Positions 1-64,000 of a stretch of DNA of 64,000 nt are shown piece after piece; position 1 is the stretch's first letter, and each line of letters starts with the position of its first letter. The notes below the pieces were generated by a model, which was given only the letters and a program-made list of their open reading frames with translations, searched no databases and was not told where the DNA came from. The position numbers and the translations under genes were made by a program. Where the stretch lies: the NCBI GenBank assembly GCA_028293125.1, contig JAQGPJ010000048.1, positions 1 through 64,000 of the forward strand, in the 5' to 3' direction. Origin of the DNA: Verrucomicrobiales bacterium (GTDB lineage Bacteria > Verrucomicrobiota > Verrucomicrobiia > Verrucomicrobiales > V1-33).

Positions 1-22
1 GGCAATCGCCGGGGCAGTGGCA

Positions 23-60
23 CCGGGCAGGATGCCCGGCGGGACAGCCGGGACGGCTGT
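23..60. repeat. Two tandem perfect hairpins with GGA loops
   Basis: Two 7-bp perfect inverted repeats lie 4 bases apart. Arms CCGGGCA/TGCCCGG (23-29/33-39) enclose GGA, and arms ACAGCCG/CGGCTGT (44-50/54-60) also enclose GGA. GGA in hairpin loops resembles CsrA/RsmA-type binding sites, but no csrA is visible here. They could equally be a repeat element or the 3' region of a gene lying before the window. Confidence 0.5.
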
Positions 61-126
61 TCTACCCGGGCCGCGGAAATCCGTGCGGGGAACCCACCTG
101 CGAATTAACAAAAATATCTTTGGAAA

Positions 127-135
127 TGGTATAAT
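127..135 (+). promoter_or_regulatory. Extended -10 promoter-like site
   Basis: TGG followed directly by a perfect TATAAT gives the extended -10 form TGnTATAAT on the plus strand. The -35 region is poor, as is common for extended -10 promoters. Transcription would start near 142. No plus-strand gene follows, only the hairpin terminator at 187-238, so this may drive a short RNA. Confidence 0.4.
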
Positions 136-186
136 CGTTATCGACAGGCACTTTCTCTGATCCTTCCGGGAATTGCTTTCACATGG

Positions 187-238
187 TTCAGCGCCGCATG
201 TGCCTTTGCAGGCCAGCATAGGGCGCTGAATGTTTTTT
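187..238 (+). terminator. Intrinsic terminator, plus strand
   Basis: A perfect 9-bp stem, TTCAGCGCC (187-195) with GGCGCTGAA (222-230), encloses a smaller ATG..GCC/GGC..CAT hairpin and is followed by TG and six T (233-238). It could end a short RNA started near 142, or a gene lying before position 1. Confidence 0.5.
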
Positions 239-265
239 GTGCTTTTGGCTCTGCCGGGCCTCATC

Positions 266-301
266 CGGAAAAAGAAAAGGCGCGCCCAAGCCGGGCGCGC
301 C
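266..301 (-). terminator. Intrinsic terminator of the 347-1711 gene
   Basis: On the minus strand a 9-bp stem (GGCGCGCCC at 279-287 with GGGCGCGCC at 293-301, loop of 5) is followed by TTTTCTTTTT. It lies 46 bases beyond the stop codon of the Gfo/Idh/MocA gene and fits as the end of that operon. Confidence 0.7.
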
Positions 302-346
302 TCTGAAGTGGAATGGATCCCAGCCTGTTCCAAGCCGGGAAAAACG

Positions 347-1711
347 TCAGGCGTACTTGCTGGTGGCCGGATCGAACTTGCCGGGCAGCGCGACGGGATA
401 GAGGCCGTTGGCGTCCGGGCCGAAGCGGGTCGGCGTGGCGAAGTCGAGCTTCTCGGGCAGTTCACTGTTGTTCCAGGCGAGAGCCTCGTCCCAGTTCACC
501 TGCTTGCCGCTGTAGGTGGCGTAGCGGCCCAGCATGGCGGTGAAGGTGCTGGTGGCGCCGTAGTGGGCGTTGTTGAGCGGCTTGTTGTCGCGGATGGCTT
601 TGTAGAGCTCGTCGTGCTCGTTCTGGTAGGGATTGCCATCCTGATCCTGGCGGCGGTAGCGCCAGATGGTTTTGCCGGCGCGGTCGCGGATAATGGCACC
701 GCCACTGTCATCGATGAACAGAGTGCCCTTGGAGCCGATAATAACTTCCTTCACCGCGTTCCAGCATTCGGGCTGATGGCGGCACTGGCTGTTCATGATC
801 ACGCCGTTGGGATAAACGAACTCCACGTAGTGGTGATCGAAAATCTGCCCTGTTTTGCGGTCGGTGCGCAGCTCGCGGCCGCCCATGCCCTGGGCACTGA
901 CAGGGTGCTGGTCGTCCATGAACCAGTTGATCACATCGATGTTGTGGATGTGCTGCTCCAGGATGTGGTCACCGCCCACCCAGGTGAAGTGATACCAGTT
1001 CTTGACCTGGTAGTACATCTCGGACCATTCGGGTTTGCGGTCCACGAGCCAGATACCGGCATTGTTCCAGTAGCACTGGGCGGCGATGATGTCGCCGATG
1101 AGGCCCTGCTTCACCTGCTCCTTGGCGGCGATGTAGCTTTTCTGATAGCGGCGCTGGAGCCCCACCACCACCTTGAGGTTCTTCTCTTCAGCTTTTTTGG
1201 CGTATTCGAAAACCGTGCGGATGCCGGGGGAGTCGGTGGCCACCGGCTTCTCCATGAAGATATGCTTGCCGGCCTCCACCGCCGCCTGGAACATCATGGG
1301 GCGGAATCCGGGAGGGGTGGTCAGAAGCACCACATCGGCCTGCTGAACCGCTTCCTTATAGGCTTCCAGACCCAGGAATTTACGGTTGTCCGGCACATCG
1401 ACTTTGGAGCCGTGTTTTGCCTGAAGGGTGGAGAGGGCGGGCTCCAGACGGTCGGAGAAGGCGTCGGCCATGGCCACGAGGCGGGTGCCTCCGCTGGTCA
1501 GGGCCTGGTCGGCGGCTCCGCTGCCGCGGCCGCCGCAGCCGATGAGCGCCAATTTCAACTCATCGCTGCCGGCCACCTGGGCACAGGCGGAGATGGGCAG
1601 ATTCACGGCGGCGGCTGTGGCCGCGGCGGCGCCGATGAACTTGCGCCGGCTGGTGCCGGCAATGTCGCTGCTGCTGCTGTTGTTGTCAGCATTGAATTCG
1701 GTGGGCTGCAT
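347..1711 (-). CDS. Tat-exported Gfo/Idh/MocA family oxidoreductase
   Basis: 454 residues. The N-terminus carries a twin-arginine signal (SRRKFIGAA near residue 21) followed by an Ala-rich hydrophobic stretch. A Rossmann NAD(P)-binding start then appears (LALIGCGGRGSG), and the family motif EKPVA follows in the middle of the protein. Length and layout match the secreted Gfo/Idh/MocA proteins common in PVC bacteria and Bacteroidetes, which oxidise or reduce sugars and related polyols with tightly bound NAD(P). It lies 108 bases downstream of, and on the same strand as, the DUF1080-ThuA gene, so the two probably form one operon. That pairing suggests 3-keto-sugar chemistry outside the cytoplasm. 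The exact substrate cannot be read from the sequence. Confidence 0.9.
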   Translation of the reverse strand: MQPTEFNADNNSSSSDIAGTSRRKFIGAAAATAAAVNLPISACAQVAGSDELKLALIGCGGRGSGAADQALTSGGTRLVAMADAFSDRLEPALSTLQAKHGSKVDVPDNRKFLGLEAYKEAVQQADVVLLTTPPGFRPMMFQAAVEAGKHIFMEKPVATDSPGIRTVFEYAKKAEEKNLKVVVGLQRRYQKSYIAAKEQVKQGLIGDIIAAQCYWNNAGIWLVDRKPEWSEMYYQVKNWYHFTWVGGDHILEQHIHNIDVINWFMDDQHPVSAQGMGGRELRTDRKTGQIFDHHYVEFVYPNGVIMNSQCRHQPECWNAVKEVIIGSKGTLFIDDSGGAIIRDRAGKTIWRYRRQDQDGNPYQNEHDELYKAIRDNKPLNNAHYGATSTFTAMLGRYATYSGKQVNWDEALAWNNSELPEKLDFATPTRFGPDANGLYPVALPGKFDPATSKYA

Positions 1712-1819
1712 AAAGCGGAATGTTACGGGTTGGAAATGGCGGTGGCCATGGGGTTGGGAATAAAAATCTGCCGGAATGGAAATTGAAGCTCAATGGGAAT
1801 CGGAAAAATGTCGATTCCT

Positions 1820-3331
1820 TCACTTTTTGGGGTCGAGATTGGCCTTCATTTCCTCCTCCGTGGGCGTGCGGGACTGGATGCCCCCGGCGGGAATATCCGC
1901 CTTGGCGATCCAGGCGATGGCGTTGAGAGCTGTCATGCGGAACTGGTCGTTCTGCCAGTTTTTGTGGAAGTGCGCGCCGGTGAAGCCGAATCCGCGGCTG
2001 CCGTTGGCGTTGTCGGATACCCAGCACATGTGCTGGGCCTCGTGATTGTGCACTGCCTTGCGGACGTCGGGGTTTCCCTCATGGGGACCGTCCTTGCGGG
2101 TCAGGGTCGCCTCGGTGGGAACATCCGACAGGATGGGAGTCACGCCTTTCAGTCCCTCACGGAACCGCATGTGGTAATACCACTCGTCGTTGATTTTGAA
2201 GGGTTTCAGACCGGAGGCGACCGGATGCGCGGGGAAGTTTTTGTAGTCGGCCTCCCAGTGCGGGTTGACGGACCAGTTCTCCTCAAAGTAGCCGCCCATC
2301 CACTTCAGAAAATAATCACCCCCGGGGCCTTTGGGGATTTCGACCGCATAATGCAGGCTGCCGATGCCGCCGCCGCGTTCGTGGAATTTATCCACCTCCG
2401 CCAGATGCGGCACCACCATGTGGCCGCCGCCGCCGTCCGAATACATCACCAGGGCATCCGCGTTCACCAGCGCCGTGGGATCCTTTGGCCAGCCGCCGCT
2501 GTAAACCGTGGCATGGATTTTGCCGGCGCAGGACTCATTGAGGGAACGGGCCAGGAGCATGGAGCCGGCGCGATGCTCGTGATCACCGGGGCCGTGGCTG
2601 GGATTTCCTGCCACAAACACCACCTTTTTCACCCCCTCCATGGGCAGGCGCTTCAGTTTGATGTTCCGGAACTGCACCTTCATCGGCGGTCCGGCCACCA
2701 GCTGCAGCGCCAGCAGGCCGGAACGGCGCTTCATCTGGGTGTCCTCATCCGTGACCTCGGCGGTGAGCTGGCCGTTGATGTAGTTCTGAATGGTGAAGCC
2801 CTTGGCGACGATGCGGTATTCGTTCCAGTCCCCCTTGCGGACCGCGTTTTTCAGAGCCTCCTCGGAAGCGGTCTGCCCCAGCACGCGGGGCTTGTGGTCA
2901 TCACCGATCACATTTTTTTGCCCCCGGTCGGCCAGCAGGCCGCGGAAGTTCTCGCCGAACAGCGTGCCATTGCGCAGTTCCCCGTCCTCGATATCCGCCT
3001 GGTAGCCGCCGACGCCCCAGTTGCGGTCGGGCAGACGGAAGCTGCGGACCTGGATGCCGGAGTTGCCGCTTTCGATTTTATACTCCGCCGTCAGCTCGAA
3101 ATCATCCACCTCGCCCTGTCCCCAGATGAGGAAGGTGTTGCTCTCCGTCGCGGCCTCAGCGGTGGTCTGGCCGGTGATGGCACCGTTCTCCACCTTCCAG
3201 AAGCGGTTGTCGCCCTCCCAGCCATCAAGATTGGAGCCATTGAAAATCGGCACGGCATCCTGACTCCACGCCATGGACAGACTGGCTGCCAGCAGGAGAC
3301 AGGCGGAATGGAAAAGAGGGAGTCTGGACAT
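1820..3331 (-). CDS. Secreted DUF1080 (3-keto-disaccharide hydrolase)-ThuA fusion protein
   Basis: 503 residues from the ATG at 3331, chosen because a signal peptide follows at once (residues 1-23). The open frame continues upstream, but that part overlaps htrA in antisense and is not protein-like. Residues about 25-230 are a DUF1080/3-keto-disaccharide hydrolase domain (motifs FNGSNLDGWEG, SGNSGIQVRS, ING near residue 186). Residues about 235-495 are a ThuA-like domain (VVFVAGNPSHGPGDHEH; SDGGGGHM; HYAVEIP). ThuA proteins are tied to 3-keto-trehalose and related sugar metabolism. With the oxidoreductase downstream, the fusion plausibly cleaves and processes glycosides oxidised at C3. The fused order is unusual compared with separate genes. 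Confidence 0.88.
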   Translation of the reverse strand: MSRLPLFHSACLLLAASLSMAWSQDAVPIFNGSNLDGWEGDNRFWKVENGAITGQTTAEAATESNTFLIWGQGEVDDFELTAEYKIESGNSGIQVRSFRLPDRNWGVGGYQADIEDGELRNGTLFGENFRGLLADRGQKNVIGDDHKPRVLGQTASEEALKNAVRKGDWNEYRIVAKGFTIQNYINGQLTAEVTDEDTQMKRRSGLLALQLVAGPPMKVQFRNIKLKRLPMEGVKKVVFVAGNPSHGPGDHEHRAGSMLLARSLNESCAGKIHATVYSGGWPKDPTALVNADALVMYSDGGGGHMVVPHLAEVDKFHERGGGIGSLHYAVEIPKGPGGDYFLKWMGGYFEENWSVNPHWEADYKNFPAHPVASGLKPFKINDEWYYHMRFREGLKGVTPILSDVPTEATLTRKDGPHEGNPDVRKAVHNHEAQHMCWVSDNANGSRGFGFTGAHFHKNWQNDQFRMTALNAIAWIAKADIPAGGIQSRTPTEEEMKANLDPKK

Positions 3332-3529
3332 GGGAATAACGGCGTGAAACGATTGAAATACGGAGTCCTGGCTGGGCTTTATCACAGGAATGGGCTTCCC
3401 AACGCGGGGTCGCGCTTGGATTTTGACTGCACAAAACAGATGCCGGGGCACGCTCAAAAATTGAGCCGGCGGCGGATTCCGCATCCATACCGGCGACCCC
3501 CTCCGTTCCGCAACGCAAGTCATCCCACC

Positions 3530-5017
3530 ATGAACTGTCTCTCCCGCGCCCTGCTTCCTGTTCTTCTGCTGGCCGCCCCCGTTGCCGCTGTGCATGCGGA
3601 GGAGGTCATTGGCCCTTTCCGCAACAGTCTGACCGTGGACCGGACCCTCCTGGACCGGAATGCCCCCATGATGAAAAGCTACGCCGGCATGCTGGAGAAG
3701 GTGCAGCCGTCGGTGGTCACGGTCTTCACCGGTTTTCAAGCACCGGAGCGCCCGGCCCGCGTGAGCCAGGACGAGGCCGCCCTGCGCTTTTTCTTCGGTC
3801 TGCCCCCCGCCGCCCCGCAGCCGCGCCGGTCGGAATCCAAAAACAAGGACCGTTGGCAGCAGCTGGGGCTGGGCACCGGAGTCATCGTCACCAAGGACGG
3901 TTACATTCTCACCAACAAGCATGTGGTGATGCCGCCGGATCTGAACATCAATCCCGGCCTGCTGGAATACCGCGTCTCCATTCCCGGCAACGATCAGCCC
4001 CTGACGGCCAAAATCGTGGATTTCTCCTTCGACAAGGATATTGCGGTGCTGAAGGTCAGCGGCAGCGACCTTCCTGCGGCCACTCTGGCCGACAGTTCCC
4101 AGGTGAAGGTCGGTGATGTGGCCTTTGCGCTCGGCGCGCCTTTCGGCATCGATAAAACGGTGACCATGGGCATCATCAGCGCCAAACGGAATGACGAGGT
4201 GCTGAAGGGCATGGAGAAGCAGGAACTGCTGCAGACCGACGCCTCCATCAATCCCGGCAACTCCGGGGGCCCCTTGGTGGATGCCGAGGGCCGGGTCATC
4301 GGCATCAACACCGCCATCTACGCCAACCAGGGCGGGGGCAATATGGGCATTGGCTTCGCCATCCCCATCAACAACGCCGTCGCCGCCGCCGACGCCCTGT
4401 CGAGGCCGCGCGGCTATCTGGGGGTGGGACTCTCCCCCGTGACCAATCTCCAGGCCGCCGCCTACTATGGCCTCAAAGGCGGAGCCATCGTGGAGAATGT
4501 GGAGAAAGGCACTCCCGGAGCGCGTGCCGGCCTGCAGCCGCAGGATGTCATCTTCGCCATTGATGACCGCGAGATCGTGAACGACGATGAGCTGCGCCGG
4601 GAAATTTCCCAAGCCACCCCCGGCAAAACCGTCACCCTGCACATCATGCGGGATGAGACCAAAACCACCGTGCGTGTGACCCTGGGTGAGCGCCCCAACC
4701 GTTTCATCGAAAGCAAATCCGCCGAAACCGGCGCCTCTCTGGCAGGCATGAAGGTGGCCCCCCTCTCCGAGGAGGACCGCAAGCAGTACAAACTGGAGTC
4801 CGGTGGCCTGGTCGTCACCTCTGTCGAACCCAACACCCCCGCCGCCACCAGCGGCCTGCAGAACGGCGACATTATCGAACTTATCAACGGCCGCCAGCCC
4901 GCCACCGCCGCCGAGGCCATCGAGGCGCTCGGCACCAGCACCAATGGCTCCTCGGCCCTGCACATCCGCAGGGGCAGCGCCAAACGGTTGTTTTTACTGG
5001 ATACCCCCGGGAAGTGA
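3530..5017 (+). CDS. HtrA/Deg-type periplasmic serine protease with two PDZ domains
   Basis: 495 residues with a signal peptide ending near Ala23. The trypsin-like domain carries the triad H131 (LTNKHVV), D170 (DKDIAVLKV) and S245 (GNSGGPLV). Two PDZ domains follow at about 290-385 and 400-490. Family members degrade or refold damaged envelope proteins and are often induced by envelope stress. A low-complexity charged loop at about residues 85-107 precedes the core. The gene is divergent from the DUF1080-ThuA gene across about 200 bases that should hold both promoters. DegP and DegQ types cannot be told apart from sequence alone, so no symbol is given. Confidence 0.95.
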   Translation: MNCLSRALLPVLLLAAPVAAVHAEEVIGPFRNSLTVDRTLLDRNAPMMKSYAGMLEKVQPSVVTVFTGFQAPERPARVSQDEAALRFFFGLPPAAPQPRRSESKNKDRWQQLGLGTGVIVTKDGYILTNKHVVMPPDLNINPGLLEYRVSIPGNDQPLTAKIVDFSFDKDIAVLKVSGSDLPAATLADSSQVKVGDVAFALGAPFGIDKTVTMGIISAKRNDEVLKGMEKQELLQTDASINPGNSGGPLVDAEGRVIGINTAIYANQGGGNMGIGFAIPINNAVAAADALSRPRGYLGVGLSPVTNLQAAAYYGLKGGAIVENVEKGTPGARAGLQPQDVIFAIDDREIVNDDELRREISQATPGKTVTLHIMRDETKTTVRVTLGERPNRFIESKSAETGASLAGMKVAPLSEEDRKQYKLESGGLVVTSVEPNTPAATSGLQNGDIIELINGRQPATAAEAIEALGTSTNGSSALHIRRGSAKRLFLLDTPGK

Positions 5018-5117
5018 TGGCGATTCATCGGGTAGGCTGCGCTGATGCATTTCAAATCATATAGGTTTTTGATCTCCAGCACGGGAAATCCGAAGCCATG
5101 GAGGGGAACCGTTATAA

Positions 5118-5528
5118 TCAATCATCCTCGCACCACGCGTCCTCGATTGTGGGGATGCGGGGGGAAAGGATCTGGTCCACAAACTCTTCGACCTGCCCCC
5201 TCGCCATACGGAAAACGCGGAAGCAATTGTCGTGAACTGGATCCTCAGGGTCATGAATGTAAAGGATTCCATAGGATGCAGGCAGTTCAGCGGCAATCCG
5301 TTTGAAAAGCTGGAGCACGCCGTCACGCCGATGATTCCTCAATCCGTGCAGCCGAAGAACGGCAAGGCTATTGCCTCCCTCCATGACATCAATAAGGGAT
5401 AATTTGTCCTGAGCTTCCCCGACTGCGGAACGGACGAACTCAAGCGCCCGTTCTTGGGACAATAACAATTCGTCGGCATCGGGTTGGACACTGGATTGAA
5501 TGGTGGCCCACCCGTGAAATTCAAACAT
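5118..5528 (-). CDS. Imm7-type immunity protein, no toxin nearby
   Basis: 136 residues from the ATG at 5528, where the family start MFEFHGWATI occurs. The C-terminal block (CFRVFRMARG then EEFVDQILSPRIPTIEDAW) matches my memory of the Imm7 family of polymorphic-toxin immunity proteins. These neutralise C-terminal toxin domains of contact-dependent or secreted toxins in the cytoplasm. The gene lies 34 bases past the DUF1501 stop on the same strand. It is visibly richer in A+T than its neighbours, which suggests recent transfer. I find no polymorphic toxin, Rhs or CDI gene in the window, so this is an orphan. Family recognition is by eye. Confidence 0.7.
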   Translation of the reverse strand: MFEFHGWATIQSSVQPDADELLLSQERALEFVRSAVGEAQDKLSLIDVMEGGNSLAVLRLHGLRNHRRDGVLQLFKRIAAELPASYGILYIHDPEDPVHDNCFRVFRMARGQVEEFVDQILSPRIPTIEDAWCEDD

Positions 5529-5562
5529 AAATGTAATCCGGCATCGTAAGGTGATTTGCTTT

Positions 5563-7011
<1,449 letters not shown>

Positions 7012-7138
7012 CACGGGTTTTTCAGCCAGCTGTGAAGTTTTCAATTGTTCAGTTTTCAGGCACGGACGCAAAATACTTGGAAAGCCAATGCGCGCATCGT
7101 TTGGAGCATGAGCGGAGCTGTTCGTGCGGAAGGGAATT

Positions 7139-10100
7139 TCAGTAACGCGTGATTGTCTCGTGCAGGTTCAGGATGACACGGCAGACGCTGGTCCAGGCGG
7201 ACAGCTCCAAGCGGTCGGCGTTGGCGGGCGGCGGCGGGGCATTGCCCGCTGTCCCCACCTTGGCGGCATCCTCCGGAGAGGCGTGGAAGACCTCGCGCTG
7301 CTGGGCCAGGAACGCGGTAAGGGAGGTCAGTTCAGCCGCTTTCGGAGCCCGCGCCAAAGCGGCGCTCCAAGCCTGAGCGATCCGGTCGGCGTCGGTTTTG
7401 GCCGGGCCTGCCAGCAGATGCTGCGCGAAGACACGGGCGGCCTCAGTGAAGGTGGGGTCGTTCAGCAGGGTGAGAGCCTGCTGCGGGGTGTTGGACACCA
7501 GTCGGGCGGCGGCGCATTCATCCCGCATGGGGGCGTCAAAGTTCGCCAGCATGGGATGCAGGAAGGTCCGCTGCCAGTGCATGTAAACACCGCGCCGCCA
7601 CTGCTCCTCATTGCGGTCCGCCTGGTATTCGCGGTCCGGGAACTGAAGATTGGCGTAATACCCGGCGGGCTGATAAGGCTGGGCGCTGGGGCCGCCGATC
7701 TCCAGGTTCAGCAGGCCCGCGATTTGAAGAGCATTGTCCCGCACGAACTCCGCCTCCAGCCGGCGGGGGTTCTGAAAGGTCAGCAGACGGTTGCCGGGAT
7801 CAAGGTCGCGGTATTCAGGCCGCTGGCTGGAGGCTTGGCGGTAGGTGGCGGAGGTCACGATCAGCCGCACCATGCGTTTGGTGTCCCAGCCGTTGTCGCG
7901 GAACTCCGCCGCCAGCCAGTCTAGCAGCTCCGGGTGCGAGGGCGGCTCGCCCTGGGCTCCCAGATCATCCACAACAGTAGAGAGTCCGGTGCCGAAAAAC
8001 TGCCGCCACAGGCGGTTCATGACCGTGCGCGCCGTCAGGGGATTGTCCGTGGAGCACAGCCAGTTGGCGAGATCCAGCCGGCTCAGCCGCTGTCCCTCCT
8101 CCGGTTTGGGCCCCGGCAGGAAATGCGGGGTGGCCGGGGGAGCCACGGGGCCGGTCTCATCCTGCCAATTGCCGCGCGGCAGCACCCGCACGGTCAGCGG
8201 CTGCATGGCCTGGGTGACGAGGGTCATGGTCCGGCCATCGCGGTATTCCCGCCCGAGCGCCGCAAGGGCCTGATACCGATCATAGGCCGCGGCGTCCGCC
8301 GCTGTGCCGCTAAGCCAGGCCTCATTGACCAGCGACAGATTGGCCCCCTCAGGCCGCTCCATAGCCGCCGCCAAGGGTTGCAGAAAATCTCCGGCCTTCG
8401 CGGGAACCGGCGGAGCGAAGGGAGATACCGTCAGCCGCAGGGAGGTCAGCGCATTGTTATTAAGCGTCACGGTCAGCACATCGTCCGCGCCCAGCGTCAG
8501 AGGCCGGTCCATCAGCCAGACTCCCTCCACGCTTTTTCCCGGCTCCGCTCCGGCGACGGTCCAGCTGCCCAGGATGCCGGGGATTTCCTCCCCGTTGGCA
8601 AAGCGCGCCTTCCTGTGGGCCGAATCCGCGAACCGGAAAGCGACATTCTCCGCTTTGTCCGCCGGCTGGCCGGCCCGCAGCAGTTTTGCGGACAGCGCCA
8701 CATGCCCGGAGGGCGCGGCCCCGCCATCCGGCGGCGGAACCTCCAGCCGCAGGGCGGACACCGTGCCGGCTCCCGGCTTAAGCCTCAGTGCGAGGTTCGC
8801 GGCTTTGCCCGCGGGCACGGAGACCACGCCGTCCGCCGCCAGGGCGGGAACGGGTTCCCCTGTTTTTTCCAACTCCAAAGCCGGCACCGCCCAGCCTCCG
8901 GGATGCTGTTTCAGGAATTCCCGGCTGCTTTCCAGCCACGCCGCAAATTTTTGAGACGCCTCCGGATCCAGCGCGCGTTTGGCGGCGGTCTCCGCCACCA
9001 GAATGCGGCGGTCCGCCTCCGCGCGGGCGGCCTTGCCCAGCAGCCATCTGCTGGTGACCTCCCGTTCCGGGGGAAACGGCGAATCATTGTTGAATCCTTC
9101 CAGCTCCTGATTGGGCGAGGAACTGTAGGGCGCATAGACACCCCACTGCTTCACATCGGCGAAAAACGCCTGCAGCGAATAAAAGTCCTTGGTCGAAATG
9201 GGGTCGAATTTGTGGTCGTGGCACTCCGCGCAGCCGAAAGTGGACCCCAGCCACGCCGTGCCCAGCACCCGCGTGCGGTCCGCGCCGTATTTGGCCAGAT
9301 ACTCCCCGGCCTGGGCTCCGCCCTCGCGGGTCACCATGTTCAGGCGGTTGAAGCCGCTGGCGGTCAGCTGGGCCTCCGTGGGGTTGGGCAGCAGGTCGCC
9401 GGCCAGCTGCTCGCGGGTGAACTGGTCGAAGGGCTTGTTGCTGTTGTAGGCGTCGATCACATACTCGCGGTAGGGAAAGATGCGCTGGTTCTGATCCCCA
9501 TGGTAGCCCACCGTGTCCGTGAAGCGGACCACATCCAGCCAGCTCACCGCCATGCGCTCTCCGAAGTGCGGGGAGGCCAGCAGCCGGTCCACCAAGCGGT
9601 CCCAGGCCTCCGGCGAGTCATCCGCCAGAAAGTCATCCACCTCCGCCGGGGAGGGCGGCAGGCCGGTCAGGTCCAGGCTCAGCCGTCGAATGAGCGTGCG
9701 GCGGTCCGCCTCCGGGGAGGGGGTCATCTTCTGCGACTCCTGGGCGGCACGGACGGGGATATCCACCGCATTCCGGCACCATGACGCATCCCTGACCGCC
9801 GGCAGCTCCGGCTTCACCAGAGGGGTATAGGCCCAGTGAGCCTCATACTTCGCCCCTTCCGCGATCCAGCGGCGGAACGTTTCCTTCTGGGCATCGGTCA
9901 GCGGTTTGTGCTCCTCCACCGGCGGCATGAGGTCATCCTGGTCTGTGGCGAAAATCCGCTGGATGACCGCGCTCTCCTCCGGTTTTCCCGGCACGATGGG
10001 CAGATCGCCGGACTTGCCCGGCTTCAGCGCCTCCTCCCGGATATCCAGTCTCAGGCCGCCCTTGCGTGATTTGGCGTCGAACCCGTGGCAGTGGAAGCAG

Positions 10101-10219
10101 GTGTTCGACATGATGGGCCGGATGTCGCGGTTGAACGACACCGGAGCCGCCCTCAGAGCGGAGGGAGCCAGGAACACCAAGGCGGCGCCCACAGGGAGGA
10201 AGGAGAAACAGAGCTTCAT
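7139..10219 (-). CDS. PSCyt1-PSCyt2-PSD1 secreted cytochrome-like protein (DUF1549/DUF1553)
   Basis: 1026 residues with a signal peptide (residues 1-24). A single CxxCH heme c site lies at residues 41-45 in the PSCyt1 (planctomycete cytochrome C) domain. PSCyt2/DUF1549 follows at about 145-350 and PSD1/DUF1553 at about 690-960. A variable region of about 340 residues between them may bind ligands. These giant families are hallmarks of Planctomycetota and Verrucomicrobiota. The heme suggests electron transfer, and the constant pairing with a DUF1501 gene, seen here downstream, suggests a two-protein exported system. The function is unproven. The gene is divergent from avtA. Confidence 0.93.
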   Translation of the reverse strand: MKLCFSFLPVGAALVFLAPSALRAAPVSFNRDIRPIMSNTCFHCHGFDAKSRKGGLRLDIREEALKPGKSGDLPIVPGKPEESAVIQRIFATDQDDLMPPVEEHKPLTDAQKETFRRWIAEGAKYEAHWAYTPLVKPELPAVRDASWCRNAVDIPVRAAQESQKMTPSPEADRRTLIRRLSLDLTGLPPSPAEVDDFLADDSPEAWDRLVDRLLASPHFGERMAVSWLDVVRFTDTVGYHGDQNQRIFPYREYVIDAYNSNKPFDQFTREQLAGDLLPNPTEAQLTASGFNRLNMVTREGGAQAGEYLAKYGADRTRVLGTAWLGSTFGCAECHDHKFDPISTKDFYSLQAFFADVKQWGVYAPYSSSPNQELEGFNNDSPFPPEREVTSRWLLGKAARAEADRRILVAETAAKRALDPEASQKFAAWLESSREFLKQHPGGWAVPALELEKTGEPVPALAADGVVSVPAGKAANLALRLKPGAGTVSALRLEVPPPDGGAAPSGHVALSAKLLRAGQPADKAENVAFRFADSAHRKARFANGEEIPGILGSWTVAGAEPGKSVEGVWLMDRPLTLGADDVLTVTLNNNALTSLRLTVSPFAPPVPAKAGDFLQPLAAAMERPEGANLSLVNEAWLSGTAADAAAYDRYQALAALGREYRDGRTMTLVTQAMQPLTVRVLPRGNWQDETGPVAPPATPHFLPGPKPEEGQRLSRLDLANWLCSTDNPLTARTVMNRLWRQFFGTGLSTVVDDLGAQGEPPSHPELLDWLAAEFRDNGWDTKRMVRLIVTSATYRQASSQRPEYRDLDPGNRLLTFQNPRRLEAEFVRDNALQIAGLLNLEIGGPSAQPYQPAGYYANLQFPDREYQADRNEEQWRRGVYMHWQRTFLHPMLANFDAPMRDECAAARLVSNTPQQALTLLNDPTFTEAARVFAQHLLAGPAKTDADRIAQAWSAALARAPKAAELTSLTAFLAQQREVFHASPEDAAKVGTAGNAPPPPANADRLELSAWTSVCRVILNLHETITRY

Positions 10220-10444
10220 GCGGTGGGAGGAGCGGAAGGATTTTCAGCCCACCTTAAAGGAACGCGGCCCCAACCCGCAATGTTTCCCTGCAAATCCCGG
10301 GTCCTGACAAATGCCGGCACCGGATTGGCGGGAGAGTTTTAAAATCCCATCCGCCCACAGCCGCCATTTTTTTCAAAAGGATCCCGGAGAAAAAACGCTG
10401 CCGCATTGCGCGGGCGGTTGAACGGGCTATTCCGTGTCCCCCTC

Positions 10445-11752
10445 ATGACCAACCCCTGGCAATTTTCCCTGGCCGGCGCGCGCCTGGCCGGCCGCAGCGG
10501 CATTCTGGAGCTGATGGACGATCTGGGCCGTGCCCTGACCACCGATCCCGGCATGCGCATGCTCGGCGGCGGCAATCCGGCGCACATTCCCGCCGCCGAC
10601 GCCCTCTGGCGCCGGCGCATGGGCGAACTGATGGCCGACAGCGATGCCTTGGAGCGCATGCTGGGCAACTACGATCCGCCGCGGGGCAATCCGCCGTTTC
10701 TGAAAAGTCTGGCCGGTTTTCTGAACCGCACCTGCGGCTGGGACATCACCCCCGCCCACCTCGCCATCACCGCCGGCGGCCAGAGCGCCTTTTTCTACCT
10801 CTTCAATCTACTCGCCGGTCCCATGCCGGATGGCGGCAGCCGGAGGATCCTTCTGCCCCTGGTGCCGGAATACATCGGCTACGCCAATCAGGGCCTCAGC
10901 CCGGATCTTTTTGTGGCCTGCCAGCCGGAGATCGAAATTCTGCCGGACCACGAATTCAAATACCGGGTGCATTTTCCCTCCGTTGAAGCCGCTCTCGCCA
11001 CCGGGAATATCGGGGCCATCTGTGTCTCCCGCCCCACCAATCCCACCGGCAATGTGCTCACCAACGCGGAGATCACCCGGCTGTCGGAACTGGCGAAAGC
11101 CGCCGGCATTCCCCTGATCATCGACAACGCCTACGGCCTGCCCTTCCCCGGAGCCGTTTTTCTGGACGATGCCACCCCGGTTTTCGACGATCATATTATA
11201 TTGACGCTGAGCCTGTCCAAGCTGGGACTGCCCGGCACCCGCACCGGCATTGTGGTCGCCAGACCCGAAATCACCGAAGCCATGGCCGCCATGACCTCCG
11301 TCGTGGGTCTGGCGAACACCAACACCGGCCAGCAGTTGGTCCAGCCGCTGCTGGAATCCGGGGAAATTATAAGTCTGGCCCGCGAAGTGATCCGCCCCTT
11401 TTACGAAAACCGCGCGCGCGAGGCCGGCCAGTGGATGCGGGAGGCGTTTGGGGACGATTCCGGCTGGTCCCTGCACCGCTGCGAGGGCTCGTTTTTCCGC
11501 TGGCTGCGCCTCACCGGCCTGCCCATTCCCACACGGGAGCTGTATCAGCGGCTCAAAGCCCGGCAGGTGCTCGTGGTGCCCGGCGAGAATTTCTTCTTCG
11601 GCCTGGACGCCGACTGGCCCCACCGCACCGAGTGTCTCAGGCTGAACTGCTCAGGAAATCCCGAAACCGTGCGGGAGGCTTTGCACATTATCGCGGACGA
11701 AGTCCGCAATATCCGCCTCCATGGCACCATAAGTGCGGCTCCCGCCGTCTAA
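10445..11752 (+). CDS. avtA: Valine--pyruvate aminotransferase
   Basis: 435 residues, a fold-type I PLP aminotransferase collinear with E. coli AvtA. Shared blocks include MLGGGNPAHIP, NYDPPRGN, GGQSAFFYLFNL, PLVPEYIGYA, CVSRPTNPTGNV and YQRLKARQVLVVPG. The PLP-binding lysine is K259 in SLSKLGLPG, and the cofactor aspartate is D227 in IIDNAYG. It should exchange amino groups between valine or alanine and 2-oxo acids in the cytoplasm. The ATG at 10445 was preferred over an upstream start at 10406 because it aligns with the family N-terminus. No operon partner is evident. Confidence 0.93.
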   Translation: MTNPWQFSLAGARLAGRSGILELMDDLGRALTTDPGMRMLGGGNPAHIPAADALWRRRMGELMADSDALERMLGNYDPPRGNPPFLKSLAGFLNRTCGWDITPAHLAITAGGQSAFFYLFNLLAGPMPDGGSRRILLPLVPEYIGYANQGLSPDLFVACQPEIEILPDHEFKYRVHFPSVEAALATGNIGAICVSRPTNPTGNVLTNAEITRLSELAKAAGIPLIIDNAYGLPFPGAVFLDDATPVFDDHIILTLSLSKLGLPGTRTGIVVARPEITEAMAAMTSVVGLANTNTGQQLVQPLLESGEIISLAREVIRPFYENRAREAGQWMREAFGDDSGWSLHRCEGSFFRWLRLTGLPIPTRELYQRLKARQVLVVPGENFFFGLDADWPHRTECLRLNCSGNPETVREALHIIADEVRNIRLHGTISAAPAV

Positions 11753-11755
11753 TTG

Positions 11756-11784
11756 TTGACACGTTTCCCGGAAACTGCCATCAG
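11756..11784 (+). promoter_or_regulatory. Candidate sigma-70 promoter of the proline-rich gene
   Basis: A perfect TTGACA (11756-11761) lies 17 bases before a weak -10 (CATCAG, 11779-11784). A TTTCCCG...CGGGAAA inverted repeat starts in the spacer, ends just after the -10 element, and may be an operator or a weak hairpin. The gene starts at 11835. Confidence 0.35.
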
Positions 11785-11834
11785 TCGGGAAAATTCACCG
11801 GATTTCCCACCCGACCTTCTGAATTTCCTTTCCC

Positions 11835-12641
11835 ATGTCTGAAGAACACACACCGCCCAAGCCGACCACCAAAACCTCGGCCGTGCCTCTGAAAAAGGAG
11901 ACCGTCCGCATCACTTTGCGTCCCAATGCTCCCGGTGCGGATGCTCCTCCGGCCACGGTGCCGCTGAGCCCGCCCCCGCGTCCCAGCTTCGGCGCCCCTC
12001 CCGCTCCCACGGTGCCGCTGAGCCCGCCTCCGCGCCCCAGCATCGGCGGAGCCCCGCCTCCTCCCTCCGGAGCTCCTTCCGGTCCTCCGGCCCCGACACC
12101 CGCTCCCGGCGCGCCCCCCCGGCCCGCTCCTCCGGTCGCACCGGTCGGCAGCAAAACCATTCCTCTGGGAGCCGCTCCTCCCCGTCCGGCGGCTCCCGGC
12201 GCTCCCCGTCCGGCTCCCGCCGGCCCCGGCGCTCCCGTTGGTGGCGGCACGCAGCCTCTGCCTCCCCGGTCCGCCGCCACCATCGCCCGTCCCTCCGCTC
12301 CCACGGCAGCCATCTCCAGTGCCCCCATCCGCACGACCGCCGCGCATGATGAGGACCTCGAAGTGGATGACGGCCCGCTGAACATTCTTGCCGTGGTGGC
12401 CCTCGTGGCCAGCCTTGCCGCCGCCTTCCTGGTGTTCGCCTCCGTGGATTCCTGGCCGATGTCCTACGGCTTCGCCGACACCACCGCCCGCAAAGCCGAC
12501 TGGGAAAAGGACAACGATGTTCCCGGCTTCAAGCTGCCGCTGGACTACTCCCCCTTTGATTCCAAGGTTGAGGGTGGCACGGTGAGCAACAAATACGAGA
12601 GCGTGGCCCCGAAACTCCCGGCTCCTCCCACCTTGGAATAA
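11835..12641 (+). CDS. Proline-rich single-pass membrane protein, unknown function
   Basis: 268 residues. Residues 1-165 are dominated by Pro, Ala and Gly and contain an 11-residue segment, TVPLSPPPRPS, twice (41-51 and 59-69). A short acidic stretch (HDEDLEVDD) precedes one transmembrane helix at about 181-203. A non-proline tail of about 65 residues follows and would lie outside the cytoplasm if the proline-rich part is inside. The early motif KKETVRITLR is one I associate with verrucomicrobial proteins of this build. No enzyme motif is visible. A 24-codon gene and a strong terminator follow, so the two probably share a transcript. Confidence 0.8.
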   Translation: MSEEHTPPKPTTKTSAVPLKKETVRITLRPNAPGADAPPATVPLSPPPRPSFGAPPAPTVPLSPPPRPSIGGAPPPPSGAPSGPPAPTPAPGAPPRPAPPVAPVGSKTIPLGAAPPRPAAPGAPRPAPAGPGAPVGGGTQPLPPRSAATIARPSAPTAAISSAPIRTTAAHDEDLEVDDGPLNILAVVALVASLAAAFLVFASVDSWPMSYGFADTTARKADWEKDNDVPGFKLPLDYSPFDSKVEGGTVSNKYESVAPKLPAPPTLE

Positions 12642-12682
12642 GGCCTGCGGCAGCACACTAACTTTAATTACTCCAACCACTC

Positions 12683-12757
12683 ATGGGACCCATTGTTTTT
12701 CTTGTCATCGCCGCCATTGCCGCGGTTGCCGCGCAGGCTCTCACCTACTTCGCGTGA
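12683..12757 (+). CDS. 24-residue hydrophobic small membrane protein
   Basis: ATG at 12683 to TGA at 12755-12757. After MGP comes a nearly unbroken hydrophobic run rich in Ala, Val and Ile, then QALTYFA, which is one short transmembrane helix. It lies 41 bases after the proline-rich membrane protein and 24 bases before the terminator at 12782. That placement favours a real short gene in the same transcript. There is no obvious ribosome binding site. It could be a helper of the upstream protein, but this is inference. Confidence 0.5.
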   Translation: MGPIVFLVIAAIAAVAAQALTYFA

Positions 12758-12781
12758 AATCCTGATTTCCGGTTAAACTTC

Positions 12782-12817
12782 AAGCCCGGCAGGCATTTTC
12801 GCCTGCCGGGCTTTTTT
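12782..12817 (+). terminator. Strong intrinsic terminator
   Basis: A perfect 13-bp stem, AAGCCCGGCAGGC with its complement, has a 6-base loop and ends in six T (12812-12817). It closes the transcript of the proline-rich gene and the 24-residue gene. Confidence 0.9.
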
Positions 12818-12884
12818 ATTTGCATCGCCGCCAAGCCGCTTAAGTTTGATGGGTATCCAACCACCACCAACCCAACCCCGCTCC

Positions 12885-13214
12885 ATGGCCAGTCTCGCAG
12901 TCACCCAAGTCTCCCAAGCCACCTTCCAACAGGAAGTCCTGCAAGCCACCGTCCCCGTTGTCGTCGATTTCTGGGCGGAGTGGTGCGGCCCCTGCAAAAT
13001 GCTCAGCCCGGTGCTGGATGAAATCGCCGCCGAGAAAGGCAGTGCCGTGAAGGTGGTGAAGGTCAATGTCGATGAGGAGGGCGATCTCGCCGCCGAATAC
13101 GGCATCAGCAGCATCCCGGCCCTGTTTTTCTTCAAGGACGGAGAGCTGAAGCACAAAGCCCGCGGCGTTCAGCCCAAAGCGGAAATCATCCGCCGCCTCG
13201 AATCCATCGCCTGA
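12885..13214 (+). CDS. trxA: Thioredoxin
   Basis: 109 residues, the usual size of a single-domain thioredoxin. The redox site is WCGPC with C34 and C37. The buried Asp (VVVDFWAEWC) and the cis-proline (SSIPALFFF) are present. It reduces disulfides in cytoplasmic proteins using thioredoxin reductase, which is not in this window. An upstream ATG at 12846 would add 13 atypical residues, so 12885 was chosen. It sits between two terminators and is probably transcribed alone. Confidence 0.93.
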   Translation: MASLAVTQVSQATFQQEVLQATVPVVVDFWAEWCGPCKMLSPVLDEIAAEKGSAVKVVKVNVDEEGDLAAEYGISSIPALFFFKDGELKHKARGVQPKAEIIRRLESIA

Positions 13215-13305
13215 GTCAAACCCGTCCCCCCTTCCCGGAAATCCGACGCCCGGCCTCCCTTGCCGACAGCCCGTGGAATTCCGACATCGCTGGACGCGTC
13301 CATCA

Positions 13306-13346
13306 AAAACGGCTGCCCGTTGTCACGCGGGCAGCCGTTTTGTTTT
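13306..13346. terminator. Bidirectional terminator between trxA and the PQQ-propeller gene
   Basis: A 14-bp perfect stem, AAAACGGCTGCCCG with its complement, has an 8-base loop. Runs of T follow on the plus strand and on the minus strand, so it can end both convergent genes. Confidence 0.85.
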
Positions 13347-13446
13347 GGTGCCGGATAAAAGCGGTGAAGGCGCGTTCCGGGCCGGATGTGAATGGCAGTG
13401 GATTTTCCTTTCGTGACCCTGTTCCGGTCAGGAAAGAACCGCCGCT

Positions 13447-14682
13447 TCAGTCACCTTTGACATCGTAGCAGTAAATCAGCTCCTGATCGCGCAGGTAGAG
13501 GCGGCCATTCAGAATCACGGGGTGCACCCAGATCTTGCCCTGCGGCTTGCGCTGGGTGCTCTGGGGATCAAGTTTAAAGCGACCCTCCTCCTTCCAGCCT
13601 TTGTCCGAGGCGGCGATGAGCGCCACATTGCCGGTCTGCTCCTCCACGCACACCAGATGACCGGCGGCGTAGCCGATGCCGCCCTTGCCCATGGCGTCGC
13701 TTTTCCAGACCTCCTCGCCGGTCATGAAATCCTGGCATTTCCAGCCGCCTTTATCGGAATGCCCGTACAGCTTGCCGTCCACAAGGACAACACCGCCATG
13801 ATGATTGACAATCACATTGTTCTCGTAAACGATTTCAGGCTCCTTTTCCCCCAGCTTGTACATGCGGCAGCCCACGCCGTAGCCGGCGGTGACAAAGAGA
13901 TAGCCATCCTTGAAAATAGGCGTGGGAATCACCGCCACACGGCCGGAGAAGTTGGACTCCCAGAGCAGCTCCCCATTGTCAGGATTCACTCCGAACACCT
14001 TTTTGGTCAGAAGCTGCACAATCTGGCGCTGGCCGTTCACCGTGACCGGCACAGTTGAGGAATACTGCGCGGGCTCCTTGATGCCGGTGCTGCGCCAGAG
14101 GACCTTGCCCGTCTTTTTATCCAAAGCCGCCAGGGTGCCCTGGGAGCCACCGGGGGTGCAGATGACTTTGTCGCCCTCAACAAGGACCGACTCCGTGTAG
14201 CCCCAGTCCTGGAGTTTCCCCCCCATCTCGTCGATGAGGTCCTTTTTCCAAAGAATAGCCCCGTCCTTGACGGACAGACAGCCGAGAATGCCATTGGCGG
14301 AAAGCGCGTACACCCGGTCGCCGTCCACGGTGGGTGTGCTGCGGGGACCATCGCCCCAATTGTTGGGATAGATGCGGCTGTCCAGCTGCACGGACCATTT
14401 CTGTTTGCCGGTGGCGGGGTCCACGCAGATCACGTTCTCCCCGTCCTTGATGGCGCCCATGGTGAAAAGCCGATCCCCCACCACGGAGAATCCAGAGTAC
14501 CCCAGCCCCGCCCCCTTGAAGACCCAGAGCTGTTTGGGGCCTTTGGCCGGCCAGGGATTCAGAATGCTTTTGTCGGGCGAATGGTCATCGCGGTTCTCCC
14601 CGCGCCACTGGGGCCAGTCGGCGGCGGTGAGAAGAGTTTGCCCGAAGGCCAGCAGAAGGGAGAGGGAAAGGAAGCGTTTCAT
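13447..14682 (-). CDS. Secreted PQQ-like beta-propeller repeat protein
   Basis: 411 residues from the ATG at 14682, where a signal peptide of about 20 residues begins; the upstream open frame lacks coding character. The mature protein opens with ADWPQWRGENRD, typical of this PVC family, and then shows repeated propeller blades (NVICVDPATGKQKW, GTLAALDKKTGKVLW, FGVNPDNGELLWES). The fold resembles PQQ-dependent dehydrogenases, but many members bind no PQQ and act as scaffolds. The gene is probably monocistronic, and its role in the periplasm is unknown. Confidence 0.88.
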   Translation of the reverse strand: MKRFLSLSLLLAFGQTLLTAADWPQWRGENRDDHSPDKSILNPWPAKGPKQLWVFKGAGLGYSGFSVVGDRLFTMGAIKDGENVICVDPATGKQKWSVQLDSRIYPNNWGDGPRSTPTVDGDRVYALSANGILGCLSVKDGAILWKKDLIDEMGGKLQDWGYTESVLVEGDKVICTPGGSQGTLAALDKKTGKVLWRSTGIKEPAQYSSTVPVTVNGQRQIVQLLTKKVFGVNPDNGELLWESNFSGRVAVIPTPIFKDGYLFVTAGYGVGCRMYKLGEKEPEIVYENNVIVNHHGGVVLVDGKLYGHSDKGGWKCQDFMTGEEVWKSDAMGKGGIGYAAGHLVCVEEQTGNVALIAASDKGWKEEGRFKLDPQSTQRKPQGKIWVHPVILNGRLYLRDQELIYCYDVKGD

Positions 14683-14782
14683 GGGACCGTGAAATGAATC
14701 TCCTTTAACGGTAAAGGCGGTGCACTTCTTGCCGCGGCACGGAGAGATTCCAAGGGCAAAGAACCGCCGTGTTCCGTCCGCA

Positions 14783-15379
14783 TTATTTTTCCGGATTGGC
14801 TTTTGCAGGTGCGGATTCCTCGGAATTCGCTTTTTCGAACTCGGAGATATCAATCCCATGCTTGTCCGCCGCGGCTTTAAATTCCCCGGACGCCGTTCTT
14901 CCATCCACCGTGAGCGGTCCCATCCGGGTTTGAAGCTCCCTCATGGTGTTCATGAATTCAGGATGGGACTGGACGTAGGCCGGCATCGCGGTGGGATCGG
15001 AGGGCAGATCAGCGGGAATCCGGCTCAGCATCGCCGCTCTGGCATTGGCGTTGGCCACCACTTTGCCAAATGCCGCGGCCACCTCCTCCGGCAGTCCGGT
15101 GGTGGGCACTGCCGCCAGTTTGGCGATCACCGGCGGCACTTTTTTCATGGTCTCCATCGGATTGACACCGGGTTTTTGGGATTCGCCTTTGAGGGCGTTC
15201 ATTTCAGCGGCCACCCCGTTCAGGGCTGCGGTGAAGGCAGCTTTGTGATCAACCGCCGGGGTTGCCGCCGGAGCCGGAGCCGAAGCTGGAGATGTGGAGG
15301 AGGTTTCCGTCTGCTTTTTGTCACAGGCGGTGAACGGCAGAGCCAGAATGGCGGCAAGCGGGGGCAGGAGATTTTTCAT
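14783..15379 (-). CDS. Predicted lipoprotein, unknown function
   Basis: 198 residues. A lipoprotein signal ends in FTAC with Cys19 as the lipidation site. A Ser/Ala/Pro-rich linker (about 25-45) leads to a helical Ala-rich domain with no family I recognise. It lies 100 bases upstream of the PQQ-propeller gene on the same strand, so co-transcription is possible. Membrane anchoring in the periplasm is the only property the sequence supports. Confidence 0.72.
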   Translation of the reverse strand: MKNLLPPLAAILALPFTACDKKQTETSSTSPASAPAPAATPAVDHKAAFTAALNGVAAEMNALKGESQKPGVNPMETMKKVPPVIAKLAAVPTTGLPEEVAAAFGKVVANANARAAMLSRIPADLPSDPTAMPAYVQSHPEFMNTMRELQTRMGPLTVDGRTASGEFKAAADKHGIDISEFEKANSEESAPAKANPEK

Positions 15380-15912
15380 GGGAAGCGGGCGTGGTGTCTG
15401 ATGGGCGGGAAACGGCGGCCTTCCGGATGTGGCGCAGGCCGGCGCTCAGGGCATACCGGCCGGCAGCGCCCGGTGTTCCACATTCAGAGGGTGCGGGCAA
15501 TTCAAATCGCCCCGCTTTCCCGGCCCTGTTTCCCCTCCCCTGCCCGCAATGCCGTCTATGGCCGGAAGCTCTCGTTCCCAAGAGTTAAACCAGGTGGTGG
15601 CCGCACTGACCAAACGTCTGCCCTCCAATTAAGGCATGGCATCGGTTAGGCTGACCAGACCTCCATAATTTTGTATCGGAGCGGGCCCAAAGGGCCAGGA
15701 GTCACGCGCACCGCAGGAAAGGGAAAAAAGGGGAAAACAGGAACAGCGGTCTGTGGACCGCCGACTGGGAAAGAACGCCGGGAATGAACCGGAAGGCCTG
15801 ACGTAGCAAACCCCGCGCCGCCCGTCAATGCCTGGAAACAAATTCCTCCATATTTTCTGAAACCGCCCTCCCGTGGCAAAGCCGGAGAGCCACGCCCGTG
15901 GACCGCCCCCGC
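15380..15912. other. 533-base intergenic region, no gene seen
   Basis: No open frame with coding character or homology was found on either strand. Small perfect hairpins occur (CGGTC/GACCG near 15748, CCACG/CGTGG near 15890), but none has a T run. It should hold the promoter of the lipoprotein gene and the 3' region of the PrsW-like gene, both on the minus strand. Confidence 0.5.
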
Positions 15913-17532
15913 TCACAGCTCCCGCAGGAACCACACAAACATGGCGTTGAGCAGCACCACCGACAGCAGCGCCGGTCCCAGCATGATGAAGCTGATCTGC
16001 CAGCCGAACCCCGCCACCAGGTAATTCAGCAGGCATCCCAACAGCACCGCCGAGCCCAGCAGAAAGACGCTGTGGGCACTGACCACCTGCGGGGCGGTGC
16101 CCTGCTCCGTGCGCACGGTCTGAAAATAAAACCACGCCAGCCCGGCCAGAATCCAGATGGGCAGATTCGCGGCCTCCGCGGAATACCCCGACAGGCAGAA
16201 GTCGTAAAGTCCGTGCAGCGCCACCACCGCTGCGAAAACCGCCAGAAACGGCGAACCGTAGTTTTTCGGATAGCGCAGGAACCGGAAAAGCGCCCAGCCC
16301 AGAAGCCCTGTCAGCGCCAGATGAATGAAATTTGCCGTGACAAACCGGCCAAGGGCCGCCGTCGCCCCCCCGGACTGGTAGTAATTAAGGTTTTCCTCCA
16401 ACGCAAAACCCAGGCCCACGCAGGAGGCCGATACCAGCGCCAGACCCGGCGTGCGTTTGCGCAGCAGCGGCAGCAGGGGCAGAAAGGCTATCAGCTTGGC
16501 CACCTCCTCCCGCAGCCCCACTCCGGCGATGTAGAAGACAAAGTCATTCCCCGCCAGGCCATTCTGTGTCAGTCCGCCCCGCGACTCCTGCAGCAGCAGG
16601 AGCAGCAGGGTGATGACGATGCTCCCGACTCCCAGCACCACTCCCAGCAGGCTGATCCACCAGTCCCGCAGAGGAATTCGGCAGCCCTTATGGAGACTCA
16701 CAAACCATACCGCCGCTGTCAGCAGGCTGATCAGGACCAAACCGGTGTGCTGCAGACCCTCGCGGATGTGGGAAAATGAAATCGTCAGCAGGGCTCCCAT
16801 GTCCCTCGTGTACTGCGCCACCCGCATGGTCAGGCCATCATCCACGGACTCCAGGGCTGCACGGTAGCCCTCCACCCCCATCAGCCGCTCCACCACATCC
16901 GGCCATTCACGGATCAACGCCAGCTCCAGCGCCTGCCGCCGGGCTTCGACCCCGTCCGGCAGCGCCCCCGCCTTTTCATACCAGGCCAAAGCTCCCGGAA
17001 AATCACGCCCCTTCCGGAGTACATCCCCGGCCATGGTCATGGGCAGCGCGGCCGAGCCATCCACGGTCCCCGCCGCCAGTTCCGCCGCCGCTGCCGCTGT
17101 GTCCGGCGTCCTGTCCCGCATGGCGCGGTGGTATTTCAGAAACAGGGCGCGCTCCGGTTCCGGCAGTTTGGAGGTGGTCAGCAGTATATCCGTCTGCTCG
17201 GGCTCTCCCTCCTCTGCATCCTCGATCTCCAAGGCACTGGACGGCGTGCGGTCCGAGTCCAGGACCAGCCAGGCATCGCGGCGCAGCAGACGCACCAGCG
17301 CCGTGCGGTCCACGGGCTCCGCCTTCAGCACCCCGGCCACCGTGTCCTTTCCGCTTTCCTGGGGATTTGAACTCTGCTCCTCGCGCCAGTGCTGCGCCCA
17401 CCCCTCCGGAGTTCCCTGCGAATTGAGCCACAAGGCATTCATCACAAAAAGCCCCATTACGGTCAGCACCGCTTGTGTCAGCGTCGCGGGGTTGCGGCTG
17501 AGCCAATGCAGACGGCGGCGGAGGGAAGTCAT
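15913..17532 (-). CDS. PrsW-family intramembrane metalloprotease with long N-terminal domain
   Basis: 539 residues from the ATG at 17532, which gives a basic N-terminus before a membrane helix (about 18-36). Residues 40-245 form a soluble region with TPR-like helices. Residues 255-539 are polytopic. They hold the PrsW signature glutamates E342/E343 (GLREEVAK), E379/E380-N381 (FALEENLNYY), H404 and H440 (ALHGLYDF), the expected metal ligands of the ABC-II/CPBP-like superfamily. PrsW in Bacillus cleaves an anti-sigma factor. The large extracytoplasmic domain here is an addition to the minimal protease and may be the sensor. Substrate unknown. Confidence 0.85.
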   Translation of the reverse strand: MTSLRRRLHWLSRNPATLTQAVLTVMGLFVMNALWLNSQGTPEGWAQHWREEQSSNPQESGKDTVAGVLKAEPVDRTALVRLLRRDAWLVLDSDRTPSSALEIEDAEEGEPEQTDILLTTSKLPEPERALFLKYHRAMRDRTPDTAAAAAELAAGTVDGSAALPMTMAGDVLRKGRDFPGALAWYEKAGALPDGVEARRQALELALIREWPDVVERLMGVEGYRAALESVDDGLTMRVAQYTRDMGALLTISFSHIREGLQHTGLVLISLLTAAVWFVSLHKGCRIPLRDWWISLLGVVLGVGSIVITLLLLLLQESRGGLTQNGLAGNDFVFYIAGVGLREEVAKLIAFLPLLPLLRKRTPGLALVSASCVGLGFALEENLNYYQSGGATAALGRFVTANFIHLALTGLLGWALFRFLRYPKNYGSPFLAVFAAVVALHGLYDFCLSGYSAEAANLPIWILAGLAWFYFQTVRTEQGTAPQVVSAHSVFLLGSAVLLGCLLNYLVAGFGWQISFIMLGPALLSVVLLNAMFVWFLREL

Positions 17533-17877
17533 ACGGGCAGCAGGGAAAGGGGAGCGGAAGCCGGGCCGCACGGACTTGCCAACGCAAAGTTTTTCCAAAT
17601 TATCCCCTGTGGTTTATGACAGGCCATCTGTACCCCGCCCACCCCCGGCTGTTTCTTTTTGGGGATCCACGCGGAATCACGCCCGGCCGCTGGTTTTCCA
17701 GTGTGAAAATCCCTTGCGCCGCTCCGGATTTATCCTAAATTCGCCGCCCCCGCCCCTTCGGGTTTCCGGGGAAACCGCATCCTCAATACAATCAACCTGT
17801 CTCCCCAGGCCACATCGGGATTCCCCCGAGCAATTGCCCGCCAACGGCAGCTGTGTCCGCCCGGAGACGTCCATTAC
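17533..17877. other. 345-base divergent promoter region of prsW-like gene and rpsB
   Basis: No gene seen. It must contain the promoters of both flanking divergent genes and a 5' leader for rpsB, where S2-type autoregulation could act. No clear structured leader was recognised by eye apart from the candidate promoter listed separately. Confidence 0.5.
17714..17741 (+). promoter_or_regulatory. Candidate promoter of rpsB-tsf
   Basis: TTGCGC (17714-17719), a 16-base spacer, then TAAATT (17736-17741). Transcription from here would leave a leader of about 130 bases before the rpsB ATG. Confidence 0.3.
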
Positions 17878-18636
17878 ATGAATACTGAACTGCTCAAGGA
17901 TCTGATCGAAGCCGGTGTCCACTTTGGCCACCAGACCCGCAAGTGGCATCCCGGGATGAAACCCTTCCTGCTCACCACGCGGAACAACGTCCACATCATC
18001 AACCTTGAGGAAACCACCAGGCAGGTAGCCGTCGCCGCTGACTTCCTCTGCGACGCCGCCAAGGCCGGCAAGAGAATTCTCTTTGTGGGCTGCAAGCGCC
18101 AGGCCCAGGATGCCGTCCGCGAGGCCGCGGAGACCACGGGCCAGTTCTACGTCAACCACCGCTGGCTGGGCGGCACTCTCACCAATTTCGCGACCATCAA
18201 AAAGAGCATCTCGCGTCTGAAATACCTCGAAACCATCGAGCAGCAGCCTGAGTTCAAGATGATGTCCAAAAAGGAACTCGCCGCCCTGGGCCGTGAGAAA
18301 GCCAAGCTCCAGCGCAACCTGAGCGGCATCCGTGAACTCAGCGGCCCCCCGGATATCATGGTCATCGTGGACTCCCACCGCGAAGGCATCGCCGTCGCCG
18401 AGGGCCGCCGCCTGGGCATCCCGATCGTGGCTATGACCGACAGCAACGCCGATCCCTACCAGGTGAACTACCCGATCGCCTCCAACGACGACGCTGTGCG
18501 CTCCATCCGCATCATTCTCCAGCAGCTCGTGGTGCCTCTGCTCGCCACTCTGGAAATGGCCGGCCGCGCCCCGAAAAAGAAAGCCGCCGCCCCTGAGGCC
18601 GCTGCTTCCGAGGCCGACGCCGTCGCTGCTGCCTGA
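17878..18636 (+). CDS. rpsB: 30S ribosomal protein S2
   Basis: 252 residues. Diagnostic blocks are LLEAGVHFGHQTRKW-like at the start (here LIEAGVHFGHQTRKWHPGM), HIINLEET, FVNHRWLGGTLTN-like (YVNHRWLGGTLTN) and GIPIVAMTDSNADP-like near residue 180. The Ala/Glu-rich tail after about residue 232 is a variable extension. S2 binds late to the 30S subunit and recruits S1. It is followed by tsf, the usual bacterial order, with a hairpin between them. Confidence 0.98.
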   Translation: MNTELLKDLIEAGVHFGHQTRKWHPGMKPFLLTTRNNVHIINLEETTRQVAVAADFLCDAAKAGKRILFVGCKRQAQDAVREAAETTGQFYVNHRWLGGTLTNFATIKKSISRLKYLETIEQQPEFKMMSKKELAALGREKAKLQRNLSGIRELSGPPDIMVIVDSHREGIAVAEGRRLGIPIVAMTDSNADPYQVNYPIASNDDAVRSIRIILQQLVVPLLATLEMAGRAPKKKAAAPEAAASEADAVAAA

Positions 18637-18682
18637 CCTGCATACCGCCCCGGATCAGCCAGCCATTTCATTCCAATTGCAG

Positions 18683-18711
18683 GCGGCGGTGAGGAGCATC
18701 CTCACCGCCGC
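18683..18711 (+). promoter_or_regulatory. Hairpin between rpsB and tsf
   Basis: A perfect 13-bp stem, GCGGCGGTGAGGA with its complement, closes a 3-base loop. No proper T run follows (only GTTTA a few bases on). It may attenuate or process the rpsB-tsf message rather than end it. Confidence 0.5.
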
Positions 18712-18752
18712 TGCCGTTTACCCAACCAATCCCAAATCAACCTCAGTATCCT

Positions 18753-19649
18753 ATGGCCGAAATCACCGCATCCACCGTCAACGAACTCCGCCGCAAAACC
18801 AATGCGGGCATGATGGACTGTAAGAAAGCCCTCACCGAAGCCGGCGGGGACATGGACGCCGCCATCGACATTCTCCGCAAGAAAGGCATCGCCTCCAGCG
18901 GCAAGCGCGCCGACCGCGAAGCCAAGGAGGGCACCATCCAGGCCCTTCTCAATTCCGGCGGCACCGCCGCCGTGCTGGTGGAGGTCAACTGTGAAACCGA
19001 CTTCGTGGGCAAGAACGAGGGCTTCCGCGCTTTTGTGGACACTGTCGCCAGCCAGCTGCTCCAGAATGCCGCCGCCGGCAACGATCTGGCCACGGCCCTG
19101 GCCCAGACGGTCCCCGGTGCCTCCCTCACCCTTGATGAAGTGATCAAGGCCAAGGGCGGTGAAGTCGGTGAAAATATCGTGCTCCGCCGCTTCACCCGCT
19201 TCGATGCCCCCGCCAACGGTGCCATCGCCAGCTACATCCACCTCGGCGGCAAAGTCGGGGTGCTCGTGGAGGCCACCGCCGGCAAAGCGGAAACCCTCGC
19301 CGCCGAAGGCTTCAAAAACCTCCTGAAAGACATCAACCTGCACATCGCCGCCAGCAGCCCCGTCTGCGTCGGCCGCGACGCCGTGGATCAGGAACTGGTC
19401 GCCAAGGAGCGCGCCATTTACGCGGACTCCGACCGCCTGAAAGGCAAGCCCGCCAACGTCATCGACGGCATCCTGAACGGCATGATCAACAAGTTCTACA
19501 GCCAGGTCTGCCTTCTGGAGCAGGGTTTTGTGAAGGATCCCGACAAGACCATCACCCAGCTGGTGGAGGAAACCGGCAAGGCTCTCGGCGACACCGTCAC
19601 CGTCACCCGCTTTGTCCGCTTCGCCCTTGGCGAGGAGCTGAAAGCCTGA
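18753..19649 (+). CDS. tsf: Translation elongation factor Ts
   Basis: 298 residues. The N-terminal UBA-like domain has the EF-Ts signature (VNELRRKTNAGMMDCKKAL). The core follows with CETDFVGKNEGF and, near the C-terminus, the second half of the duplicated dimerisation domain. EF-Ts exchanges GDP for GTP on EF-Tu in the cytoplasm. It is downstream of rpsB by 116 bases and followed by a terminator, so the unit is rpsB-tsf. The pyrH gene that often follows is absent here. Confidence 0.98.
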   Translation: MAEITASTVNELRRKTNAGMMDCKKALTEAGGDMDAAIDILRKKGIASSGKRADREAKEGTIQALLNSGGTAAVLVEVNCETDFVGKNEGFRAFVDTVASQLLQNAAAGNDLATALAQTVPGASLTLDEVIKAKGGEVGENIVLRRFTRFDAPANGAIASYIHLGGKVGVLVEATAGKAETLAAEGFKNLLKDINLHIAASSPVCVGRDAVDQELVAKERAIYADSDRLKGKPANVIDGILNGMINKFYSQVCLLEQGFVKDPDKTITQLVEETGKALGDTVTVTRFVRFALGEELKA

Positions 19650-19759
19650 TCACCCGCCTGATAGCTGCGCACTGAATCTGAAAGCCGGAATACAGAAAAG
19701 AGAGCTCACTGCAGCTTCCGAATCCGCATTCCACTCCAGGTTCTCCAAGCCTCAACCCC

Positions 19760-19801
19760 TTCCCCGCCCCCGGCAACCAGCTGGAGGCGGGGAATTTTTT
19801 T
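19760..19801 (+). terminator. Intrinsic terminator of rpsB-tsf
   Basis: A 9-bp stem (TTCCCCGCC, 19760-19768, with GGCGGGGAA, 19786-19794) is followed by seven T. It lies 111 bases after the tsf stop. Confidence 0.85.
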
Positions 19802-19884
19802 GAAATCATCAAAACAGGACGAGGAAAATCTCCACCGGATGAGGTTGCATCCGGCGGGCGTCAGGGGGCAGTATCCGGGGCCGC

Positions 19885-20721
19885 ATGAAAAATTACCGCC
19901 CCATCCTGCTCCAGAATCTGGCCATCACGGTGCCTGGGGTGCGGGTGCGGCAGCTGCGGCTGAATCAGCACACGCCGGAGGCGGTGTGGACCGTCCACAG
20001 CCACGATCACGGGCAGCTGCTCATTTACCTGACCGGGCGCGGGCGCCAGACAGCGGAGGGCAACACCTGTGAGTGCCGGCCCGGCACCATTATCCACCAC
20101 CCGCCGGGTGTCAGCCACTCCTTTGAGCGTGAGCTGACCCGTCCGCCGCTGGTGCTGGTGATCGACCTCGATCTGGAAATGGTGCGCGCCACGCCCCACC
20201 CCTGCGCACAGATGCCGGATGCCGATCTGAACAAGGTCCGCACCGCCGTAATGCGGCTGTTCCAGATCCGGCAGGTGGAGCACCGGGAGTCTCTGCTGGC
20301 CGTCGGCTCCATCGTGCTGGAAATCCTCGACCGGGTGCTGCTGGCCATCGGCTGGATCAAACCCTTCAACCGCTATGGCGACGCCAAGCTCATGAACACC
20401 ACGCGGTTTGTGGAGCGTGTGCTGGAGCGTCTGGACGGTCCGGAGGTCACCCTGGAGGCCATCGCCGCGCGCTCCGGCTACCAGGTGGACCATCTGAACC
20501 GCCGGCTGAAAACGGAGTGCGGCCTGACCCTAGGGCAGCTGCGCGCCCGGCACCGTCTGCAGCGGGCCCAGCGGCTTATTCAGCAGGGACTCCCCATCCA
20601 GACCGTGGGCGAACGCATCGGCATTCTGGACAATAACTACTTTTCCCGCTGGTTCCGCCAGCAGACCGGCATGTCCCCCAGCGCATGGAAAAAATCGCCT
20701 CAGCGGACGGTGAGTTTCTGA
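19885..20721 (+). CDS. AraC-family transcriptional regulator
   Basis: 278 residues. The N-terminal half is a cupin-like sensor (HSHDHGQLLIYLTGRGR; CRPGTIIHHPPGVSHSFE) with His residues placed as in metal- or ligand-binding cupins. The C-terminal 90 residues form two helix-turn-helix motifs (LEAIAARSGYQVDHLNRRLK and VGERIGILDNNYFSRWFRQQ). Such regulators commonly respond to sugars. No catabolic gene is adjacent, so the target is unknown. Confidence 0.92.
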   Translation: MKNYRPILLQNLAITVPGVRVRQLRLNQHTPEAVWTVHSHDHGQLLIYLTGRGRQTAEGNTCECRPGTIIHHPPGVSHSFERELTRPPLVLVIDLDLEMVRATPHPCAQMPDADLNKVRTAVMRLFQIRQVEHRESLLAVGSIVLEILDRVLLAIGWIKPFNRYGDAKLMNTTRFVERVLERLDGPEVTLEAIAARSGYQVDHLNRRLKTECGLTLGQLRARHRLQRAQRLIQQGLPIQTVGERIGILDNNYFSRWFRQQTGMSPSAWKKSPQRTVSF

Positions 20722-20831
20722 CGGGAGCAAGGAAATCCCCTGACCGCCAATTTTCCTGGCAGCGGATGAAAACACCGGTAAAATTCCGCTTTTGCCTTTA
20801 AGCTGTCCTCCACGCTTTTCCGGCTTCCCTT

Positions 20832-22424
20832 ATGGATCCCAATCCTCCCTCCCGCGGTAAAACCTACAGTGAAGTCATGAACGAATGGGCTGCCCAGCAG
20901 GCGTTCGTCAAAGGCAGCCGCAGCCGTATCCTTCACCCTCCCTACGATGCCCATCCGGTGGCGAAAATCGTGGGGTATCTGGTGCGTCTGGTGATCCTGC
21001 TGCTGGTGCCCGCCGGTGTTTATATTTTCCTGGTGCTGAAATGGGCAGGCAGTCATGAGTTCAATGATATGCTCACCAAAGGGCTGGCCGCCGCTCTGAA
21101 TGCCAGTGAACTGAAAACCACCGCCGCCGCCTGGCAGCTGCGCGGCCAGCTGGTCATGCCCACTCTGGACGCCACGGGGGTTCCGGGCGCAGCTTATGAA
21201 AAGCTGCATGCCGACGCTATCACCGCCCGCGTGCCCGCCTCCATGTTTGTCCGGCGGCAATGGGTGCTGCCGCGGGTCGGCATTGGAAATCTGGATCTCG
21301 CCCTCCGCTCGGGAGCGCTGGGCACAGTGCCGGTGTATGAAACAAATGATGAGGATCCCGCCATGGATTCTTTTATTCCCAAAACGGGAATCCCTGCCCC
21401 CGCCCCCCGTCCTCAAAAAACCGGAGCGTCGACCCCCAAACCGGTGCCGGCACCGGCCACAGGCCGGGTGCTCATGGCGGGTTACGGCATCAATCCCGAT
21501 TTTGCCTCCCTGCGTATTGACTCCCTCCAGATCGGCACACTGGCGCTGAAGTGGGGATCAGCACCGGCCGCCAAGGGAAGCGTGACCGGAGCGCAGGCGG
21601 AATTCACCCGCATCCCGGGAGGCGGCTGGACTTTGGAAGCCACCGGCGGCGACTTCCAGCAGGGCTGGCTGGAAAACTGGCAAATTCAGAAAACCAGCGT
21701 GGCCTTATCGGCCACCAAGGCGGTGATCAGCGAAACCCGGCTCAAACGCACCGGTGCGGGCACGGGAACTTTCAGCGGCGAGGTCATTCTCGGCGACATC
21801 CCCGAAATCCAAGGCCGCATGCACCTGGAGGCGGTGCCGCTTCATGATCTGATGGATTCCGTGTTCTCCGGGCTCAGCAATGCGGAGATCACCGGCGATC
21901 TCACGCTGTCCGGCAGCACCAACCGCAGCACCGGCATTGAGACCGCCGGAACCTTCGAGATCATCAGTGGCCGCTTCAACCCGCTGCACCTCTTAAATGC
22001 CCTCCAGCGCATCACAGGCGAGAGCCAGTTCGTCAGCCTGCCCATGAAGGGAGGGCGCTTCACCCTCAAAACCGGAGGTTTGGAGGCCAGTTCCGGCACA
22101 TTCACCGAAATTCCCTCCTTCGAAATCACCACCTCCATCGCCAGGCTGACCGGCCACCTGCGCTATGAGCGCAGCCGCCCGGCAGGCATCCAACTGGACA
22201 GCAGAGCCAACGCGGAGAAAGTCACCCTCACCGGCCTGATCCGGGTTGGCATTCCACCGGACCTGGCCGCCAGGTTCAGTCCCGCAGTCGCTAAAAAATA
22301 TCTCACTGCCGGTGACGACGGCTGGTCCTCCATCGACATCGCCCTGGAGGGCAAACCCGAAAGCGACCCCACCTTCTTCCAAGCATCCGAGATGGTCCTC
22401 ATGACGGACCAAGCCGGTCGTTGA
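20832..22424 (+). CDS. Membrane-anchored AsmA-like protein, unknown function
   Basis: 530 residues. A cytoplasmic N-terminus of about 45 residues precedes one transmembrane helix (about 48-72). The rest is a beta-rich periplasmic region with AsmA/YhdP-like phrasing in its last third (ELDLSGSTNRSTG-like, SGRFNPLHLLNAL, LKTGGLEASSGTFTEIPSF). AsmA-like proteins help phospholipid transport or outer-membrane assembly. A proline-rich insert (about 194-215) splits the periplasmic part. The assignment rests on overall pattern, and no catalytic motif is seen. Confidence 0.7.
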   Translation: MDPNPPSRGKTYSEVMNEWAAQQAFVKGSRSRILHPPYDAHPVAKIVGYLVRLVILLLVPAGVYIFLVLKWAGSHEFNDMLTKGLAAALNASELKTTAAAWQLRGQLVMPTLDATGVPGAAYEKLHADAITARVPASMFVRRQWVLPRVGIGNLDLALRSGALGTVPVYETNDEDPAMDSFIPKTGIPAPAPRPQKTGASTPKPVPAPATGRVLMAGYGINPDFASLRIDSLQIGTLALKWGSAPAAKGSVTGAQAEFTRIPGGGWTLEATGGDFQQGWLENWQIQKTSVALSATKAVISETRLKRTGAGTGTFSGEVILGDIPEIQGRMHLEAVPLHDLMDSVFSGLSNAEITGDLTLSGSTNRSTGIETAGTFEIISGRFNPLHLLNALQRITGESQFVSLPMKGGRFTLKTGGLEASSGTFTEIPSFEITTSIARLTGHLRYERSRPAGIQLDSRANAEKVTLTGLIRVGIPPDLAARFSPAVAKKYLTAGDDGWSSIDIALEGKPESDPTFFQASEMVLMTDQAGR

Positions 22425-22542
22425 CCCTCAAATATCAAAAGCAGGACCTCCCGTTCAAAGCCGCATCCATGAGGAGGCCAAATTCCATCCGCCTTCCCTT
22501 TGCCTGCCTGAACCCCGGGCTCTGGACCCTGAAACCTTCTCC

Positions 22543-23601
22543 TTACAAAAAACTCAACCCAATTAAAGCCCCCACCCCCGCCACCAGCACCATCCCGTCC
22601 GCCAAAGCCAGCATCACGGCTGCGGACAGGCGGCTCCGCAGGACATTCAACGCCGTCAGACCGGCGGCGCAGGCGGCGGTGGCCAGCAGCACCGGCCTCG
22701 TCCAGTCGTCCGCGACCACGGCCTCACTGAGCGCGCCGCAGCCCACCACAACGCCTATCCAAGGATAAAACCGGCGCAGCCGCTGGTTTTCCAAGTCCGT
22801 CCGCTCCCGGTACTCCCACAGCCGGATGCCCAGTGAATTCATGGCGCAGGCACCGGCAAACAGCATGACGGGAGCCGACCACAGGGACTCCGCCCCCCGC
22901 TCAAAATGCATCAGCGGCGCCAAAGCCGCTCCCCGGGCAAACAGAAAACCCCCCATCACCTTCCGGAAAAGGGTCCACGGCGGACGGGTGCCGGCACCGC
23001 CGCCTTTTAAAAAACCGGAAAAAGGCACCAGCACCAGCAAGGCCGCCGCCGCCGCCCGCCACCATTGGACGGATACCTCGCCGCCGGCCTGCCCACGGGC
23101 CACCATTGCGGTGTTGATCAGCAGCGGAGCCAGCAGCACCCCGGCCAGGATGGGAGTCAACCCCAGCAGCACGGTCATACTGGTCACGCCCCAACGGGAG
23201 AAGGCCAGGATGCCGAAATAAACTCCCACCAGCACCGCCAGATGCACCCCTTCGAAAAGGACAGACTGCCGCATGGCGTACAGGGACCACCACGACACCA
23301 GCGACACCAGCAGCAGCGACAGCGGGGCCAGCCACCGCGCGTGCCGGGCCGCAAAGCGGTGCCGCTCATGGGAAGCATGCTCATCCGCAGGCAGCCGGCT
23401 GTCCAGCAGCCGGTCCGCGCCATAAACCGCCCACACCGCCACCCCCAGCGCCACCATCTCCACCCGCTCCACACGGGTGCCCGCCATCTCCGCGAACACC
23501 CGCTGCCAGACCAGCGCCACCGTCACCGCATCCAGCGCCAGCAGATTGATCCAGCGCCACCATGGGAGCCGGACGGGAGTGGGAAGTGAAGCTGCGGTCA
23601 T
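22543..23601 (-). CDS. Polytopic membrane protein, distantly UbiA-like
   Basis: 352 residues with about eight hydrophobic segments. After the second helix comes VYGADRLLDSR, where D-R-L-L-D resembles the first aspartate-rich motif of UbiA prenyltransferases. A later NSLGIRLWEYRERTD occupies the place of the second. The basic H-E-R-H-R-F stretch follows the first motif, as a cytosolic loop would. If correct, it would transfer a prenyl group within the membrane. The motifs are degenerate, so a non-catalytic relative is possible. It converges with the AsmA-like gene. Confidence 0.55.
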   Translation of the reverse strand: MTAASLPTPVRLPWWRWINLLALDAVTVALVWQRVFAEMAGTRVERVEMVALGVAVWAVYGADRLLDSRLPADEHASHERHRFAARHARWLAPLSLLLVSLVSWWSLYAMRQSVLFEGVHLAVLVGVYFGILAFSRWGVTSMTVLLGLTPILAGVLLAPLLINTAMVARGQAGGEVSVQWWRAAAAALLVLVPFSGFLKGGGAGTRPPWTLFRKVMGGFLFARGAALAPLMHFERGAESLWSAPVMLFAGACAMNSLGIRLWEYRERTDLENQRLRRFYPWIGVVVGCGALSEAVVADDWTRPVLLATAACAAGLTALNVLRSRLSAAVMLALADGMVLVAGVGALIGLSFL

Positions 23602-23982
23602 AGAAACAAAACAAAGCAGGAAGGCAAAAAAGGGCGGTTCGGGACTTCAACCAGTCCTGACACCATTGCAACCCTCCACCCGTTCCCCCAATCATCCGCG
23701 GCCCGTTTCCCTTGCCCCACCCCATCCTCACATCAAACCCCGTCCCCTCCAAAGCCAATCCCGTCGTGCCGCGCCCCGCCACGCCCTGCCGCGCCGCTCC
23801 GCATCCATCTCCCCCGCCGCTTTCCTCCCACCGGCTTCTTGGCTTTCCGGCTCCCCCATCGACCGCCCGACCCCGGTATTTTCCTTCCCTGAGTTGATTT
23901 TCCCATGTTGACATCCCGGGATCCGGGTGCTCCACTGTCACCGCAACGGCTTCAGGCCTTGTTTGGTACAAGTTGTGCGACC
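23602..23982. other. 381-base region before tRNA-Ser, no gene seen
   Basis: A C-rich, purine-poor stretch (about 23690-23870) on the plus strand with no coding character. Its 3' end holds a TTGACA that may serve the tRNA. Confidence 0.5.
23908..23936 (+). promoter_or_regulatory. Possible tRNA-Ser promoter
   Basis: A perfect TTGACA (23908-23913) and, 17 bases on, the weak -10 TCCACT (23931-23936). It sits 47 bases before the tRNA 5' end. Confidence 0.3.
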
Positions 23983-24074
23983 GGAGAGATGGCTGAGTGG
24001 TCGAAAGCAACGCTTTGCTAAAGCGTCGTAGCCCTTAAAGGCTACCGAGGGTTCGAATCCCTCTCTCTCCGCCA
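23983..24074 (+). tRNA. tRNA-Ser (anticodon GCU)
   Basis: A 7-bp acceptor stem (GGAGAGA with TCTCTCC), a D arm with GGCTGAGTGG, and an anticodon arm ACGCT-TTGCTAA-AGCGT giving anticodon GCU. A long class II variable arm (GTAGCC/GGCTAC) and T arm GAGGGTTCGAATCCCTC follow. The 3' CCA is encoded. It reads AGC and AGU codons. An ISL3 remnant begins 50 bases downstream. Confidence 0.97.
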
Positions 24075-24125
24075 TTGCGCCAAGCAAAAATTGAGCGCTG
24101 CAAGGAATGAATAGGGAGTAAAATC

Positions 24126-24835
24126 AGGTCAGGCCTGCCCATGAAAATAAGATGCGGCTGCGGAAGGACTGGAAGTTGGGAAGCCCCCCGCGGCGTGTTT
24201 GATGCTTTGGATGATGAAGTTGACTCCCTCCGAAGCGGCGTTTGAGCCGGAGTGCAGCGCGACAGTCGAAGGCAAATGGGATGCCACAGGAAATTGCGGA
24301 TGCCCTCCACGTGCCTGTCCACCATGTCCGCCGCTTTGGCCAGCGGCGTGAGTGGTGTCCCACGCCGCCTCCACTTGGTTCCACAGGAATTTCACCGCCC
24401 CAGTCATGGAGCTGCCACCCGAAAGCCGGCCAAAGTTCTTCCTCAGAGCCCTTACGGCATTGGTTTTCAGATCCTGCGCGCGCAGTTTTTGAAACTCCGC
24501 CCCGGTCTGGAATCTGAGATCCTCATGATTTTTGAGTCCCTGGTATTTGCTGTTATGATGGTGTCCAAAGCAAAGGCGGCCACCTTCCGCTTTGCGCACT
24601 TTGTCCACCGCCTCGTTGAGGTGCGTTTTGATGTGGCCGACCGAAGAGAGCCAGCCAAGCGCAGGTTTAGCCCGGAGGGTGGAGCGGAACTGCTGCAATT
24701 ACCGAACCCAAGGGAGGCCTCCGGCAGCAACTCCTCCACCGCCCGGATGAAAGCCGCCCGCATGTCCATGGCCACGGCCTCAATGCCGGAAAGGCTCAGT
24801 TCCGGCAGCTTGGGCTTTGGTGGTCGGTTCAAGTC
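24126..24835 (-). pseudogene. Remnant of an ISL3-family transposase (C-terminal half, frameshifted)
   Basis: ISL3-like transposase phrases occur in order on the minus strand but in different frames: LSGIEAVAMDM (about 24800-24715), HIKTHLNEAVDKVRKAE (about 24640-24585) with LKNHEDLRFQ and KTNAVRALRKNFG, then MVDRHVEGIRNFLWHPI (24325-24275), then EGVNFIIQSIKHAAGGF (about 24235-24180). At least three frame changes are needed, and the N-terminal zinc-finger and HTH half is missing. The second catalytic Asp block is also unrecognisable. The element is dead. No terminal inverted repeats were identified. Confidence 0.8.
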
Positions 24836-25142
24836 AGGGCTTTCCCGGCCCGGAAAGTGCGATATTCCGAACTGGTTTGATTTTGATGCACCCTTCGATT
24901 TCCAAAGTCTGATTGGCTTGGGCAGCCAGAGCCAGATATTCCTTGAGTGAGGTGTGCAATTTAGCTAAATAATGCAGATGACTTTCCGAGTGAGCCGCGT
25001 CCCCACCAAAGCGCTCTTCATTGCTGAGTTTCTCGATGTGATGATAATCTATTTTGCATTTGACGAGGGAAAGAAGAACCCGCGAGGCTTGAGATGGGGT
25101 GAAAATACCGTCGATTAGTTGGAATTGTTGTTCGGTTGTCAT
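24834..25142 (-). CDS. Small conserved hypothetical protein
   Basis: 102 residues starting MTTEQQFQLIDGIFTPSQA. It resembles a family of about 90-110-residue helical proteins seen in Bacteroidetes and other phyla, known to me only as uncharacterised (FQLIDG.F.P.EA, later NEERFGGDAAHSES). The C-terminal dozen residues (RNIALSGPGKP) run into the ISL3 remnant and may be a replaced tail. A+T content is higher than in neighbours, as in transferred DNA. No function can be assigned. Confidence 0.6.
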   Translation of the reverse strand: MTTEQQFQLIDGIFTPSQASRVLLSLVKCKIDYHHIEKLSNEERFGGDAAHSESHLHYLAKLHTSLKEYLALAAQANQTLEIEGCIKIKPVRNIALSGPGKP

Positions 25143-25265
25143 GTTATAATATTTCAGTTTGCGGAATGGCCCGTGTTGGGCGTCGGTGCAATCTTTTGTC
25201 TCTTATAAAGACGGTGCCACATGGAACGGCGGAGGGGTGAGAAGGAGCGGCTGGATTGAGTGCGG

Positions 25266-27746
25266 TTATGAGCACCCGACCGATTCCCATTGCGAACCGG
25301 GGAGGCAGCGGTGGAAGCTTTTTCCTTCATCCTCGATGGCGAAGAGCAGCAGCCAGCCGTGGTCCACGAGATGCCTCACATTTTCGTGCTTTGCCAGAAC
25401 CGCGGCGATGCGTTCGCGCGGGGCCTCAATAAAGACGTGCAGCCGGAGCGGTTCATGAATCCAGCGGGTGCCGTCGTGAACGGATTGCAGGGGCAGGCCG
25501 GTCTGGAGGTCGCCACTGTTTCCCTGACAAACGCTGATCGTGCCGACCACGTTGTGGGTGACTTTGTTCCCGCTGCCGAAGACCGGGTTGTTCACGGTGG
25601 AAGCGTAGTATTGCAGGTTGATCCAGTTCGCCACCACCATGGGCGCGGTCATGATGAGCTCGAGCGTGCTGTCACCGGGGTCGGCGCGGTGGTCGTAATT
25701 ATGCAGGAAGACGCGGCCTTCCAAGGAGACGGCGGCAGTCCGGGCACGGGGTGCGGCGATGAAGGCGGCATTGCCGGCGAGACCCCACTCCGGCCGGACC
25801 TCCGCCCAGTCAAGGCTCCGCGCGAGAACCCGCCGGTCCAGATCCGGTGCGGCAGGGTTGAGACCAAGCAAAGGGGCGCGCTCGCGGCGGGCGGCTTTCC
25901 CGGCGGTGATGAGCCAGCTTTGGAGTTGGTCGCGATCCTGCAGATGGCTGGCGGGCACATCGTCAAGGTCGAAAAGGGTAACTTCATCCGTCGTGGTGTT
26001 ATGCAGCCCGGCGAGAAAGTGCGTGTCATCGGGGATGAAAATGCCGTGGTCCCGCAGGGTCCGGCAGACAGCGGGGTCGTTGAGAATGGCGGCGGCCATG
26101 CGGGCATTGGCGTCACCAGCGTGTCCGCCACAGGCACCGCAGTCGAGGCCCGAGGCGTAAGGGTTGTTCGTGGTCGCGCTGCCATGGCCGCAAAGGAGCA
26201 CGAGTCGCGCGAAGTTTTTTGTCAGGCCCATGTGGCGCAGGACACCGAGCGCAAGGGCGGCACGATCCTCCAGAGCAATGCCGGTCAGGTCGGACGCCGA
26301 TTTTTCCAACTGGGGTCCATAAGCGTGATGATGATTGACGCCTTTCGCCGCTGGAGCGAAAGCGGCCCGGAACAGTTTCGCTCCGAAGGCGATCCCGGCG
26401 GTCTCGACAAAGGAAAAACAAGAGATGGCGGAGGTCTTGAAGGAGTTCCACGAGTAAGTGAGCCGCTTGGCAATCCGCTGACGCTTCCACGCTGTCTCCA
26501 CGGCTTCGGGGCTGGTTTTAAGAAGCATCTCGCGCACCCGGAATTTCGGCGTGAGCAACACGGGGCATTGCGCGGCCCCCGCATGCTGACCGAAGGGAAT
26601 ATATTCCATAGGAAGGCCGAAGAAACCGGCGAATCCGGCAGTCTCAATTTCCACAGTGGCCGCTTCGAGCGCGCGCCGGAAGATTTCGGAACGCACGTCG
26701 ATGCAGAACACCGCCTGCACGGCGGGCCGTATGCTGACAGGCGCGGGTTCGGGGGCACGCAATTTTCCGAGTAGCTGCCGTTGCCAGGCGTGCTCATGCG
26801 CGAGCTGCCAGAGGAAAGCCGGAAGCACTTCCTGGGATTGGGAGGACAGGGCGGCGGGTGATGGCGGCCAGAACCTGCGTAAATCAGGACCATCGAATTG
26901 CGCGAGCAGCGCTCCCTCGTAGGCCAGCCGGATGGCGAGCAGTTGCAGCAGGCTGTCATCACTCCGTCCGCTCATACTGTTTTCCCTGACGCGATACTGC
27001 ACGTAGCCGGCCCAGCCTCGGATACTCATGAACTGACGGTGGAGGAAATCAGCGGTATCCTCACCCTCAATGCCAAGCCGGCGCATCACGACGTTGATGG
27101 ACTCCCCGGCATTTTCCGGCAGATTCCTGACATACTGCCGGAATCCCAGCAGACCCAGCACTTCAGCATTGATATTGATCAATGCTTTTTCGCGCCACGC
27201 GGTGAAGAGCGGCAATGCCCGCCAGGGCAGACGCCAAGCTGATTGGCCCTGGTCAAAATACTCGGAACAAAACTGGGTGATGGTCTCGGTGACGGCTGCC
27301 GCCCATGAGGTTCCCCCCGCACGGTCCACCGCTTCGGCCACGGTCAGGATCTCATTTCCGGAAGTCACTGACGGGCTCGCGGTCAGGGACTGTTTCAGCT
27401 TCTCCACATCCATCATCGCAAGTGCCTCCGCCCATGGGCCGTGCAGCGTTTTGCGTCCCTCATTGAGCGCGGCTTCAAGATCCGGCTCAGAGATTTCTCC
27501 CGCCGCGAATTTCGCTTGGTAGTAAGCCAGCGGCATCTGCATGCCTCCTGGAGCCACCCGGCGGACGAGGTCGCAGGCGTCAATAAATGAACGGTCGCTG
27601 AATCCCAGGAAGGGATTCACGGCGACAAAGTTCTCCAACGGCCAGAGTGGGGCGATTCGCTGACAGGCGGCGTGGGCGGCAGCGAGGGCCGGGCCTGGGT
27701 TAATCGGGTGCACCGTGGCAGGAAGCGGGGATTCGGTAAGGTTCAT
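25266..27746 (-). CDS. dabA: DabA inorganic-carbon uptake subunit (DUF2309/UPF0753)
   Basis: 826 residues, the full length for the family. The putative zinc site of the beta-carbonic-anhydrase-like centre is complete: C348 and D350 (VFCIDVRSE), H521 (CGHGS) and C536 (GLDCGACGGHAGDANAR). These match the C351/D353/H524/C539 set known in Halothiobacillus DabA with a constant offset of three. DabA works with DabB at the membrane to convert CO2 to bicarbonate vectorially, driven by a cation gradient. The gene starts 25 bases after dabB, so the operon is dabB-dabA. Such operons occur in autotrophs and in heterotrophs that need bicarbonate for carboxylations. No RuBisCO or carboxysome genes are seen here. 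Confidence 0.94.
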   Translation of the reverse strand: MNLTESPLPATVHPINPGPALAAAHAACQRIAPLWPLENFVAVNPFLGFSDRSFIDACDLVRRVAPGGMQMPLAYYQAKFAAGEISEPDLEAALNEGRKTLHGPWAEALAMMDVEKLKQSLTASPSVTSGNEILTVAEAVDRAGGTSWAAAVTETITQFCSEYFDQGQSAWRLPWRALPLFTAWREKALININAEVLGLLGFRQYVRNLPENAGESINVVMRRLGIEGEDTADFLHRQFMSIRGWAGYVQYRVRENSMSGRSDDSLLQLLAIRLAYEGALLAQFDGPDLRRFWPPSPAALSSQSQEVLPAFLWQLAHEHAWQRQLLGKLRAPEPAPVSIRPAVQAVFCIDVRSEIFRRALEAATVEIETAGFAGFFGLPMEYIPFGQHAGAAQCPVLLTPKFRVREMLLKTSPEAVETAWKRQRIAKRLTYSWNSFKTSAISCFSFVETAGIAFGAKLFRAAFAPAAKGVNHHHAYGPQLEKSASDLTGIALEDRAALALGVLRHMGLTKNFARLVLLCGHGSATTNNPYASGLDCGACGGHAGDANARMAAAILNDPAVCRTLRDHGIFIPDDTHFLAGLHNTTTDEVTLFDLDDVPASHLQDRDQLQSWLITAGKAARRERAPLLGLNPAAPDLDRRVLARSLDWAEVRPEWGLAGNAAFIAAPRARTAAVSLEGRVFLHNYDHRADPGDSTLELIMTAPMVVANWINLQYYASTVNNPVFGSGNKVTHNVVGTISVCQGNSGDLQTGLPLQSVHDGTRWIHEPLRLHVFIEAPRERIAAVLAKHENVRHLVDHGWLLLFAIEDEGKSFHRCLPGSQWESVGCS

Positions 27747-27771
27747 GAGTGAGTGAGTGAAACTAAGCTAT

Positions 27772-29394
27772 TCATTTTCTTCCAGCGGCTTTGCTGAAGA
27801 CGGCAAGCGTCAGCCGGTTGGCGAGGGTGCCGAGATAAAATCCCTGCGAGGCATGCACATAAAATGAGCGGCCGAGGCGGGTGGCGGACCAGCCGGGGAG
27901 TTGCGCCTGCAGGATCAGCACGGCCATGAAAAGGAGGGTCACCAACGCCATGACGCCGTACTCGAGGGGCGAGCGCTCGGGATTGCAGGTCATAAGTGAA
28001 GAGGCGAGCAATTTGTCAAAGACGGCGTGAAGCGCAAAATATGCCGTGGCCGTCCCCGCGCCGACCAGCAGCCCCCATCCGGCCAGCGAGGCCCGGTGCG
28101 AGGAAGCCCACAGGTTCCATAGCAAATAGGCGAGCGCCATCATGAACACAGCGCCGAGCAGGAGCACGCCCCCGCCGCTTTTCAGGCTGAGCCCAAAGAG
28201 GGTGCCGATGACCAAGGTGAGCACCATGGCTGCGGCAAGTGTGCCGGCGAGGATGAGCGGATGCGCGGCCGGGCGTTCCGACGGCACCCAGGACGAGCGG
28301 CTCATGCTCACGATGCTGCCTGAAGTGAGAAAAGCGTGCGCCTTGTAAAGCGAGTGCGCTACGAGATGAAGCACAGCCAAGGCGAACGCACCGAGGCCGC
28401 ACTGCAGCATCATAAAGCCCATTTGCGCGATGGTTGAGTAGGCGAGCGAGCGTTTCACACTTGTCTGAGTGAGCATGATCATCGAAGCGAAGAGCGCGGT
28501 GAAAGCGCCCACGAGGGCAAGGGCATTCAACGCCGCCGGGGACCCGGCGATGATTGGGCTGAGCCGAACGACGAGAAAACCACCCGCGTTGATGATCCCT
28601 GCATGCATGAGCGCCGAGACGGGCGTCGGTGTTTCCATGGTGTCCGGCAGCCAGCTATGAAAAGGGAACTGCGCCGACTTCAGCAGCGCCCCCGCCACCA
28701 GCAGCACACTCAACCCGCTGAGCCACAGGGCGGAGTCGCCACCCTGAGCCCGGAGCCCCTCCGCCGCCGCGAACATCCCGGTGAATTTCCAAGTGCCGAA
28801 ACATTTCCAAGTCACGATAAGCGCGGCGGCCAGGCAGGCATCTCCCAGCCGGCTGATGAGAAATTTTTTCCTTGCTGCCAGCAGAGCTCCCGGGCGGTCC
28901 GGATAGAACATCAGCAATTGGTGCAGACTCATGCTGGTCGCCACCCATGCCAGCGTGAACATGAGCAGATTGCCCGAGATAATGAGCGTCAGCACGGACC
29001 CGGTTGTCACGCACAGCCACTTGATGAAACGGCCCTGCTGCGGGTCGCCTGCGAGGTAGTTCACGGAGTAGCGCAACACCACGGCACCGAGAAATGAGAC
29101 CAGCAGCAGCATGATGGCCGACAGAGTGTCGAAGTAAACATCGATTCCCACCGGCCCAGCCGTGATCACTTCCACTGCCAGCGGCCCGGCGGTGAGACGC
29201 CCCGCCATCGCCAGCATCCCCAACAGCAACACTGCAATCGCGGAGCGCGAGGCCAAGTCGGCAAAGCGCCGGCCATTGCGGTTGGCGAACTGGTCGGGGA
29301 TGAGCAGGAAAGCGATCAGCCACAACGGCCCAGCCACGACAGGGGCAAGTTGGAGCAAGGCATCAGGCAGAGGGATTGGCGGAGGATTCATCAT
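27772..29394 (-). CDS. dabB: DabB, NuoL-like membrane subunit of the DAB carbon pump
   Basis: 540 residues from the paired ATG at 29394/29391. Upstream codons to 29433 lack membrane-protein character and overlap the likely promoter. It is polytopic with a proton-antiporter module of the ND5/NuoL type (LKSAQFPFHSWLPDTMETPTPVSALMHAG is shared with complex I, quoted here only as its signature PFHSWLPD and PTPVSALMHAG). No other complex I subunit is nearby, and dabA follows directly, so this is DabB, not NuoL. It should couple cation flow to CO2 hydration by DabA. Confidence 0.92.
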   Translation of the reverse strand: MMNPPPIPLPDALLQLAPVVAGPLWLIAFLLIPDQFANRNGRRFADLASRSAIAVLLLGMLAMAGRLTAGPLAVEVITAGPVGIDVYFDTLSAIMLLLVSFLGAVVLRYSVNYLAGDPQQGRFIKWLCVTTGSVLTLIISGNLLMFTLAWVATSMSLHQLLMFYPDRPGALLAARKKFLISRLGDACLAAALIVTWKCFGTWKFTGMFAAAEGLRAQGGDSALWLSGLSVLLVAGALLKSAQFPFHSWLPDTMETPTPVSALMHAGIINAGGFLVVRLSPIIAGSPAALNALALVGAFTALFASMIMLTQTSVKRSLAYSTIAQMGFMMLQCGLGAFALAVLHLVAHSLYKAHAFLTSGSIVSMSRSSWVPSERPAAHPLILAGTLAAAMVLTLVIGTLFGLSLKSGGGVLLLGAVFMMALAYLLWNLWASSHRASLAGWGLLVGAGTATAYFALHAVFDKLLASSLMTCNPERSPLEYGVMALVTLLFMAVLILQAQLPGWSATRLGRSFYVHASQGFYLGTLANRLTLAVFSKAAGRK

Positions 29395-29467
29395 CGGAAA
29401 CAATCCTACCCCACTGGTTTGCGTTCGTTCCAATATACCTTTTGCTTTAAATCGTTCTGTTTAGTAG
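29395..29467. promoter_or_regulatory. Divergent dabB / lysR control region
   Basis: 73 bases separate the two divergent starts and must hold both promoters and the LysR-type operator. An AT-rich core with TATATT (minus strand) and a TTTAAA palindrome lies at about 29433-29452. This is the classic layout for a LysR protein that controls the divergent operon and itself. Confidence 0.55.
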
Positions 29468-30379
29468 ATGGATGCCATGGCATTTCTAAACTATCATCAC
29501 CTTCGCTATTTCCGGGCGATTGCCAGTGAGGGGAGCCTCACCCGCGCTGCCGCGCGGATGAACCTTTCGCAGTCGGCGCTAAGCACCCAGCTTAGGAGCC
29601 TGGAGGAAAACCTCGGCCAGCCCTTGTTCCTCAGGCAGAATAAAGCCTTGGTCCTGACCGAGGCCGGCCGCATCGCTCTCGACTACGCGGAATCGATTTT
29701 CCGTTCCGGCGAGGAAATGGTAAGTGTCCTCCGGAATCAATCCTCCGGACAGAGGCAAATCCTGCGGGTCGGCGGGGTCTCCACCCTCTCACGTAATTTC
29801 CAGATATCGCTCCTGCGTCCGCTGATTGGCCGCAGCGACGTGGAGTTGGTTATCCGGTCCGGCAATCTGCGCGACCTCCTGGCACAGCTCCGCGCCCACA
29901 CGCTGGACCTGATCCTATCCAATCTCCCGGTGCGCCGGGATGCCGAGACCGGCTGGCATAGCCACCTGCTGGATGAGCAGCCAGTGAGCCTCGTAGGCCA
30001 ACGCCCCCGTTCACGGAAAAAATTCCGCTTCCCCGAAGATCTGCATCACACTCCGTTGGTGCTGCCCAGTCTGGATAGCAACATCCGCGCCGCCTTTGAT
30101 CTGCTGATGGAACAGCTTGGCATCCGACCTGTCATCGCCGCCGAAGTGGATGACATGGCCATGCTCCGCCTTCTTGCCCTTGAGGGTGCGGGGCTGGCGT
30201 TGGTGCCGCCCGTGGTGGTGCGCGGTGAACTGGACAGTGGCGCTCTGGTCGAGATGCACCGCATCGAAGGCCTCCACGAGAGCTTCTACGCCATCACTCC
30301 GAGCAGGCAATTTCCCAATCCTTTGTTGGGTGAATTACTGAAGAAGCAAAAAGGCGCTTCGGGAATTGTCAAGAAGTAA
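29468..30379 (+). CDS. LysR-family regulator, likely of the dab operon
   Basis: 303 residues; an ATG at 29477 (MAFLNYHH) is an alternative start. The N-terminal winged HTH is clear (LNYHHLRYFRAIASEGSL then ARMNLSQSALSTQLRSLE). A LysR substrate-binding domain spans about 95-295. The LNYHHLRYF opening is typical of the NhaR-like branch. Divergence from dabB, with 73 bases between, suggests it senses carbon or ion status and controls dabBA. CbbR-like function is possible but unproven. Confidence 0.9.
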   Translation: MDAMAFLNYHHLRYFRAIASEGSLTRAAARMNLSQSALSTQLRSLEENLGQPLFLRQNKALVLTEAGRIALDYAESIFRSGEEMVSVLRNQSSGQRQILRVGGVSTLSRNFQISLLRPLIGRSDVELVIRSGNLRDLLAQLRAHTLDLILSNLPVRRDAETGWHSHLLDEQPVSLVGQRPRSRKKFRFPEDLHHTPLVLPSLDSNIRAAFDLLMEQLGIRPVIAAEVDDMAMLRLLALEGAGLALVPPVVVRGELDSGALVEMHRIEGLHESFYAITPSRQFPNPLLGELLKKQKGASGIVKK

Positions 30380-30949
30380 CCTGGGGCCTCGCAATTCCAC
30401 AGGTATCAGTCTCACCGCTTCACGGCAGGGAAAATCCGGCATAACCCGCTTTGCACGGCCTTCGGCACTTATTCCGGTTTTCGCCGCCTCTCCGCTTTGA
30501 GCCTGATGAGCGTCATTAACAGATTCACGCTGCGAAATACCTTTCAGAAAGGCATTTCGCAGGCCTCCTTGCTGGCTCCGGCCTCTCACCTCCTTGATTT
30601 TTATCCCCATTCATTCCCGTGGTGCCTTTTCAAGCAGTGGGCGCACCCGCTTTTTTCCACGCCTGCTTAATACTGCTCCGTTAGTTTCTCCAAAGCGCGG
30701 CCGGCCTGCAGCAAGGGCAGTCGTTCCTGACCGGAGGCACCAGCAGGCGCTGGAGGGCACGGCGGATGGGCGGCAGTGTGATCAGCGGAACCCTCCCGGA
30801 GTGCGGGCTTTTTTTAAGCGGCCCTGCGCCTGAACCGCGCCCCGCTGCTCGAGCGCCGGGAAGCCGAAGGCGGGCATAACCAGGGCGCAGTGGTGGTCAA
30901 AGGCTTGCACAGGGCGGCCGCCGCCGCCGCATGGGGAGGCCGGCCGATT
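30380..30949. other. 570-base region between lysR and the hybrid kinase
   Basis: The flanking genes converge on this stretch. No open frame with coding character is seen. It contains the inverted repeat at 30530-30562 and a seven-T run at 30809-30815 after a weak hairpin (CCCG/CGGG). Its length suggests decayed sequence rather than a simple terminator region. Confidence 0.45.
30530..30562. repeat. 33-base imperfect palindrome
   Basis: Outer arms CTGCGAAAT and ATTTCGCAG are perfect 9-bp complements. One mismatched pair follows, then inner arms CCTTTC and GAAAGG around a single A. No T run follows, so a protein-binding site or mobile-element end is as likely as a terminator. Confidence 0.6.
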
Positions 30950-33900
30950 TTACGACATTTTGGCTTCCGGGTCTTCCGGCGGAGCATCCCTCGCGCAATA
31001 CAAATGAAGGGCATCCATGATGTGGGAAAAGTTGATGGGCTTGCCAAAATGCCTGTCAAAGCCACTGGCGAGGGAGCGCGCACGGTCGCCATCCTGCGCG
31101 TAGCCGGAGATGGCGATGAAAAGCGCATTGGAAAATTTTGTGTCCGCGCGCAGGATGCGCGCCAATTCATAGCCATCGAAACCGGGCAGGCCGATGTCGA
31201 GCAGCAGCACTTCAGGGAAGAATTCGCGGGCGGCGGTGAGACCGTTGGGGCCGGTGTGGGCGAGGACCACTTCGCAGCCGCGCAGCCGCAGCAAACGGGC
31301 GAGCGAGCGCGCAGCGTCCTCATGATCATCAACAATAAGAACGCGCACCTTTTTCGGCAGCGCAGCACTGGCTTTTGGTGGTGGGACGGAAGGACGGGTG
31401 GCGGCGGGCAGCTCCAGCAGCGGGAGACGCACCGTGACAGTCGCCCCGGCGTGAGCCCCGGCGCTTTCTATTGTGACCCGGCCACGGTGCAGCTCAACAA
31501 GCGACTTAACCACTTTCAGCCCGATCCCGAGTCCACCGAGCGAGCGGTCGAGCGAGCGTTGAGCCTGGCGGAAGAGATCGAAAACATGCGGCAGGAGGTC
31601 AGCGTCGATGCCAACGCCGTTGTCCACGATTGTAATCACTGCGTGGCAGTCCTCCATCCTGGCGCGCATCGAGATCCGGCCCCCCTCGGGAGTATATTTG
31701 GAAGCGTTGTTCAGCAGGTTCACGATAACCTGTTCCAACCGCGCGGAGTCTCCGGTGACTTGCATCCCCGTGGCTATGTCGGTGGTAAAAGTTTGTTGCC
31801 GCTGCAGCATGAGCGGCTGGACAACCGCGGTTGCCCGTTCCAGCACCGTGGCGATGTCAAGGTTTTCCGGGCGCAGCTCGATGCGGCCGCGGCTGATCCG
31901 CGCCACGTCAAGCAGGTCATCCACCATCCGCGAGAGCTGCTGGCTCTGGCGGTCGATCACTTGCGCAGACCACTGCGAGGCTTCCAGACTTTCGGGAGTA
32001 TCGTGGGCGATCTGCACGGCGTGCCGAATGGCATTAAGCGGGTTGCGCAGCTCGTGACCGAGCATGGCGAGGAATTCGTCCTTGCGCTGCCCTTCCTCGA
32101 GGATGGCGCGTTCCGCGTTCTTCCGGGCAGTCACATCCCGGATCGTGCCAATGATGCGAAGATCTCCTCCGAGCCCGGCAGGTTCCGGTCTGCCCGCAAA
32201 CTCAACCCACCGCACCTCGCCATCGGGCCGCAAAATACGGCACTCAAAAAGAAACTGCTCCTGTGCCTGAACCGTGCGCGCGACGGCCCCCTCGAACGCA
32301 CTGCGGTCCCCGGGATGGAGAAACCTTGTGACAAAGCCGTCGGCGGTGACTGGCGGAGATGATGGATCAATGCCTAAAATCCGGTAGGGATACTCATTTT
32401 CCCAGATGACGACATCCTTTTCGGGCAGCCACGACCAGATGCCAATGCGAGCCGCCTCGCTCGCCAGAAGGACCCGCTTCTGACTCTGTCTGCGCGCCTC
32501 CTCGGCCTGTTTCCGGGAGGTAATCTCAATTGCGGCACAGGTAACCCCCGAGACCATGCCCGCGTGATCCCGTAGCGGTTCCACCAGCAGGTCATAATAC
32601 CGGTCCAAGCCCTGAATGTGAATCATTACTTCCTGCCCTACGCCGGCCCCGGTGCGTATCACTTCCCGTTTCAGGCGCTCCGTCACCGCCGCGTCCTCCG
32701 CGCGCTCCATCAGGTCCGCATCGCGTTTGCCAATCAGGTCTGAATTGTCAAAACCGAGCCACTGGTTATGATTCCAAGTGTAGCGCAGTTCAAGGTCCTG
32801 CTGAAAAAGCACCACCTGCGAGCATTTCACGGCGAGATCAAAGCGCTCATTCGTGAGCCGCAGCCTCGCCTCCGACTCCCGGCGCTCCGTGATGTCCTCC
32901 ACCACAGCACCAAAGCCGACAATTTTCCCTGCCTCGTCGTTCACAGGGTACCAGCTCTCGGACCAGTAACGGGTCACTCCGGTTGCCAGCGGCGTTTCTC
33001 CGCTGAACTCGTGGCCGCGCACCGCATCGCCGGTGGCGAGGATGTGCTCCGCGATTTTGCGTGCCGGGGTCTCCAGCGCCGGCACAATTTCGCCCACCGT
33101 GCGCCCGATGTGAGCCTCGATGGAGAGCCCGTTCATTGCGGCCAACTGCTCGTTGACGCGCACGAAACGCAGATTGCGGTCGAAATAGGCAAATCCTACG
33201 GGAGCCCGCGAGAGAAGAGTATCCAGCAGACGCAGTGCCTGTTCCTTTTCCTCCTCGGCAACCCTGCGGGCGGAGATGTCCACAAAAGCGGCTACCCCGC
33301 CGCGTATAGAGCCCTGCTCATCCATGAGGGGCACCGCATGGCCCACCGCCCGCACCCGGCGGCCGTCGGTAAATTGAAAATCGAGCACGGCATCACGCAC
33401 AACCTCGCCAGTTGCAGTGACGCGCTGGAGCGGCAGCTCAGGTGTGGGGTATTCCGTGCCGTCTTCCTTGAAATACTGTAAACAGGGAGCTTCTCCGGCA
33501 GCCGCCCCCGACTGGGAGACGTTCGCCTCCGCCTCAACCCCCATTAATTCATTGGCCATCCGGTTGCCGATGATAACCCGGCACTCTGCATCCCGGCTGA
33601 TCCAAACAAAGGCCGGAAGCGCATCAAGCAGGGCCTCCAGTTCATTGGTGCGCACGCGAAGCGCTGCCTCGGCCTGCTTCCTCTCCGCTATTTCCTCCCT
33701 CAATTGGAGATTTACCTTGGCCACACTGGGCAAGGCGAGCGCGGCTGGGAGGACGTTGATCAGCTGAATCACCGTCGCCCAGGATACCACCGCTGTTACC
33801 GCTTTCAGCAAACCTGAGAGCCGGTACCAGGGACGCCAGAAAATGGTGGCTTCGATCAGATGACTGGCTCCGCACGAGACGATGAAGATGGCGAAGAGCC

Positions 33901-34096
33901 AGAAGAGCGGAACAAATGGCATATCCTTCCGAAAGCGGATAAAAAACGCCAGCACCATGGGGATGGCGGCGTAGGCACCAAAAATGGCGATATCAGAGAT
34001 AATGTGCAGCCAGCCATGTGCGTCCGACCATTGCCCGCATTGCCAGCGGGGAAAAAACCCGTCGGTATCAAGAAGGTGCTGAAAGAAGGATATCAC
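30950..34096 (-). CDS. Hybrid histidine kinase with ethylene-receptor-like membrane sensor and PAS domains
   Basis: 1048 residues from a GTG at 34096; no ATG lies before residue 47, so GTG is needed to keep the first helix. Three N-terminal helices (about 28-53, 62-84, 93-118) match the ethylene-binding domain: D35, Y42, C75 and H79 in SDIAIFGAY and SCGASHLIEA equal ETR1 D25, Y32, C65 and H69 with one constant offset of ten. Four PAS-type segments follow (about 150-275, 285-403, 410-528, 540-658). Next come the HisKA site H681 (GHELRNPLNAIRH), the ATPase N box at N797, G boxes at 825-829 and 854-860, and a receiver with D923/D924, phospho-acceptor D967, S997 and K1019. No separate response regulator is adjacent. 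Confidence 0.92.
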   Translation of the reverse strand: MISFFQHLLDTDGFFPRWQCGQWSDAHGWLHIISDIAIFGAYAAIPMVLAFFIRFRKDMPFVPLFWLFAIFIVSCGASHLIEATIFWRPWYRLSGLLKAVTAVVSWATVIQLINVLPAALALPSVAKVNLQLREEIAERKQAEAALRVRTNELEALLDALPAFVWISRDAECRVIIGNRMANELMGVEAEANVSQSGAAAGEAPCLQYFKEDGTEYPTPELPLQRVTATGEVVRDAVLDFQFTDGRRVRAVGHAVPLMDEQGSIRGGVAAFVDISARRVAEEEKEQALRLLDTLLSRAPVGFAYFDRNLRFVRVNEQLAAMNGLSIEAHIGRTVGEIVPALETPARKIAEHILATGDAVRGHEFSGETPLATGVTRYWSESWYPVNDEAGKIVGFGAVVEDITERRESEARLRLTNERFDLAVKCSQVVLFQQDLELRYTWNHNQWLGFDNSDLIGKRDADLMERAEDAAVTERLKREVIRTGAGVGQEVMIHIQGLDRYYDLLVEPLRDHAGMVSGVTCAAIEITSRKQAEEARRQSQKRVLLASEAARIGIWSWLPEKDVVIWENEYPYRILGIDPSSPPVTADGFVTRFLHPGDRSAFEGAVARTVQAQEQFLFECRILRPDGEVRWVEFAGRPEPAGLGGDLRIIGTIRDVTARKNAERAILEEGQRKDEFLAMLGHELRNPLNAIRHAVQIAHDTPESLEASQWSAQVIDRQSQQLSRMVDDLLDVARISRGRIELRPENLDIATVLERATAVVQPLMLQRQQTFTTDIATGMQVTGDSARLEQVIVNLLNNASKYTPEGGRISMRARMEDCHAVITIVDNGVGIDADLLPHVFDLFRQAQRSLDRSLGGLGIGLKVVKSLVELHRGRVTIESAGAHAGATVTVRLPLLELPAATRPSVPPPKASAALPKKVRVLIVDDHEDAARSLARLLRLRGCEVVLAHTGPNGLTAAREFFPEVLLLDIGLPGFDGYELARILRADTKFSNALFIAISGYAQDGDRARSLASGFDRHFGKPINFSHIMDALHLYCARDAPPEDPEAKMS

Positions 34097-34537
34097 GGTT
34101 AAGAATGTCTTAAATTAAAACAAGTGCGCACGATTTCGATCATTCGGAGGGGAACCTTCCGGTCTCCCTGCAAACGGACTGGACAGGCTGACCCCCGCAA
34201 CCCAAAACTCACTGAAGATCATTTTCTGACCTCTGCTGCAAGCCACAAAGGGCCGCGACTCCCGGAGCGTTTTGTTCAAAAATACTTAAACGCAATTTAA
34301 GAAACCAGTGAATCCAGCGCCGGCACGGCCGGCGGTCCGTAAACGGCAAAAACGCCTCCGCCCGGCAGCGCAAAGCCCGGACGCCCACGCCAAGCCTCGA
34401 ATTATCTGGATTGCCAACATAACAAAATCGAATTAATGCTTGGTAAAATCCGCGCATCGGATTTTATGGAAAGACCGGGCGGAATTTTTGTGTCGCCCAG
34501 CGGAAGCATGATAGAGTGCGGGGCAACCTTCCGCATT
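34097..34537. other. 441-base region upstream of the A2M gene
   Basis: No gene seen. It separates two divergent genes, so it should hold the promoter of the hybrid kinase (minus strand) and of the macroglobulin gene. One sigma-70-like site is listed at 34411-34439. Confidence 0.45.
34411..34439 (+). promoter_or_regulatory. Candidate promoter of the A2M gene
   Basis: TTGCCA (34411-34416), a 17-base spacer, then TAATGC (34434-34439), in a locally AT-rich stretch. The A2M start codon is about 100 bases further on. Confidence 0.35.
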
Positions 34538-37500
34538 ATGAAAACTCTTTTCCGTCGCCGGGACCTCCCGGCTTTGTGGTGTGGGCTGGGCCTGATGATG
34601 GTCCTCAACCCGGGTTCCGGCACGGCTGTGGCTGCCCCGGAAAAACCCGCCGCCAGACCGGCGACCGCTGCGGCACCTGCTGCAGCTTCCCCATCGGGGG
34701 TCAAGGCAGCACCGGACAGTCCGGCGGTCCAAGCGCAGATCGTGGTGCCGGAGGGCAGGCTGGGACGTGGATCCGCAATTGAAGTGCGGTTTCCCGGGCC
34801 GATGGCCGAAGCTGCACTGACCGGGAAGGAGGTGCCTGCGGAATCGGTGCTGGAGATCAAACCGGCCCTGCCGGGGCGCTTCCGCTGGCAGAGCACGCGG
34901 AGCGGCAGCCTGGAGCTGGGAACGCTGCTGCCGCCGGGGCAGAATTACCGCATCACCCTCAAAGCCGGGCTGAAGGATACTCAGGGCCGTCCCGTGACGG
35001 CTCCGGTGGCCACGGCGGCCACCCCGGATTTCACCATGCGGGAAAGCACGCCGCGATGGTTTTATCCGGCTTCGGAAACCACGCTGCAGCCGGAGATGAC
35101 ACTCTATTTCAACGACGCGGTGAGCGCCGCCGAAGTGGCCAAAGCGGGGGCCTTCTCCGATAAGGAGGGACGCCGGATCCCGGTGACGGCGGCCAGGCCG
35201 GATGTCAGCGCCCTGGGGCGGAATCCCCCCGCCTACGGCACTTGGGAGCAGCAGCAGAAAAAGCAGAGCGGGGAGAAGGAGGGTGAAGACTCCTCCGGGG
35301 ACGAGGACCGGCCCGCCGCTCCCCCGAGGGCGGAATCCATCGACCCGCCAAAGGCGGAACTGGTGGAGTCCGATACCAACGGCCTGCCGGTTTCCGTGGT
35401 CCGGGTAAAGCCGGCCTCCCCCCTGCCCCCGGGACAGGACTGGGCTTTCATCCTGCCCAAGGGAATTCCCAATCAGTCCGGCAAGGCCAGGACCGCGGCC
35501 CCGGTGCGGATTGTCTATGGCACCGTGACCGCCTTTCAACTGGCCAAAATCACGGCGGTGCCGATGCTGGACGAGGACAGCGAGATCCAGTTCAGCTTCA
35601 ATAAAAAGCTTTCGGAATCGGACACTGGCAAGGTGCCGCCCGGCATCCGCATTTCTCCGGCCCCGGAAAATCTGACTTGGACGGTCTCCGGCCAGATGGT
35701 CACCGCCAAGGGCGCCTTCCTGCACGGGACCGCCTACACGGCGCAGGTGGATCCGGGACTGCCGGCGGCCGATGGCATGACCTTGGAGCGCGGACGGGAG
35801 GAAACTCTGAAATTCGCGGCGCACGAGCCTCAGCTTGCTCTGCCCGCGTTCGACCACGCCCAATGGCTGGGCGGCAAGGGGGGGTTCGCCTTCAGCAGCG
35901 CGAATCTGAAAAAGGCCTCCGTGAAAATCAAGAAGGCCGATGCCGGCAGCGTCATTTACCTGCTCAACGGCTATGCAACCTACGAGTCGGACAGCGACCA
36001 TCCGGACGCTACTGGCCATACCCGGCTGCCTTGGTCCGTGGTGCCCGGAAAAACCGTTTGGGAGAAGGAGTTCGCCTCTCAGGCGGAGCTGAACCACAGC
36101 GAGCGCTCGGGCTTCACCTGGGATGAGGCTGGCGGCGGCAAGCGCCAGCCGGGGATTTATTTCATCAGCATCGAGGGCCAGCCCCGCAAGGAGGTGGACA
36201 GCACCCAGGTGCTGGGCGCGCAGTCCGTCGTGCAGCTGTCGGACATCGGGCTGGTGTGGAAATATGCGGGTGCCAAGGCGATGATCTACGCGTTTTCCCA
36301 CACCTCAGGCCAGCCGCTGCCGGGAGCCACACTGCGCAGCTACACACAGGACAATGAACTGTCCGAAACCGTCACCACCGGTGCGGACGGCATGGCCAAA
36401 ATGGCCTTCGGCAAGGCCCGTTGGCTGATCGCCCAGGCCGGGGAGGATCTGCGCGGGGTGCAGTTCAACGGCGACGCCACGGAGCTGAACCGCTGGGCGT
36501 TTGATCTGCCCGTGGATGATGCCGAGTCCAACACCGCCCCGTCGCGGGAGATGATGATCTTCACGGAACGCCCCGTGTACCAGCCGGGGGAGACCTTCTT
36601 TTTCAAGGCCATCACCCGCCTGCACCAGTCGGTGACCCTGAGCATTCCCGCGGAGAAAAAGGCCAAACTGTTTCTTTTCGATCCCCAGAACCGGACCGTC
36701 CTGAACCGGGACATCGAGTTCTCGGACACCGGCTCGTTTTCCGAGGGCCTGCGGCTCCCCGAGCAAGGCTTGGGCTGGTACCGGCTGCGCATCGAGTTTC
36801 CCCCTCCGCCCAAACCTGCCCCCGCCGCCGGCACTGCTCCGACGGCAGCGGCGGACAACAGTGACGAAAACGTGGAGGAAGGCGGCAACAACGGCGAGGG
36901 AGAGGAGGAAGCGGAGAACGGTGAGCCGCAGCCCCAGCGGTTCGAGCAAATGCTGCTGGTGCAGGAGTACCAGCCCAACGCCTTCCGCATCACCTTCGAT
37001 GACGCCGCCGCCAAACTGTCAGGGGAGACGCTCTCCGTGCCGGTGCGCGCGGCCTATCTGATGGGCAAGGCGCTTGACGGATCGGAGATGAAGTGGACCG
37101 CCAACCTGTCCCAAGCCCCCTTCCGGCCCGACGGATATGAGGACTACCGGTTCTGCAACGCCCGGTCTTATTATGTCTGGGACGGCAGCCAGTATCAGTC
37201 CATGAAGGAGGAAGCCGCCCTCCAGCCTCTGATGACCGGCCAAGGGACCGTGAAGCTCTCCCCCAAAGGCGAAACCCTGCTGGAGGCCAAAGTGCCGGCG
37301 ACGTTCGGCGTGCCCGGTCCCAAGCTGATCGCTATCAATGCCGAAATCACGGATCTGAACCAGCAGACCATCGCCGAGGGCTGGCAGCACACGGAACACA
37401 CATCGGATTTTTACCTTGGCGTGAGAAGGCCGGCGAATGCCGTGAACGCCGGCACGGAGGTCCCGCTGTCCCTGGTGGCGGTGGACGCCCAGGGAGGCCG

Positions 37501-40500
37501 CCGCAAAACCGCCGTCCCGGTAAAGGTTAAAATTGAACGGCTGGCCTGGAACGCGGTGCGTGTGCAGACCGCCGGTGGAGGCACGGATGTGAGGAATGAC
37601 CTCACCTTTGTACCGGTCGGCGATGAGGAGCTGACCGTTCAGCCTGAACTCGGCCGGGAGGAGGCCTGGACCTTCAAACCGCAGGCTGCCGGCACCCATA
37701 ATCTGACCTTCACCGCCGCGGACAGCAGCGGACGGGAGGTGCGCACGGTGGTCAGCATCGATGTGTTTTCCCCGCAGGAGCAGGTGTGGCGTCAAAATGA
37801 CGGAGTGAAGGTGGAGCTGCTGGCGGACAAGGACCGCTACAAGCCCGGCGACACAGCGAAGGTGGTGGTGAAGTCCCCCTTCAGTGGCACGGCCCTGGTG
37901 ACAGTGGAGCGCGACCGCGTGCTGCGCTCGGAATTGAAAAAAGTGGAATCCGGCGGAGCCATTGAGCTGAAGGTGGAGGACAGCTGGGCTCCCAACGTTT
38001 TTGTCTCCGTGCTGCAGGTGCGCGGCGGGGCGGATGATCCCCGCGCCCATCCGGAGCCGGACTACCGCGTGGGTTACTGCTCCCTCAATGTTGAAAGCGA
38101 GCGGGACCTTCTCAAGATCGATTTGACGCCCGCGCAATCCGAGGTGCGGCCCGGAGCCATGGTGGAGGTCGCAGCCACCGTGCGCGACGCCGCCGGCAAT
38201 CCGGTGCCGGAGGCGGAACTGGCGCTTTGGGCGGTGGACGAGGGCATCCTCAGCCTCATGCCTTGGGAAGTGCCCGATCCCGCAGGAACTTTCCAGTATG
38301 ACAGCCCGCTCGCCGTGCGCACCGGCATTTCCCTGCAGCGGCTGCTGCCGGAGGATCCGGAGAAGCTGGACTTTATGAACAAGGGTTTTGTGATCGGCGG
38401 CGGTGGCGATCTGGAAGGCACGGGCAAGGTGATGCGCCAAAACTTCAAACCCACCGCCTACTGGCACGGCATGCTGCGCACCGGCACCGACGGCGTGGTC
38501 AGGGTCAGCTTCCCGGCCCCGGACAACCTCACGGAATTCCGTCTGGCCGCCGTGGCCAACGAGGGCGTGTCCCGCTTCGGCAAGGCGGAGGGCCGGTTCA
38601 AAGTGAACCAGCCCCTGATGCTGGAGCCCGCCCTGCCCCGCTTCGCCAATGCCGGTGATGAAATCACCCTCAAGGCCGTGCTGCACAACACCACGGAGAA
38701 GGAGGGCGAGATAGCCGTGGAGCTGACCGGCGACGCGCATATCCAGATTCTGGATCCCGCCACCCGCAAGCCACTTCAGGAAAGCAAGGCGGTCCGCACC
38801 GTGCATCTGGCGCCCCAGCAGTCGAAGGCTGTCCCCTTCGCCGTCAGATTCACCGCCGACGGCCCGCTGGCTCTGCAATGGAAAGCCTCCTGCGCCACGG
38901 AGCCCCTGCTGGGCGACAGTGTGGAGTCGAAGTTCGCCGTGGGCATCGCCGAGCCGCTGATCCGCGATGTGCGGTTCGCCTCCCTGGCCAACACCCTCGG
39001 CGGCGCGAATCTGCTGGAGAAGGTCTCCCCGGAACTGCTGGAAGGTGATGGACAGGTGACGGTCACACTGGCCAATTCCCGACTGCTGGAGGGCGCGGAG
39101 GCGGTGGAGCAGCTGCTGCACTATCCCTATGGCTGCGCGGAGCAGACCATGTCCTCCATGCTGCCGTGGCTGACGCTGCGCGATCTGAAGCAGGTGCTGC
39201 CGGCGCTGAACCACCCGGATCAGGAAATCGCCAATGTGATCCAAAAGGGTTGCGACCGTCTCCTCTCCATGCAGACGGCCTCCGGCGGACTGGGCTACTG
39301 GCCGAAGGATGCGGAGCCTATCCTGTGGGCCAGCGCCCACGGAGCTCTTGGCCTCACCCTGGCCTCCCGGTCCGGAGCCCAGGTGCCGGCGGACCGGCTG
39401 GAAAAACTGACCCAGTGGCTGTCCCAGTCCCTGCGTGACACCGCGTCTGTCAAAAATTCATGGGACCTGACCGAGCGCGCCTACGCCGCCTATGCCCTGG
39501 CCTTGGCGGGCAAATCGGAGCCGGGCTACCACGAAGTGCTCTTCAACCAGCGCCAAAACCTCTCCCCGGACGCCTTGGCCCTGCTGGCCTTGGCCGTGGC
39601 TGAGAGCGGGGGGCCGGCGGAGATGGCCAAAACGGCCATCACGGAGTCCCGCAATAAAAAGGCGGACCTCTGGTGGGGAAGCCAGAGCACCGAGGCCATG
39701 CGCGCGATGGCGCTCCTGAAACTGAAGGATCCCTCCGCCGACGAGGCCATGGGACGCCTGATGAATGCCCGCAGCCCGCGCGGCGACTGGAGCCATACTT
39801 TCGCCAACTCCTGGGCGCTTCTCGCTCTGAGTCAGGAGGCGCGCATGACACCGGCGCTGAAGGAAGGTCAGACCTGCACCCTGAGCCTGAATGGCAAATC
39901 ACAGGAAATCACGCTGCCGGGAACGCCGGCCTCCCAAACGGTGACTCTCAGCTGGAAAGCCGGTGCGGAACTGCCGGTGCTGACCGCCAAAATGCCCTCC
40001 GGGCAGCGTCTGTTCGCCAAAATGGAAACCGTCCGCCGGGCTCCCGCCGGGGAGCAGCGGGCCCGCTCCTCCGGATTTGGCATCACCCGCAGCTGGCGGA
40101 AGGTCGCTCCCGACGGCAGGCTTTCGGAGCCCGGAGCCCTGCGCACCGGGGATCTGGTGCAGGTCACCCTGAAGCTGGACATTCCGGAGGGGGGTGAATA
40201 CCTGTCCATTGATGATCCTTTGCCGGCCACATTCGAGGCCGTGAACTCCAATTTCACCTCCATGGTGTCCGGGACTGTGGCCCGCTCCGAAGCCGCCCTG
40301 CCCACCTGGTTCTCGGACTACACGGAAATGCGCCGCGACCGGGTGCTGTTCTTCCGGAATTACTTTTCGGAAAAGGGCCGCTATCAGGTCAACTACCTCG
40401 CCCGCGTCATCGCCGAGGGCACTGTCATGGTACCGGCCGCGAAGATCGAGTTGATGTACGATCCCGCCCGCTTCGGCCTTTCCCCTTCCCAGAAGCTGAC

Positions 40501-40540
40501 CACGGAGGCAGCTGCGGATGGATCGGTGGCCGGGAGGTGA
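34538..40540 (+). CDS. Bacterial alpha-2-macroglobulin with thioester
   Basis: 2000 residues from the ATG at 34538, where a signal peptide of about 31 residues begins (basic MKTLFRRR, then a hydrophobic core). An Ala/Pro-rich linker follows. The A2M_N/MG-type domain opens at FTERPVYQPGETFFFKA (about 672), and the A2M family block GTDGVVRVSFPAPDNLTEFRLAAVA lies near 1315. The thioester CAEQ is intact (C1533-Q1536, in YGCAEQTMSSMLPWL), followed by the helical thioester domain and receptor-type domains. Bacterial A2Ms trap proteases in the periplasm and covalently bind them. An acidic low-complexity insert occurs near 770-800. The usual partner penicillin-binding protein PbpC is not adjacent, so this is a stand-alone gene. 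Confidence 0.93.
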   Translation: MKTLFRRRDLPALWCGLGLMMVLNPGSGTAVAAPEKPAARPATAAAPAAASPSGVKAAPDSPAVQAQIVVPEGRLGRGSAIEVRFPGPMAEAALTGKEVPAESVLEIKPALPGRFRWQSTRSGSLELGTLLPPGQNYRITLKAGLKDTQGRPVTAPVATAATPDFTMRESTPRWFYPASETTLQPEMTLYFNDAVSAAEVAKAGAFSDKEGRRIPVTAARPDVSALGRNPPAYGTWEQQQKKQSGEKEGEDSSGDEDRPAAPPRAESIDPPKAELVESDTNGLPVSVVRVKPASPLPPGQDWAFILPKGIPNQSGKARTAAPVRIVYGTVTAFQLAKITAVPMLDEDSEIQFSFNKKLSESDTGKVPPGIRISPAPENLTWTVSGQMVTAKGAFLHGTAYTAQVDPGLPAADGMTLERGREETLKFAAHEPQLALPAFDHAQWLGGKGGFAFSSANLKKASVKIKKADAGSVIYLLNGYATYESDSDHPDATGHTRLPWSVVPGKTVWEKEFASQAELNHSERSGFTWDEAGGGKRQPGIYFISIEGQPRKEVDSTQVLGAQSVVQLSDIGLVWKYAGAKAMIYAFSHTSGQPLPGATLRSYTQDNELSETVTTGADGMAKMAFGKARWLIAQAGEDLRGVQFNGDATELNRWAFDLPVDDAESNTAPSREMMIFTERPVYQPGETFFFKAITRLHQSVTLSIPAEKKAKLFLFDPQNRTVLNRDIEFSDTGSFSEGLRLPEQGLGWYRLRIEFPPPPKPAPAAGTAPTAAADNSDENVEEGGNNGEGEEEAENGEPQPQRFEQMLLVQEYQPNAFRITFDDAAAKLSGETLSVPVRAAYLMGKALDGSEMKWTANLSQAPFRPDGYEDYRFCNARSYYVWDGSQYQSMKEEAALQPLMTGQGTVKLSPKGETLLEAKVPATFGVPGPKLIAINAEITDLNQQTIAEGWQHTEHTSDFYLGVRRPANAVNAGTEVPLSLVAVDAQGGRRKTAVPVKVKIERLAWNAVRVQTAGGGTDVRNDLTFVPVGDEELTVQPELGREEAWTFKPQAAGTHNLTFTAADSSGREVRTVVSIDVFSPQEQVWRQNDGVKVELLADKDRYKPGDTAKVVVKSPFSGTALVTVERDRVLRSELKKVESGGAIELKVEDSWAPNVFVSVLQVRGGADDPRAHPEPDYRVGYCSLNVESERDLLKIDLTPAQSEVRPGAMVEVAATVRDAAGNPVPEAELALWAVDEGILSLMPWEVPDPAGTFQYDSPLAVRTGISLQRLLPEDPEKLDFMNKGFVIGGGGDLEGTGKVMRQNFKPTAYWHGMLRTGTDGVVRVSFPAPDNLTEFRLAAVANEGVSRFGKAEGRFKVNQPLMLEPALPRFANAGDEITLKAVLHNTTEKEGEIAVELTGDAHIQILDPATRKPLQESKAVRTVHLAPQQSKAVPFAVRFTADGPLALQWKASCATEPLLGDSVESKFAVGIAEPLIRDVRFASLANTLGGANLLEKVSPELLEGDGQVTVTLANSRLLEGAEAVEQLLHYPYGCAEQTMSSMLPWLTLRDLKQVLPALNHPDQEIANVIQKGCDRLLSMQTASGGLGYWPKDAEPILWASAHGALGLTLASRSGAQVPADRLEKLTQWLSQSLRDTASVKNSWDLTERAYAAYALALAGKSEPGYHEVLFNQRQNLSPDALALLALAVAESGGPAEMAKTAITESRNKKADLWWGSQSTEAMRAMALLKLKDPSADEAMGRLMNARSPRGDWSHTFANSWALLALSQEARMTPALKEGQTCTLSLNGKSQEITLPGTPASQTVTLSWKAGAELPVLTAKMPSGQRLFAKMETVRRAPAGEQRARSSGFGITRSWRKVAPDGRLSEPGALRTGDLVQVTLKLDIPEGGEYLSIDDPLPATFEAVNSNFTSMVSGTVARSEAALPTWFSDYTEMRRDRVLFFRNYFSEKGRYQVNYLARVIAEGTVMVPAAKIELMYDPARFGLSPSQKLTTEAAADGSVAGR

Positions 40541-40587
40541 GCGAAGGATAAAAATCAACTGCCGTGCCGTGCGCGCCCCGCATTGTC

Positions 40588-40619
40588 CGCCCTCCGCGCT
40601 GCTGTCAGCGCGGAGGGCG
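40588..40619 (+). terminator. Hairpin after the A2M gene
   Basis: A perfect 13-bp stem (CGCCCTCCGCGCT with its complement) and a 6-base loop, 48 bases after the stop. Only a weak T-rich tail follows (TGATGTTT), so efficiency is uncertain. Confidence 0.5.
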
Positions 40620-40659
40620 TGATGTTTGGCAATGGAGGAAAACAGCAGCTGCAAGTGAA

Positions 40660-40998
40660 ATGCCAAAATCCAAGACTAAAACCACCGATGACGCCGTTGT
40701 AATCCTGCATCGCCGTTTTGTTGCCGGGAAACCGGAGAGAATGGCTGAGCTGGAGCAAATCCGGGCCGACGACGCTGTGGCCCGGAAAATTTATGACCTC
40801 CGCACCAAGGCCAAACTTTCACAGCGCGCCTTGGCAAAGCTGGTGGACACCACCGCATCGGTGATCTGCCGGCTGGAGGATGCTGATTATGAGGGACACT
40901 CCCTCACAATGCTGAACCGCATCGCCGCCACAATGGACAAGCGGGTCGAAATCCGGTTCGTTTCACTCAGGAGGAAGGTTGTGGAGACCGTCGGATAA
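40660..40998 (+). CDS. XRE-family HTH regulator, HigA-like
   Basis: 112 residues from the ATG at 40660. The HTH lies at about 43-97 (IYDLRTKAKLSQRALAKLV, then TTASVICRLEDADYEGHSL), followed by a short beta-like tail. Build and size resemble antitoxins of HigBA/RelBE-type modules. The upstream side is the A2M gene and its hairpin, so no toxin of the expected 90-110 residues is present. It is either an orphan antitoxin or a solo regulator. Target unknown. Confidence 0.78.
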   Translation: MPKSKTKTTDDAVVILHRRFVAGKPERMAELEQIRADDAVARKIYDLRTKAKLSQRALAKLVDTTASVICRLEDADYEGHSLTMLNRIAATMDKRVEIRFVSLRRKVVETVG

Positions 40999-41182
40999 AC
41001 TGACTATTCAAAAATCATTCAGAGAGCGGGAACCCGAAAAGTCTGGCGGGCTCCTCCACTGCGGATGCACCGGAATTGTCCAAGGGGACCCGCAAAAGCG
41101 GATTGGTGACAAAATTGTCACACGCGGTTATCTGTTTGGCTGGACGGTTGGGGTCACTCCCTGCCGTTCCTGCTATCCCGGC

Positions 41183-42259
41183 ATGGTGACCTTCCCCCTG
41201 ATACCCCCGCGCGCTCTGCATGAGTGGGCGCTGCCCTCCCATGGCCTGAGTGTGGACACCATCGACGCCCACTCGGGCGGCCAGACGCTGCGCCTGATCA
41301 CCGGGGGCCTGCCTCCCCTGCGTGGTGCCACCATGATGGACCGCTGGCGGAATGCCCGTGATCATTTCGACCACCTGCGGCGCAGCCTTCTGTGCGAGCC
41401 CCGCGGCCACCCGGACATGTGCGGCTGCATCCTCACTCCTCCACAGCGGGGGGACTCCCATCTGGGGGCGGTGTTTCTGCATGCCGGCGGGTTCAGCCCC
41501 ATGTGCGGGCACGGCATCATCGCCCTGACCACCATTCTGCTGGAATGCGGCATGGTGGACTCCACTGCTCCGGAAACGGTGCTGCGCATTGACACCCCCG
41601 CCGGCACCGTGCGGGCTTCGGGTTTCACGGAGGATGATCAAGTGACCCGCGTGCGCTTTGAAAACGTGCCCTCGTGGTCCGTGGCTGAAAGTCAGGAGGT
41701 GGAAATCCCCGGTCTGGGCCAAGTGAGGTTCGATCTGGCCTATGGCGGAGCGTTTTTCGCCTTCGTCACGGCGGCCTCCTTGGGCGTCTCCACACAGGCG
41801 GAAAACATCCAGGAACTGGCGGCAACCGGCAGAGCGTTTCTTCAGGCGGTCCATGGAAAGCTGCGGCTGAGGCATCCGGTGGAGCCGGATCTGGAGCATC
41901 TGTTCGGGGTGGTTTTTCTGGACGAAAGCGAAGCGGATGGTCGCGCGCCGTCCGGAATCAGCCGGCAGGTGTGCGTCTTCGCCGACGGCAGCGTGGACCG
42001 CAGCCCCACGGGCATGGCGCTGTGCGCCCGACTCGCTCTCATGGCCGGTCAGGGCCGTCTCACCGAGGGCCAGCCCCTGACTGTGGAGGGCATCACCGGC
42101 ACCCGGTTTCAAGGCCGCATCATCGGACCGGCGCAACGGGACGCTCACAACCCGCCCAATTCCGTGATCTGCGAAATCGAGGGCAGCGCATGGATCACCG
42201 GCAGGCACACTTTCCTGATCTCCCCTGACGACCCCTTCCGGGAGGGGTTTTCTCTTTGA
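41183..42259 (+). CDS. Trans-3-hydroxy-L-proline dehydratase-like protein (proline racemase family)
   Basis: 358 residues from the ATG at 41183. The fold is that of proline racemase. The first catalytic Cys is C108 in MCGHG. The second catalytic position is Thr, T276 in DRSPTG, instead of the Cys of racemases and 4-hydroxyproline epimerases. The Cys/Thr pair is the mark of trans-3-hydroxy-L-proline dehydratase (human L3HYPDH has C104 and T273, a nearly equal spacing). It should convert trans-3-hydroxyproline, found in collagen, to pyrroline-2-carboxylate. The reductase normally needed next is not nearby. The upstream frame (40979-41182) lacks homology and overlaps the XRE gene. Confidence 0.87.
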   Translation: MVTFPLIPPRALHEWALPSHGLSVDTIDAHSGGQTLRLITGGLPPLRGATMMDRWRNARDHFDHLRRSLLCEPRGHPDMCGCILTPPQRGDSHLGAVFLHAGGFSPMCGHGIIALTTILLECGMVDSTAPETVLRIDTPAGTVRASGFTEDDQVTRVRFENVPSWSVAESQEVEIPGLGQVRFDLAYGGAFFAFVTAASLGVSTQAENIQELAATGRAFLQAVHGKLRLRHPVEPDLEHLFGVVFLDESEADGRAPSGISRQVCVFADGSVDRSPTGMALCARLALMAGQGRLTEGQPLTVEGITGTRFQGRIIGPAQRDAHNPPNSVICEIEGSAWITGRHTFLISPDDPFREGFSL

Positions 42260-42270
42260 GGGGGGCGGGC

Positions 42271-42435
42271 TTATTGGTTAATAGTTATTGGGAGGCTGAA
42301 AAATCCTCCTTACCCCAGAGCAGGGGCCCACCCCTGCCCCCTAGAGCATTTCCCCCAATGTCGTAGCCGCTTTGAAGCTGATTGTCCCGGGAAGCGGAGC
42401 CATGACCTTGGCAGAAATGCTCTAATAACCAATAA
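42271..42435. mobile_element. MITE-like nested inverted repeat
   Basis: Outer ends TTATTGGTTAATA (42271-42283) and TAATAACCAATAA (42423-42435) match as inverted repeats at 12 of 13 bases. Inside are AGAGCATTTC (42343-42352) and GAAATGCTCT (42414-42423), a perfect 10-bp inverted pair, and a CAGGGG-CCCA-CCCCTG hairpin (42321-42336). The 165-base unit has no open frame. It lies in the gap between two convergent genes, and its AT-rich ends contrast with the flanks. It may be a non-autonomous element or a folded RNA/terminator structure. Confidence 0.5.
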
Positions 42436-42452
42436 CCATCCACCCCCACCCC

Positions 42453-45400
42453 TCACCTCAGTCCCTTCAGCCAGGCGAAGAGATCCGTCCACTGTTCCGG
42501 GGTCACCGTGAATTCCAGCCCCTCGGGCATGAGGGAGCGTTTGGTGAAGCCGGCTTTGCGGATCCGGTCGGCGGGGATGCGCTGGTCCTCGGTGCCGGGC
42601 AGGCGCATTACGATGGCGTTTTCATCACGGGAGGCGAGGAAACCTTCGGTGATAGTGCCATCGGTCAGCTCGGCGCGGAAGACACGGTAGCCGGGCTCCA
42701 TGGCGGCGTTGGGGGTCAGGATGTTGCGCAGGATGGCCTCGGTGCCCATGGCCCCGACGCTGCTCAGGTTCGGCCCGATCATGCCGCCCTCGCCGTTCAC
42801 GGTGTGGCAGGCGGTGCAGATGGCGGCGACGGCTTTGCCTTTGACGGGATCGCCGGGCAGAGCAGCCAGCGCGCGGTAGTGCGCAAACTTCTCATCCAGC
42901 GCTTTGGCCATCTCAGGCGTCGCCAGCGTGGGGAAATCCATGCTTTTGACCACGCGGGCGGAGCCATGGAGGCGGTCCCAGCCGCCATTCAGCGGACGGT
43001 AGAACGCCATGGGCTCCTTCAGACCGGTGCGGTCAAACCAGGTGCGGATCTCCGCCGCCGTGCGGCAGGTGTTCCAGATGCGGAATTCCGTCATGGCGGC
43101 TCCGGTGCCCTTCCCCGTGTTGCTGCGGCCGATGGACAGATGCGGCCAAGGCCGCGGATCGGGATGGCTTTCCGTCTGATCGGGCTCACCGTTCTGAAAG
43201 ATCGTGAACCGGCCCTCCGCGTCGCGGGTGATGGCCACATGCGTCCAGGCACCGGCGGCCACCGCCTTTTTGGCGACCACCACATCATTGAAGCCCGCCG
43301 CCCAGACGCGCAGCTTTCCATCAAAGAAATTCATATCCACCACTCCGGGCGCAGCCAGCAGGCTGTCCTCGTTGCCCACCCCGGGATCCAAGCGGATCCA
43401 GGTCTCCACCGTGAAGGGCCCGGTGAGGCTCAGGTCCCCCTCCACCCAGCCGTCGGGAGTGCCATTCAGGATCAGCACTTGGGAGAACAAATCGGCCATG
43501 GAACTGATCAGTGCTTTCAACGGCGCATCGTCAGGACCCAGCACCGCCTGCAGCTTCTCGACCAGCGGACCGTCCAGCTCATCCTTGGAGACCGTTCCGG
43601 CGGTGGCGGCGCTGACCAGGGCACGGCTGCCTGCAGGGGTGGCGCTGATGGCCTCCAGCACCCTGCGGCGCTGCCCGGCATTCAGATCCGGCCACAGCGA
43701 AATGAGCACTTCCGGGGTGGACACCAAGGCGGCCAGGGCGGCAGCGCGCAGTTTGGGATCCGGGCTTTTCGCCAAAGGGAGGAAAAGGGCGGCCCGGGTG
43801 CTGCCCAGATCGCGCAGAGTCACCAGCATGGCGGGGGAAGCGTTTTTGGCTGCCAGAGCGGCCACCTCCGGCTCCAGATCGGCCAGTTTAAAGGCGGAAA
43901 TCACGCGCAGGGCCACGTCCGGCCGGGTTTCCAGCAGCGTGCGGGCGGTGCCGGCCACCAAAGGGGCAAGGGTGCGGGCATCAAACCGGGCTTTCTGGCG
44001 CAGCAGGGCATCCAAGCCGGCCGGAGTGGTCACAAGGGCTTTGAGGGCCGCTTTGACCTCCGGAGCCTCCGCAGCCTCCGCCAGACGGAGGATTTCCTCG
44101 TCATTCGGTGCGCGGTCCAGTTTGGCCAGCAGGCGGGCCACGCGGGGAGCGGACTCTTTGGCCGGCAGGGAAAGACAGGCCACCATGCGGTTCTCCGCCG
44201 GCAGCGCCTCCGCCGCCGGGGAATCCAGGAACGCGGCCACGGCGGCGGGGGATTGCTCCAGGAACAGCCTGACCAGATACCGCTCATATTCCCGCACGTA
44301 GGCGGCCCCGGTTTTGATGGGCTGGCTGCTCTGGGAGGAGGGAACCACCGGCCCCGCAAGAGGGGCTTGGGCGTATTTCAGCAGGGCAGCGATCAGATCC
44401 AGGCTGCCCTTGCCGCCCGCCGGCATCCCGGCCACCGCGCCGCCGATCATCTTCAGGCTGGCGGCGCGCACTTCGGGATCCGGGTCCGGCTCCGTGGCTC
44501 CCGCCGCGGCGATGAGGGAAACGTTACAGGCTTCCCGGCGGACATTGCGGTTGGGGGATTTCAGCAGCGGGGCGATGTATTCCTGCACGGGGGACCCGCT
44601 CTGCTCCAGCACCCACAGAGCGGCGATGCGGGCGGTGTCGGGATAGGGGGTCTCCGGCGTCACCGCGGATTTCTCCGGCGCGTCCAGCACTTTGGCCTTC
44701 AGGGCGCCCAGCGTCTCCGGGGACAGCTTTTCACGGTCCGTCAGAGTCTGCCAGGCCAGGTGCGACTGCGCCAGCGGCTGAGCGCCCAGTTTGGCCACCA
44801 GTTCCGCCTCGGACAGTCTGGTGAAATCCGGCACCGGGGCGGCGGGCTGCGCTTTGCCTTTCAGACGCCAGATGCGGCCGCGTTTCTTGTCACGCTCGGG
44901 GTGATTGCGCGGGACCTCATTGTGGGAGATGATTTTGTTGTACCAGTCCACGATATACACCGCTCCATCCGGCCCGGAGGTCATGCCCACGGGGCGGAAC
45001 CACGGATCGCCGCTGGCCACCACATCCTGCAGCAGCTCCAGCCGCCAGCCGCCCTCGGCGGTGCGGTGCATCTTGATGGCCTGGATGCGGTTGGTGATGG
45101 GGTTGGCCACCAGCATCACATCCGACCACTCCGGGGGAAACGCCCCGTTGACATCCGTCAGGGCCAGGCCGCTCAGACCGGTGCCGCCCATGCGGAACTC
45201 CGCCGTGGCGGGAAACTCCGGTCCATAGCTTTTCCACTGACCGTTGGAGCAGCCGGGATAGTTTCCGTATTCGTGAAACGGCATCACGGGATAACCGAAA
45301 TCGTTGGCCTCCTGGATGAAGCTCTCCCCTTCCCCGTTCATCGCCAGGCCCCAGATATTGCAGGGACCATTGCTGGTGATGGTGAATTCCGAGCCGTCGG

Positions 45401-46697
45401 GCCGGAATTTCGCCATGCGCGTCTGGTCAAACGGCACCGCCCTGCTCTCCGGCCCCACGACCTTGCCGTAGTTGAACGCTCCCTGCGCCAGCCACAGCCA
45501 GCCGCCCGGCGCCCGCGTGAACTGGTGGGGAAACAGGTGGGAGTCCTGCACGCCGAATCCTGTCAGGATGGTCTCATTCCGGTCACTTTTGCCGTCGCCA
45601 TTGGTGTCCCGCAGCAGCGCCAGATCATGCCCGTGCTGGACATAGCAGCCGTCCTTCCAAGGCAGGATGCCCAAGGGAATCGCCAGGCCGTCGGCAAACA
45701 CGGACGGATCCCTGGCATACATCGGCGCTTTTCCGTCGCGTCCCCGGTCGGCGAGGTCATAAACCAGCACCTTGTCCTTCGCCTTGCTGGCATAAAGAGC
45801 CTCGGCGGCGCCGGGATTCTCATTGGCGTCCACCGGATACTCCAGCGCCGTCATGGTCCACAGGCGGCCCTGCTGGTCGAACTGAACGGCGACAAATTTG
45901 CCAAACCCTTTTTCGACGTCCTCGGAGACCACCAGTTCCATCTCCAAGCCCGGCGCGATGGAGAAGGCCGCCTTTTCCTCCTCCGGGGAAAGCGGGGATT
46001 CCTTCGCCGGCTTCACCGGATCGGCCGCGCCCGGGCGTTTGAGGGAGGGCGGCAGCTCCTCGATGCTGATGTTCCGCACCTGCACCAGCGCCTTGCCCCC
46101 GCCATGGACCTGAATGCCCATGCGGCCGGTCTGCACAATCCTGGGATCCGCCTCGTGATAGTCCACGCCCATCACGCCATTGATCCAGGTGGTGATGCGC
46201 GGCCCCTCAGCGCGGATCACGTAGTCGTTCCACTCGTTGCGCTTCAGCACGGGATCCAGCGCCTTCATATCCGACTGCGCCATCAGCTTGTTGCGCCGGC
46301 TCTCATCATACACGCATCCCCACCAGGAGGGATCGCCATAGTCGCACTGATAGCCCGCCATCTCCGAATCGTTCGGCACCCGCTGCGAGCGGATCTGGAA
46401 GCCGGAGTTGATGAAGCCCTCGCTGCCCGTGAGCTTGATCTGCAGCCGCACGATGAAGTTGCCGTACTCCGCCTTCGTGGCCAGAAAGTCATTGTGCGTG
46501 ACCGTCTCCGTGAGCGATCCGCCGGTGATAACCCCGTTCTCCACCCGCCACATTTTGACGTCGCCCTCCCAGCCGTTCAGTGTGCTGCCGTCAAAAAGCG
46601 GTTTGACCTCCTTCCCCGGCGGGGGCGGCGGTTCCGCCGCTTGGACAGCGGTGGCGGTGACGACAGAGATGGACAGCAGTAAAAGCAGGACTCGCAT
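42453..46697 (-). CDS. PVC-type multidomain protein: DUF1080, dehydrogenase propeller, HEAT-like, LamG, heme c
   Basis: 1414 residues with a signal peptide (about 1-20). In order: a DUF1080/3-keto-disaccharide hydrolase domain (about 30-215; FDGSTLNGWEGD, SGFQIRSQR), a PVC membrane-bound dehydrogenase-type propeller (about 245-640; VFADGLAIPLGILPWKDG, DWYNKIISHNEVPRNHPERDKKRG-like end), and Ala/Leu-rich HEAT-like repeats (about 650-1080). A concanavalin/LamG-like domain follows (about 1090-1250), then a heme c domain with CTACH at 1294-1298. Each part is known in PVC bacteria, but this joining of five is large. It probably binds and oxidises or cleaves glycosides at the cell surface and passes electrons via heme. 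Substrate unknown. Confidence 0.93.
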   Translation of the reverse strand: MRVLLLLLSISVVTATAVQAAEPPPPPGKEVKPLFDGSTLNGWEGDVKMWRVENGVITGGSLTETVTHNDFLATKAEYGNFIVRLQIKLTGSEGFINSGFQIRSQRVPNDSEMAGYQCDYGDPSWWGCVYDESRRNKLMAQSDMKALDPVLKRNEWNDYVIRAEGPRITTWINGVMGVDYHEADPRIVQTGRMGIQVHGGGKALVQVRNISIEELPPSLKRPGAADPVKPAKESPLSPEEEKAAFSIAPGLEMELVVSEDVEKGFGKFVAVQFDQQGRLWTMTALEYPVDANENPGAAEALYASKAKDKVLVYDLADRGRDGKAPMYARDPSVFADGLAIPLGILPWKDGCYVQHGHDLALLRDTNGDGKSDRNETILTGFGVQDSHLFPHQFTRAPGGWLWLAQGAFNYGKVVGPESRAVPFDQTRMAKFRPDGSEFTITSNGPCNIWGLAMNGEGESFIQEANDFGYPVMPFHEYGNYPGCSNGQWKSYGPEFPATAEFRMGGTGLSGLALTDVNGAFPPEWSDVMLVANPITNRIQAIKMHRTAEGGWRLELLQDVVASGDPWFRPVGMTSGPDGAVYIVDWYNKIISHNEVPRNHPERDKKRGRIWRLKGKAQPAAPVPDFTRLSEAELVAKLGAQPLAQSHLAWQTLTDREKLSPETLGALKAKVLDAPEKSAVTPETPYPDTARIAALWVLEQSGSPVQEYIAPLLKSPNRNVRREACNVSLIAAAGATEPDPDPEVRAASLKMIGGAVAGMPAGGKGSLDLIAALLKYAQAPLAGPVVPSSQSSQPIKTGAAYVREYERYLVRLFLEQSPAAVAAFLDSPAAEALPAENRMVACLSLPAKESAPRVARLLAKLDRAPNDEEILRLAEAAEAPEVKAALKALVTTPAGLDALLRQKARFDARTLAPLVAGTARTLLETRPDVALRVISAFKLADLEPEVAALAAKNASPAMLVTLRDLGSTRAALFLPLAKSPDPKLRAAALAALVSTPEVLISLWPDLNAGQRRRVLEAISATPAGSRALVSAATAGTVSKDELDGPLVEKLQAVLGPDDAPLKALISSMADLFSQVLILNGTPDGWVEGDLSLTGPFTVETWIRLDPGVGNEDSLLAAPGVVDMNFFDGKLRVWAAGFNDVVVAKKAVAAGAWTHVAITRDAEGRFTIFQNGEPDQTESHPDPRPWPHLSIGRSNTGKGTGAAMTEFRIWNTCRTAAEIRTWFDRTGLKEPMAFYRPLNGGWDRLHGSARVVKSMDFPTLATPEMAKALDEKFAHYRALAALPGDPVKGKAVAAICTACHTVNGEGGMIGPNLSSVGAMGTEAILRNILTPNAAMEPGYRVFRAELTDGTITEGFLASRDENAIVMRLPGTEDQRIPADRIRKAGFTKRSLMPEGLEFTVTPEQWTDLFAWLKGLR

Positions 46698-46967
46698 AGA
46701 AAAAGCAGGCTCTCCCGGTCGCCCTGCCAGCAGGCAGTCAATCCATCGCAGGGACCGGGACAGTTTTTAATACGCCGTCCTGCGGCATTGCTTGCGGGTA
46801 AGAACGCAGGTGCGGATGGACGGGAATTTTCCAGCCAAACCTGAAGAAATGGCTTGAATGCCGCCCCGCGCTCCATCTTTTAACTTCCCCGCCGCCGCTG
46901 GGCCGCATCCGGCCCCCCTCAGGTGGGCTGCCCCGCCCCGCTTGCTGCCTCTTCACCCCCATCCGCC

Positions 46968-47990
46968 ATGCCCTTCCCGCACATCGCCATCACAGGAGCC
47001 ACCGGTGCCGTCGGCATCGAAATGCTGCGCTGCCTGGAACGCCGGAATTTTCCCGTCGGCCAGCTTACCCTGCTCGCCAGTGCCCGCAGTGCCGGAAAAA
47101 AACTTACCTTTCGCGGTGAGGAGCACACGGTGAAGGAGCTGACACCGGACAGCTTCGCCGGGGTCAATATCGCTCTGTTCAGCGCCGGCGGTGGCATTTC
47201 CCGGGATTTCGCCCCGCACGCCGTGAAGGCCGGAGCCGTGGTGGTGGACAACTCCTCCGCCTTCCGCATGGACGACAGCGTGCCGCTTGTGGTGCCGGAG
47301 ATCAACGGCGCGGACGCCAAAAACCACAAAGGCATCATCGCCAATCCCAACTGCAGCACGGCCATCGCCCTGATGGCTCTCTATCCCCTGCATCAGGCTT
47401 TTGGCGTGAAGCGCGTGTTTGCCAGCACCTACCAGGCTGTCAGCGGGACCGGAGCCCAGGCCATTGAGGAGCTGGCCGCCCAGTCCCGCGCGTGGGCCGC
47501 CGAAGCCCGCGCCTGGGACGATGCCCGCCTGACCGCTCCTCCACAAGTCTATCCGCATCAGATTGCCTTCAACGCCCTGCCCCATGTCGATTCCTTCCTC
47601 GACTCCGGCTACACCAAGGAGGAGATGAAAATGGAGAACGAGGGCCGCAAGATCATGCACCACCCCGCCTTCCGGGCCAGCGTGACCTGCGTGCGCATCC
47701 CCGTTTTCCGCAGCCACAGCATCGCCATCAGCGCGGAATTTGAAAAGCCCGTCACCGCCGCCGCCGCCCGCGCCGTGCTGGAGCAGGCCCCCGGTCTGGA
47801 CGTCATCGACAACCCCGCCGCCAAACAATACCCCTTGGCGCTCGACATCGCCGGCCGCGACAACTGCGCCGTGGGCCGCCTCCGGGAGGACTGCGCCCTG
47901 GAGAACGGCCTCGCCTTCTGGGTGGTCGGGGACCAGCTCCTCAAAGGCGCGGCTCTGAACGCCGTGCAGATCGCGGAGCTGCTGGTCTGA
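46968..47990 (+). CDS. asd: Aspartate-semialdehyde dehydrogenase
   Basis: 340 residues from the ATG at 46968. The NADP-binding start (HIAITGATGAVGIEMLRCLERRNFP), catalytic Cys129 in NPNCST and the proton-relay His250 (FRSHS) are all present, as is QAVSGTGAQAIEEL. It reduces aspartyl phosphate to aspartate semialdehyde for lysine, diaminopimelate, methionine and threonine synthesis in the cytoplasm. The gene is divergent from the heme protein and not in an operon with other aspartate-pathway genes. Confidence 0.96.
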   Translation: MPFPHIAITGATGAVGIEMLRCLERRNFPVGQLTLLASARSAGKKLTFRGEEHTVKELTPDSFAGVNIALFSAGGGISRDFAPHAVKAGAVVVDNSSAFRMDDSVPLVVPEINGADAKNHKGIIANPNCSTAIALMALYPLHQAFGVKRVFASTYQAVSGTGAQAIEELAAQSRAWAAEARAWDDARLTAPPQVYPHQIAFNALPHVDSFLDSGYTKEEMKMENEGRKIMHHPAFRASVTCVRIPVFRSHSIAISAEFEKPVTAAAARAVLEQAPGLDVIDNPAAKQYPLALDIAGRDNCAVGRLREDCALENGLAFWVVGDQLLKGAALNAVQIAELLV

Positions 47991-48055
47991 CAAGGCGGGC
48001 ATCCCTTTTTGCCAGGCTGCGGCATGGAATGGAACCGTGGTGGCCCGCCACTGTG

Positions 48056-48292
48056 TCAGGGAGCTTTCGGCTGAAGGGCTTTGACCCGCTCCTGCAGCTG
48101 CTGCACCTGACGGTTGGCGGAGTCCACGGCGCTTTGCATCGTTTCCGCCTGCGCCTCCAGTTTCCGGATAGCACGCCGCTCCGGGCTCTCAGCGGCGTCC
48201 CGGGCGGCAATGCCGGCGGAGGGTTTCTCCCGCCATGGCGAGGACTGATCATGCCGCCGCTGCCTGACAGCGCTGCACCAACAGCTGCAGTG
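48056..48292 (-). pseudogene. Coiled-coil coding remnant downstream of the SDR gene
   Basis: This open frame runs directly on, in the same frame, from the TAG stop of the SDR gene to a TGA at 48056-48058. From about 48235 down it encodes a convincing charged coiled coil (RRAIRKLEAQAETMQSAV, then RQVQQLQERVKAL). There is no ATG before the coil and the first 20 codons look non-coding. It could be the tail of a gene whose 5' part was lost, or a small gene with an unusual start. The rest of 47991-48292 is empty. Confidence 0.3.
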
Positions 48293-49039
48293 CTAGGCGT
48301 TGAATCCTCCGTCAATAGTCAGGCTCGCGCCTGTGACGTATCCTGCTTCGGGACCCGCCAGATAGGCGACCATGGCGGCGACCTCCTCGGGTGTGCCGTA
48401 CCGCGGCAGCGCCATGAATTGCTTTTTGAGCATTTCGGCGAATTCCCCCTGGTCGGGATTCATCTGCGTATTGATCGGGCCGGGCTGGACATTGTTGATG
48501 GTGATCCCCCGCGCGCCGAGGTCGCGCGCCAAACCCTGCACCAGTCCCTGAAGGGCGGACTTGCTCATGGCATAGACAGCTCCGCCCTGGAACGGCATCC
48601 GTTCGGCATTGCAGCTGCCGATGTTGATGATGCGTCCGCCGGACTTCATGTGTTTGACGGCCGCCTGGGTGGCGACAAACACGGCCCGCACATTGATGGC
48701 GATGGTCCGGTCGAAGTCGGCCAGTTTGAAATCATCTATCGGGCCAAGCGCCAGCACACCCGCGTTGTTGACCAGGATGTCAATGCCGCCCAACTCACTC
48801 ACCGTCCGCTCCACAGCGGCAACGGTGGCCTCCGCATCCGCACTGTCGGCCTGAATCGCGATAGCCCGCACGCCGAGTGCCTGTGCCTCCCCGGCGGTGC
48901 CGTTGGCCTGATCCGGTGAACTGGAGTAGGTAAATGCAACGTCCGCGCCTGCGCCGGCCAGACGTTTGACAATGGCGGCACCGATGCCGCGGCTGCCTCC
49001 GGTGACCAGTGCCCGTTTGTTTTTCAGTGTTTGGCTCAT
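48293..49039 (-). CDS. SDR-family oxidoreductase (FabG-like)
   Basis: 248 residues. The glycine-rich cofactor motif is TGGSRGIG (13-20), NNAG is at 91-94, and the catalytic Ser142, Tyr156 and Lys160 (YAMSK) are in place. The C-terminus ends YVTGASLTIDGGF, the standard classical-SDR close. The residues after the second beta strand (YSSSPD) suggest NADPH preference. It reduces a carbonyl or oxidises an alcohol; the substrate is unknown. No acyl-carrier or fatty-acid genes are adjacent, so a housekeeping FabG role is unlikely. Confidence 0.92.
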   Translation of the reverse strand: MSQTLKNKRALVTGGSRGIGAAIVKRLAGAGADVAFTYSSSPDQANGTAGEAQALGVRAIAIQADSADAEATVAAVERTVSELGGIDILVNNAGVLALGPIDDFKLADFDRTIAINVRAVFVATQAAVKHMKSGGRIINIGSCNAERMPFQGGAVYAMSKSALQGLVQGLARDLGARGITINNVQPGPINTQMNPDQGEFAEMLKKQFMALPRYGTPEEVAAMVAYLAGPEAGYVTGASLTIDGGFNA

Positions 49040-49393
49040 GGGATGATGTGGGTTATGGAGAGGGGATGCGGCAAGCTGGCCAATTCAGAAGAAAGTCCAA
49101 ACTTATTTCCGTCTCCACCGTTTTGATGGGCAAAATCCTCAAAACCTTCAGTCGTTTTATGGTTTAAAAATTCATGGCCCTCCGCCCTTCCGGATAGAAA
49201 GGCGACAGTGAAAAAGCCACCCGGTGTGGCAGGAACGGATCACTGCGGAATGCAGTCAGGCAATTTCGGACTGATTGGAAAAGCCGTGGCCACACTCCTG
49301 TCATACGCGCCGTGAGGAGTTACCTCCCGCCTCCTCCTCTTCCTCTCTGGCGGTTTCCCGCTCCCAAACGGTGCGTGCGCTCTGCCTGCCGTT
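49040..49393. other. 354-base intergenic region, no gene seen
   Basis: It should hold the promoter of the SDR gene (minus strand) and the 3' end of the M23 peptidase transcript. An AT-rich stretch (about 49120-49172) is the likely promoter zone. No clear terminator or RNA gene was found. Confidence 0.5.
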
Positions 49394-50599
49394 TCAGAAG
49401 TCTCCGGCAACCAGTTGCACGAAGTGGCTGCCCGCCGTGGTGAGCGTGGCTGTGGAGCCGCTGCCTCCCAGCATGGACCGGGTGTTCCAGGAGTGGTAAC
49501 CGGCAAACGGCTTAACCCAGGAGACGACGGGAAATGCCGCCGCCTGCGCTGAAGGCACCACTGCCACCGGCACTCCGGAACGGGTGAAGCTGATCTCCCA
49601 GGCAACATCCGCGGCACCGCCCTGCCTCATCCAGGGATGGCTGGCGGCGATTTCGATTTCGCGGCCGCGGTTGGGCACCGTGATTTTGTAATAAACCTCC
49701 TCCCGCTGCAAAAAGGCGTCCGGCATGAGCATGGGATCCTGATGATTCGCCGTCAGAAACGAGACCACATCGAGACCAGCCAGATTGGTGCCATGGAAAA
49801 GTCCGTGGCCATTGGCCAGCTTGTAGTTCTTCCCGTAATACTCCTCAAACCGCTCCGAAAGAATCAGCCCCAGCTCCAGATGCACGTGCGAGCGGCGGCG
49901 GTCGATGCCGTCACCGGTGTGTCCCATCCGGCCGATCAGGCCTCCCCGCTGGATCGGCGTGCCGGGCACAACATCAATCCCGCTGAGGTGGGCATAGAGG
50001 CTGTAGAAATCCCCGGCTTTGCCAATGGTGTGGCGCAGCACCACATAGTGGCCGTAGTTGCTCGTGCGGGGGGAGGTGGTGGCGTAGGCCACCATACCGT
50101 CCGCGATGGCATGGACGGAATCCTGGGGCTCGCCTTTGGCATCGCGCTGCACGGGGGCAATATCGACACCCTCATGGAACTTGGTGAAAACGGTGCCCTG
50201 CGGCGTGTCGCGGGGATTGCGGACAAATCCATAACCACCGCCCTCCCAGACCTGAACGGGCCCTTGGGGGGTATAGCGGTCCACAAACATGAAGAAATCC
50301 GCCGGACTGTTTTTAAACAGGGCGTCGTTGGCGGTGGGGAGCTGGAACCGCATCAGCGGCTCCGGTGGAGGCAGCAATGCCACCGGTGCCACCGGAACGG
50401 TGTCTGTGGGCTCCGTGGAGGCCTCCTCCGTCGAGGCCGCGCTGGACGCCTCCTCCGCACTTGGCTGAATTTCCTCCTTCGCCGGCTGGCTATCGCCGTT
50501 TGTCGGTGGACGGAGCAGCTTCCTCGGCCATCCAAAAACGATCACGAGGATAATCAGCAGCGCGATCAGCCAGCGGTATTTGACTCTCGCCAATCCCAT
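49394..50599 (-). CDS. M23-family (LytM-like) metallopeptidase, membrane anchored
   Basis: 401 residues. One N-terminal transmembrane helix (about 9-24), a Glu/Ala/Pro linker (about 34-80), then a peptidase M23 domain. Zinc ligands are visible: H142 and D146 (FHEGVDI) and H240 (HVHLE), with YAHL at 202-205. These enzymes cut peptidoglycan cross-links or, when inactive, activate amidases. The site looks complete, so activity is likely. A C-terminal domain of about 100 residues (after 290) has no match I know. It lies 27 bases downstream of the 158-residue secreted protein, probably in one transcript. Confidence 0.88.
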   Translation of the reverse strand: MGLARVKYRWLIALLIILVIVFGWPRKLLRPPTNGDSQPAKEEIQPSAEEASSAASTEEASTEPTDTVPVAPVALLPPPEPLMRFQLPTANDALFKNSPADFFMFVDRYTPQGPVQVWEGGGYGFVRNPRDTPQGTVFTKFHEGVDIAPVQRDAKGEPQDSVHAIADGMVAYATTSPRTSNYGHYVVLRHTIGKAGDFYSLYAHLSGIDVVPGTPIQRGGLIGRMGHTGDGIDRRRSHVHLELGLILSERFEEYYGKNYKLANGHGLFHGTNLAGLDVVSFLTANHQDPMLMPDAFLQREEVYYKITVPNRGREIEIAASHPWMRQGGAADVAWEISFTRSGVPVAVVPSAQAAAFPVVSWVKPFAGYHSWNTRSMLGGSGSTATLTTAGSHFVQLVAGDF

Positions 50600-50626
50600 G
50601 CACTTTTGAACGGAATGGAGTTGGAA

Positions 50627-51103
50627 TCAGAGCTGCTTGGGGTCAACTCCCCCAATGCGCTTCATGGATTTGTCGAACAGCAGCAGATCCTGGCGGTTCA
50701 GTCCGGACCAGACAATGATCCGCCCGTCGGTGGGAGGCTGGTCAATCTGCTGCACATCCACAGGCCGCCCATTGACGATAATGCGCACCAGCTTGCCCTG
50801 ATAGGTGGAGCACAGGATTTGCACGGCGCGGACGCCCTCCTCCTTCAGTTTGAAGGCGGCTCCGAAACTGCCATCCTGCGCCATGAAGGCCGTATAGCCT
50901 CCGAAATGCCGTCCGGACACCTCCGGGGAAATGCGGAAGAACTTCTTTTCCCCGTTGATCATGTCCGGCCGCACCATGCGCGGTCCCTCCTGGGAATCAC
51001 CCTCCGGATGCATTCCGATAAACGGCCCCTTCGATTTTCCCGCGGCCAGGGCCGACACGGGAATCAGAAGCAGGCAGAACAGCAGTCTGAGAAATCGCAG
51101 CAT
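50627..51103 (-). CDS. Secreted hypothetical protein
   Basis: 158 residues from the ATG at 51103, where a signal peptide (about 1-20, ending SALAA) starts; 11 more upstream codons to 51136 are open but dilute the signal. The mature part is a small mixed alpha/beta domain (about 35-150) with no recognised motif. It is co-directional with and 27 bases before the M23 peptidase gene, so a cell-wall-related role is possible but not shown. Confidence 0.7.
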   Translation of the reverse strand: MLRFLRLLFCLLLIPVSALAAGKSKGPFIGMHPEGDSQEGPRMVRPDMINGEKKFFRISPEVSGRHFGGYTAFMAQDGSFGAAFKLKEEGVRAVQILCSTYQGKLVRIIVNGRPVDVQQIDQPPTDGRIIVWSGLNRQDLLLFDKSMKRIGGVDPKQL

Positions 51104-51266
51104 GGGGCAGCCTATCAGCAGGGTCGGGTGTGGCAAGCCCGGAAGGCACCCGGAATACGGAAAAGTGCTTCATGAAACCACAGGCTGGCAAGGGTTCAGG
51201 CGGCCTTTGCCCGACTTGAGCCGCCAAGTGGCAGCCATACGGTTCAAGCCACCTGTCCGTCAAAAT

Positions 51267-51304
51267 CAAAACACCCCGCCAGCGGCAGCCGGCGGGGTGT
51301 TTTG
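51267..51304 (-). terminator. Terminator of rpsA
   Basis: A 14-bp perfect stem (CAAAACACCCCGCC with its complement) and a 10-base loop lie 57 bases past the rpsA stop. A T-rich run follows on the minus strand (TTTTGATTTTG). Confidence 0.85.
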
Positions 51305-51361
51305 CGGATTGGATTGATTTGACTTGGAAATCAGGCAGGCAGCATCAGGCTGCGGCTGGCC

Positions 51362-53035
51362 TTATTTCTGACCGGGGCGCCATTCCTCGGCAGCGAACTT
51401 GAAGGCCTCCTCCAGACCCACCATGTCGGTGGACGGACGCAGCGCTTCGAAAGCGGCGGTCTCCTTGCGGAGATCCTCCTCGCTGTAGTTCGCGGCTTTG
51501 ACGGAAAGACCGATGCGGCGCTCGACCTTGTCCACTTTGATAACGCGGGCCTCGACCTCCTGGCCGACCTTGAGCACGTCCTTGACGCGGTTGACGTGGT
51601 CCTCGCTGAGCTGGCTGATGTGGACCAGACCATCAATGTCATCCTGCAGCTGCACAAAAGCGCCGAAGCTGGCGATCTTGGCCACCGTGCCCTTGACGAG
51701 GTCGCCCACGTGGAACTTCTCGTCAATATCGGACCATGGGTCGTTTTCGAGCTGCTTCATGCCCAGGCTGATGCGCTGATTGGCCTTGTCGATCTCGAGC
51801 ACCACGGCCTCGACCTCGTCGCCCTTCTTGAGCATTTCGCTCGGGTGATTGACCTTGCGGGTCCAGGAGAGGTCGGAGACGTGCACCATGCCGTCGATGC
51901 CCTCCTCCATCTCCACAAATGCGCCGTAGGCGGTGAGGTTGCGGACCTTGCCCTTGATCTTCATGCCGATCGGGTAGCGGGCATCGATCTCATCCCACGG
52001 ATTGCCGTCCAGCTGACGGACGCCGAGGGAGATTTTCTGCTCCTCCTTGTTGATGCCAAGCACCACGGCGTCCAGTTCCTGGCCGATCGTGAGAACGTCG
52101 GAAGGACGGGCGATGCGCTTGACCCAGGAGAGTTCGGAGACGTGCACGAGGCCCTCCACACCTTCGGCGAGTTCGACAAAGGCACCGTAGGCCACCAGCT
52201 TGGTGACCTTGCCCTTGACGCGCTGGCCGATGGGGAAGCGGTTTTCGATCGACTCCCAGGGATTGCTGAGGAGCTGCTTCATGCCCAGGGAGACACGCTC
52301 CTTCTCGCGGTTCACGTCGAGAATGACCACATTCACCTTCTGGCCGATGGCCACCACTTCGGTCGGGTGGTTCACGCGGCCCCAGCTCATGTCGGTGATG
52401 TGCAGCAGGCCGTCCATGCCGCTGAGATCCACGAACACACCGAAGTCGGTGATGTTCTTGACCGCGCCCTCGACGCGGTCGCCGATTTTGACAGTCTCCA
52501 GGAAGCGCTGGCGCTGTTCGGCGCGCTCGGCCTCGATGACCTCGCGGCGGCTGAGCACCACGTTTTTGCGCTCGTCGTTGACCTTGACGATCTTGAATTC
52601 GTAAACATTCCCGACGTATTCGTTGAGATCCTTCGGCGGGATAATGTCGATCTGGCTGCCGGGCAGGAAGGCCTCGACACCGACGTTGACGGTGAGGCCG
52701 CCTTTGACGACGCCCTTGACCTTGCCCTTCACGAGACCGCCGTCATGGAACACCTTGACGATCTTGTCCCAGTTCTGTTTGTGGGCGGCCTTCTCCTTGG
52801 AGAGCACCACCATGCCCTCGTCGTTCTCGAGGCGCTGAAGCAGAACTTCGACTTCATCCCCGACCTGGATGTCCTCGTCCTCAAATTCGCTGACCGGAAT
52901 GGCTCCCTCGGATTTGTAGCCGATGTCCACGAGGACCACCTGCGGCTTGATATCGAGGATGATGCCTTTAACGATGCTGTGCTCACGGAGTTCCTTGAAG
53001 GAATTCTCCATCATAGCCATAAGCTCCTGGTTCAT
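51362..53035 (-). CDS. rpsA: 30S ribosomal protein S1
   Basis: 557 residues with six S1 (OB-fold) repeats, the standard proteobacterial-size S1. Examples are GDRVEGAVKNITDFGVFVDL, KGKVTKLVAYGAFVEL, KGKVRNLTAYGAFVEM and KGTVAKIASFGAFVQL, each followed by an LxHxS-type strand. S1 binds mRNA leaders and brings them to the 30S subunit. A full-length S1 agrees with weak Shine-Dalgarno use in the window. It ends at a strong terminator. Confidence 0.97.
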   Translation of the reverse strand: MNQELMAMMENSFKELREHSIVKGIILDIKPQVVLVDIGYKSEGAIPVSEFEDEDIQVGDEVEVLLQRLENDEGMVVLSKEKAAHKQNWDKIVKVFHDGGLVKGKVKGVVKGGLTVNVGVEAFLPGSQIDIIPPKDLNEYVGNVYEFKIVKVNDERKNVVLSRREVIEAERAEQRQRFLETVKIGDRVEGAVKNITDFGVFVDLSGMDGLLHITDMSWGRVNHPTEVVAIGQKVNVVILDVNREKERVSLGMKQLLSNPWESIENRFPIGQRVKGKVTKLVAYGAFVELAEGVEGLVHVSELSWVKRIARPSDVLTIGQELDAVVLGINKEEQKISLGVRQLDGNPWDEIDARYPIGMKIKGKVRNLTAYGAFVEMEEGIDGMVHVSDLSWTRKVNHPSEMLKKGDEVEAVVLEIDKANQRISLGMKQLENDPWSDIDEKFHVGDLVKGTVAKIASFGAFVQLQDDIDGLVHISQLSEDHVNRVKDVLKVGQEVEARVIKVDKVERRIGLSVKAANYSEEDLRKETAAFEALRPSTDMVGLEEAFKFAAEEWRPGQK

Positions 53036-53320
53036 AATATGCTGTGCGGGTTAATGTTGGGTTGTGACGTTGACCAATCTTGCAGTCGCTTCCTGAATGG
53101 GGTGGCAAACCGGACACCCCGGAAACGCCGGGAATCGGAAAAATCGACAAGGGGGCGGACTTTAAAGGCCGTTCCCCAAAAGGCAAGGGACGGTTTTTCC
53201 ATAGATGGCGGATTCCTCCGTCCGGCTGCGGCCTCATCCGGTTCCCCGCTGATGGCCGGTTCCGGCTTTTAAGGGCCGGACACGGACAAACCGGGGAAAT
53301 CCGGATTTTCCCGGCTTGGG

Positions 53321-53842
53321 TCACAGTTTGATTTTGAGCCCCATTTTCTCTTTCATGACCAGCAGGGCCTCCGCATTGCCCAAGGCATCGTCCACGGGGT
53401 GATGGGTATGGAAGGTGCGCCGCAGGTGCTTGAAGGTCTGGAAAGTGTCCTTGACCATACCTTTGTACAGGCTGCCGAGATTGGTGGAGGAAAAGCCGAA
53501 GGGATTGCCGCCGGTGAAGTGGTGAAAGTACCAGTTGATGAACTGCCAGTCGAAGCCGTTGTTGTCTGAGATGAACAGCAGCCGGCCGCCGGGGGAAACG
53601 CTCCGCAGCCAAGCTGCAAAGCCCGCCATCACCTGTTCCGGGGGATCAAACTCCAGAGTCCGGTCCCGCGTGAACCCGCTCACCGTCAAAGCCTCGGGAA
53701 TGAATTTGTCCGAGATGGGACGGAGTTTGCCGTAAAAAGTCCGCTCCAGTCCGGGCTCCACCACCACAGCTCCGAAACAGACCATGGAGTAGTCCCCAGG
53801 AATCGGGCCGTCCGCCTCGATATCGACCATGATATAGCTCAT
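53321..53842 (-). CDS. DEDDh-type 3'-5' exonuclease
   Basis: 173 residues. Exo I has D7 and E9 (VDIEADGP), Exo II the region around D93-D98 (SDNNGFDWQF), and Exo III the H147/H148 with D151/D152 (HTHHPVDDALGNAEA). This is the acid/His set of the DnaQ-like fold with a C-terminal His. Its size fits small RNase T/oligoribonuclease-like enzymes. It may trim RNA or DNA ends in the cytoplasm. It shares orientation with rpsA and the two genes upstream. Confidence 0.88.
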   Translation of the reverse strand: MSYIMVDIEADGPIPGDYSMVCFGAVVVEPGLERTFYGKLRPISDKFIPEALTVSGFTRDRTLEFDPPEQVMAGFAAWLRSVSPGGRLLFISDNNGFDWQFINWYFHHFTGGNPFGFSSTNLGSLYKGMVKDTFQTFKHLRRTFHTHHPVDDALGNAEALLVMKEKMGLKIKL

Positions 53843-53916
53843 CCGGTTTCAGTTTACGGAGAGATCATTGATTTTAGAACCCCTTCCTTTTTTCACCTCA
53901 AGCCTGAACAGCCCGC

Positions 53917-54141
53917 CTACCACCCGCCATCCTGATGGCCGGTGGAGTTTTTCCACCAAGTATCGTAACGGCGGTCCGCAGCTTCGGAGCGGATTTTCCG
54001 CTTTTCCTCGCGCTCGTAAAAACGCTGATCCTGGCGGTCCACCCGCGTGCGCATCTCCGCCGGAGTCTCACCGGGAAGGCCGGCACAGTTGACCAAGACG
54101 AGCGCGGTGCAGGCAGGAAGAAGGAAAGTCAGCTGTTTCAT
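53917..54141 (-). CDS. Small predicted lipoprotein
   Basis: 74 residues from the ATG at 54141. The lipobox is LVNC with Cys19, and the mature part is about 55 residues, highly charged and Arg/Glu-rich (RVDRQDQRFYEREEKRK) with a Trp pair near the end. It probably sits in the envelope. No family is recognised. Confidence 0.7.
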   Translation of the reverse strand: MKQLTFLLPACTALVLVNCAGLPGETPAEMRTRVDRQDQRFYEREEKRKIRSEAADRRYDTWWKNSTGHQDGGW

Positions 54142-54235
54142 GTCGGACAAGCCGGGAAACTGACGCTGACGGCGGTTTTTGTCCAGACAAGTTGGCGAAA
54201 TTTCCATTTCCGTCGAAGGGACGGAATAGGCCCGA

Positions 54236-55558
54236 CTATTTCCGTAGATCACTCATCAGGTCGAGAATGTCTTTCCGCAGATCAAAAAGCTCGGTGCGGG
54301 CGGACGTCAGCCATTGGCGGGTGTCCTTGCCCAGGCCGGACATCTGGATGGAGGAAAGGGCGTGCATGGCCTCGTTCAGCGGCACCTGCGCGCGTTTCAG
54401 CATGGCGATGACAAATCCAGGCTCCGGATCATACCCATGCATGGTGCCGTCCAAAGCGGCGGCCAGTTTGCCGCCGAGGGCGATGATGCTGATGATGACG
54501 CTGAGCACCGGGCTTTCCCTGGCGATGTCGCCCTCCAGCAGGCCACGGGTTTTGGCGTCCCGCTGCAGGCGCAGCGCGAAATCCATGGCCCGGCGGCTGA
54601 GCGGGTGGTGGGCCCCCTCCTCATCCTCGGTCAGCAGGGCGGCGCTCTCGATAAGGTCCTCGGGATCATGCGGCTGCAGGCTCTCGGTCACATCCTGCCA
54701 ATCGTCGCGGAACTCCTCCACCTCCTCCGGCTCCCAGCCCATGGCCTCGGCAATCAGACGCTCACGCTGCGGATGGTCCCGATAGCGGTCAAAAGCCTCC
54801 TGATAGGCCTCCGCACGGCGGTCAGCCTCGCGGAGCTCCTGCTCCCATTCGAATTCATTCAGCGGCTCCTCATCCTCATCGTCCTCATCATCGACGGAGT
54901 CACCCACTCCCTCCCCCCCGCCGCCACCCATCACGGCGGAGTCCATGCCGGCGTCATCATCCGTGCTGTTGCCAAAATCATCGTCCGTCTCCTCATCAGT
55001 GCCGTCAAATTCCTCCTCCTCGTCCTCGGAGTCCTCATCATCGAGATCCGGTCCGCCGGTGATGGAATCTAGATAGGCATGGAAATTCGTCTGGCTTTCA
55101 CGCAGCTGCAGCGTGTCCTCCCGGGCGGTCATGGACCACTCGGGGGTGCTGATTTCCAGATTGAAACCGGTGCTTTCAAGGACCATACGGCCATTGGAAT
55201 CGCTGAACCACTCCAGATACAGGCAGTTGGCCACCTGGCTGGGGATGGGCTGCTTGCTCTCCAGCAGCCGGATCACCTCATCCTCACTCACCGTGGGGAT
55301 GCGCACCTTACGGGAGGCGGTCATGTCCCCCACCAGGCCGGTTTGCTCCGTGGAGACCAGATTGGCGGCGGTTTCCGCCTGCGGCTCCGGATTTTCAAAT
55401 TTCAGGGTGCAGCCAGCGATGTCCCGCAGGCAGTTGCCCGCGAGACTGAGTCGGACCGGCTCCGGACGGCCCACAAGCTGGATCCATCCGGTCACCCGGC
55501 CCCGCGATGTGTTTGAGATTTCACCGCGGATGATCGCCTTTTCGAGCCGGATTGCCAT
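54236..55558 (-). CDS. Hypothetical protein with long acidic linker
   Basis: 440 residues. Residues 1-165 are a beta-rich domain, 171-232 are an extreme Asp/Glu linker with a poly-Gly patch (about 211-219), and 235-440 are a helical domain. There is no signal peptide or membrane helix, so it should be cytoplasmic. No catalytic motif is visible. It heads a minus-strand run of lipoprotein, exonuclease and rpsA genes. The helical part recalls no domain I can name. Confidence 0.75.
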   Translation of the reverse strand: MAIRLEKAIIRGEISNTSRGRVTGWIQLVGRPEPVRLSLAGNCLRDIAGCTLKFENPEPQAETAANLVSTEQTGLVGDMTASRKVRIPTVSEDEVIRLLESKQPIPSQVANCLYLEWFSDSNGRMVLESTGFNLEISTPEWSMTAREDTLQLRESQTNFHAYLDSITGGPDLDDEDSEDEEEEFDGTDEETDDDFGNSTDDDAGMDSAVMGGGGGEGVGDSVDDEDDEDEEPLNEFEWEQELREADRRAEAYQEAFDRYRDHPQRERLIAEAMGWEPEEVEEFRDDWQDVTESLQPHDPEDLIESAALLTEDEEGAHHPLSRRAMDFALRLQRDAKTRGLLEGDIARESPVLSVIISIIALGGKLAAALDGTMHGYDPEPGFVIAMLKRAQVPLNEAMHALSSIQMSGLGKDTRQWLTSARTELFDLRKDILDLMSDLRK

Positions 55559-55747
55559 GGAGGAATTTAATTGGGGAATGGTTGGAGACTACTGTGATGG
55601 CGTGTGCGGTGTCAACCGTCGGGGGGTGCAGTTTTCAGTTGGCATGGAGCGGGATTCAGATCATGTGCCCGTTTCGGTGCCTGTTGGAGGAATCCCAGCA
55701 GTTCGCGGGCCATTTGAAAACGAGCCCTGTTTTGCCTTTTCATCCGC

Positions 55748-56635
55748 ATGAATCCCCTGCCCCTCTCCGTGCCTGTCATCACCCGGGACGAGGCCGCCAA
55801 TCTGGAGCGCTGCCTGAACAGCGTGGCGGGGCTGGCGGCGGAGATCGTGGTGGTGGACAGCGGCTCCACGGACGGCACGCGGGCCATCGCGGAGCGCCAC
55901 GGCGCGCGCTGGTCGCACCAGGACTGGCTGGGCTACCGGGATCAGAAGCGGGTGGCGCTGGCCCTCTGCACCCAGCCGTGGGTGCTGGCTTTGGATGCCG
56001 ACGAGGAGGTGTCGCCAGCCATGCGCGTGGATATCCTGGCTTTTTTTAAGGATCTGAGGGAGGCGGAAAAACAGGGAGGAAAAAGCGATGGAAAACATCA
56101 GAAAAGCAACGCCTCTGCCCTGCCCGACGGTGCAAGTTTCCCGCGCAAAGTGTGGTTTCTGGGCCGGTGGATCACGCACGGCGACTGGTACCCCGACCGC
56201 AAGCTGCGGCTGGCCCGGCGGGAGAGGGCACAGTGGACCGGCAGCCCGGAGCACGACCGGCTGGAGGTGCCGGGACCGGTGAGGAAATGCAGAGGCGATC
56301 TGCACCATTTCTCCTTCCCGGACATGGCCCGCTATGTCACCAAGATCAACATCTTCGCCGACGAGTATCTGAAGCGCCAACTGGCCGACGGACGCCGCTG
56401 GTCGCTGGCGGAGACGCTCCTGCGTCCATTCTGGCGGTTTGTCAGGGCGTATTTCCTGCGGCGTGGGTTTCTGGATGGCTTTCCGGGACTGTGGATCGCC
56501 TGGAGCACCGCTTATCAAACCTTTGTCCGGCACAGCCGGCTGTATGAACACACCCACCGGGGCGGCCCTCCGGAGGAGACAGGTTCCGGAAAAGCCGGCT
56601 CCGGGCAGGCCGGAGGCAAAGGAGGTGAAGGGTGA
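55748..56635 (+). CDS. Family 2 glycosyltransferase (LPS-core WaaE/KdtX-like)
   Basis: 295 residues. A GT-A fold start (SVPVITRDEAANLERCLNSV), VVVDSGSTDGT and the metal-binding DADEE (LALDADEEV) are present. The later block HGDWYPDRKLRLARR and the Arg-rich C-terminus match the WaaE/KdtX branch that adds a sugar to the LPS inner core. Its last codons overlap the GTG start of the next gene, and a good ribosome binding site (GGAGG) lies within its end. The Gly/Ser-rich tail after about 275 is atypical. Confidence 0.88.
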   Translation: MNPLPLSVPVITRDEAANLERCLNSVAGLAAEIVVVDSGSTDGTRAIAERHGARWSHQDWLGYRDQKRVALALCTQPWVLALDADEEVSPAMRVDILAFFKDLREAEKQGGKSDGKHQKSNASALPDGASFPRKVWFLGRWITHGDWYPDRKLRLARRERAQWTGSPEHDRLEVPGPVRKCRGDLHHFSFPDMARYVTKINIFADEYLKRQLADGRRWSLAETLLRPFWRFVRAYFLRRGFLDGFPGLWIAWSTAYQTFVRHSRLYEHTHRGGPPEETGSGKAGSGQAGGKGGEG

Positions 56636-57726
56636 GGATCGCGCTGCTTTACCACCAGTTCATCGTCCGCGGCGGACTGGAGGGCTACCTTCGGGAATTC
56701 GCGGGGCAGCTGGTGGCAGCGGGCCATGAACTGGTGCTGGTGGCCAGCCGGGTGGATGACACTCTGCGGACCTTGGCGGGCGAAGTGCGGCTGATTCCCC
56801 CGGCGGCATCGTCGCTGGGCACCCTGCGGAGGTTCGCGGAGCGGAGCGCGGCCATGGTGCCGGAACTAAGGGCGGATGCGGTGCTGGGGTTTGGCCGCAC
56901 CTGGCGGCAGGACATCCACCGCGCCGGCGGGGGCTGCCACTGGCATTACTCACGGATGCTGCCGTGGTGCAAGCGCTGGAGGCTCAAAAACCGCTGGGAG
57001 CTGGCCGCCGAGCGGCGGCTCTACACTGGAGGCGGCACCCGGCTGTTCGCGGTGAACTCCGCCAAGGTCCGCACGGAGCTGGCCGAGGCCTATAAAGTGC
57101 CGCCGGAGCGCGTGCGCATCATCCGCACAGCGGTGGACACGGACCGCTGGCGACCGGCGGTCGATGACGCGGCCCGGACCGCACTGCGTGCCGCCCTGGG
57201 AATCCCGTCCGGCGCTCCCGCCCTGCTGTTCGCCTCACTGGACCACCGCCGCAAAGGGCTGGACACTTTGCTGAAGGCGCTGGCCCGGGTGCCCGGCGCG
57301 CATCTTTGGGTTGCGGGCCAAAAGTTGGATGCCTGGCAGGACCGCATCCGGCGTCTGGGCCTGACAGACCGCATCACCGGCATCGGCCGCGCGGAGCTGC
57401 GGCCGTATTTTCAGGCGGCGGACTGGTTTGTGCATCCCACCCACTACGATGCCTGCGCCAACACCGTGCTTCAAAGTATGGCCTGCGCCCTGCCCGGCAT
57501 CATCTCCACTGGCGACGGAGCCTCGGAGTTGATCCGGCCCAGGGAAAACGGCCTCATCCTCCAAACCCCTGGCGACCCGGAGGAACTGGCCGCCCTGCTG
57601 CGGACGGCTGCCGGCATGTCCACGGAGCACCGCTCCCGCCTGGCCGCTGCCGCCCGTGAAACCGTGCGCCCGCTGACCTGGAGTGCCCACCTGGCTGGCT
57701 GGATGCAGGCTTTGGCGGAGCTTTGA
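56632..57726 (+). CDS. Family 4 glycosyltransferase (WaaG-like)
   Basis: 364 residues from a GTG at 56632 that overlaps the previous stop as GTGA, preceded by GGAGGTGAAGG. GT-B fold: an N-terminal Rossmann half (VRGGLEGYLREFAGQLVAAGHEL), the donor-binding half (FASLDHRRKGLDTLLKAL) and the C-terminal motif HPTHYDACANTVLQSMACALP with the E of GASELI. This is the pattern of LPS glucosyltransferase I (WaaG). With the family 2 enzyme it forms a two-gene core-oligosaccharide unit at the cytoplasmic membrane face. Confidence 0.9.
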   Translation: MRIALLYHQFIVRGGLEGYLREFAGQLVAAGHELVLVASRVDDTLRTLAGEVRLIPPAASSLGTLRRFAERSAAMVPELRADAVLGFGRTWRQDIHRAGGGCHWHYSRMLPWCKRWRLKNRWELAAERRLYTGGGTRLFAVNSAKVRTELAEAYKVPPERVRIIRTAVDTDRWRPAVDDAARTALRAALGIPSGAPALLFASLDHRRKGLDTLLKALARVPGAHLWVAGQKLDAWQDRIRRLGLTDRITGIGRAELRPYFQAADWFVHPTHYDACANTVLQSMACALPGIISTGDGASELIRPRENGLILQTPGDPEELAALLRTAAGMSTEHRSRLAAAARETVRPLTWSAHLAGWMQALAEL

Positions 57727-57788
57727 GGCTGCCGGCTCTATTCCGGCATGAAACCGTCCGGGATGGAAATGGGGAAATTGCCGCCGTG

Positions 57789-58259
57789 TCAGGCCAGTTC
57801 GAAAATGACCTCGATCTCCACCGCGATATTGCCCGGCAGCGGTCCCATGCCCACGGCGCTGCGGGCACCGATGCCGTGCTCCTCCCCGAAGACCTGGGCG
57901 AAAAGCTCGCTGCACCCGTTGATGACCTTGGGATGATCGTAGAATTCCGGTGCCGAGTTCACCATGCCCAGCATCTTGACCACGCGGCCAATGGCATTCA
58001 GCGAGCCAAAGTGGGAGCGCACGGTGGCCAGGAGGGCCAGGCCCACCTGACGCGCCGCCGCATAACCCTCCTCAAGATTAAGATCGCCGCCGACACGGCC
58101 CACGATGAGCGATCCATCCGTGCGGACCGGTCCATGGCCGGAGATGTAGGCCAGATTTCCGGTGACCACCACCGGTCGGTAAACGGCAACCGGTTTCGGT
58201 GCGGGCGGGAGTTCGAAGGCAAGGCGGGAAAAGCGTTCTTCGTGTGTCTGGGCATCCAT
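57789..58259 (-). CDS. RidA-family protein (YjgF/UK114)
   Basis: 156 residues from the ATG at 58259; a GTG at 58268 is the alternative. RidA features are ISGHGP near residue 40, GDLNLEEGYAAARQ, and at the C-terminus the catalytic-Arg block ARSAVGMGPLPGNIAVEIE. RidA enzymes hydrolyse reactive enamine/imine products of PLP enzymes. The subgroup is longer at the N-terminus than canonical RidA (about 130). It converges with the GT4 gene. Confidence 0.88.
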   Translation of the reverse strand: MDAQTHEERFSRLAFELPPAPKPVAVYRPVVVTGNLAYISGHGPVRTDGSLIVGRVGGDLNLEEGYAAARQVGLALLATVRSHFGSLNAIGRVVKMLGMVNSAPEFYDHPKVINGCSELFAQVFGEEHGIGARSAVGMGPLPGNIAVEIEVIFELA

Positions 58260-58370
58260 GCGCGCCACTGAATCCGCAATGCCCGCCGGCGCAAGATGGG
58301 AGATGAAGTGAAAGCCGGGTTCACCTGAACCTCAATAGGCTCCGCGCTCCGCATCCAGCGGCCCCTTCTG

Positions 58371-59522
58371 TCAGGGCGGCGGAGCCGCCAGCCCGGTTTT
58401 GACATCCAGCTGGGTGACCTGTCCCGCCACCGCCTCCGACACATCGCCGTGCGGATTATGGGCAAAGACGGAATGGGCCAGCAGATTGCCGGTGCAGGAG
58501 GCGTCATTCACCCGGAAAGCCTCGCCCCCCATATGCTGGCAGCGCAGACCGCTGAAAACATTATCCCGGCAGGTCAGCGAGGCATCCTTGTCCACCTGGG
58601 CCACAAACACGCCGTGAGCACTGTTGTGCTGGATGGTCAGGTTCTGAAACACATTCGACGAGCTGTCGCGCATGAAAATCCCCTGGGCGCCATTGTGCTC
58701 CAGCAGGCTGTTGACGATGGCGTTCCGGTGGAAGCGGATGTCCAGGGAGATGCCGGCATACTGATTGTGGTGCAGGTGCAGTCCGGTGAAGACACTTTCC
58801 TCTGTTTCGTAGCAGGCCAACCCGTCGAAGTGGTTGTCCCAGGCCTCAAAATCCGTGACCACCACCCGGCGGCAGACTTTTTCCATCACCAGCCCGCCGG
58901 AGCGTCCGCGCGTGGCTTTGATGCGCTCGATGCGGCTGTCCTCCACGCCCCGGACCGTCAGGCAGTTGTTGCGGATATACGCCCTGCCGCCGCTGTCGCA
59001 GATACCGTCCCAGCATTCCATGTTCTGGGTGTGCCGGTTGCCGTCGAGCGTCAGGTCGCTGACGGTCAGATTCCGCGTTTTCCGCACCACCGGCGTCTCC
59101 GTGCTGCCCATGATGATCACCGGACAGTTGCAGCCGTCCCTGGTGAAAAGGATGGTTTCAGGACCCGCCCCGCGCAGGGTGATGTTATCACGGTCCAGCA
59201 CCACCGGACCATTGCAGATGTATTTGCCCGCCGGCAGAAAAACCGTGCCTCCCTCCGGAGGCAGCGCCTTCACGGCGGCCATGATGGCAGCCAGCGTTTT
59301 TCCCTGCACCACCTGCTCATGCCGGCCCGGAGCGGGGCCAGCGGCCGGGGCTGGGGGTTCCGCCGTTGGGGCTGAAACGGTTTTGGCGTCTGCTGCGGGA
59401 GCGGTTGTTATGGAGGCGGCGGCGGACGGCGCGGGGGGTAATGAAGGTTCCCGGGCATCCATCCGGTCCAAGCCGGAATGGGAGAGGAGAAGGACCGTGA
59501 AAAGGCAAACCAGGCACCGCAT
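58371..59522 (-). CDS. Secreted right-handed parallel beta-helix protein
   Basis: 383 residues: signal peptide (about 1-24), a Pro/Ala linker (about 28-66), then a beta-helix with periodic N/D-rich turns (LTVSDLTLDGNRHTQN; NNCLTVRGVEDSRIERI; VFQNLTIQHNSAHG). The opening GGTVFLPAGKYICNGPVVL is the pectate-lyase-like cap. Such proteins bind or cleave polysaccharides, but many are non-enzymatic. No catalytic Asp/Arg set could be assigned. Confidence 0.85.
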   Translation of the reverse strand: MRCLVCLFTVLLLSHSGLDRMDAREPSLPPAPSAAASITTAPAADAKTVSAPTAEPPAPAAGPAPGRHEQVVQGKTLAAIMAAVKALPPEGGTVFLPAGKYICNGPVVLDRDNITLRGAGPETILFTRDGCNCPVIIMGSTETPVVRKTRNLTVSDLTLDGNRHTQNMECWDGICDSGGRAYIRNNCLTVRGVEDSRIERIKATRGRSGGLVMEKVCRRVVVTDFEAWDNHFDGLACYETEESVFTGLHLHHNQYAGISLDIRFHRNAIVNSLLEHNGAQGIFMRDSSSNVFQNLTIQHNSAHGVFVAQVDKDASLTCRDNVFSGLRCQHMGGEAFRVNDASCTGNLLAHSVFAHNPHGDVSEAVAGQVTQLDVKTGLAAPPP

Positions 59523-59861
59523 AGTGGTGGGGAATAGGATGGCAGATCACCAACAAATACGGCGGCAACGGGAGCTTTGCACAGGGAAAGGAGGGACCGG
59601 ATTGGCTTCCATCAGCCTTGGCTTGGAATGCTGTGGAGCCTGTTTGAAAAATGCCCGTGCCGGGAGGCCCCGGCTCTGATGATGCCAGCTCAAAAAGAAC
59701 TGCGTCCGGAGAATGGACTTGAGCAGAAGGCTGGAGAATGGCAATCAGCACACGGGCCTGGTGGATGACGCTGTTTTCAAACTGATGCTGGAACTCAAAA
59801 ACTGGGGGGAACTGACATTCGAACGATGCCAGTCCCCCGCTCACCGACAAAACCAAAAACC
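59523..59861. other. 339-base intergenic region, no gene seen
   Basis: It separates two divergent genes, the beta-helix protein and the acetyltransferase, and should hold both promoters. A small GCCGGG/CCCGGC hairpin (about 59659-59675) lacks a T run. No other structure was found. Confidence 0.45.
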
Positions 59862-60356
59862 ATGTTGGACGTTCAGATCGTGGAGGCAGATCCGGCTGAC
59901 CCCGCGCATGCCGGGGCCATGGTGGATCTGCTGGATGCCTATGCGGGAAGCCAAAGTGGCGGAGGCCAGCCTTTGCCGGCAGCCACAAGGGAAAAGCTTC
60001 CGGCAGCCCTCGCGGCCCGTCCCACCGCCCATGTTCTCCTTGCCTATGCCGGCGGCAGGCCGGCGGGGCTGCTTATCTCGTTCGAGGGGTTCTCCACCTT
60101 CCAATGCCGGCCTCTTTTGAATATTCACGATCTGATCGTGGAAGAGAGCTTCCGCGGCCGGGGTTTGTGCAAACAGCTCCTCGCCGCCGCCGAGTTCCTG
60201 GCCCGGCGGCTTGGCTGCTGCAAACTCACCCTCGAAGTGCTGGAGGGAAACACCATCGCCCAGGCCGCCTACCGGTCCTGCGGCTTTCAGGGTTACGAAC
60301 TCGACCCCGCGTTTGGAAAAGCGCTTTTCTGGGAGAAGAAGCTGCCGCCTCCATGA
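59862..60356 (+). CDS. GNAT-family N-acetyltransferase
   Basis: 164 residues from the ATG at 59862. The acetyl-CoA pyrophosphate loop is RGRGLCKQLL (motif A, about 99-108) after the beta strand NIHDLIVEE. Motif B ends with AAYRSCGFQGYE. The substrate amine is unknown; the C-terminal FWEKKL is usual for this group. No partner gene is in the same direction. Confidence 0.88.
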   Translation: MLDVQIVEADPADPAHAGAMVDLLDAYAGSQSGGGQPLPAATREKLPAALAARPTAHVLLAYAGGRPAGLLISFEGFSTFQCRPLLNIHDLIVEESFRGRGLCKQLLAAAEFLARRLGCCKLTLEVLEGNTIAQAAYRSCGFQGYELDPAFGKALFWEKKLPPP

Positions 60357-60486
60357 CTCCCCTGCCCTGCGGCGCACATTCCGGGTTTTCCTCAACCGGA
60401 TCCGGAGCCGCCGCGGCGCTGAACTCCATTCCGCCTGTGCCTGTGCTTTGATTCCTGCGGTTGATTGACTTCCACAGACCGCCGGC

Positions 60487-61806
60487 TCAATGCAACCCGG
60501 TCTGCACATCCTCCAGCACGGTGCCTTTGGTTTCCGGCATGCTCAGCCGCACCCACAGAAGCTGAAGAACCATCATGCCGCAGAAGAAAGCGAAGACCCA
60601 GCCTGCATCGAATTTCTGCATCATGGTCGGAAAAATGGTGGTGATAAGCGCGGCGAAAACCCAATGGGTGCCACTGCCCAACGCCTGTCCGGAGGCGCGG
60701 TGCTGATTCGGGAAAATCTCGGAAATGAACACCCAGATCACGGTTCCTGATCCAATGGCGTGCGCGGCGATAAAGAGGAAGATGCACGCCGGGACGATAT
60801 TGAAATGCCCAGTGAAAAAGGCCCAGGCGGTGAGCCCGAGGGACACAATGTAGCCAAAGGAGCCCATGGTCAGCAGAGCCCGGCGGCCCAGCCGGTCGAT
60901 GAGCCACAGTCCGGTGAAGGTGAACACCAGATTCGTGAAACCGATGCCGATGGACGTGAGCATTGCCGCATGGGTGCCCAGTCCGGTGAGTTCAAAAATG
61001 CGCGGTGCAAAATACAGCACAGCATTGATGCCGGAGACCTGATTGAAGAACGCGATCAGAAAGGCCATGGTGATGGGCTTGCCGAGGCCGGCGGACCAGA
61101 ATCCGCCGCCGGCTTTCCGGGGCACCGCGGAGGCGGCGATTTCCTCCGCCTTGGCGTCAAGCGCCTCCTCGGATGCCAGTGGCTGGATTTGGCGCAAAAC
61201 CCGGATGGCGGTTTCCCGGTCGCCACGGTGGGTAATCAACCACCGGGGGCTTTCCGGCAGGCTCAGACAGAGAACCGTGTAGACCAGTGAGGGGACAGCC
61301 ACCACCCCCAGCATCCACCGCCAGGCATCCGGTCCGAGCAGCGACAGGGCGGCATTGGAGCCGAAGGCGGCGACAATGCCGAACACGATATTGAATTGGA
61401 ACAGTCCCGCAAGCCTGCCCCGTTGCTCCGCAGGTGCAATCTCCGCAATGTAAAGCGGCGAGACGACTGTGGAAACCCCAATGCCCAGACCACCGATGAA
61501 ACGGGCCACGGTGAAAGTGACGACATCCTGGGCGAAGGCGGTGCCGATGGCAGAGATGAAGTAAAGAATCCCGATGCCCAGCAGCGTGGCCCGGCGGCCC
61601 CAACGGTCTGTGGGGATGCCCCCCAGCACGGAGCCCACCACCGTGCCGTACAGGGCGGAGGCTATGGCCACCCCGTGCAAAACGGTGTCCAGTCCCCACA
61701 GCTTCTGAATGGTCTGCTCCGCCCCGGAAATCACCACCGTGTCAAAACCGAAAAGAAACCCCGCCAGCGCTGAGGTGAGAGACCAGAGAAGGATGTTGTT
61801 TTTCAT
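60487..61806 (-). CDS. MFS sugar porter (sugar:H+ symporter type)
   Basis: 439 residues with twelve predicted helices. Sugar-porter signatures are all present: FGFDTVVISGAEQ in helix 1, DRWGRR and DRLGRR at the two 2-3 loops, PESPRWLI before the central loop, and PETKG at the C-terminus. It should import a hexose or pentose with protons, like XylE/GalP. Two adjacent palindromes at 61861-61881, 55 bases upstream of the start, suggest repression by a small dimeric regulator. Confidence 0.94.
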   Translation of the reverse strand: MKNNILLWSLTSALAGFLFGFDTVVISGAEQTIQKLWGLDTVLHGVAIASALYGTVVGSVLGGIPTDRWGRRATLLGIGILYFISAIGTAFAQDVVTFTVARFIGGLGIGVSTVVSPLYIAEIAPAEQRGRLAGLFQFNIVFGIVAAFGSNAALSLLGPDAWRWMLGVVAVPSLVYTVLCLSLPESPRWLITHRGDRETAIRVLRQIQPLASEEALDAKAEEIAASAVPRKAGGGFWSAGLGKPITMAFLIAFFNQVSGINAVLYFAPRIFELTGLGTHAAMLTSIGIGFTNLVFTFTGLWLIDRLGRRALLTMGSFGYIVSLGLTAWAFFTGHFNIVPACIFLFIAAHAIGSGTVIWVFISEIFPNQHRASGQALGSGTHWVFAALITTIFPTMMQKFDAGWVFAFFCGMMVLQLLWVRLSMPETKGTVLEDVQTGLH

Positions 61807-61860
61807 CGGAGGAAGGTTGCGGGCGGCGGTGTCCGGAGAACAAGGGACCGCCGCGACATT

Positions 61861-61881
61861 GATTTAAATCTGATTAATCAG
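61861..61881. promoter_or_regulatory. Two adjoining palindromes, candidate operator of the sugar porter
   Basis: GATTTAAATC (10 bp, perfect) abuts, with one shared C, CTGATTAATCAG (12 bp, perfect). They lie 55-75 bases upstream of the porter start on the minus strand, where a repressor would block transcription. The AT-rich cores contrast with the GC-rich flanks. Confidence 0.55.
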
Positions 61882-62024
61882 CCTCATACCACGGTGTTTT
61901 ACACGGAAGGAAGCTTGGAATGCGCTTTTCCCGCTGGCGGGTGAACATTTGCACCTGCCTGGCGGAGCATGGTGTGAAGCGGCATGGCATACCTCACCTC
62001 TCCTTCCCGGCATCCCCTGCCCGG

Positions 62025-64000
62025 TCAGCGTTTGGGCATTTCGTCGTTTTCCAGCACCGCGCCGCGCAGCATTTTCCCGATTTCACCTGTTAGCCAGAGA
62101 TAGTGATCCGCTGGCAGCCCGTCATAGGTCACAAACGGCGTCTCCCCAGCGGGCGGAGTGTTGCTGACTTTGAAGATGGCGGTGCCCTCGTCGATTTCAT
62201 CGAACATGGCGACGTAGAGCATTTTGGCCCCGGCCCGTTTGCTGGAGACCGCCTGGGTCCACAGAAACTGGCCGCCCAGCCGGGGGATCTGGTTGAACCG
62301 GCCCTTCTGCCGGCGCGTCTGCATCAGATTCGACCAGCTGAAGCCGGGAAAAATACCCGGCAGATAGTCCAGTCCGTGCTTCGAGGCCCATGCGGCATCG
62401 GGGGCGCGTTCGTGTTTGGCCAGGTTGACAGCTCCGTCCGGATCGGCATACCGGCCCACGGGCCATGGGGCGATCACATCCGCCGCCAGGATCACCTTTT
62501 CCAGATCGGAATCACTCACGGCATCGTTTTTGCCGGTGCGCCAATAAAACGGAACTCCCAGAATCACCGTGTTCCCCCCGTAAACCGGATCGTTTTTCAG
62601 AAACTGCACCAGGCTGAGGCAGGCACCCGGAGCCGGGCGGTTGTCGCTGAACCCGATGCCCCAGAGCACCACCACCGGCTTCCCGCGGTGATGGATGTAG
62701 TGGGGATCGGAACGGATGCCGCCCTCGCCGGCCATCCGCTTCCAGTCCCCGGAGACGTTGGGGAAAATGTCCTGCGCCCTGACTCCTGATAAGTCATACA
62801 TCAGTCCCCACTCCACGCCGTGCGTTTTGGAGGCCCCGCGCACTCCGGCCAGCACGCGGTCGAGGTGCGGGCGCAGGGTTGCGTTGGCCGCCGGCTCCAC
62901 GAAGCGCTGAAGAAACGCCCCATCAATGCCATACTGCCGCATCCAGTCGAAATGGCGGCTGACCGTTTTGGGATTCTGGGAATCAAAGACGTGGGCCACG
63001 CCGCCGTCGGCGTTGCGGAATCCGGTTTCCACCTTCTCATCGGCATCCAGATCCGAAGTGTCGGGCCACATCTCCACGGAGGAGAATCCGGGCTCGAACT
63101 TCCCCCGGCTGCCGTAATGGACCCAGCGGGCATTGTCCTCCTTCCGCAGTGGTGTGAACCAGCCCTGATAACCGGTGTAAACTTTTCCCTCCATGGTTTT
63201 GGATCCGGTGCCCGGCGTTTCGGCCGCCGCGCTGACCTTGGATTTATTTCCCTCCCCTGCGGGGGAGGGACCGGCGGAGGTGGAGGTGGACAGTCCGGTC
63301 AGGGGATGTTTCGTCAGCTGCCGCCAGGCGATCTCCTGCAGCAGCCGGTTCAGCTCCGGGTTCCGCCATTTGGGATCACCCGCTTTGGCCAGCACCTCCG
63401 GCATGGGCAGCCCCACAGGGGAGCGACGGTAGATGATGGCGAAGTTGCAGTAGGCGGAAAGGGCCTCAATGGCCGCCTGGGGATGCCCCAGCTTGTCCGT
63501 GAAAAGCTCCGCCTGTTTAGAAAGCCCCGGCGCCTGCCCGGCAATCAGTTTTTCCCGCAACTCCACCACACACTGCCCGACCGGCGCGATGTAAACCACC
63601 GGTCTGCCCAGCTTCTCATTGAGGGCCCGCACATAGGCATCCATCGCCGCAAAATACGGGGCGTGCAGCGCCTCCAGCATGGGGACGGTGGCGGCCTCGG
63701 GATCCACGTCAGCCTCGTTGCCTTGGAGCGGCCATTCAAACCTGTCCCACGGAAGCCAGAACTCCTGAAGGATCACCCGCGCACCGGGATTGTGGGCGGA
63801 AGCCAGTTCCGCGAATTTGGCGATGCCCTCATCCTCATCCGGGTGGAGCATGGAGGCCAGGGTCAGCACATCCACTTTCCCAGCCCGCAGCGCGGCTTTG
63901 GCCTCGTTTTTGTCATCGGGGATATCCCAGTGCTGGATGGCCTTGCTGCCGCCGATTTTAGAAACCCCAACAATGATGTGGTTTTTAATGCCGGCCTTCT
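62025..64000 (-). CDS. Glycoside-hydrolase-like protein (GH71/GH99-like), 5' end beyond the window
   Basis: At least 658 residues; the frame stays open to the right edge, so the start lies outside. The C-terminal two thirds (from KVYTGYQGWFTPL) match the GH71/99-like hydrolases (SVEMWPDTSDLDADE; QYGIDGAFLQRFVEP; GVPFYWRTGK; MFDEIDEGTAIFK). The N-terminal third (LTLASMLHPDEDEGI, then RVILQEFWLPWDRF) reads like a separate, SGNH-hydrolase-like or signalling domain, joined by a Ser/Pro/Gly linker. Such fused proteins are secreted polysaccharide degraders. It is on the same strand as the sugar porter, 218 bases upstream of it. Confidence 0.85.
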   Translation of the reverse strand, partial: KAGIKNHIIVGVSKIGGSKAIQHWDIPDDKNEAKAALRAGKVDVLTLASMLHPDEDEGIAKFAELASAHNPGARVILQEFWLPWDRFEWPLQGNEADVDPEAATVPMLEALHAPYFAAMDAYVRALNEKLGRPVVYIAPVGQCVVELREKLIAGQAPGLSKQAELFTDKLGHPQAAIEALSAYCNFAIIYRRSPVGLPMPEVLAKAGDPKWRNPELNRLLQEIAWRQLTKHPLTGLSTSTSAGPSPAGEGNKSKVSAAAETPGTGSKTMEGKVYTGYQGWFTPLRKEDNARWVHYGSRGKFEPGFSSVEMWPDTSDLDADEKVETGFRNADGGVAHVFDSQNPKTVSRHFDWMRQYGIDGAFLQRFVEPAANATLRPHLDRVLAGVRGASKTHGVEWGLMYDLSGVRAQDIFPNVSGDWKRMAGEGGIRSDPHYIHHRGKPVVVLWGIGFSDNRPAPGACLSLVQFLKNDPVYGGNTVILGVPFYWRTGKNDAVSDSDLEKVILAADVIAPWPVGRYADPDGAVNLAKHERAPDAAWASKHGLDYLPGIFPGFSWSNLMQTRRQKGRFNQIPRLGGQFLWTQAVSSKRAGAKMLYVAMFDEIDEGTAIFKVSNTPPAGETPFVTYDGLPADHYLWLTGEIGKMLRGAVLENDEMPKR

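Follow-up and report, generated by a model that had tools for sequence, protein, structure and literature searches.

A multi-PAS hybrid histidine kinase with a probable ethylene-receptor sensor domain in a Verrucomicrobiales bacterium

A 64,000-nucleotide stretch of contig JAQGPJ010000048.1 from a Verrucomicrobiales bacterium (the window) carries a sensor kinase gene whose product begins like the plant ethylene receptor ETR1 and whose neighbour is a dab operon for inorganic-carbon uptake. This arrangement raises two questions: whether the kinase is an ethylene receptor, and whether its place beside a CO2 pump says anything about its role. Our analysis indicates that the protein is quite probably a bacterial ethylene receptor akin to ETR1, SynEtr1 and AzoEtr1, with a multi-PAS hybrid histidine kinase attached to the sensor, and that the adjoining dab operon is most likely unrelated to it.

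The gene is an intact open reading frame on the minus strand (30950-34096) that encodes 1048 amino acids from a GTG start with no internal stops, and this start is supported by its agreement with the start of most relatives. Pfam matches divide the product, all on the minus strand, into an N-terminal ETR1_N three-helix ethylene-receptor domain (aa 27-122; 33731..34018), four PAS domains, a HisKA dimerisation and phosphoacceptor domain (aa 672-736; 31889..32083), a HATPase_c catalytic domain (aa 782-893; 31418..31753) and a receiver domain (aa 919-1030; 31007..31342). The PAS count was obtained by scanning the stretches between sensor and kinase singly: all four match a PAS model, the first weakly (aa 157-278; 33263..33628; PAS_4, 2.4e-5), followed by aa 296-407 (32876..33211; PAS_4, 4e-18), aa 428-530 (32507..32815; PAS_4, 1.8e-9) and aa 571-652 (32141..32386; PAS_3, 1.5e-10). 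Motif inspection located a predicted phosphoacceptor histidine, H681, within GHELRNP of the HisKA domain, the N, G1 and G2 boxes of the catalytic domain, and, in the receiver, a predicted phosphoacceptor aspartate, D967, with the acid pair D923/D924 and K1019. With HisKA, HATPase and receiver domains present and the catalytic motifs intact, the protein is predicted to be a hybrid histidine kinase, and both the four PAS segments and the receiver described in the initial annotation are borne out. Plant ETR1 contains a GAF domain and no PAS domain. In the window protein, Pfam gave no GAF match behind the membrane domain, where the four PAS domains lie instead; judged by the GAF domain, it is not a plant-type ethylene receptor.

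The sensor domain was assigned by profile comparison. The ETR1_N model (PF25487) matched the full protein at aa 27-122 with an E-value of 5.3e-32 and 110.4 bits, against a cut-off of 27, and the isolated sensor domain with 115.6 bits. ETR1_N was the sole Pfam family found on the isolated domain at E-values up to 10, with no MHYT or 7TM model among the matches, so that the search for a better-matching non-ethylene sensor produced no competitor. The model matched one protein in the source genome and none in 14 control genomes. Three hydrophobic stretches were found in the domain, as expected of three transmembrane helices; a single-sequence AlphaFold model of low confidence (mean pLDDT 62.9) makes three long helices plausible, and a PDB sequence search with the domain returned no match up to E 10.

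The seven residues on which ethylene binding by ETR1 depends (D25, Y32, I35, P36, I62, C65 and H69) all have counterparts in the window protein, namely D35, Y42, I45, P46, I72, C75 and H79, and in helix 3 K98 and S105 correspond to ETR1 K91 and S98. The lysine of helix 3 is linked with receptor output. We take Y32 to be essential for ethylene binding, and the ETR1 reference sequence in the alignment to be correctly numbered. ETR1 positions D25, C65, H69 and K91 agree with PMC11819568 and positions I35, P36, I62 and S98 with PMC6586836, and all the essential binding residues except Y32 are named in one or other of these papers. Across 48 aligned sequences (47 loci and ETR1), D25, I35, C65, H69 and S98 were invariant and K91 was retained in 47/48. 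The initial annotation had placed D35, Y42, C75 and H79 opposite their ETR1 equivalents with a constant offset of ten: the four residues lie where it put them, with the D, C and H columns invariant across the 48 sequences, and the offset of ten applies to helices 1 and 2 but becomes seven in helix 3, after a three-residue loop difference. Its reading of the first ~125 residues as an ethylene-receptor domain is strongly supported by the profile, the residues, the relatives and a numbering shared with AzoEtr1.

The source genome's place in the Verrucomicrobiota agrees with the presence in it of the Verru_Chthon_A family, and the way its relatives group suits the order Verrucomicrobiales. Phylogenetic analysis of the 48 domains placed the window domain in a 30-row group composed entirely of Verrucomicrobiota, with support of 100/95 and a stem of 0.52. 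Nearly all 30 rows carry the motif RWxCGxW ahead of helix 1; AzoEtr1 and the other bacterial domains, those of cyanobacteria included, have PHxxC there; one row of the alignment (L070) has neither pattern, and the copper-site residues are common to both groups. The RWxCGxW clade is well supported and, on the sequences sampled so far, verrucomicrobial. Our literature search found no member of this clade with tested ethylene binding and nothing relevant on verrucomicrobial ethylene receptors.

ETR1_N exceeded the cut-off in 40/387 genomes of the order and in 20/289 genomes of the phylum sample. The outputs behind the domain vary, comprising a kinase with receiver, a kinase without receiver, PAS domains only and a short sensor-only protein, and the four-PAS window protein was the longest among those scanned. 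PAS number is freely variable among kinases of this type. One genome of the order (G050) encodes three ETR1_N proteins (L051, L052 and L053), of which L051 has PAS domains and no kinase domain was found in it. A search of 72,556 plasmids returned only relatives below 60% identity, and a genome-contig scan only a distant kinase match. The initial annotation rightly stated that ethylene receptors occur in bacteria, where homologues with varied output domains have been described; for the same reason, and with about one in ten genomes of the order carrying ETR1_N, its description of this find as unusual does not hold.

Related domains were also observed on putatively viral contigs. Among two IMG/VR contigs of 80 and 245 kb (L095 and L096), L096 encodes at 2983-4116 a 377-aa kinase with ETR1_N, HisKA and HATPase domains, in which the seven binding residues and the lysine are conserved, next to a dCMP deaminase-like gene. 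Since a match to the terminase large subunit also lies on the 245-kb contig, an ethylene-receptor-like kinase may be encoded by a large phage. A 162-aa open frame (L098, in stretch L104 of contig G641) contains little beyond an ETR1_N-like domain, keeps the copper ligands and has Ser in place of the helix 3 Lys; phage tail-fibre and virion-structural matches lie near it, and the contig has a terminase match. Three further IMG/VR domains (L097, L100 and L101) are divergent: Cys and His are kept, but the Asp is replaced by Asn or Gly and the helix 3 Lys is missing; in L100, the domain is followed by what by eye looks like PAS-like and EAL-like sequence.

The well-supported split of the RWxCGxW clade from canonical domains of bacteria and plants, its long stem and the replacement of the outer PHxxC motif are what would be expected if the copper site had been kept while specificity changed, the natural ligand being some other Cu(I)-binding molecule, such as acetylene, CO or a different olefin, or copper itself. 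We consider this unlikely, since the window protein keeps every residue tested as ethylene-essential in ETR1 and most of the differences fall within the outer N-terminal segment and the helix flanks. It is correspondingly unlikely that the clade forms a distinct sensor subfamily with a retained Cu(I) site and a changed ligand or signal read-out, which would be a bacterial copper-gas sensor outside the plant, cyanobacterial and proteobacterial branch. The four PAS domains, together with the wide variation in output behind the sensor domain among relatives, could also fit an N-terminal domain that is now merely a membrane anchor, sensing being left to the PAS domains; this is very improbable, because an anchor would not need the binding residues, which hardly vary across the phylum as sampled. 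Ethylene perception by the N-terminal domain remains the preferred reading.

The initial annotation had further regarded the position beside a CO2 pump as meaningful, and a sensor that regulates the neighbouring dab operon, or is co-regulated with it, would tie ethylene to CO2 supply. The two are indeed adjacent: a genuine dabA-dabB operon with a divergent lysR (lysR-dabB-dabA, 25266-30379) adjoins the kinase, and lysR (29468-30379, plus strand) converges with the kinase gene, as the annotation had noted, across a gap of 570 bases. On the other side, window positions 34436-40540 encode a 2034-aa bacterial alpha-2-macroglobulin-like protein, divergent to the kinase. Convergence means that kinase and lysR share no promoter, and the operon has its own conserved LysR: the divergent lysR-dabB-dabA arrangement was kept at 13/13 other dab loci in the order, with LysR 62-81% identical, while none of the fetched stretches around these 13 loci held a relative of the window kinase. 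Conversely, no dab or lysR match was found around 12 other ETR1_N loci of the order (0/12, mostly 8-9 kb on each side), or on a short same-genus contig that ends inside the gene and is uninformative on that side. In 15 other sampled genomes with both genes, these lie on different contigs, a class limited by fragmented assemblies, or at least ~230 kb apart, the distance being ~230 kb to 3 Mb in G019, G051 and G374. Co-occurrence of ETR1_N and DabA in the order did exceed expectation (16/40 vs 71/347, Fisher p 0.0085), but this excess carries no weight because it ignores genome size and ancestry. No RuBisCO large subunit was found in the source genome, and RuBisCO-based autotrophy was rejected as the context; it is more likely that the dab operon provides bicarbonate for other metabolism. 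The kinase was likewise rejected as a component of the dab operon. The adjacency is a one-off neighbourhood whose link is not conserved, its proposed meaning is not upheld, and a regulatory tie between ethylene and CO2 supply is extremely unlikely.

What the analysis yields directly is the domain order, the conserved residues and the intact kinase motifs; the working model that follows is one we infer. By close analogy with AzoEtr1, Cu(I)-dependent ethylene sensing is most likely the function of the hybrid kinase. Three membrane helices would form the sensor. By analogy with ETR1 it would dimerise, with C75 and H79 of each subunit binding one Cu(I), and published ETR1 modelling suggests that D35 would set the position of H79 and also pair with K98. 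Ethylene bound to the copper would alter autophosphorylation of H681, probably lowering it, as ethylene is reported to lower the kinase activity of ETR1 (PMC11819568). The signal would travel from helix 3 along the chain of PAS domains to H681; these four domains probably serve as extra inputs or as signal relay. No response regulator gene adjoins the kinase, unlike the case of AzoEtr1, and the source genome has at least three Hpt matches elsewhere; phosphate would presumably pass from H681 to D967, then to an Hpt-containing protein of the genome and on to an unlinked regulator.

The window protein adds to the bacterial homologues of ethylene receptors already known, whose output domains vary. 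Should it bind ethylene, tested perception would reach a further bacterial phylum beyond plants, cyanobacteria and Azospirillum, and its clade would offer a natural set for examining residues outside the copper site that set affinity and signal direction. Adjacency to the CO2 pump is unfit as evidence of the kinase's function.

Among known receptors, AzoEtr1 of Azospirillum brasilense is a close parallel: its first 130 residues bound ethylene when expressed in yeast, and its disruption removed most ethylene binding from cells (PMC11819568). It shares D35, C75, H79 and K98 with the window protein under identical numbers (PMC11819568), and alignment with the A. brasilense Sp7 plasmid copy puts these residues in the same columns. 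The two are ~38% identical over the sensor domain and both have PAS and histidine kinase domains behind it, but AzoEtr1 is 525 aa long with one PAS domain, no receiver, a response regulator encoded next door and the canonical PHxxC outer motif. SynEtr1 (slr1212) of Synechocystis, likened here by description, is another ethylene receptor from a bacterium, and its histidine kinase signals through a phosphorelay (PMC11819568); it is additionally a light receptor and has its own response regulator. Arabidopsis ETR1 shares the three-helix ethylene domain, the seven essential residues, the kinase and the receiver, but signals mainly through a Ser/Thr kinase and has the disulfide cysteines C4 and C6. 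Within the phylum, verrucomicrobial ETR1_N kinases such as L055, L057 and L059 belong to the same RWxCGxW clade and follow the same ETR1_N-PAS-HisKA-HATPase-receiver order, with one PAS domain detected, against four in the window protein, and other gene neighbourhoods.
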